Below the pieces are notes generated by a model that did not search any database, was not told where the DNA came from, and was given only the letters and a program-made list of their open reading frames with translations. Source: Candidatus Thorarchaeota archaeon (GTDB taxonomy: Archaea; Asgardarchaeota; Thorarchaeia; Thorarchaeales; Thorarchaeaceae). Taken from it: 32,799 nt of DNA. This document shows positions 1 through 32,799 of this stretch, one piece after another. The position numbers and the translations under genes are program-made. The number at the start of each line of letters is the position of its first letter. Position 1 is the first letter of the stretch. The stretch lies in assembly GCA_018238825.1 (NCBI GenBank), contig JABCSP010000003.1, forward strand, positions 1-32,799, given 5' to 3'.

Positions 1-1448
1 GGCCAAAGATAGTCAATGATCCAGCAGTGGAGGAGTACAGACATGCATTAGAAAAGGCAAGGGAGAAGGGAAAATACCTTCTCTCGGAGAGTGATGAACA
101 ACTAATATTTGACAAAGATCTCTATGGTATTGATAGTTGGTCCACGCTACACGAAAGACTGAGGAGTACGCAGAAGTACAAAGTTGTAATTAATGGTGAA
201 GAGAAAGAGATGGTGTTCGCAGAACTTCAGACCATTGCAGAGAGCAATCCTGACAGAGAAACCCGTAGAACTGCTGCGGAGGCCTACTATAAAGGCGTCG
301 TGAAGGATAGACTTGCATATTCTACTGCTTTAAGATGTGTGTTCGGAGATCATTTGAATCAGGTGAAGCTAAGAAAGTATCCAAGTGTCTTGACTCAAAG
401 CCTTTTACTCAATGATATTTCAAAAACTACACTTGATGCACTAATCACCTGCATGAAGAAAAACACTCACCTCATCAGAAGATTTCTCAAACTTAGAGCG
501 AAGACAATGGGTTTCACAAAGCTAACTGGATGTGATATCAGTCCAATAAGAGCTGCTCCAATTACTGAAACTCAGAGCAATATCCCTTGGTCAGAGGCAA
601 AGAAATTGGTCGTAGATTCGTACACCGAGTTTGACAAAGAGGCTGGTGAATTCGTCGCTAGTCTTTTTGAACTTAATAGAATTGATGCAGGTGTCCGGTC
701 TGGAAAGTCTGCATCAGGCTTCTGTACGTATGTTCCTGCACTTCGTACATCATATATCATGATGGGTTACGGGGGTTCTCTATCAGACATTTCAACATTA
801 GCACATGAAAGCGGGCATGGCCTTCATGCATATTATACATCTGAGAAACACAAATCGGTTAACTTCTCCCCTGGTCCTTGCCTCGCAGAAACAGGGAGTA
901 TCTTTGGAGAGATGTTACTGGTCGATAAGCTACTCAATCAGAGTAAAGATGACGAAACAAAACTGGCAGTCTTGGACAAAGTGTTTTGCGGCCTATACCT
1001 CATGGTGTTCTACATGCTTAACGACTACCTCTTTGAGCACAGTGTATTTACTGCAATGGAGAACAACGAGGCAATAGATGCGGAGAAGCTTGACACATTA
1101 TGGATGGCTGCACGAACTGAGGTCTTTGGTGATAGTGTCGAGTGGTTACCGGGGATGGAACAGTGGTGGGTGGTACCAGTACATCACTTCTTTCCGCGAT
1201 TCAGATTCTACAACTATCCCTACTCTTATGCACAGCTCTTAGTCTTCGTATTGTATCGTCTTTACAAGCAAGAAGGTTCTTCATTTGTCCCGAAAATGAA
1301 ACGTATCCTCTCAGCTGGTGGATCAGAATCACCAAAAACACTTCTAGCAGAAATTGGGTTAGATGTGACAGATCCAAAGTTCTGGGAGCTTGGATTCGAA
1401 CAAGCAGAATCGTACCTTGATGAGTATGAACGTATTGTGAACAAATAA
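1..1448 (+). CDS. M3-family oligoendopeptidase (PepF-like), 5' end truncated by window edge
   Basis: ORF 27..1448 starts at GTG, but the frame is open to base 3. Contains the HExxH zinc motif 'LAHESGHGLHAYY' typical of M3 peptidases. Confidence 0.9.
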   Translation, partial: PKIVNDPAVEEYRHALEKAREKGKYLLSESDEQLIFDKDLYGIDSWSTLHERLRSTQKYKVVINGEEKEMVFAELQTIAESNPDRETRRTAAEAYYKGVVKDRLAYSTALRCVFGDHLNQVKLRKYPSVLTQSLLLNDISKTTLDALITCMKKNTHLIRRFLKLRAKTMGFTKLTGCDISPIRAAPITETQSNIPWSEAKKLVVDSYTEFDKEAGEFVASLFELNRIDAGVRSGKSASGFCTYVPALRTSYIMMGYGGSLSDISTLAHESGHGLHAYYTSEKHKSVNFSPGPCLAETGSIFGEMLLVDKLLNQSKDDETKLAVLDKVFCGLYLMVFYMLNDYLFEHSVFTAMENNEAIDAEKLDTLWMAARTEVFGDSVEWLPGMEQWWVVPVHHFFPRFRFYNYPYSYAQLLVFVLYRLYKQEGSSFVPKMKRILSAGGSESPKTLLAEIGLDVTDPKFWELGFEQAESYLDEYERIVNK

Positions 1449-1716
1449 TCCAATTGATCTTAATAACAAGTAGAAAGGAAAAGATGGCGCTCAGGGAGAG
1501 AATTTCAGACCTCATGGAAATCATGAAGTCATTTGAACTCTCGCGTGTAAAACACACTGGATATTTGCAGGACTGCGTATAGCTGCCTATAGCAATCCAG
1601 CTCCATACCAGGCTTGGATACCTGAGCTTGCGAACCTGCGGACCGTATTTTTCTCTTAAACATTGTTGTAGGTTAGCAATAAGAAGGTGCGACGCCTCTA
1701 CCTCTCATCTTAGAGA

Positions 1717-1750
1717 TATTCCCATCAAGTTCTGCTATTAGATGGGAATA
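1717..1750. repeat. Perfect 10-bp inverted repeat (TATTCCCATC ... GATGGGAATA), hairpin in non-coding DNA
   Basis: Read directly: 1717-1726 and 1741-1750 are perfect reverse complements with a 14-nt loop. Confidence 0.7.
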
Positions 1751-1826
1751 CATTATTTATTCATAACACTGAACTAGACTATTCCGTAATCCTTAATTCC
1801 TCAAGTTGAAGGGATTAACATGTGAC

Positions 1827-2097
1827 GGGTAGGGTTGGGTCGTTTGCGGCGACCTATAACCGGAATGCAATAGCCGGAACCAGTAACAATCACCGAGATT
1901 GAACCGAGGACTTTGTAGGTCCATCACATGACGTTGACGAGCGGTCTCTGAAGTCTGCGTTGGCCGTACTAGCATTCGTAGGTTTGCTGTTATCGGCTTA
2001 GATATTCGAACCGGGCCAGACCCGGGAGGGAGCAGTCCTAAGGATAATTCGTGGAGCCTCTGAGGTTGCCGCTTTGAGAATTGGGATGGGCTAGCCT
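1827..2097 (+). ncRNA. ffs: Archaeal SRP RNA (7S RNA); ends approximate
   Basis: Helix 8 signature 'GAACCGGGCCAGACCCGGGAGGGAGCAGTCCTAAGGAT', helix 6 with GNAR-like tetraloop region 'GTTGACGAGCGGTCTCTGAAGTCTGCGTTGGC', 5' domain hairpins 'GGTCGTTTGCGGCGACC' and 'CCGGAATGCAATAGCCGG' with complementary loops (TTGC/GCAA). No ORF here. Confidence 0.88.
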
Positions 2098-2104
2098 ATG
2101 AATA

Positions 2105-2165
2105 ATCGACAATCGAAGTGAAAGGGCCGTCACACCTTTTCCATTTCACTGGCATAATTGTTGAT
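2105..2165. terminator. Two-tier hairpin between convergent SRP RNA and aIF5B gene; terminator-like
   Basis: ATCGACAAT (2105-2113)/ATTGTTGAT (2157-2165) with one G.T, enclosing AGTGAAA (2117-2123)/TTTCACT (2144-2150). Confidence 0.5.
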
Positions 2166-2174
2166 GCTGCCAGT

Positions 2175-3965
2175 TTACACAAAGGAACCAGCTGCACGCT
2201 TAATGATAGTGAGTTCATCTAAGACTTCTTTCTCTGGAGGAGAGAGTTCATCGAGGAATTTCTTTCTGATAGCAAGAATCTGTTTGTCAGGAACATCTGT
2301 ATACAGAATCTCGTCATCTTTGACCTGTCGTCCAATAGTAGGTCCCCGTATCGATACTGCAACTTCCATTCCATCTGTAGCTTCATCTATTGTCACACTA
2401 CGGTCCTGAATCTGAAGAATAGTACCAACTCTCTTTCCATCCTCATTGATTAAACTAGTTCTTGGCCTTATTACTCCCTGAACCTTCACACCCACAACTG
2501 CTGGATTCTTATGTCTAAACACATACTCTGGAATGAGTACGATTTTTCCTGGTCTAATAATTGAACTTAATGACTCGGCTTTTGCCTGCTCTCTCTTTAC
2601 AATTAACCAAGCATAGTAATCATCGTATAATCTATAGATGACTTCATTCAAGAACACCTCTACACCTAATTCCGCAGCAAGATCTTCTATCTCTGTAGCA
2701 ATCTTCACATTGAACCCTAGAACTACTGCATTAAGTGGATCTCCATCACCAGAAGCCTGCGCCTCAACGATATCACGCTTTACAACTGGACCAACATCTG
2801 CAAATCTTACTGAAACATCCCGTTCCTGTAAGAATTGTGTTACGGCTTCTAGAGACCCTAATGTATCGGTCTTTACAACGATTCCAGATTTATCAGTCTG
2901 AATTCTGATTGAACTAAGCTCATCTCTGACCTTTTGTTTAATCTCTTCGAGTTTTTCAGGATCCTCCACCGCATAAACAGGTGCACCTGCCACAACTCCT
3001 TCAATATCTGGGGCTACTATTTTGACACCTGCTGCAGCATGTACAATATCAACATGTGTGAATTTCTCTTTGGGATCACGAATCTCATCAAGAGGCTTTG
3101 GTAGAAGTAACGCTCTAATTTTGGCCTCAATTACTCCATCGAGTCCACCCACAACAATAGTGTCAGTCTTCTTCAATATTCCATCATAGATGATAGTATC
3201 AAGAGTAAGCCCAAGGCCTGTTTCTTCTCTTACTTCAAGAACAGCACCTATCGCTGGTCCTGTGGAAACAGTTAGTCTATCCTTCATGTATTGTTGTGTA
3301 AGGCCTGATAGTACCATCAAAAGCTCTGGGATTCCAGTACCAGTCTTAGCGCTTGTTGGTACGATAGCCACAGTTTTTTGAAAATCTTCAACACGATCAA
3401 ACCGTTCTGACTGGATATCATTTGCAGAGAGTGCTCCCACAATTTCGTAAATTCTTCTATCAACTTCAGATTGGGTTGATATTCCCTGAGCCTTAATAGC
3501 TTCAAAGAGCGACATTCCCTCTTTATGTCTCCAACCTGGTACTTTGTCAAGCTTGTTTGCAGCAATGAGAAATGGAGTCTTACCGGAACGGAGTATCTTT
3601 AGAGACTCATAAGACTGAGTCAGAGGTCCTTCATTGATATCAACCACGAGAATGGCGATGTCTGCTATAGCACCTCCACGTCTTCTTAGATTGAGATACG
3701 CTTCATGTCCAGGTGTATCAATGAAAAGAAGTCCGTCTATAGTCAATTCAGTATTGATAGTTTTGAGAAGGTCTCCACAGATTGATAGAATTGTTTCAGT
3801 GGGAAAGAAAGATGCACCGATATGCTGTGTAATTCCAGCTGCTTCTCTATCTTGAACCCCGGTTCCTCGCATCTTGTCAAGAAGAGAAGTTTTTCCATGA
3901 TCGATATGGCCAAGTACAGTAACAATCGGCGAACGCAGTTTACCAGCTTCAGTCAAGATTGACAC
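2175..3965 (-). CDS. infB: Translation initiation factor aIF5B / IF-2
   Basis: 596 aa; G-domain 'VTVLGHIDHGKTSLLDKMRG', 'DTPGHEAY', 'NKLD'; characteristic aIF5B C-terminal domains. Confidence 0.96.
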   Translation of the reverse strand: MSILTEAGKLRSPIVTVLGHIDHGKTSLLDKMRGTGVQDREAAGITQHIGASFFPTETILSICGDLLKTINTELTIDGLLFIDTPGHEAYLNLRRRGGAIADIAILVVDINEGPLTQSYESLKILRSGKTPFLIAANKLDKVPGWRHKEGMSLFEAIKAQGISTQSEVDRRIYEIVGALSANDIQSERFDRVEDFQKTVAIVPTSAKTGTGIPELLMVLSGLTQQYMKDRLTVSTGPAIGAVLEVREETGLGLTLDTIIYDGILKKTDTIVVGGLDGVIEAKIRALLLPKPLDEIRDPKEKFTHVDIVHAAAGVKIVAPDIEGVVAGAPVYAVEDPEKLEEIKQKVRDELSSIRIQTDKSGIVVKTDTLGSLEAVTQFLQERDVSVRFADVGPVVKRDIVEAQASGDGDPLNAVVLGFNVKIATEIEDLAAELGVEVFLNEVIYRLYDDYYAWLIVKREQAKAESLSSIIRPGKIVLIPEYVFRHKNPAVVGVKVQGVIRPRTSLINEDGKRVGTILQIQDRSVTIDEATDGMEVAVSIRGPTIGRQVKDDEILYTDVPDKQILAIRKKFLDELSPPEKEVLDELTIIKRAAGSFV

Positions 3966-4133
3966 CCCACAAGGAATTTACTGTGGTCTTCTTGAAACAG
4001 TTATGAAAGTGTCGTTTTAACCCTCTCTACTATTCTCACGCTTTATTGCTGAATGAAATGGATTATATCCTTCATTTTCACCGCGAGATGCGTGGATACG
4101 GTCAATACGTATCATAACTATAGGTGATTTAAT

Positions 4134-4799
4134 TTGGAACGTTCATTTGTAATTATCAAACCTGATGGTACCGCACGCCGTCGAGTAAGTGCACTAGTTC
4201 TCAAGGCTCTCTTAGACAGAGGTTACAGACTTGTTGCATTTCAAGAGATGAAAGTGCCTGAGTCTTTAGCCAAGTTGCACTATGCAGTCCACAAAGAAAA
4301 ACCCTTTTTCCCATGGTTAGTAGATTTCATATCCTCAGCTCCAGTTCTTACCATGATATTCGAGGCTGACGATGTAATTCAGGGTGTTCGTGATGCTCTT
4401 GGCGCAACATTTGTGCAGAAGGCATCCCCCGAATCCCTCAGAGGTAAATATGGTATCTGGGCAGGAATTAATATTGCACATGCATCAGATGCTCCCGAAA
4501 CAGCAGCAGATGAGATGAAATTGTGGACTACAGAGAGCGGTCTCAAGGAATCATCAGATGCTGAGGAGCTTGCACACACTTACATTCAGAAACATGTCAA
4601 TGGCGATGCTGATTATACAATGGACCTACGGAATGTTGTGAAAGATGCCATTGAAAATCGTGATACTTCCAACGATGTCCTTAATTCACTGAAAGAACTC
4701 TTTGCAAAAGATGCTGTTGGTATTGAGAAGGAAGATACAGACACTTTAGCAAAAGTCGTCTTTGATTTTGTAAAAGAAGAAGCAGAAAAAACAGAGTAG
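4134..4799 (+). CDS. ndk: Nucleoside diphosphate kinase with C-terminal extension of about 70 aa
   Basis: 'ERSFVIIKPDGTARR' N-terminus and catalytic-His region 'GINIAHASDAPETA'; 221 aa compared with about 150 aa for canonical NDK. Confidence 0.93.
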   Translation: MERSFVIIKPDGTARRRVSALVLKALLDRGYRLVAFQEMKVPESLAKLHYAVHKEKPFFPWLVDFISSAPVLTMIFEADDVIQGVRDALGATFVQKASPESLRGKYGIWAGINIAHASDAPETAADEMKLWTTESGLKESSDAEELAHTYIQKHVNGDADYTMDLRNVVKDAIENRDTSNDVLNSLKELFAKDAVGIEKEDTDTLAKVVFDFVKEEAEKTE

Positions 4800-4803
4800 A
4801 AAA

Positions 4804-4837
4804 CCAAGGTGGCATTAGCCACCATTGGCTTCTTTTT
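4804..4837. terminator. Hairpin (CCAAGGTGGC-ATTA-GCCACC-A-TTGG) followed by T-rich tract, between convergent ndk and rpl24e
   Basis: 10-bp stem with one bulged A, followed by CTTCTTTTT. Confidence 0.65.
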
Positions 4838-4855
4838 CAAAATAGAATAATTAGT

Positions 4856-5056
4856 TTAGCGTGCAGCCTTACCGCCTTTCTGATATTCTGTGGTCCATTT
4901 TGTATCTCTAGGCTTCATGCGACGTTTCATTCTATTGACTTTACACTTGTTAGAACAGAACCAGAAAACTGCGCCGTCTTTTGTTTGAACGAAAGCAGAT
5001 CCAGTTCCGGGCTCAATATCCTTTCCACAGAACGAACATTTCATTGTTCCAACCAT
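4856..5056 (-). CDS. rpl24e: 50S ribosomal protein L24e
   Basis: 66 aa, 'KCSFCGKDIEPGTG...FWFCSNKCKVN' zinc-finger protein; start preceded by AGGAGGCG. Confidence 0.95.
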   Translation of the reverse strand: MVGTMKCSFCGKDIEPGTGSAFVQTKDGAVFWFCSNKCKVNRMKRRMKPRDTKWTTEYQKGGKAAR

Positions 5057-5057
5057 A

Positions 5058-5282
5058 TTAACGCCTCCTCATTTTACGGGCTTCCCTTTCGGTTTCCCTT
5101 AGAATGAGAATATCTCCTTCTCGTACAGGTCCCTTAACGTTTCGAGTCAGGACTCGTCCTCTGTCCCTGCCATCTAATATTTTAACACGAACCTGAGTGA
5201 TTTCACCGGTCACGCCAGTTCTTCCTAAGAGCTGGATTATTTCAGCAGGAATTGCTGGAGTTGATTCATCATCTTTACTCAT
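5058..5282 (-). CDS. rps28e: 30S ribosomal protein S28e
   Basis: 74 aa, '[55 protein letters not shown]'. Confidence 0.96.
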
Positions 5283-5302
5283 CGAAAGCCATCACCTGAA
5301 TC

Positions 5303-5680
5303 TTACTTTCGGAGACCGTTGATCTTCTCGACAAGGTCGTCAACAAGACTCTTTGCCTTGCCATCCACAATTATTGCGACAGCGGCAGTGGGTCTTTCAA
5401 TTCCAACAGCTTTACCAAGATCTCCCTTATTCTGTACGAATATATAGGGAATCTTCTTGTCATCGCAAAGACCTGGAAGGTACATGATTATCTCTGGGGG
5501 TTCAACATCCTCAGCAACAATCACTAAACGGGCTACTCCACGCTCAATACTCTTGGTCGCTTCGTTAATCCCCTTCTTTATTCTACCAGTATCTTTGGCT
5601 ATTTCTAGAGCCTCAAGGGCCTTCTTCTGAAGTTCCTCAGTGGGCTCCCATTCAACAAAACTTGGTTTAGGCATTACCAT
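5303..5680 (-). CDS. rpl7ae: 50S ribosomal protein L7Ae (K-turn-binding)
   Basis: 125 aa; 'RIKKGINEATKSIERGVARLVIVAEDVEPPEIIMYLPGLCDDKKIPYIFV' matches L7Ae. Confidence 0.97.
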   Translation of the reverse strand: MVMPKPSFVEWEPTEELQKKALEALEIAKDTGRIKKGINEATKSIERGVARLVIVAEDVEPPEIIMYLPGLCDDKKIPYIFVQNKGDLGKAVGIERPTAAVAIIVDGKAKSLVDDLVEKINGLRK

Positions 5681-5682
5681 TT

Positions 5683-5706
5683 ACCTCAGTTTATTTCTTC
5701 ATCGGT
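5683..5706 (-). promoter_or_regulatory. Candidate C/D-like K-turn / k-loop in rpl7ae 5' leader
   Basis: Minus strand reads ACC-GATGA-AGAAATAAA-CTGA-GGT: flanks ACC/GGT pair, box D is CTGA, and box C-like CCGATGA matches RUGAUGA at 5 of 7 positions. It is 2 nt upstream of the ATG at 5680. Confidence 0.5.
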
Positions 5707-5803
5707 ATTTTGCCCATTCCTTCTGGAACAGACTCTTCTGCGTCGTCTGACCTGTTTCTTTTAAAACTGTCGAACTAGCATGAGAAATTAGAACTACCAG
5801 ACA

Positions 5804-6796
5804 TTAATAGCCCAAGTTTCGTAATGCATTTGCGAGATTTGCATCATCCACATCTAAATGTTCCAAAACAGAGTATCGGTTTCTCTTCTTCATGATTTTT
5901 AGTGCATGATGAATATCTTCTACAAATGCTGCCAAATTGGTATTGATTGCATCAAAGGTTGTAGGCATATGATGGTTAGACATGAATTCCTGAATCACCT
6001 CAGGTTTATACTTGGCATAACCAGCTTCCTGTAGATAGTAAAGACAGATTGGTGTGGCAAATGCGACCTGCAGTCCATGTAGATCTGAGTCAATTCTGTC
6101 CATAGCATGTGAGATTGCATGCTCTGTACCCGAACAAGGTCGAGAACTACCGAAAATACTCATTGCTCTTCCTGCATCAATTTCAGCTCTGATTAAAGTT
6201 TCAAACCCATCATCCTTCAGTACAGATGTCAGAGCATTATCAACGATGCCATAGACCTGTTCATCAAAAGGTTCATCCTTCACTTCATGGGCCAATTTCC
6301 ATTCTGCCAAGCTGGATGTTTTACAGATAATATCGCCAAGGCCTGCTAGTTTGAGTTTAGGAGGTGCTTTTGAGATGATAGATGTATCCGCAATGACTGC
6401 CATCGGTGCCTTACATTTAATCGAATACTTGTATCCATCATGACTGACAGAGGCAACCTCGCTCGCAATTCCATCATGGGAAGCTGCTGTAGGTACTGAT
6501 ATCCAGTCAAGATTCGTATCTCTTGCAATGAGTTTCGCAATATCCAAGCTTGCTCCTCCTCCAAACCCTATCACAATATCAATTCCCTCAAGTGATAGAG
6601 CCGAATTCTTTGGATATGCTGATGCCATTATCCATTTACAGGGTACTTCAATTATTTCTTCCAAAGTATTCGAATACTGGGCATGAATCACTTCATCAGT
6701 CACACACAATGGACACGAGTAATCTTTCAATATAGTCCTGAGTTCCTCTAGGGCTCCTTCTGCAATTACAACCGTTGTTGGCCCTGTGCAGGACAT
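5804..6796 (-). CDS. egsA: sn-glycerol-1-phosphate dehydrogenase
   Basis: 'DIVIGFGGGASLDIAKLIARDTNLDWISVPTAASHDGIASEVASV' is a G1PDH signature. The ORF extends to 6826, but ATG 6796 has an upstream AAAGGAGC. Confidence 0.92.
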   Translation of the reverse strand: MSCTGPTTVVIAEGALEELRTILKDYSCPLCVTDEVIHAQYSNTLEEIIEVPCKWIMASAYPKNSALSLEGIDIVIGFGGGASLDIAKLIARDTNLDWISVPTAASHDGIASEVASVSHDGYKYSIKCKAPMAVIADTSIISKAPPKLKLAGLGDIICKTSSLAEWKLAHEVKDEPFDEQVYGIVDNALTSVLKDDGFETLIRAEIDAGRAMSIFGSSRPCSGTEHAISHAMDRIDSDLHGLQVAFATPICLYYLQEAGYAKYKPEVIQEFMSNHHMPTTFDAINTNLAAFVEDIHHALKIMKKRNRYSVLEHLDVDDANLANALRNLGY

Positions 6797-7010
6797 ATTA
6801 TTAGCTCCTTTTCTCTCGAAACTCAAGCTCTTGAAAAGAGCTTCTATCGCGCCAAATCGTTATCTATTGCAGTATTCTTAAGTACTGGCACATTGGGGCG
6901 TCAGTTCAGAAGGCTCTTACATCAGAGGTTCACTCACCTCATCGAATAAGATTCAGGTAATACTCTAACCTATACGTCTACCACACAAGTTCATCACGGA
7001 GACAACTCTC

Positions 7011-7502
7011 ATGACTGAATATGTCAAGGTTGCCCTAATGGGATCTGGTTACGCAGGTAAATCGACTCTAATCAAGCTTCTCACCGATGGAGTGCAGAAA
7101 TTAGAGACTAACTACAAGCCAACACCAGGAATGAGCTGTGGGACAATCACAATTGATGCCAGTACAAAGGTTTCACTTGTCGAGATGGGTGGACAGGCAC
7201 ATTTTGAATTTCTCTGGCCTGATTTTATGAGGGGCAGTACAATGGTTGTTGTGGTCACTGAGAGTAATCCAAAGGCTGTTCTTAAGACTCGCCAACTCCT
7301 TGAGAAGTACAAGGACAATCTACACGGATCTAAAATAATCGCAATTGCAAACAAACAAGACTTACCAGGTTCAATGCGCCCAGAGTCAGTACAGGATCTA
7401 CTGGGTGTTCCGACTTATGGAATGGTTGCAATTAATCCTAAAGAACGTCTGAACGGCTACAAACTCATTGTTAACGGTCTGCGAAACCAAATTGCTGCAT
7501 AA
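7011..7502 (+). CDS. Arf-like small GTPase
   Basis: G1 'GSGYAGKS', G3 'VEMGGQ' (Arf/SRbeta-style GGQ), G4 'NKQD'; 163 aa. Confidence 0.85.
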   Translation: MTEYVKVALMGSGYAGKSTLIKLLTDGVQKLETNYKPTPGMSCGTITIDASTKVSLVEMGGQAHFEFLWPDFMRGSTMVVVVTESNPKAVLKTRQLLEKYKDNLHGSKIIAIANKQDLPGSMRPESVQDLLGVPTYGMVAINPKERLNGYKLIVNGLRNQIAA

Positions 7503-7592
7503 TCTAGGTAACAGCACTAGTTCATTGTATTAGAGGTGTTTCTAGCTTCATCCTTAGGACAATGCTTTTATGCAGAGAAAAAACAAACCAAC

Positions 7593-7677
7593 TTACCCAA
7601 GGCATGGGCGAAAGAGCCCTCTGGTCGGTTTAGACCATATGGCGAGTCCATCCTGGAAGAACATGTCTTTTGGGTAA
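7593..7677 (+). ncRNA. Candidate cloverleaf-like structured RNA / 5' leader of the rpoD operon
   Basis: Closing stem TTACCCAA+GGCATG (7593-7606) / CATGTC-TT-TTGGGTAA (7662-7677) encloses three hairpins: GGGC-gaaaga-GCCC, TGGTC-ggttta-GACCA, ATGG-cgagt-CCAT. A TTTTATG box lies about 25 nt upstream. Confidence 0.55.
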
Positions 7678-7699
7678 ACCTCCGCGGTCAGGTGAGTCA

Positions 7700-8500
7700 A
7701 TGGAAATCACAATCATTCGCAAGCAAGAAAACATCATTCACTTCTTAGCTGAAGGATTAGATGTTGCCTTTGCCAACGCGCTTAGGAGAACCATGCTTAC
7801 TAGATTGCCGGCGATGGCAATAGATGAAGTACTAGTCCTTGAGAATACTAGTGTCATGTACGATGAGATGTTAGCTCATAGAATGGGACTTTTACCTCTA
7901 GTAACAGATTTGGAGAGTTACAATCTCCCAGAGGAGTGTGACTGTGAAGGAAAAGGTTGTAGCCTTTGCCAATGTACACTCACACTGGAGAAACAAGCCG
8001 GTGATGAAGAAGAAATAGTCTATTCTCGCGACCTATCGTCACAAGACCCGAAAATTATTCCTGCATTAGGTGAGATTCCCCTGGTGAAACTTGCCCCTAA
8101 TCAACGTCTAATTATTGAAGCATATGCTCGTCTTGGAAAGGGTGTAGAAAACGCAAAGTTCCAACCAGTTTCAACAGTATCATACAAGTATGTGCCGATT
8201 ATCGAAGTGAATAAAGACAAGTGCAATCAATGTGGGGATTGTGTCAAAGTATGCCCGAAGAATATCCTTCTCGTTGAGGGTGATACAATTGCGACACAAA
8301 ATACTCTGGACTGCAGTTTCTGTGAGGCATGCGTTGAAGTCTGTGAACCCGGAGCAATCACAATAGATTCTAAGAAGAACAGTTTTCTGTTCAAGGTTGA
8401 ATCCACAGGAGCCTTGTCTCCTGAAGAAATTGTTGAAAAATCAGCCGAGATTCTCAAAGAGAGAATAAGATTGGCATTAGATTACGCAAATTCAATATGA
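7700..8500 (+). CDS. rpoD: DNA-directed RNA polymerase subunit D with intact 2x[4Fe-4S] ferredoxin-like domain
   Basis: 'VAFANALRRTMLTRLPAMAID'; CNQCGDCVKVCP and CSFCEACVEVCEP motifs. ATG 7700 follows GGTGAG, so the TTG at 7670 in the ORF track is unlikely. Confidence 0.95.
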   Translation: MEITIIRKQENIIHFLAEGLDVAFANALRRTMLTRLPAMAIDEVLVLENTSVMYDEMLAHRMGLLPLVTDLESYNLPEECDCEGKGCSLCQCTLTLEKQAGDEEEIVYSRDLSSQDPKIIPALGEIPLVKLAPNQRLIIEAYARLGKGVENAKFQPVSTVSYKYVPIIEVNKDKCNQCGDCVKVCPKNILLVEGDTIATQNTLDCSFCEACVEVCEPGAITIDSKKNSFLFKVESTGALSPEEIVEKSAEILKERIRLALDYANSI

Positions 8501-8511
8501 GGTGTGCCAGC

Positions 8512-8883
8512 ATGGAGAGATCTATTAGATCCGGACCAACGGACCCAAATACACGCGCGCTGATTAATGCGCTCAGAAAAACATCTTCAAAACATGATGT
8601 TAGAATATGGAAACGAGTTGCTGAGCTTGTAGGCCGGCCCACTCGGAAGCGTCCTACTGTTAATGTAGGAAAGATTGAACGATATACTAACGCAGGCGAT
8701 ATAGTTGTAGTACCTGGAAAAGTTCTAGGTTCTGGAAACATGTCGCATAAGGTAACAGTTGCAGCACTAAATGCATCTTCTACCGCAAGATCTGCGATAG
8801 TTGGAGCAGGTGGCTCACTAATCTCAATTGATGAGCTATTGAAGCAGATTCCGAAAGGGAGCGGTATTACGATTATTGTGTAG
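8512..8883 (+). CDS. rpl18e: 50S ribosomal protein L18e
   Basis: 'RSGPTDPNTRALINALRKTS...WKRVAELVGRPTRKRPTVNVGKIERY'; GAGGTG upstream of ATG 8512. Confidence 0.95.
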   Translation: MERSIRSGPTDPNTRALINALRKTSSKHDVRIWKRVAELVGRPTRKRPTVNVGKIERYTNAGDIVVVPGKVLGSGNMSHKVTVAALNASSTARSAIVGAGGSLISIDELLKQIPKGSGITIIV

Positions 8884-8892
8884 GTGATTCAT

Positions 8893-9345
8893 ATGAGTAC
8901 AGACACGATCAAAGTTTACGATGCCGAGCAAATGGTTGTTGGCCGACTCGGTTCCAAAGTTGCAAAGGCAGCGATATTGGGTGATAATATCGTCATAATA
9001 AATGCGGAAAAGGCCATTATCACTGGTGATCCAAGAACACTAATTGCAGCATGGAAAGAGAAATTCAATATTCGCACCTCTTACAAACCATGGAGAGGTC
9101 CATTCCATCACCGTCGACCGGATAAAATGGTACGAAGGATGATTAGAGGAATGCTTCCATGGCCAACCCCACGAGGTAAGGCTGCATACAAGCGTATCAA
9201 GGTGTACATTGGAACTCCTGAGCAATACGCAGATTCTGAAAAGATAGTATTGGAGAAATCACGCTACAGAAGCATGACACAGAAGCATATCAAGGTGCTA
9301 GAACTTAGTCAAGAACTAGGTTGGACACATCCGGAGGTTGCATGA
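8893..9345 (+). CDS. rpl13: 50S ribosomal protein L13
   Basis: 'VVGRLGSKVAKAAILGDNIVIINAEKAIITG...RRMIRGMLPWPTPRGKAAYKRIKVYIG'. Confidence 0.96.
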   Translation: MSTDTIKVYDAEQMVVGRLGSKVAKAAILGDNIVIINAEKAIITGDPRTLIAAWKEKFNIRTSYKPWRGPFHHRRPDKMVRRMIRGMLPWPTPRGKAAYKRIKVYIGTPEQYADSEKIVLEKSRYRSMTQKHIKVLELSQELGWTHPEVA

Positions 9346-9346
9346 A

Positions 9347-9745
9347 ATGAAAGTAGTAGTCAGTACAGGTAAGAGAAAAACCAGTCTTGCTAAAGCAACA
9401 GTTAGGGACGGTACCGGTCGAATTAGAATCAATGGACGACCTCTGGAAATTCATCAACCAGAGCTTGCACGAATGAGAATCATTGAACCTTTGATACTCT
9501 TTGGTGATGGCTGGAAACGCTATGACATCAAAGTGAGGGTTAAAGGAGGCGGTTTTATGAGTCAAGCTGATGCAATCCGAATGGCGATAGCAACAGGCTT
9601 GATTCGAATGAGCCAAGATTTTGAGGCTCGTTCAAAGATGATTGAACACGATAGAACGATGCTCGTCGGTGATCCCAGACGAACTGAACCAAAGAAGTTC
9701 GGTGGCCCTTCAGCGCGTTCAAGATACCAGAAATCATACAGGTGA
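9347..9745 (+). CDS. rps9: 30S ribosomal protein S9
   Basis: '[29 protein letters not shown]...[13 protein letters not shown]'. Confidence 0.96.
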
Positions 9746-9755
9746 TGGGAAAGAA

Positions 9756-9971
9756 ATGATTATTCCAGTAAGATGTTTCACTTGTGGCAAAGTAGTAGCG
9801 GACAAATACGACCAATTCAAGCGTGAGGTCAGACAAGGAGAAGACCCAGCCACAGTTTTGGATAACCTTGGATTGAACAGATATTGTTGTCGAAGAATGC
9901 TACTCGCACACATTGACATTATTGACAGCTTCATGGCATTTGCCACAATACCCCCAACGGAGGGAACTTAG
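9756..9971 (+). CDS. rpoN: DNA-directed RNA polymerase subunit N
   Basis: '[21 protein letters not shown]...[18 protein letters not shown]' from ATG 9756. The longer ORF in the track is over-extended. Confidence 0.97.
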
Positions 9972-9974
9972 AAT

Positions 9975-10610
9975 ATGAGTGATTCAATTAACGATTCCGA
10001 AGATATGCTCGTGGACATGGATAAGTTCCTCGCGGCCGGAGTCCACATCGGAACCCAAGTAAAAACGCAGGATATGGAACCCTTTGTCTACAGACAACGC
10101 CCAATCGGTCTATACGTGCTTGACGTTCGTAAGACTGATGAGAGGGTAAGAGTAGCTGGAAAGTTCTTGGCTCGATTTGATCCTTCCAAGATTGTAGTGG
10201 TATCTGGTCGTGTCTATGGTAAAAGACCAGTTGAAACCTTTTCCTACTACATTGGAGCTAGTGCTTTCACAGAGAGATTTGTTCCTGGTACCCTAACCAA
10301 TCCAAACATTGCAGGACCACGAACTTACATTGAGCCAGATGTAGTGGTACTCACTGACCCCCGTACGGATCAGCAGGCGCTCAATGAGGCTGCAAGAATT
10401 GGAGTACCTGTAGTTGCATTATGTGATACTGATAACGTAACAACAAACATTGATCTTGTTATTCCTACGAACAACCGTGGTCGGAAATCACTTGCATTAG
10501 TATACTATCTTCTAACTACTCAGGTTCTGAAAGAGAGAGGCGATATGCCTGAAGATGGCGAGCCCGTATACACACCAGATGACTTTGAACCACAAGTACA
10601 GAGGTTCTGA
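9975..10610 (+). CDS. rps2: 30S ribosomal protein S2
   Basis: '[50 protein letters not shown]'. Confidence 0.96.
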
Positions 10611-10614
10611 TAGT

Positions 10615-11004
10615 TCATCCTTCAATTAGAGTAACGACGCCATTATCGGCGTCAACCTCTATCTTTTGTCCGTTCTGAATTTTTCCAATATCAATCTGGT
10701 CTACTGCAGGTATCTCTGAAATGATACAACCCACTGCAACAACTGGGTCCATTACTTTGTTGACAATTGCAAGAGGCCCTTTTTCTGCCTTCTTTAATGC
10801 ATACAAGACATACGATCCTACAGTAGAACCTTTTCCACTAGGAAAGACTAGGATTTTTCCTGATACAGACTTTCCCTCTAGATGATGTCCCTTTTCTACT
10901 ATCTCACCAGTTTCAGGGTCACAACCACCGTAGAATGATATGTCATCTCCAGTAACTAGAGCTTCGCCAATTACTTTCCCCTTGAAGATTTTCCTTCCTT
11001 GCAT
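10615..11004 (-). CDS. Aconitase X small (swivel) subunit / phosphomevalonate dehydratase small subunit
   Basis: 'FYGGCDPETGEIVEKGHHLEGKSVSGKILVFPSGKGSTVGSYVLYAL'; start overlaps upstream stop as TAATG. Confidence 0.9.
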   Translation of the reverse strand: MQGRKIFKGKVIGEALVTGDDISFYGGCDPETGEIVEKGHHLEGKSVSGKILVFPSGKGSTVGSYVLYALKKAEKGPLAIVNKVMDPVVAVGCIISEIPAVDQIDIGKIQNGQKIEVDADNGVVTLIEG

Positions 11005-12191
11005 TATGATATTGCCTCCTTGATACACTGTTCAATGGTCCGTATCTCTGTCTTGAATTTGTTCTTTCCACGTGCATAGAAACAGGCTTTTGCTGAGTCC
11101 GTCATTAGTCCGGTAAATTTGCCTTTCAAAGGTGCCACCGCACAACATGCATCCGCAACCAGAAAGGCACCTGCATTCTCAATTTTATCATAATATCCCA
11201 TCTTGACTGCTAGATCTTTGGTAGGTTTTGCTGTTGTTATCCAAACGGTTTTTCCATTTGCAACTTTCTTTCCATCAAGCATTCTTGCTATTTCTGCAAT
11301 CTCCTTTATACTAGCATGCGGACAACCTACGCTGATGAAATCAATTTTAGCCCCTTCATCATCGAGCTCTACCCGAGCTGCGCGTAAATCATCATCAGTC
11401 ACAACTTCAGTCTTATCAGGGATAGGGGTTCTGTTTGGTGTAATTCCTTCCATATGGAATATTGCCACACCGCCATAAGTAGCAACTGACGCACAGAATG
11501 ATTTGAGTTCTTCAATACTTGCTTTTTCCACTCCAGTGATGTATGGAATGGTCTTACCAGTTCTGGTACCAATGACCTGTCCAAGAAGCCCAAAGTCATC
11601 TGTATCCTTCAACTCTGCTTGGACATCATACTTGACCTGAGCTACCCTATTTTCTTCGAGATGAAAGCCATACTCTGCAGTTTTTCCTGTAAGTGCGGTT
11701 GCCAACGCACTAGGACCACCTTCTCTATTTGTTAATGCACCAATCACTGAGTTTGCAAAACATACTGCAGATGATTCAGCCCACGCAATGTGCTCTCCAT
11801 AGTGTGGTAAATTACCGATGAGATATGGTGTACAAGTACAGGTTGTAATCACTCCCATTCTCTCAAAAGCCTCAACCACACGTTCTTGGTTCATTGCAAA
11901 ATCTTCACTTATTCCATGTTTTTTCCACTCTAGCATATCCATTCCTGCGGGGTTGAGGGTGGTCAGAACTCGAACACGTCCATCTTCTGCTATCTCAGAG
12001 AGATACTCTAGACCTGCCTCTCCTAGATTGTGATACGAAACACCAGCAATCTGTACACTGGCCACTGGAATCAGTCTTTTTGCACCATAGATTTCGCCTA
12101 AGGTAGTGATGATTTCCATGGCTTTCCGAGTTGCTTTTCCATGCTTACCTTCAAGCATCTCTTTCTCTTCTGGGGTTAGAATGAGACTCAT
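11004..12191 (-). CDS. Aconitase X catalytic subunit / phosphomevalonate dehydratase large subunit
   Basis: DUF521/AcnX-type: 'TCTCTPYLIGNLPHYGEHIAWAESSAVCFANSVIGALTNREGGPSALATALTGKTAEYG'; GGTGAG before ATG 12191. Confidence 0.9.
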   Translation of the reverse strand: MSLILTPEEKEMLEGKHGKATRKAMEIITTLGEIYGAKRLIPVASVQIAGVSYHNLGEAGLEYLSEIAEDGRVRVLTTLNPAGMDMLEWKKHGISEDFAMNQERVVEAFERMGVITTCTCTPYLIGNLPHYGEHIAWAESSAVCFANSVIGALTNREGGPSALATALTGKTAEYGFHLEENRVAQVKYDVQAELKDTDDFGLLGQVIGTRTGKTIPYITGVEKASIEELKSFCASVATYGGVAIFHMEGITPNRTPIPDKTEVVTDDDLRAARVELDDEGAKIDFISVGCPHASIKEIAEIARMLDGKKVANGKTVWITTAKPTKDLAVKMGYYDKIENAGAFLVADACCAVAPLKGKFTGLMTDSAKACFYARGKNKFKTEIRTIEQCIKEAIS

Positions 12192-12192
12192 T

Positions 12193-13500
12193 TCACTCAC
12201 CTAGATACTTTTTCAAATCGACTTCTGGGAACTTTGCTTTGTCGAAACTCTTACCCTTGGTATCCATTGTTTTAGTGCAATCAAAACCACACTTAGTAGT
12301 CATTTTTGTACCAGGTTCTGCACTGGGATCTAACGAGCTACCAGGTTCCTGATCCTTGATTAAAAGATCAACATCGGCCTGAAATCGTGTGGCCATTGCC
12401 CATTCTCGCTCTTCATCAGAGTAGATGTCGATATCATCGTCATATACCCAGATGTGTTTAGCACTTTTATGACCTGAAAAAGCTCCTTCAAGGGCTTGGA
12501 TTCCATCATCTTCATTCTTTTTCCTAATTTTTATTGCTACATGAAGCCAACTGGCTCCACCAGGTGTGATATTGACATCTAAGACATCAATACCTTTTTC
12601 CTTGACTTTCCTGAAAACAGTTGGTTCTCTCGGCATCCCCATCAGAATCTTATGCTCATCTCTTCCTGGTAAGAGTCCCTGCCATATTGCAGTCTTTCTG
12701 TGGGTGATTTTCTTCACTTCGAAGATTGGCTCTTGACGAATCACATCAACGGTTTCCGTTAAGTCAATGAATGGTCCTTCATCATGCTTTTCCTCCAGAA
12801 TAATTTTTCCTTCTAGAATAAATTCGGAATCTGCTGGAATCATCAAATCAACAGTTTTAGCTCGTGTAACAGAAATCTTTCGAAGAGCATTTGCTATCTC
12901 TAATTCATTTATTCCAGTTTCTACCGATGTTGCAGCAGCAATCAATACTTCTGGAGTGTTTCCAATACAGAACGCAACATCAACTTCTCCATTTCGTTCC
13001 AAGAATTTATGGAAATCTCTCCCTCTGACAACTCTTACTACCATCTTGTTTTTACTTATCTGCATGGCTCTGTGAAAATCAAGATTTTGACCAAATTCTG
13101 AATCTGCTGCTACTACAACACCAGAGGAGATGTAGGGTCCACCATCGACCTTATTGTGTATTAGAATTGGTAACTTGTCAAGATCTACTTGGTTTTCAAC
13201 CACTTCTTGACATGGGGCTTCGTCAGTCTGATTAGGATTACTTCGTTTTTCTATTGCTCTTGTAAGAGTTGGGATTATTTCTTCTGTGGTTATCCCAAAA
13301 TAGTCCGCAATCTGCTTCTTATTGCAGAATAAGTTACCTGCAACTCGAAATGCACTTTCCTTAACATTCTCAAACAATGCGGGCTGTGGTTCGAGACTCT
13401 TCAATACACCAGCAATCTCAAGATTCTTTGAGATTCTCTCAGTGATAGTAGTAATTTTTCCATTCTGTTGTAGATTTTTGATGTATTCTTCAAGTATCAT
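12193..13500 (-). CDS. UbiD-family decarboxylase, probable trans-anhydromevalonate 5-phosphate decarboxylase
   Basis: UbiD-family features ('GPFIDLTETVD', 'GGASWLHVAIKIRK', 'KHIWVYDDDIDIYSDEEREWAMATRFQAD'). Substrate is inferred from the operon with AcnX and MVK. Confidence 0.88.
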   Translation of the reverse strand: MILEEYIKNLQQNGKITTITERISKNLEIAGVLKSLEPQPALFENVKESAFRVAGNLFCNKKQIADYFGITTEEIIPTLTRAIEKRSNPNQTDEAPCQEVVENQVDLDKLPILIHNKVDGGPYISSGVVVAADSEFGQNLDFHRAMQISKNKMVVRVVRGRDFHKFLERNGEVDVAFCIGNTPEVLIAAATSVETGINELEIANALRKISVTRAKTVDLMIPADSEFILEGKIILEEKHDEGPFIDLTETVDVIRQEPIFEVKKITHRKTAIWQGLLPGRDEHKILMGMPREPTVFRKVKEKGIDVLDVNITPGGASWLHVAIKIRKKNEDDGIQALEGAFSGHKSAKHIWVYDDDIDIYSDEEREWAMATRFQADVDLLIKDQEPGSSLDPSAEPGTKMTTKCGFDCTKTMDTKGKSFDKAKFPEVDLKKYLGE

Positions 13501-13510
13501 GATACTCACC

Positions 13511-14452
13511 TCAAAGTCCGAATGATGTCAGCCATACTCCAGCAGCTCCTGCTTTTTCAAGAGATTCTGCTATTTGTTTGGCTGTAGCCTCATCAGGTGC
13601 AAGCGCAATCATATTCCCCCCACGACCGGTTCCTGTCATTTTTGCACCTATTGCACCATTCTCACGTGCTACTTTTACCAAATTATCTAATTCTTCACAT
13701 GAAACAGTCAATTCTTGAAGTAACTCGTGATTCTTGTTCATTAATTTACCAACCTTTGGTAAGTCGAGTTGAATCAGTCCATCTTTTCCTTCGTGAACAA
13801 CTTGGTTGTATTTCTCAGAGATTGAATCAAACCATTCTGGGTCGGCTTCTTTTCTTATTTTTACAGCTCCTACAACTTCAATTGTACTTGCTGTAATGCC
13901 CGTTGAAGCAATTACAAGATTTACTTCTTTATCAAGCTTCAATCTCTCGAATTGTGGAGGTCCGCCATTCAAATCCCGTTCAAACCAGACTAATCCTCCG
14001 TATGTTGATGCAGTATTATCTAGACCAGAAGGAGTTCCATGATAGCCTTTCTCTCCTTCATAGGCGGCTTCATTGACCTGTTCATCATTAAGGCCAAGTT
14101 TGAACTCATCATTTAGAGATCTTACAATTGCCACACAACTGGCTGCACTTGCCCCAATTCCTGAAGCACAGACAAGATTCCCTTCAAGATCAATTTGAAA
14201 TCCCATTCTTGTGGTGTCGATATTGAGATGGTTCAGTATATTTTCTAGGGAGGCTTCCTGCTCTTGATACTTTTTCTCTTTGTATCCTGGCATGGCAAGT
14301 CGATTATCAACAAGAGTATGTCCGAAAGAGCGTACCCTTGTCAATTTTGCTGTTGTAACTGATGATATTCCTGCTGCTATAGCTGGATGTCCATAGACTA
14401 CAAAGTGTTCTCCAAACAGAATAGCTTTACCTTTACCTGAACCGGTTCCCAT
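13511..14452 (-). CDS. mvk: Mevalonate kinase (GHMP superfamily)
   Basis: 'GKAILFGEHFVVYGHPAIAAGI', 'ASGIGASAASCVAIVRSLN', 'GAKMTGTGRGGNMIALAP'. Confidence 0.92.
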   Translation of the reverse strand: MGTGSGKGKAILFGEHFVVYGHPAIAAGISSVTTAKLTRVRSFGHTLVDNRLAMPGYKEKKYQEQEASLENILNHLNIDTTRMGFQIDLEGNLVCASGIGASAASCVAIVRSLNDEFKLGLNDEQVNEAAYEGEKGYHGTPSGLDNTASTYGGLVWFERDLNGGPPQFERLKLDKEVNLVIASTGITASTIEVVGAVKIRKEADPEWFDSISEKYNQVVHEGKDGLIQLDLPKVGKLMNKNHELLQELTVSCEELDNLVKVARENGAIGAKMTGTGRGGNMIALAPDEATAKQIAESLEKAGAAGVWLTSFGL

Positions 14453-14600
14453 GGTTTCTCTCACTCACCGTCTTGGTTTGTGAAACCGGCTTAGTTAATC
14501 GGTACTTTTGAACTCTTCCGTCGACATTATTCTAACTTCTTTCATAACACAAGATTATTGTTGGATTCAGAAAAGAAATGAACCTCTGGAGTACTTGTTT

Positions 14601-15566
14601 GTGAAAATACTTGATCTGTTCTGTGGTGCTGGTGGATTCTTTCATGGATTCTCCTCCCTTTCAAAAGGCTCTCATCTTGCTATTGATATAGATGAACATG
14701 CAATTGAAACCTACAGGCTCAATCATCCTAATGCTAAGACATTACAGACAGATATCAACAATATCCACTCACAACAAATCGAAGAAGAACTGGGTGGCAC
14801 TCCTGACATTATCATTGCTTCTCCACCTTGTGAAGAGTTCAGCAAAGCCAATCCTGATAGCCGAGGGTCTACAGCAGATCGGATTTACGGCGAAGGAACT
14901 GCAAAATTATTACTAGATGCAATTCGGATAATAGGGGATTTTGCTCCAAAAGCATTCGTTATCGAAAATGTTGCAGCGCTTCTTCTAGATGGAGGAAAGG
15001 AAATCATCAAGCGTGAGTTCGAACGTGTTGATATTGACAATGTTGAGTTTAATCTGATTAGGGCCCATCAACATGGAAATCCGTCAAAACGATTACGGGT
15101 CTTCATCAGTAATATCCGAATAAAACCTCCACGAAGAAACCCACCTACAGTCATGGAAACTATAGGAGATCTTCCATCACTTGATATCAATGAGATTTTC
15201 AATCCCGGACAGATATTTCCTAATCACGAAATCTATCATTTGTCCGATGATAAGATGAAGTCTGTACGAAAGACCCGCTGGGGTCAAGGAGCCAAACATT
15301 TCCGTGTATCAAAGAGGCGGAGCCTACCAAACTGGGTTCGCTTATTCCCAGATCGGCTTGCCACTTCAATTAACGGTCTCTCACGGTATGTACATCCGTA
15401 TGAACATAGGCTGTTGTCAGTAAGAGAACATGCAAGACTTATGAGCTATCCAGATTCGTTTGTCTTTGTTGGGTCTAAAGACAGCCAATACAATCAAGTG
15501 GGTGAGAGTGTTCCCCCATTAGTATCATATCTAATTGCACAGGAGGTTCGTGCACATATTGAATGA
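14601..15566 (+). CDS. C5-cytosine DNA methyltransferase
   Basis: 'KILDLFCGAGGFFHGF', 'PPCEEFSKANPDSRG', 'FVIENVAAL', 'NQVGESVPPLVSYLIAQ'. Likely GTG start at 14601. Confidence 0.92.
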   Translation: MKILDLFCGAGGFFHGFSSLSKGSHLAIDIDEHAIETYRLNHPNAKTLQTDINNIHSQQIEEELGGTPDIIIASPPCEEFSKANPDSRGSTADRIYGEGTAKLLLDAIRIIGDFAPKAFVIENVAALLLDGGKEIIKREFERVDIDNVEFNLIRAHQHGNPSKRLRVFISNIRIKPPRRNPPTVMETIGDLPSLDINEIFNPGQIFPNHEIYHLSDDKMKSVRKTRWGQGAKHFRVSKRRSLPNWVRLFPDRLATSINGLSRYVHPYEHRLLSVREHARLMSYPDSFVFVGSKDSQYNQVGESVPPLVSYLIAQEVRAHIE

Positions 15567-16035
15567 ATCCCTCAAAAACGTCTATGTTGTTCTCCACAAT
15601 GTTCACTCTGCATCAAAAACGATTGAAACTGCTCAGGTTGTTTATGGACTTGGCTTTCCAAATTTCGTTGTATCAAAAGCTGAAGGGTCATCGGCACAGT
15701 CTGGTGTTCCTGATGCAAATCGTCTAGCGATTAGGATGAAGCATAACTTCATGGTTTTACCAGATTTGAAAGATGTTCTAGAGGTCCTTAAAATTGACTA
15801 CTCTCTGTTAGTTACTTCTCCCAAGCTTGTAAAAGAACATGTAGATCTAAATCAATTATCTGAACGATGTCAGACAGGAGATAGAATTGCCATTATACTC
15901 TCAGGAAGTAACAGCTCTTTCTCTAGGAAAGAAATGGATTTGGGTGAATGTCGAAGTCTTGAAGCTCTTGTAGATATTGGTCCTGCAGGTTCAGCTGCAA
16001 TAATTATCTATTCATTATCAACGAAGAAAGAGTAA
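15535..16035 (+). CDS. Conserved archaeal protein, possibly SPOUT-type RNA methyltransferase-like; start uncertain (15535-15559)
   Basis: 'NVYVVLHNVHSASKTIETAQVVYGLGFPNFVVSKAEGSSAQSGVPDANRLA...GSNSSFSRKEMDLGE...VDIGPAGSAAIIIYSL'; AGGAGG at 15541. Family assignment is from memory only. Confidence 0.7.
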   Translation: MHRRFVHILNESLKNVYVVLHNVHSASKTIETAQVVYGLGFPNFVVSKAEGSSAQSGVPDANRLAIRMKHNFMVLPDLKDVLEVLKIDYSLLVTSPKLVKEHVDLNQLSERCQTGDRIAIILSGSNSSFSRKEMDLGECRSLEALVDIGPAGSAAIIIYSLSTKKE

Positions 16036-16134
16036 TGGTGGGCCGGACGAGATTTGAACTCGCGATCCCTTGGATTTTCGCCAGAATTTGAATGGTTCCG
16101 AACCAAGAATCATACCAATCTAGACCACCGACCC
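16036..16134 (-). tRNA. tRNA-Pro(CGG) with 22-nt intron (16075..16096) at position 37/38; 3' CCA encoded
   Basis: Minus strand GGGTCGG...CCGGCCCACCA; D-arm, anticodon stem CTTGG/CCAAG, T-arm GCGAG-TTCAAAT-CTCGT. Intron sits in a textbook bulge-helix-bulge: TTCG/CGAA central helix, 3-nt bulges GA|A and AA|T, CCA/TGG inner helix. Confidence 0.95.
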
Positions 16135-16136
16135 AG

Positions 16137-17036
16137 TCATTGATTCAGTCGCTCTGGATTGGATTTAATCATTTCGTTAAAACGTTCTCTCATCCAACCA
16201 ATTGTGCCAAGGTATAATCCATCAGTACTATAAATTTCTGATTCAAGTACATCCACACACGAGTTTTCAAAGAGTGGCCCTTGAAATTCTGAACGTGGTG
16301 AATTAACTGTGATACCTGAAATAAGCTGATTGAAGCTAGGTAGAGTGGTAAGTGTTGCCATATCATCATCAGGAATCTCTAGCATTCCAAGACGCTTTCG
16401 AACACAATTCTTGCTCAGTTTAGAATTAAGTACGACTGGTACAGAACCCACATATCTCCTTCTGTCACCACGTCCAATCTCGGGCTTTGATACTGTTCGA
16501 AATCGACTAACCGCTGGATGATTATGACCTGCAATGAATCGTGATGCTTCCAATAGCTCTGAGGCTGGCCATGCATGACCATGCAAGAGACCTATCCTTT
16601 CATCACTCTCTCCTATCAATATCCCATGAACATCAGCTAGTTCAACACGGTGTGGAAGTAATGATTCAAGATTTCCATCATGATTTCCTGGTATGATCAC
16701 AGTGTCAACAATCTCTGTAAGATTTTGCATAAATTCGGGAATTATATCCCAATTGTATGGAATATCGGTCAAAATAGTATGTTTGACATCCCCTACAATA
16801 TACAAGGAATACAGCTCGTACTTTCTAACAAGTGATTTGATTCGCTCAAGGATAATAACATCCTGTAATGGAAAATGAATACCTCTCTCTTCTGAGATTT
16901 CTTCCTCGATACCTAGATGGAGATCTGAAATTATCAGTGCTGATACACTATCACCACGAATAATCAAGCCCCTGTCTTCAAATATTATCTCCATTGCGAA
17001 ATTTTGTTCGAAGGTACAACATTTTAACTTCGTCAT
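16137..17036 (-). CDS. Metallophosphoesterase (calcineurin-like)
   Basis: 'LIISDLHLGIEEE', 'YIVGDVKH', 'IIPGNHDGNLE', 'LLHGHAWP', 'IAGHNHPAV'. Confidence 0.9.
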   Translation of the reverse strand: MTKLKCCTFEQNFAMEIIFEDRGLIIRGDSVSALIISDLHLGIEEEISEERGIHFPLQDVIILERIKSLVRKYELYSLYIVGDVKHTILTDIPYNWDIIPEFMQNLTEIVDTVIIPGNHDGNLESLLPHRVELADVHGILIGESDERIGLLHGHAWPASELLEASRFIAGHNHPAVSRFRTVSKPEIGRGDRRRYVGSVPVVLNSKLSKNCVRKRLGMLEIPDDDMATLTTLPSFNQLISGITVNSPRSEFQGPLFENSCVDVLESEIYSTDGLYLGTIGWMRERFNEMIKSNPERLNQ

Positions 17037-17048
17037 GTTAGAGATTAC

Positions 17049-17444
17049 GTGAGGAATATGGCCCTTTCATTAATAGAGGAGAAGAAACTCTCAAGAGAGA
17101 ACCTCACCCAAAGTGATATTGATTATTTTCGTAAAAAGTATGGGAAGAAGTTCATTAGAGCTCTTCGCGTCGTTGAAGAAAAGAAAGTGGATAAATACCA
17201 GTTCAAACCCAGTGGTTCTATAACGTGGATTGTGAGGGGACGAGCGCGTCAGTATATGGTGATTCCCAAGGTCTATTGTACTTGTCGAAGTTTCTACCAA
17301 GAAGTTGTGATATCTCGGGACAGTAACATGTGTTATCATTTACTTGCTCAACAGATTGCTGAAATCCGTGACCAATACAAACTCGTAGACTCAACTGATA
17401 CTGAGAGACGAAATCTGTATGTTGACTGGCGTAGGACTGATTGA
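17049..17444 (+). CDS. SWIM-type zinc-finger protein
   Basis: CxC...CxH motif in 'VYCTCRSFYQEVVISRDSNMCYHLLAQQIAEI'; 131 aa. Confidence 0.82.
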   Translation: MRNMALSLIEEKKLSRENLTQSDIDYFRKKYGKKFIRALRVVEEKKVDKYQFKPSGSITWIVRGRARQYMVIPKVYCTCRSFYQEVVISRDSNMCYHLLAQQIAEIRDQYKLVDSTDTERRNLYVDWRRTD

Positions 17445-17528
17445 CTATTGGCATTAGAACTGAAGATAACTTTAAAACACGGCCCCAAGTTTGGCACGCT
17501 GATTGCGCAAAGAGGTCGGATACGTTCC

Positions 17529-18614
17529 ATGAATCAGTTCAAAAAGATTCCCAGAATACTTGCAACAATCTTAGCTTTGATGCTACTTCTATCAAGTTTT
17601 CAAGCTACAGTTCCAGCTCAAGCTGATTTGGACCCAGTTGTAGTGCTATTTGATGCGAGTCACTCACCACAATTTGATGCTGCTGATGCAGACTTGGGTT
17701 TAAAATTAATGTTTGACATGGTAAACACATCCACCCGTTATATCATACATGTTCATGAGGATGGTCCACTTGATGAAGAAGTCCTCAATGATATTGATAT
17801 TCTGATAATTGCGGGTTCAGACAGTTCTAGCCCCTTTAGTAATGAAGAGTATGCTGGAATTGTTGAAATGCTTGCTAATGGAAGCTCGCTATTTCTTCTT
17901 GGCGACCCCACAATTTCTGAAGATTCCACCTATTGGCCAGAAGGTCCGATGGAAGATACTGGTGACAATATTGCATTAAACACACTTCTTGATGGTATCA
18001 ATATGACTGGACCTCGTTTCAGTATTAATGAAACTGAAACAGATACTTGGTCTGATACAATGTTCGACTATGACCATTCAATCAATGGAAGCACTCCTTG
18101 GGTCATTGAACTGGACTCAACCACCTGGGATACTAATCACCCAATTTTCAGAAACATCAACGAAATTATGACAATGACATCAACTTTGAAACCAATTGAG
18201 CTAGCCAGTGGAATTGGTAATAGCTACGAAGGCTCCTTTGCTCAATATCGAAAAGATGTCAATTCATGGGCTAACTATACCATGCCTAACACGACGCTCT
18301 TCTCTTTGAACCCCCTTTCTTATTCTGCAATGAATGGAACTTTTCCATCATGGCTCTCCGCATTTGAGTACGGTTCAAGTAGAGTCACTATTGCAGGATC
18401 TACTATAATGTTCACAGGAAGACCCATTGATTTGCTAAACGCAGAACTCCAGTGGTTCTATGCAGCTGATAACGCGAAATTATTCATGAATATTCTAGAT
18501 TGGCTATCAGCAGATTTTGTTACTGCACCAAGTGCCATTGGTTCAATGCTAATTATCTCAGCTGTAATTTTGGTAATTGGTGTAGCATTCTATCTTTTGA
18601 AGAAGCTTAGGTGA
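17529..18614 (+). CDS. Secreted/membrane-anchored protein with GATase-like (DUF4350/GIFT-like) domain
   Basis: Signal peptide 'ILATILALMLLLSSFQATVPAQA', ectodomain 'VVVLFDASHSPQFD...DIDILIIAGSDSSSPFSNEEYAGIVEMLANGSSLFLLGDP', C-terminal TM and KKLR tail. Confidence 0.75.
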   Translation: MNQFKKIPRILATILALMLLLSSFQATVPAQADLDPVVVLFDASHSPQFDAADADLGLKLMFDMVNTSTRYIIHVHEDGPLDEEVLNDIDILIIAGSDSSSPFSNEEYAGIVEMLANGSSLFLLGDPTISEDSTYWPEGPMEDTGDNIALNTLLDGINMTGPRFSINETETDTWSDTMFDYDHSINGSTPWVIELDSTTWDTNHPIFRNINEIMTMTSTLKPIELASGIGNSYEGSFAQYRKDVNSWANYTMPNTTLFSLNPLSYSAMNGTFPSWLSAFEYGSSRVTIAGSTIMFTGRPIDLLNAELQWFYAADNAKLFMNILDWLSADFVTAPSAIGSMLIISAVILVIGVAFYLLKKLR

Positions 18615-19230
18615 GGGCCCATTGCGGTCTATCTAAGCCTTCTTCATCAAGTATCTCATCAATCAGGTCCTTTAATTCCCTCATACCCTGTTTTTTCAAG
18701 GCAGCTGATAGTATGATTGTGGGCTCTCTATCACTCACAGCCTCTCTAAGCTGAAATTTTAGAAAGTCTAATTCATCATCGATATGTCGTTTCTTTACCT
18801 TGTCCACTTTGTTTGCTAACACTATTACACGCGGGGAAATCTCACATAGAAAGGAATAGAACTCTACATCAACTGGTATTTCTCCACGAGATGACCATCG
18901 TTCGAAAAGCACTCTAAATAATGAAATATCAACAATGAATACTGATAGCAGAATCCTACTACTCCAACTTTCCAAACTTTCGATAATATGGTTCTTTGTT
19001 TCTTCAATAGTTGTTTTACTCTGTCCTGACATAAAACCGAACCCTGGAATATCTACTATAGTCACCGGGTCTAAATCGATCATCTGTTCCCATCGAGTAC
19101 TTCCAGGTCGTTTACCCACCCTTACTTTCTTTCCTGTGAGTACACGAATAGTGCTACTTTTCCCTACATTGCTTCTTCCAGCAAAGACAATCAAGGGATT
19201 GTTATTACCTGTAGGGTTTTGTTCTTTCAT
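18607..19230 (-). CDS. EngB/YihA-like GTP-binding protein
   Basis: 'IVFAGRSNVGKSSTIRVLTGKKVRVGKRPGSTR', 'VDIPGFGFM', 'NKVDKV'. Overlaps the convergent gene by 8 bp. Confidence 0.9.
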   Translation of the reverse strand: MKEQNPTGNNNPLIVFAGRSNVGKSSTIRVLTGKKVRVGKRPGSTRWEQMIDLDPVTIVDIPGFGFMSGQSKTTIEETKNHIIESLESWSSRILLSVFIVDISLFRVLFERWSSRGEIPVDVEFYSFLCEISPRVIVLANKVDKVKKRHIDDELDFLKFQLREAVSDREPTIILSAALKKQGMRELKDLIDEILDEEGLDRPQWALT

Positions 19231-19300
19231 ATTGAAAATCTCCTTTTACTATTAATCGTAGGATTTCAAGTCTTTCCTTTATTCAGGGAAGTCCGTACAA

Positions 19301-19531
19301 TCATCGGTTGCTTTTCCTACTCTCTAGGTGTCGACATTCGTTGATTAAGATACGGATGTCGGTTCTGAGAGTCACTTCTGCGTCTTCAATCTTCTTCTGT
19401 AAAGTTTCAATTACAGCATCAATTGGTAGATTTTCAGACTCCAAATCATCAACTATAGTCTTGACAGTTTCTAAATTAGAAATGTGGGATGCTATATTAT
19501 CAAAAGCAGGTCGAATAACTGAACCCGTCAT
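19301..19531 (-). CDS. Small hypothetical coiled-coil-like protein (76 aa)
   Basis: Heptad-like helical sequence 'ISNLETVKTIVDDLESENLPIDAVIETLQKKIEDAEVTLRTDIRILINECRHLE'; in an operon-like string. Confidence 0.5.
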   Translation of the reverse strand: MTGSVIRPAFDNIASHISNLETVKTIVDDLESENLPIDAVIETLQKKIEDAEVTLRTDIRILINECRHLESRKSNR

Positions 19532-19552
19532 TGGGAACGACTTCCCGTCAGA

Positions 19553-19705
19553 TTATTCCTCTTCATCTTCACCATATACCATGTATCCCATTGTGAGCAT
19601 AATAGCTATAATGCCCATTGCAGATAGTACGATGAATATAATTGAGGTGAAGGTATCAATATCAAGAAACTGCATTGGAATCTTGTGCCCTCGGAATTGG
19701 TCCAC
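19553..19705 (-). CDS. Mini membrane protein (50 aa from GTG, or 40 aa from ATG 19675), not in ORF track
   Basis: Hand translation: (MDQFRGHKIP)MQFLDIDTFTSIIFIVLSAMGIIAIMLTMGYMVYGEDEEE*: one hydrophobic TM segment and an acidic tail. Confidence 0.5.
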   Translation of the reverse strand: MDQFRGHKIPMQFLDIDTFTSIIFIVLSAMGIIAIMLTMGYMVYGEDEEE

Positions 19706-19740
19706 TTATAATCATTGCTGAATAATAACAGCTGTACTGA

Positions 19741-19992
19741 TTAAGCTTCAACACTACGTTGTTCATAGAATTTGTCTATGAATGATCCATAGATATCAAC
19801 AGACTCGGTCAAGGGATTGACCTCATCAATTGTCATTTCTATACCACATGATCCACACTTTACGGTCGCCATTCCATTATCTCTATAGATTTGAATCTTG
19901 ATGGCAGTATTTCCACAGTCCGGACATGGATAGACGTCTGGAATACGTTTCTGCGGTCGCCGACGTACTTTTTGTCTTCGTCTTCTTCCCAT
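19741..19992 (-). CDS. Elf1-like transcription elongation factor (zinc ribbon)
   Basis: 'MGRRRRQKVRRRPQKRIPDVYPCPDCGNTAIKIQIYRDNGMATVKCGSCGIEMTIDEVNPLTESVDIYGSFIDKFYEQ': basic N-tail, two CxxC motifs and the Elf1 'VDVYxxxID' motif. Confidence 0.85.
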   Translation of the reverse strand: MGRRRRQKVRRRPQKRIPDVYPCPDCGNTAIKIQIYRDNGMATVKCGSCGIEMTIDEVNPLTESVDIYGSFIDKFYEQRSVEA

Positions 19993-20151
19993 GATGCTTC
20001 ACCTATACCTATTTCACACCTAACAGAACATAAGCCCCGAAAGAAATGAGCAAGCCCTGCGGCTCAGGTGTTAATTTAAGCATTTTGTTAAGTGACAGAA
20101 TCACTCCATTACGAAGCTTTCTTATTGTAGGATGTGTCGCCCCGATTAGCG

Positions 20152-20385
20152 ATGTCCGACCTCTCAAAAAACTCTCAATGTGTACTCAAGATTCTTGAAA
20201 CTGCAGACTCCCTGACAACAACTGAGATCCTTGAGATTGCCCGTAAAAAGAAGTATGCTGACATCTGTACAGACTGTGCTGGTGGCGATGCTTTCGTAGC
20301 TGCTGCCAACCAACTTGTTGAGATGGGCCTTGTCACTAAAAAGTTTGGCAAGGGAGGCTATCGATGGCATCTAGTAAAAAGTTGA
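20152..20385 (+). CDS. Small winged-helix-like protein
   Basis: 'SQCVLKILETADSLTTTEILEIARKK...AAANQLVEMGLVTKKFGKGGYRWHLVK' HTH-like; overlaps the next gene start. Confidence 0.65.
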   Translation: MSDLSKNSQCVLKILETADSLTTTEILEIARKKKYADICTDCAGGDAFVAAANQLVEMGLVTKKFGKGGYRWHLVKS

Positions 20386-21632
20386 TTTACATGATAGACT
20401 GGACTAAAATCAGGAAAGATTTCCCTGCCCTTGAGCGTAGAATAAACGGTCGTCCAGTGGTGTATCTGGATAGCGCATGCATGGCACTCAAGCCCAGACA
20501 GGTTATTGATGCTATGAATGAATACTATGAGATGTATCCAGCATGTGCTGGAAGAAGTATCCATCGATTTGGTGAGGAGGCTTCTAATGCGTATTCTGCG
20601 GCTCGAGGCAAATTTGCCAAGTTCTTGAATGCTGCCCAAGAAGAAGAATGCATCTGGACTAGAAATGCTACAGAATCTCTCAATATTGTTGCAAGCTCAG
20701 TTAAACTGCCAAAAGGGTCCAAAATCATCACAACGTCTCTTGAACATCACAGTGGATCTCTTCCATTTGTCGAGAGAGCAAAAAGAGATGGTCTAGAGAT
20801 TGAGATCGTCAAAGCTCAGATGGATGGGACTTTTGACATCGAAGACTGGAAGAGTGCAATTGACAACAATACAAGTTTGGTATCTGTTGTACATTCTTCC
20901 AATGTCACAGGCACAGTATCTTCAATGAAAGATATCGTTGAGATTGCACATGATCGGGGAGCTCTGGTGATGTGTGATGATGCTCAGTATGCCCCTCATC
21001 ACCCCCTTGATGTTCAAAAAATGGATGTAGATTTTTCATGTATTTCAGTCCACAAAATGTGTGGACCCACTGGAATGGGAGTACTCTATGGGAAGATGGA
21101 GCATCTCGAATCAATGAACATGGCTCTATATGGTGGGGATACTGTTAGTGATGTAAAATTTGAAGATGGGCAGATACTTCCTGAATATCTTCCACCCCCT
21201 GAGAAATTTGAGGCTGGTCTGCAGAATTATGCTGGTGCAATAGGTGCAGGAGCTGCAGCTGAATATCTTCAAGCAATTGGAATGAATGAGATTGAGAAAC
21301 ATGAACGTTCTCTCCTTAAAGTTGCACTGAAAAGATTGCTTGATATGGAACATGTGCGCATCCTTGGAACAGATAACATCAACATCAAAACTGGTCTAGT
21401 GACTTTTAGTGTTGATACGGTCCCTTCAGCACATGATGTAGCAACATTCCTCAATGATGAATTCAATGTTATGGTTCGCAGTGGTGCTCATTGCGTACAT
21501 CCATTTCATCATCAGATGGGTATTCCAGTAGAACAAGGAACTGCCCGTGCTAGCTTTTACCTATACAACAATATGGACGATGTCAAAGCATTTCTTGATG
21601 GTCTAGAAACACTCATTGAAGCAAGTGCATGA
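20364..21632 (+). CDS. Class V aminotransferase / cysteine desulfurase-like (SufS/Csd type)
   Basis: 'VYLDSACMALKPRQVIDAM', 'EHHSGSLPF', 'CDDAQYAPHHPLDVQKMDVDFSCISVHKMCGPTGMGVLYGK', 'VRSGAHCVHPFHH' active-site Cys region. ATG 20391 is an alternative start. Confidence 0.88.
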   Translation: MASSKKLIYMIDWTKIRKDFPALERRINGRPVVYLDSACMALKPRQVIDAMNEYYEMYPACAGRSIHRFGEEASNAYSAARGKFAKFLNAAQEEECIWTRNATESLNIVASSVKLPKGSKIITTSLEHHSGSLPFVERAKRDGLEIEIVKAQMDGTFDIEDWKSAIDNNTSLVSVVHSSNVTGTVSSMKDIVEIAHDRGALVMCDDAQYAPHHPLDVQKMDVDFSCISVHKMCGPTGMGVLYGKMEHLESMNMALYGGDTVSDVKFEDGQILPEYLPPPEKFEAGLQNYAGAIGAGAAAEYLQAIGMNEIEKHERSLLKVALKRLLDMEHVRILGTDNINIKTGLVTFSVDTVPSAHDVATFLNDEFNVMVRSGAHCVHPFHHQMGIPVEQGTARASFYLYNNMDDVKAFLDGLETLIEASA

Positions 21633-21685
21633 AGTAACCAATGTCTGCACCTCAAGAAAGGGGCAGACTCTACTTTGTTTTTGAT

Positions 21686-23866
21686 TTAGCTTGTTTCTTT
21701 CTGAATTACTTCTTTTAGACGTTTAATCTCTTGAAGCGGGTCTGCAAACTCAAAACCATTTGAAGAGATTTCGATAGAATCTCCAAACTTCTTGACTCGT
21801 CCATGCATTGCGATGTACCTCCCTCTTATCTTGTCAGAGGTTGCTTGAATAGGTTCGTCTTCTTTACCTGATTTCTTAATCAGTTTTTGAGCCTCTTCAG
21901 CAGTCATCCCTAGAAGTTTTTCACCAATAGTACCGAACAAAGTCGCTCTTATCGAACCTGAACCATCATCGATTGTAATCTTGTAGAGCATTCGTGGTTC
22001 TGGTTTTTCCACTTCTCCACATGATTTGCAATTATACCCACCATCAACAGCCTCAAGTTTCTTGTTACATGTTGGACATGCTTCGTAGAATACCCGATTC
22101 TGTCCCATGTCGACTATTATTCCACAGATTTCGACATTCTTGCCTTCACTAGCTTCATCAATTTCACCAATAAGAAACCTAGACGCCTTAGTTGCTACAG
22201 TTTCGAAGGCAACATCTGATAGATCTAGTTGCTTGAGATCAGAATCTTCTGGATTCAGCATGATTTCTCCCTTACGGCCTACTTGATACTCCAATCCACC
22301 TCTATATCCTTCTTTCACATAACCGTGGAGAATTCTAATCACATCGCCTTCTTGAACATCAGCTACTTCTTCTACATCTTCACCCCAGAAAGTCACTCTG
22401 ATCTTACTTGTCTGGTCTGCAATTACTACATTTCTTAACTGACCTTCAGCTCCATCTTTTCTTGTGAAAGTCTTCACATCATAAGCAGTTACTACCTTAC
22501 CCTCTACATCAACATCTCTCATTTCAACGGAAAGATCAGATATGCTTGTTTTTCCAAGGGGTTCCGAACTACCTCCTCCAGTTCCTGATGATGCATTTTC
22601 AGTAATTTTTGACAAATCAAGTTGTTTCAATTTTGACCCCTTTGGGTTCAATTCAACTTTTGAACTCCTTCCAAATTGATACTCAACTCCACCTTGAAAG
22701 CCTTCTTTCACATAGCCGTGGAGGATTCTGATTATATCGCCTTCTTTTACTTTTGCAATGTGTTCATTATCTTCACCCCAGAAGGTCACTCTGATATTGC
22801 TTGTTTTGTCTGCGATGACAATATTTTGTACTTGTCCTTCACCACCATCCTTTCGTGTGAAGGTCTTCACATCATAGATTGTAGCGACCTTTCCTATTAT
22901 ATCCACATCATTCATTCCGGCTTCCAAATCTACAATATTCTTCATTCCAAGTGGTTCTGAACTGCTTGAATATTTTGGAGTAGATTCTGCAGTATCGATT
23001 TTGTCCTTAAGTCCCCTTTCAATAACTGTTGATTTACCTACATGAATTTCAATGTCATCCCCATCACGATTTGGACGAGTATATGCATGGTTTACTCCAA
23101 TGACTTCTCCAGGTTCGATTCCTTCAATCTCGTCTGCTTTATCGTCCCAAAAAACAAGGCGTGTACTTCCAGAATCGTCTGCAACAACCATTGCGAGTAC
23201 TTTTCCTTCACTACCGTCTTTCTTGTTGAATGTTGAAACTCTGAATACTCTTTGTACCTCAACCTTGAGAGATACATCATAGGTATTTTCCTGAAGATCG
23301 CTTATCTTCATTTCATCTTTTACTGTAGCACTGAAATCAACACCAAGTTCATCAATCTCATCATTTTCAAGTGGTTTGATTGTGCCCATTCGGCCTAGAT
23401 TAAGTTCAATCGTATCACCAAGTCCTGGTTTAACATATGCTCCTCGTACCTGAATGATACTTCCAACTGAGATGTGTTCTTCAGATACTGCCTTGGTCAT
23501 TTCATCCCAAAGTGCAACTCTGATACTACCAGTTTCATCTGAGATGAAGATACTAGCTACCTTTCCTTCACCACCATCCTTTCGTGCGAATGTTCGTACT
23601 GTACCTATTCTATCGACCCTACCCACAAGTCCTGCAACATTCTTGGTTGATTCAGTAATATCTTCTATTCTCTGGCGCGCACTTGGTGACATTTTATGCA
23701 AATCTACACCTAGTTCTCTTGCTACAATCATGGCTGCTGATTCATCATTGATGACTTCCGGACCCAATTCATTACGTTTTTCCTGAATCATTGTGAGGAT
23801 ATCATTTCGTTCGTAGTCCGATTTATGCTTTAGAATTAATTCAATTGTTTCTTCTAGAGTGAGCAT
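21686..23866 (-). CDS. Replication protein A-like multi-OB-fold ssDNA-binding protein with zinc finger
   Basis: Repeated OB modules ('VxTFxRKDGGEGxVxxIxIADxTSxIRVTFWGED') plus 'CPTCNKKLEAVDGGYNCKSCGE'. Confidence 0.9.
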   Translation of the reverse strand: MLTLEETIELILKHKSDYERNDILTMIQEKRNELGPEVINDESAAMIVARELGVDLHKMSPSARQRIEDITESTKNVAGLVGRVDRIGTVRTFARKDGGEGKVASIFISDETGSIRVALWDEMTKAVSEEHISVGSIIQVRGAYVKPGLGDTIELNLGRMGTIKPLENDEIDELGVDFSATVKDEMKISDLQENTYDVSLKVEVQRVFRVSTFNKKDGSEGKVLAMVVADDSGSTRLVFWDDKADEIEGIEPGEVIGVNHAYTRPNRDGDDIEIHVGKSTVIERGLKDKIDTAESTPKYSSSSEPLGMKNIVDLEAGMNDVDIIGKVATIYDVKTFTRKDGGEGQVQNIVIADKTSNIRVTFWGEDNEHIAKVKEGDIIRILHGYVKEGFQGGVEYQFGRSSKVELNPKGSKLKQLDLSKITENASSGTGGGSSEPLGKTSISDLSVEMRDVDVEGKVVTAYDVKTFTRKDGAEGQLRNVVIADQTSKIRVTFWGEDVEEVADVQEGDVIRILHGYVKEGYRGGLEYQVGRKGEIMLNPEDSDLKQLDLSDVAFETVATKASRFLIGEIDEASEGKNVEICGIIVDMGQNRVFYEACPTCNKKLEAVDGGYNCKSCGEVEKPEPRMLYKITIDDGSGSIRATLFGTIGEKLLGMTAEEAQKLIKKSGKEDEPIQATSDKIRGRYIAMHGRVKKFGDSIEISSNGFEFADPLQEIKRLKEVIQKETS
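22224..22571. repeat. Intragenic direct repeat copy 1 (OB fold 4 of RPA)
   Basis: Encodes GKVVTAYDVKTFTRKDGAEGQLRNVVIADQTSKIRVTFWGEDVEEVADVQEGDVIRILHGYVKEGYRGGLEYQVGR. Confidence 0.8.
22617..22975. repeat. Intragenic direct repeat copy 2 (OB fold 3 of RPA)
   Basis: Encodes GKVATIYDVKTFTRKDGGEGQVQNIVIADKTSNIRVTFWGEDNEHIAKVKEGDIIRILHGYVKEGFQGGVEYQFGR, highly similar to copy 1. Confidence 0.8.
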
Positions 23867-24028
23867 CTATGCCACCTTCCTCCAAGTGTTTGACGGTGCT
23901 TAGTCAATTAGTGAATCTTTACTGGAGGCTTTAAAGTAATCTGCTCAATAATGACGAGCTTGGAGACTTTTACAGCCCCCGAAGCGAAACACAGAATACA
24001 GAACATGTTAGAAACAACATGACTTATT

Positions 24029-27000
24029 GTGACAAAATCGGAACATGAATTACCCCCACACAGTATTGCCTACAGTCTATATTTCGAATCACTAAACGAA
24101 GAAATTGGCAGAATCTACGCTATTGCAGAATTAGCACGTATGAAGGGTTATGATCCAACCACAAGAGTAGAGATTCCACCTGCACATGATGTTGCTGCAA
24201 GAGTTGAAGCTACCCTTGAAGGTCCAAAAGGTGTTGCAAAGCGTATCCGAGAGTTACAAAAAGAGATGCAAAAAGAGCAGGTCGCTTTTGAGGTAGCAAA
24301 GGAAATCGCAGAAGGCACTCTCGGTGGTATAACTGATATTGAGAAAGCAGCTGAGAAGGCTGTACGAGTTGCACTAGCAATTCTAACTGAAAGTATCACA
24401 GCTGCACCCCTTGAGGGAATTGCGAGAGTCCGAATTAGAGGGTCAGATGAGAATCGCTATCTTGCTCTTTACTTAGCCGGTCCAATCCGTGCTGCTGGTG
24501 GTACAGAGGCTGCAATGACTGTCTTGGTGGCTGATTACGTTCGTCAGGTACTCAAATTGCCAGCTTTCAAATCTTCAGAGGCAGAAACAGAGCGTGCATT
24601 AGAAGAAGTAGAACTCTATGCACGTAATGTACATCTTCAATATCCTGTACATCCTGAACTTGTCAAGTTCGCCGCAGCCAGATTACCAATAATGCTTACC
24701 GGTGATCCAACTGAGGAGTTCGAGGTGTCAGGAAGTCGAAACCTTGATCGAATTGAAACCAATCGTGTTCGAGGCGGTGCGGTTCTTGTTCTCAGTGATG
24801 GAGTAGTAGGAAGAGCTGCGAAGCTTGCCAAAATTGTAAATGACGCAAACATCAAAGGTTGGGACTGGCTAGATGAAGTAGCTTCAAAAATGTCTAAAGA
24901 TTCAACCCAGGAAGAAGACTCTGCAGATAAGAAACTTGAACCGAAAGATGACTATCTAGCAGATGTAATTGGAGGAAGACCTGTATTCTCACATCCTCAA
25001 CGTCTGGGTGGTTTTAGGCTTAGGTACGGTCGTTCAAGAAACACAGGTCTTGCAGGTGTGGGAGTACATCCCGCAACTATGTACATTCTTGAAGAATTCT
25101 TGGCTACTGGAACTCACATTCGTACTGAACGTCCTGGGAAGGGGTCAATTGTTGCACCGGTTGATACTATTGAAGGTCCAATTGTTCTTATGAAAGATGG
25201 TTCAGTTGTACGATTTGTAGGATTAGATGATGCTCGTGGTTTCGAAGGGAAGATTGAGCAGGTACTATTTGTTGGTGATATTCTTGTTGCATTGGGGGAG
25301 TTTATTGAGAATAACCATCCTTTGGTCCCCTCGGGATATTGTGAGGAATGGTGGTCCCATGATTTAGAACATGCTATCTCAAAATTATCCGCTACACAAC
25401 TCACTAGTAGATTAAAAGGATCGGACCTGACCCCTAAAACCTTCAATGCGATAATAGAATCTCCTCTAACCATTATTCCAACCCCACCTCAAGCAGTTCA
25501 TCTCTCGAAGAAATTGAAAATTCCCCTCCATCCATACTATCTCTACAGATGGGCCGCACTCACAATAGACGAAGTTCGGAATCTCCGGGAATGGATGCTA
25601 GCTAAGCATAGAATAAGTAAGAAAGATGATGGACATATTGTACTTCCATTTGTTAGAAAGTACAAAACTATGTTAGAAAATATGGGAATTCCTCACAAGT
25701 TTTCGGAAAATCGTAAGAAACTAGTTCTGACAGATGATCCTGTAACGATTCTAGCTCAGCTAGGTCCTGATACAAAATCCCCCAAAGGAAAAAACACACT
25801 TGCGATGTTGAATTCAGTATCTGATGTTATCCTTCAAGATAAGGTTGGTTTTGCAATCGGAGCCAGAATGGGTCGTCCTGAGAAAGCGCAAGAACGCAGA
25901 ATGAAACCTCCTGTACAATCATTATTTCCTGTAGGTCGTTCGAAGGGGTCTGAAAGAAGAATTGATGAGGTTGCCAAGAGTGTTCAATACATTTCAACCC
26001 TTGAGCCTGATTGTAAATGTTTCGAATGTGGAATAGAAACTTTCGAATCAAAGTGTTCTCAGTGTGGCGCTCAGACAACAAAGATTCGGAAATGTCCTAA
26101 ATGTGAGATAAAGACATTTGAATCAGAGTGCCCTACGTGTCGCGTTTCCACAGAGATAGTGCGAGATCATGAATGTATAGAGTGTGAAATAGAAACTTCC
26201 GAATCAGAGTGTCCTACATGTGGTGCTTACACAACAAAAATCCCTGACGTTTCGGGAGTCGAAGTTGAGCTTGTGGCTCGCAAATGTCCTGGGTGTGAGT
26301 TAAAAACATTCGAATCAAAGTGCCCGCAGTGTGGCACTCACACAGAGATTGAACTTTGGTGTGGCGAGGAAGGTTGTGGACTTGCAATTGATCCTGCTAA
26401 AGGGATGTGTCCTGTCAGTCATGATCCCAATAAGATACGAAAAACACGAAAGGTCCCTGTTGATTTAAAGGCCCTTCTTGAACGAGTGAAAGACGAAGTA
26501 GGGGAATTTGAAACACATGGTGTTCGTGGAGTTCTTGGACTAACAAGTGATTACAAGATACCAGAATATCTGGGCAAAGGGATTCTCAGAGCGAAGTATG
26601 ATGTATACTGTTATCGAGATGGTACTGCTCGTTTTGATGCAACTGATGCTCCACTGACCCATTTTACTCCAAAGGAAATTGGTGTACCAGTCAACAGGCT
26701 TAGAGATCTTGGATATTTGATAGATTATGATGGGGCACCATTGGTATCCGAAGATCAGGTTGTAGAACTCAAAGTTCAGGATCTTGTTGTTCCTGAGAAC
26801 TGTGCCGACTACCTCCTCCGAGTTGGTAGATTTGTTGATGATTGTTTAGAGAAGATGTACAATCTTCCTAGGTACTACAACTTCAATGCTCAAGAGGATG
26901 TCATCGGTCAGCTTGTCATTGGTCTTGCTCCCCACACCTCTGCAGGTATAATTGGAAGAATAGTTGGGTTTACCAATGCAAGTGTATGTTACGCCCATCC

Positions 27001-27781
27001 ATATTGGCACGCAGCGAAACGCCGGAACTGCGATGGTGACGAAGACGCACTCATTCTGGTTCTTGATGCACTGTTGAATTTTTCAAAGAGTTATCTTCCT
27101 GCTGGTCGAGGAGGTCTAATGGATGCGCCTCTAGTTCTCTCAGTTATTCTTAATCCTACTGAAGTAGATGATGAGAGTCACAATATGGAGGTCTGTAGAC
27201 GATATCCTGCTCAATTCTATGAGATGGTATCAGAAGCAAGGCATCCAAGAGATGTAGAGAGTCTTGTTGATATCATATCATCTCGTCTGAATACTTCTGC
27301 ACAATACGAAGGATTTGGCTTTACGCACAACACGACATCTTTTGATATTGGACCTAAGAATTCTAGATACAAGATTTTAGAAACTATGAACGACAAACTT
27401 GAGGCTCAGCTGCGTCTTGCTACCTTGATTAAAGCTGTAGATTCACAGGATGTTGCTCAACGTGTTCTCTCAACCCATTTCTTCCGTGATATACGTGGGA
27501 ATTTACGAGCTTATTCTACACAAAAGATTCGATGTCTTAAATGCAATACTACATACCGAAGGGTACCTATCTCAGGTCAATGTAGTGAATGTGGTGAATC
27601 GAGATTATCTCTTACAGTGAGGCAGAAGAATATCTCAAAATATCTTCGTGTGACTGAGAAAATCATACGTGATCACGGTCTTGATCAATATATGCAGGAA
27701 CGATTGAAACTGATTACCGCATCACTAGATTCTTTGTTTGTATCTGAACAGACATCTCTCACAGACTTTTTTGAAACCTAA
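24029..27781 (+). CDS. polC: DNA polymerase D (family D) large subunit DP2
   Basis: 1250 aa; '[24 protein letters not shown]', '[31 protein letters not shown]', catalytic '[20 protein letters not shown]'; C-terminal zinc finger. No intein apparent. Confidence 0.96.
   Translation: [1250 protein letters not shown]
26012..26353 (+). repeat. Four tandem zinc-ribbon modules within DP2, ABAB arrangement
   Basis: Units 1/3: [40 protein letters not shown]. Units 2/4: [40 protein letters not shown]. Confidence 0.85.
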
Positions 27782-28635
27782 TCCGTTTGAACATCAAGTG
27801 CAAGTTTTAGCAGATTTCGATCTTCGATCATACCAATTAGATTACCAGCTGCAGAAAGGACTGGAGCTTGATCAATGTCTTCATTTCGAATAGTTTTTAC
27901 ACATTCCGAGATTGTTGTGAGTTCGTTCAAATTGATTATATTCTTCGTCATCGCTTCTGAAACTGGAATATTTGGAAGTTTGAGAAGCTTTTTCGTTACA
28001 ACAAGGAAATCTTTCGATGTCCAACCCCATTCAACCGTACTATCTTGACCACTGAATGTTGTTGAAATATTATCTTCAACAGTCACCTCGGAAAGACGAA
28101 TATAATCACTGACTGTGATCATTCCTGACACTCCCCCACCTTCATTGATTAGAACAAGGGCATTCTTCCCAGCCATGTCCATTACCATATAGGTCAGAGG
28201 TAGTGGTGTCTGTTCCCAAACCGCTGTTATCTCTCTAGTGACAAAGTCGATAACCTCTTTTGAACCAACTTTTTCATCATTCTCTAATGTTGCTCCTAGA
28301 ATGTCTGGAATTGAAATCAGACCAACAAGATTACCTTTCTCAACAACAGGGAGCCTTCTGTAGTTCTTTTCCAGCATGAGTTTAGTAGCTGTTTTAAGTT
28401 CAGTTCTAGGAGTAACAGTACCAGGATCTCTATTCATCAGCATTGCAAGCTGATTTTCATCTGCTTTTCTAAGAAGATCTGTTCTAGTTACAATACCAAC
28501 CAAGGTCTTTGAACCTTTTTTCACAACTGGAACACCATTGACTTGTTTCTCTGCCATAATTTGAAGAACATCTTCTCTGGTTCCAGGCACTGAAACGTAA
28601 ATCACGTCCGATTGCATACAATCTTTGACCATCAT
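27778..28635 (-). CDS. Four-CBS-domain protein
   Basis: Repeated CBS motifs 'VNGVPVVKKGSKTLVGIVTRTDLL', 'YRRLPVVEKGNLVGLISIPDIL', 'MITVSDYI', 'IDQAPVLSAAGNLIGMIEDRNLL'. Confidence 0.9.
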   Translation of the reverse strand: MMVKDCMQSDVIYVSVPGTREDVLQIMAEKQVNGVPVVKKGSKTLVGIVTRTDLLRKADENQLAMLMNRDPGTVTPRTELKTATKLMLEKNYRRLPVVEKGNLVGLISIPDILGATLENDEKVGSKEVIDFVTREITAVWEQTPLPLTYMVMDMAGKNALVLINEGGGVSGMITVSDYIRLSEVTVEDNISTTFSGQDSTVEWGWTSKDFLVVTKKLLKLPNIPVSEAMTKNIINLNELTTISECVKTIRNEDIDQAPVLSAAGNLIGMIEDRNLLKLALDVQTD

Positions 28636-28815
28636 TGTCAGAATTACTCCGGTTCGATAATAACTCGATAGTATTTACAGTTCACTCACATAGAGTTACA
28701 GTCTATTCAGTGAAACTGCATCTACAGACTTGACTCTTTACATACCTTTTATGTTTAGCGTTCATTCTAAATTAGATAAAATTTGAACAGGAATGAAATT
28801 GGAGTATAATCTTAT

Positions 28816-29391
28816 TCACCATGGGTTTTTCTTGATCCCAAGAAGATACCCTACCACATTACTAATCCAATGGATACCAAGTGTCATTAAAACTAGAATA
28901 GCAATGAAGATGGACCCTGGTTGAATTATAGGATACGCAAAAATCAATGCCATGATTATAAACCCAAGCTGGTCCATAAAGGGCGAGGAATCCCCACTCT
29001 TGACATTGACTCGCCTTTTTATGAACGATCCAACGAGGTCACCAGTGAGAGCTCCGACAGACATCAGGACTGCAACTGGAACTTGTGTATAGAGAACCAA
29101 TTCCATTGCAGGCGTTACAGTGACGAACTGTGCCAGTATAGGATGCAAATATGGAGATGCAAACATCTGCCCAATTCCAACTAAGATACCAAAGATAATT
29201 CCAACAATGAAACCGCGAATCGTTTTTCCATCACCCAGTATTCTACGACCATCACTATAGAATCGCCCTCCATCAATAGGTTTTCCACCTCCACCTAGGA
29301 CTGGTGTTGAATTTGCAATCCATGCTGGAAGTCCAAACCATACTGCCAATTCTAAAAGGGCAAGTTCTTCATACATCTGGTGTGGCTCCAT
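28816..29391 (-). CDS. carS: CDP-archaeol synthase (CDP-2,3-bis-O-geranylgeranyl-sn-glycerol synthase)
   Basis: 'NSTPVLGGGGKPIDGGRFYSDGRRILGDGKTIRGFIVG' and 'DLVGSFIKRRVNVKSGDSSPFMDQLGFI', multi-TM. Confidence 0.92.
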   Translation of the reverse strand: MEPHQMYEELALLELAVWFGLPAWIANSTPVLGGGGKPIDGGRFYSDGRRILGDGKTIRGFIVGIIFGILVGIGQMFASPYLHPILAQFVTVTPAMELVLYTQVPVAVLMSVGALTGDLVGSFIKRRVNVKSGDSSPFMDQLGFIIMALIFAYPIIQPGSIFIAILVLMTLGIHWISNVVGYLLGIKKNPW

Positions 29392-29414
29392 GTCTGCGGT
29401 TTATCAAGTCAATT

Positions 29415-30104
29415 TCACTCTTTCTTATTGGTATGTTCAACCGAGAAGCCAGATTCTGTAAGGAAAAGTCGACCCTCTGACACATCACCTTCAGGTACAA
29501 GTCTTCTCAATAATCGTTCTCCTGAGGATTTTCCTACATTCATCTTAATCACATAATCTGACCAATAATCCAAGATATTACCAGCTACTGGCTCGAAGTC
29601 ATCTAATCCCTTTAGTTTGGATGTGACCTGATTTAGTATAATTACAGCAATATCGTTATGTCTAGCTAATCCCTTTAAAACACCAGCCTGTCGATTGAGT
29701 TCACGATGATTAGCAAAGTTTGTTTTCTTGTCCTCAAGCGCCAATCTGTAATGCTTTGTAAGAGTATCAATAACAACTAATCGTGTTCCCTTACGGATAT
29801 ACAAATTCAAGTCATCAATTAGTACGCCCTGCTCACTAAATCCCTTTGGCACGAAAATCTTGACCAGAGTTTCAAGATCACTGAATGGTTTTCCAGTCAT
29901 CTGCTCCAGACGTTCAACAGGGGATGTTGTTTCTGAATTAATGTAGATGGTGCCCATTCCTTGTCTATACATTGCCCTTACAAATTGTAATCCAAAAGTA
30001 GTCTTTCCTGCTGCTGCTTCACCATACACATGAGTGAAGATCCCAGTATTCAGACCACCATTCATTATTCGATCCAGAAGGGAAACGCCTGACGGAAGAA
30101 TCAA
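29415..30104 (-). CDS. radB: DNA repair and recombination protein RadB
   Basis: 'GGLNTGIFTHVYGEAAAGKTTFGLQFV', 'RLVVIDTLTKHYRLALED', 'VIILNQVTS', no HhH domain. Confidence 0.88.
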   Translation of the reverse strand: MILPSGVSLLDRIMNGGLNTGIFTHVYGEAAAGKTTFGLQFVRAMYRQGMGTIYINSETTSPVERLEQMTGKPFSDLETLVKIFVPKGFSEQGVLIDDLNLYIRKGTRLVVIDTLTKHYRLALEDKKTNFANHRELNRQAGVLKGLARHNDIAVIILNQVTSKLKGLDDFEPVAGNILDYWSDYVIKMNVGKSSGERLLRRLVPEGDVSEGRLFLTESGFSVEHTNKKE

Positions 30105-30269
30105 AAATGCCTCACTATCTGTTTATCATAACCTCTCAGTGATAAGCATATCTAGACACCAACTACACAAATGAATGTACAGTTTCGCTATTTTCAAGGA
30201 AAAATCGGTCTTTCCTGCAAAATGCGTCATTTTCAAAGTCAGAAGTTAACCATGGGCCTCGCTTATGCT

Positions 30270-30297
30270 CAAAATAGGAGGTCATAGTGCTATTTTG
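30270..30297. promoter_or_regulatory. Inverted repeat CAAAATAG-N12-CTATTTTG in the radB/radA divergent intergenic region
   Basis: 30270-30277 and 30290-30297 are perfect 8-bp reverse complements. Confidence 0.5.
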
Positions 30298-30401
30298 GCG
30301 TTTTGGTCTATCACACTCGTTGTCTTTCAAGAATATAGTCCTCATGTTGCACTTCTGCATATCTAGTAAATTATCTATACATTTGTTGCATAGAATATAG
30401 C

Positions 30402-31475
30402 ATGACAAGTTTAGATGCGGTCCCTGGCGTGGGACCAGCAATAGCGAAGAAACTTCACGCAGCCTTCATCTCCACTGCCGAGCTCCTCGCAGTTCAGCGG
30501 CCCCTTGAACTCAAGGCGCGGACTGAAATTGGGGAAGGAACTGCTAAGAAGATAATAAGAAATGCTCAAGAACAGGTAGGCAAGTACACCTTCAGGTCTG
30601 GCCTTGAGGTAGAACAAGAAGACCTGACCAAACCCATGCTCAGGACTGGGATAGAAGAACTGGACAAGAGTCTGATGGGTGGTCTTGAGATCGGCTCAAT
30701 CATCGAGTTCTATGGTAAGGCCTCAGGTGGAAAGACCCAGTGGTGCTACCACCTTGCAGTACGTTCACAGCTATCCCTTGAAGAAGGAGGTCTTGAGTGT
30801 GCGGTGCTCTGGCTTGACACAGAGAAAGCCTTCAAGGCTTCCATAGTTCGAGCCAACGCTGTAAGATGGGGTATGGACCCTGATATCGTGCTTGGTAACA
30901 TCCGCACAGTGGAGATCGTGAACACAGCTCACTTCATGACAATGTTTGAACGGATACCCCACATGTGTGCTCAGGAGAATGTCCAGCTTGTTGTGGTGGA
31001 CTCCTTGACAGGGCAGTATCGTCAGGAGTACATGGGAATAAGCAATCTGGGAACAAGGCAGCAAACCATCAACTCCATGCTCAATAAGATGCGCCGTGCA
31101 GCCAGTGCCACCGATGCCATCTTTCTGTATACTAACCAGGCCATCTCTAAGCCGGGAATGGGAACCTTTCAGCAGCTGAATGCTCCCATGGGAGGGCACA
31201 TTTTGTCTCATGCTTCTGACTACAGGTTCATGGTGTCAGAGGCTGAGGCTGGGCGCCGAAAGATAGTACTCAAGGACAATGCAGGTCTTCCTAATGTTGA
31301 GGTCAAGATGAGCATAGGCTGGGGTGGGTTCTATGAAGATGCTCATGCTTTGAAGCGGGAGGAACCCGCAGTCCGGGACTATCTCGCAGCTCATGGATAT
31401 AGCACCAGGGTTGACGAGCCGCTCAGGGAAGTGAAAGAGTCATCCGAACCTGAGGAAGTGAGCGAGAGTACATGA
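30402..31475 (+). CDS. RadA/Rad51-like recombinase, divergent
   Basis: N-terminal HhH 'LDAVPGVGPAIAKKLHAAF', Walker A-like 'GKASGGKTQ', 'LVVVDSLTGQYRQEYMGISNLGTRQQ', 'TNQAISKPG...PMGGHILSHASDYR'. Confidence 0.88.
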   Translation: MTSLDAVPGVGPAIAKKLHAAFISTAELLAVQRPLELKARTEIGEGTAKKIIRNAQEQVGKYTFRSGLEVEQEDLTKPMLRTGIEELDKSLMGGLEIGSIIEFYGKASGGKTQWCYHLAVRSQLSLEEGGLECAVLWLDTEKAFKASIVRANAVRWGMDPDIVLGNIRTVEIVNTAHFMTMFERIPHMCAQENVQLVVVDSLTGQYRQEYMGISNLGTRQQTINSMLNKMRRAASATDAIFLYTNQAISKPGMGTFQQLNAPMGGHILSHASDYRFMVSEAEAGRRKIVLKDNAGLPNVEVKMSIGWGGFYEDAHALKREEPAVRDYLAAHGYSTRVDEPLREVKESSEPEEVSEST

Positions 31476-31894
31476 ATGAGGAAAAGTTCAGGGTCTACAG
31501 GTGCCAAGAGTGTGGGAATGTTGGCTTTGACAGGGTCACTGACAAGGGAAAAGATTCGCACTGTTCATTATGCAGTGCTATCATCTCCGATAGACCAGGT
31601 ATGATCTATGTATCCAGTGATAAAGAGGCTCGACGACATGCAGGGATCCTTGCTACCATGGCACAGACCTCTACATCCAAGGTCTCCATGGGTATCGGGC
31701 TCAGAAGAAGAGTCCTTGACATTGTGGAGAGTCTGGTGAACATGAACAGGGTGAAACCCATCACTCTGGAGCAGGTCCTGACCGAGTGTGTAGACGCAGG
31801 TATCCCACGAGAACGAGCTATGCATTTCCTTGATATATTGAGAGATGAGAACCTAATAACTCACGACAGTGAGTCTGTCATGTCGATTACGTAG
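31472..31894 (+). CDS. Zn-ribbon plus winged-helix protein, coupled to radA-like gene
   Basis: CxxC...CxxC ('CQECGNVGFDRVTDKGKDSHCSLC') then HTH-like C-terminus; ATGA overlap with upstream stop. Confidence 0.75.
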   Translation: MNEEKFRVYRCQECGNVGFDRVTDKGKDSHCSLCSAIISDRPGMIYVSSDKEARRHAGILATMAQTSTSKVSMGIGLRRRVLDIVESLVNMNRVKPITLEQVLTECVDAGIPRERAMHFLDILRDENLITHDSESVMSIT

Positions 31895-31977
31895 TCTTCG
31901 ACCTATCAACTTGCTGAATCCGCCTTTCAATCCACTCAGCAGTTTCTTGGACAATGACCTCAAAACAGCTACTTCTT

Positions 31978-32016
31978 AGGCTATCAGACTTTGACTTGGT
32001 CTTTATTTGATAGCCT
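31978..32016. terminator. 9-bp perfect inverted repeat AGGCTATCA ... TGATAGCCT, terminator-like between convergent genes
   Basis: Outer 9-bp stem plus inner AGAC/GTCT pairing; lies just before the stop of the minus-strand ORF. Confidence 0.5.
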
Positions 32017-32017
32017 C

Positions 32018-32350
32018 TCAGCTTGATGCTTCATGCAGTTTCAAAGACGAAGCGCGCTTATTCTCAAAGAAGATTAGAATTACAAATACTACTAAATATG
32101 CTGCGATATTGGAAACTGAATGTTTCAAGAGGATCTCCTCTGCAGAACCTCCCGTATAGGTACAAAAACGAAAAACCACAAATAGAATTTGCCAAGCAAT
32201 GAAGGCTACAAAAATCTCACCTAATGTAAGAGTCAAGAAGCGAAGTCCTTTTTCCCCTCTTCTATATCCATAATAGATGACAATGCAGATTAAAACCACA
32301 ATTGCAATTACCACAAAGGGCCAGCTAATGAATACTCCAATTAATTGCAT
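32018..32350 (-). CDS. Small multi-TM membrane protein (110 aa)
   Basis: Three hydrophobic segments, no out-of-phase competitor. Confidence 0.6.
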   Translation of the reverse strand: MQLIGVFISWPFVVIAIVVLICIVIYYGYRRGEKGLRFLTLTLGEIFVAFIAWQILFVVFRFCTYTGGSAEEILLKHSVSNIAAYLVVFVILIFFENKRASSLKLHEASS

Positions 32351-32567
32351 TCTTCAACCTTCCTAAAGATTTAGTTAATCAATGTTCTTGATAACCTGAA
32401 TATATAATATAACTAATCAGTTTTTTGAATTTCATTACAATCTCCTTACCAACCAGGCCATCTATGCTGTGACCAATGATGTTCACAATACCATGGATAA
32501 TTCACTATGTTGAAATCTGCAGAGGCCATAGCACAATACCAATTTATGCAATATCTCTCAAAACGAG

Positions 32568-32799
32568 ATGGCAGAGTGCAGACAGACCGCAGTCGCCCTC
32601 TATAAAAGTTATCTCAAACTAAGAAAGAAAAAAGGATGGAACACCTCACGCCCCACCTCAATCAATAGTAGTCGACGTATACCACGGTGGATATTCTCTC
32701 AGAGATTCAAGTTGAACGAAAAAGAAACTTCTGTTTCTCGATGGTGGCTTGATATCAGGGATTCTCTTGATTCTGTCAAGGAGGGAAGAGTGTATCATG
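32568..32799 (+). CDS. Partial ORF running off right edge, unknown product
   Basis: Hand translation from ATG 32568: MAECRQTAVALYKSYLKLRKKKGWNTSRPTSINSSRRIPRWIFSQRFKLNEKETSVSRWWLDIRDSLDSVKEGRVYH..., no stop before the edge. Confidence 0.4.
   Translation, partial: MAECRQTAVALYKSYLKLRKKKGWNTSRPTSINSSRRIPRWIFSQRFKLNEKETSVSRWWLDIRDSLDSVKEGRVYH

Follow-up and report, generated by a model that had tools for sequence, protein, structure and literature searches.

A conserved RNA element 5' of the Thorarchaeotal rpoD-ribosomal protein operon and its probable role as a leader

What is the structured stretch immediately upstream of rpoD in a Thorarchaeota archaeon, and does it act on the operon that follows? 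The window, i.e. the whole stretch of 32,799 nucleotides analysed here, carries rpoD, the archaeal counterpart of the gene for bacterial RNA polymerase (RNAP) alpha, as the first gene of an operon that otherwise encodes ribosomal proteins (r-proteins) and one further RNAP subunit. An earlier note, drawn up from the letters of the window, had described here a cloverleaf-like RNA and proposed either a new archaeal r-protein/RNAP leader or a processed small RNA. As laid out below, the explanation we find best is that of a Thorarchaeota-specific leader serving as a translational-feedback operator, to which we assign a rough probability of 0.6. The element and the genes downstream are arranged as follows:

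7595..7675, + strand: the whole rpoD leader RNA element (covariance model R2, E = 3.9e-18)
7690..7696, + strand: Shine-Dalgarno sequence AGGTGAG of rpoD, conserved as GGTCAGGTGAG; mean predicted pairing with the element only 6%
7700..8500, + strand: rpoD, RNAP subunit D with 4Fe-4S motifs, gene 1 of the operon (Pfam RNA_pol_L, RNA_pol_A_bac, Fer4)
8497..10610, + strand: remainder of the operon, L18e, L13, S9, rpoN and S2 (Pfam matches)

On its 5' side, the element adjoins an Arf-like GTPase gene (Pfam). In several other Asgard families, S13-S4-S11 lie directly 5' of rpoD. In Thorarchaeota, S13 is located away from rpoD, S4 and S11 are presumed to accompany it by the usual gene order, and S4 is absent from the Pfam-based gene list of the rpoD operon in the window. 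Elsewhere in the window are an archaeal SRP RNA gene (1823-2132, + strand; Rfam RF01857, 111.8 bits) and a tRNA-Phe(GAA) gene (16036-16134, - strand; ARAGORN), whose 99 bases give enough length for an intron.

Occurrence of the element

Two covariance models were used, the first built from the rpoD upstream regions of 30 Thorarchaeota (window genome included), all 30 of which contain the element, and the second (R2) from 46 sequences. With either model, 46 of 47 Thorarchaeotal-family genomes gave a single strong copy, the exception being a genome without rpoD in its assembly (G219). Every rpoD-bearing Thorarchaeota genome (46/46, from 13 genera) thus has exactly one copy, always just 5' of rpoD. 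The same searches returned the element in none of the 181 other genomes of the phylum, and a sensitive search with the filters off found nothing convincing in the rpoD regions of other Asgard families. Weak distant copies in family f18 (G066, G067) lay inside a kinase-like coding region, were put down to chance and were gone with model R2. Nor did whole-genome model searches place a second copy before S13.

Pattern scanning across 84,980 prokaryote species returned Thorarchaeota, two otherwise-labelled MAGs and four bacterial matches. One of the MAGs is named only "archaeon"; the other, a "Lokiarchaeota" (L093), matches a genome of the Thorarchaeotal family (G032), and its name is a labelling matter. 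The bacterial matches fall in GC-rich genomes, in about the number that chance gives, and were discarded. By these searches, the element is specific to Thorarchaeota and not a leader of archaea in general.

One assembly seemed to offer a natural experiment, with rpoD detached from the r-protein genes. In this genome (G036; locus L086, contig C1, ~9282-10118), rpoD is followed by a cut-off L18e gene and unrelated genes on a single-contig assembly. The arrangement looks like a misjoin and not like biology, and the case is uninformative, since L18e is cut within the apparent misassembly.

An irregular hairpin with an invariant internal loop

Folding of the stretch beats 200/200 dinucleotide shuffles (z = -3.07), and comparison of the rpoD upstream regions of relatives, which the earlier note had recommended, revealed both conservation and compensatory changes. 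As judged from the alignments, what is conserved is a single long hairpin of irregular build, interrupted by an invariant internal loop that resembles a kink-turn, and composed of these parts:

7595..7602, + strand: closing stem P1, 5' strand RCCCARGR (98.9% standard pairs)
7604..7609, + strand: helix P3, 5' strand AYGGGC (standard pairs in 276/276 cells)
7610..7615, + strand: internal loop, long side GANNGA (mostly GARWGA), four bases and then GA, kink-turn-like
7616..7620, + strand: stem P4, 5' strand GCYNN (compensatory double changes)
7621..7638, + strand: variable apical hairpin, of differing length among species (alignment A2)
7639..7643, + strand: stem P4, 3' strand NNRGC (pairs with the P4 5' strand)
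7644..7645, + strand: internal loop, short side GA (G53 and A54 invariant, 46/46)
7646..7651, + strand: helix P3, 3' strand GUCYRU (pairs with the P3 5' strand)
7652..7667, + strand: conserved 3' linker CCGGGA..RUGUC, with no unique pairing (alternatives: the 5' strand, as P2, or UCC)
7668..7675, + strand: closing stem P1, 3' strand UUUUGGGU (pairs with the P1 5' strand)

The stems are supported to different degrees. P4 accumulated 15 independent compensatory double changes (by parsimony on the rpoD protein tree), and P1 two, in each case a CG pair replaced by UA, at separate positions and in separate lineages. P3 is never broken and varies by single wobble changes only. Between P3 and P4, hardly any variation is seen in the GANNGA/GA loop or in the C:G and G:C pairs that flank it; on the long side, G16, G20 and A21 are identical in 46/46 sequences and A17 in 44/46.

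This architecture retains some, yet not all, of the helices that had been read from the single sequence. The complementary arms TTACCCAA (7593-7600) and TTGGGTAA (7670-7677) are present, but the two outermost pairs (7593-7594 with 7676-7677) of the 8-bp closing stem drawn between them lack conservation and are situated upstream of the transcript start predicted at ~7595. Among three supposedly perfect hairpins inside, the first (GGGC/GCCC) is peculiar to the window genome and a few close relatives: its fourth pair can form in just 4 of 46 sequences, and covariation links its 3' half to a different strand. The second is real, but belongs to a longer stem that covaries, of which it forms the variable tip. 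The third (UCC/GGA) is possible in most species, although it lacks compensatory support and competes with a better-supported helix. With its first hairpin unconserved and contradicted by the covariation of P4, the cloverleaf geometry has to be abandoned. Similarly, a GGCATG/CATGTC stem is plausible, yet broken in several species and the rival of a helix that never is.

Some of the bases of P1 and P3 are also claimed by an alternative helix, P2 (columns 7-11 with 72-76), in which several species have broken pairs. The model energies of the P2 and P3 alternatives are nearly equal; the region may therefore switch, or a protein may lock it on binding. In one element (L161, genome G221, 606-686), the 5' CCC has become CUC and both downstream GGG have become GAG, a joint change that, as a single case, weakly hints at alternative pairing of the 5' strand with either GGG.

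As the earlier note had it, the element is not a tRNA: ARAGORN gives none at this place, there is no Rfam tRNA match, and neither source supports a permuted tRNA. The advised comparison with Rfam 15 matched no family at its gathering score and nothing real even at E <= 10, the sole match up to E = 10 being to an antisense snoRNA family with a score far under the threshold. The riboswitch-like invariance of loop and linker, together with the competing helices P2/P3, could also suggest a small-molecule riboswitch controlling the operon. Such invariance exceeds what a simple stem needs and would suit a small-molecule sensor, which counts against r-protein feedback. However, no Rfam riboswitch matched, and the model searches found the element in one gene context only, before a housekeeping operon and never before metabolic genes, which makes a riboswitch improbable.

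Transcript start, strand and position before rpoD

Whether the element belongs to the rpoD transcript can be judged from its promoter, as a TATA-like sequence had been pointed out upstream and is indeed there:

7566..7571, + strand: TATA box TTTTAT with a BRE-like stretch just 5' of it; TTTAT begins 27-29 nt before element position 1
7595, + strand: predicted transcription start, the first base of the closing stem (fixed TATA distance, sharp conservation onset; A or G in 46/46)

The spacing between the TATA box and the first closing-stem base holds in every species scored. The BRE/TATA region stands out as a block of its own, with conservation of 0.58-0.72 in columns -40 to -21 vs 0.26-0.31 farther upstream, and mean pairwise identity rises from 0.40 just upstream of the element to 0.83 at the first closing-stem base. 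Owing to this fixed distance and the conservation step at position 1, the transcript is predicted to start with the structure. In one genome (G022), a divergently transcribed gene lies directly 5' of the element, so that element and rpoD need a promoter of their own there.

With regard to the strand, the aligned stems contain 207 G.U and 2 A.C pairs when read in the rpoD sense, and the functional RNA should therefore be the rpoD-sense strand. We strongly infer both the transcript start and this orientation from the aligned sequences. A DNA operator, for which the arms as inverted repeats could be taken, is strongly disfavoured by the same excess of G.U over A.C pairs as well as by the variable-length tip and the covarying inner stems.

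On the 3' side, the arms end 22 nt before the rpoD ATG at 7700, as described previously, and in every genome where the start codon could be located it lies 23-33 nt 3' of the element. No separate rpoD promoter was seen between the two. These observations speak against the processed small RNA of the earlier note. A stand-alone RNA that lies before rpoD by chance would fit the compact shape and own promoter of the element, but in 46 genomes it never occurs apart from rpoD, and we regard this explanation as very improbable. An upstream ORF was dismissed too, an ATG being found within the element in just 20 of the 46 species. The element is thus probably the 5' leader of the rpoD-L18e-L13-S9-rpoN-S2 transcript. 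Its occurrence in 46/46 genomes, the fixed TATA distance, the compensatory changes and the sense-strand wobble bias strongly support the structured cis leader that had been envisaged for this operon, and its location, its confinement to a single operon and its riboswitch-like invariance make it very likely that the leader acts in cis.

Alternatively, the leader could act without any ligand, as a constitutive 5'-end element, its terminal stem shielding the 5' end of the mRNA or determining how ribosomes load. The coincidence of the predicted transcript start with the stem would fit such a role. Yet a plain stabiliser needs no invariant internal loop and linker across 13 genera, and we deem this option unlikely.

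Candidate ligands and known leader systems

While the existence of the element, its conservation and covariation and its single location are shown by the sequences, we infer that it regulates its operon, and that it would do so through repression by a bound protein, for which candidates are named below. Bacterial uL13 and uS2 are autogenous translational repressors that act on structured 5'UTRs, the uS2 operator excluding the ribosome-binding site (PMC10931766). Besides, a predicted Bacteroidia L13 leader precedes rplM-rpsI and rpsB (PMC7247131), and the same L13-S9-S2 gene set is present in the rpoD operon. On account of these precedents, feedback by an r-protein of the operon is our first choice and, by analogy, rather likely, while naming uL13 in particular would be a tentative guess. 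A search for rRNA mimicry, covering LSU and SSU rRNA, yielded nothing above chance, the few 10-13-base resemblances being at chance level, and hence does not point directly to any ligand. Such mimicry is not a required feature of r-leaders.

The ribosome-binding site had been called exposed, and AGGTGAG at 7690-7696 is indeed not predicted to be hidden by the leader. With the mean pairing given above, built-in sequestration of the Shine-Dalgarno sequence can be set aside, and any repression must therefore be protein-induced. In the mechanism we propose, transcription would start at the first base of the element, and the mRNA 5' end would therefore be tied up in P1. The leader would comprise P1, the P2/P3 region with its competing registers, the GANNGA/GA loop, P4 and the variable tip, with the ribosome-binding site just 3'. 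A protein, most probably an r-protein of the operon (uL13 or uS2 by precedent), would bind the invariant loop and the linker when it exceeds rRNA, and once bound might hinder 30S loading at the adjacent Shine-Dalgarno sequence. A bolder and rather doubtful version sees a new RNA class, either an L7Ae-type four-base kink-turn or a metastable P1/P2/P3 switch, through which one free r-protein would control RNAP subunits D and N plus four r-proteins, and which would have arisen when the Thorarchaeotal rpoD split from S13-S4-S11.

The main rival as a ligand is L7Ae, which would freeze the hairpin beside the ribosome-binding site and tie polymerase and ribosome synthesis to the level of free L7Ae. 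The internal loop resembles a kink-turn (C-GANN-GA-G / C-GA-G): all sequences (46/46) keep the bases of the predicted tandem G.A/A.G pairs as well as the C:G pair that precedes the bulge, k-turns typically have C:G at this place, and the next pair, G:C, would, by published rules, make folding protein-dependent (PMC6298567). Archaeal L7Ae represses mRNAs via leader k-turns (PMC5539422), and an L7Ae gene lies 2 kb upstream of the element on the opposite strand (Pfam). On the other hand, the favoured register has a four-base bulge (GANN) in place of the usual three, whereas the L7Ae leader itself, in the same genomes, has a normal three-base k-turn, and the conserved 3' linker and P1 would be left unexplained. 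We therefore hold L7Ae to be an unlikely ligand. The k-turn of the L7Ae leader in the window is CCGATGAAGAAATAAACTGAGG (5684-5705, - strand), which lies just 5' of the L7Ae start and reads as a canonical three-base kink-turn that overlaps the Shine-Dalgarno sequence; judged by its sequence, it is probably the known L7Ae autoregulatory leader, and its pattern, CC[AG]ATGAAG...C[AT]GAGG, recurs in four further genomes of Thorarchaeota.

Archaea have so far yielded few cis-acting leader RNAs, and our literature searches found none described in the Asgard lineage, which stands close to the origin of eukaryotes. The element sits on an operon that links RNA-polymerase and ribosome production, and it occurs where the S13-S4-S11-rpoD order of other Asgard families is broken; it therefore provides a case for testing how regulation evolves anew after the splitting of an operon. 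It is compact and highly conserved, and lends itself to direct tests in vitro.

Among known systems, the bacterial alpha-operon S4 leaders (before rpsM-rpsK-rpsD-rpoA or rpsD-rpoA) are comparable in that their operon holds the RNAP alpha homologue, but S4 is not in the Thorarchaeotal rpoD operon and the structure is different. With the bacterial uL13 r-leaders before rplM-rpsI(-rpsB), the element shares a lineage-restricted, structured 5'UTR, an operon with L13, S9 and S2, and likely translational feedback; it differs in being archaeal, in preceding rpoD as the first gene, in having no Rfam match in sequence or fold, and in having candidate ligands only. The archaeal r-leader candidates of Eckert and Weinberg 2020 concern L4, eL15 and S15 only; like the present element, they are archaeal, lineage-specific and predicted by covariation, yet none of them precedes rpoD or is reported in Asgard archaea (PMC7247131). 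L7Ae autoregulatory k-turn leaders (PMC5539422, PMC6298567) are likewise archaeal 5'UTRs with tandem G.A pairs and a C:G pair before the bulge, near a Shine-Dalgarno sequence, whereas the rpoD element has a four-base bulge, a larger structure, a different gene and a Shine-Dalgarno sequence outside the hairpin. No published description of the element was found in literature searches that covered a minority of subscription journals. Taken together, the element is best read as a new leader-RNA family among the leaders of ribosomal and RNAP operons.
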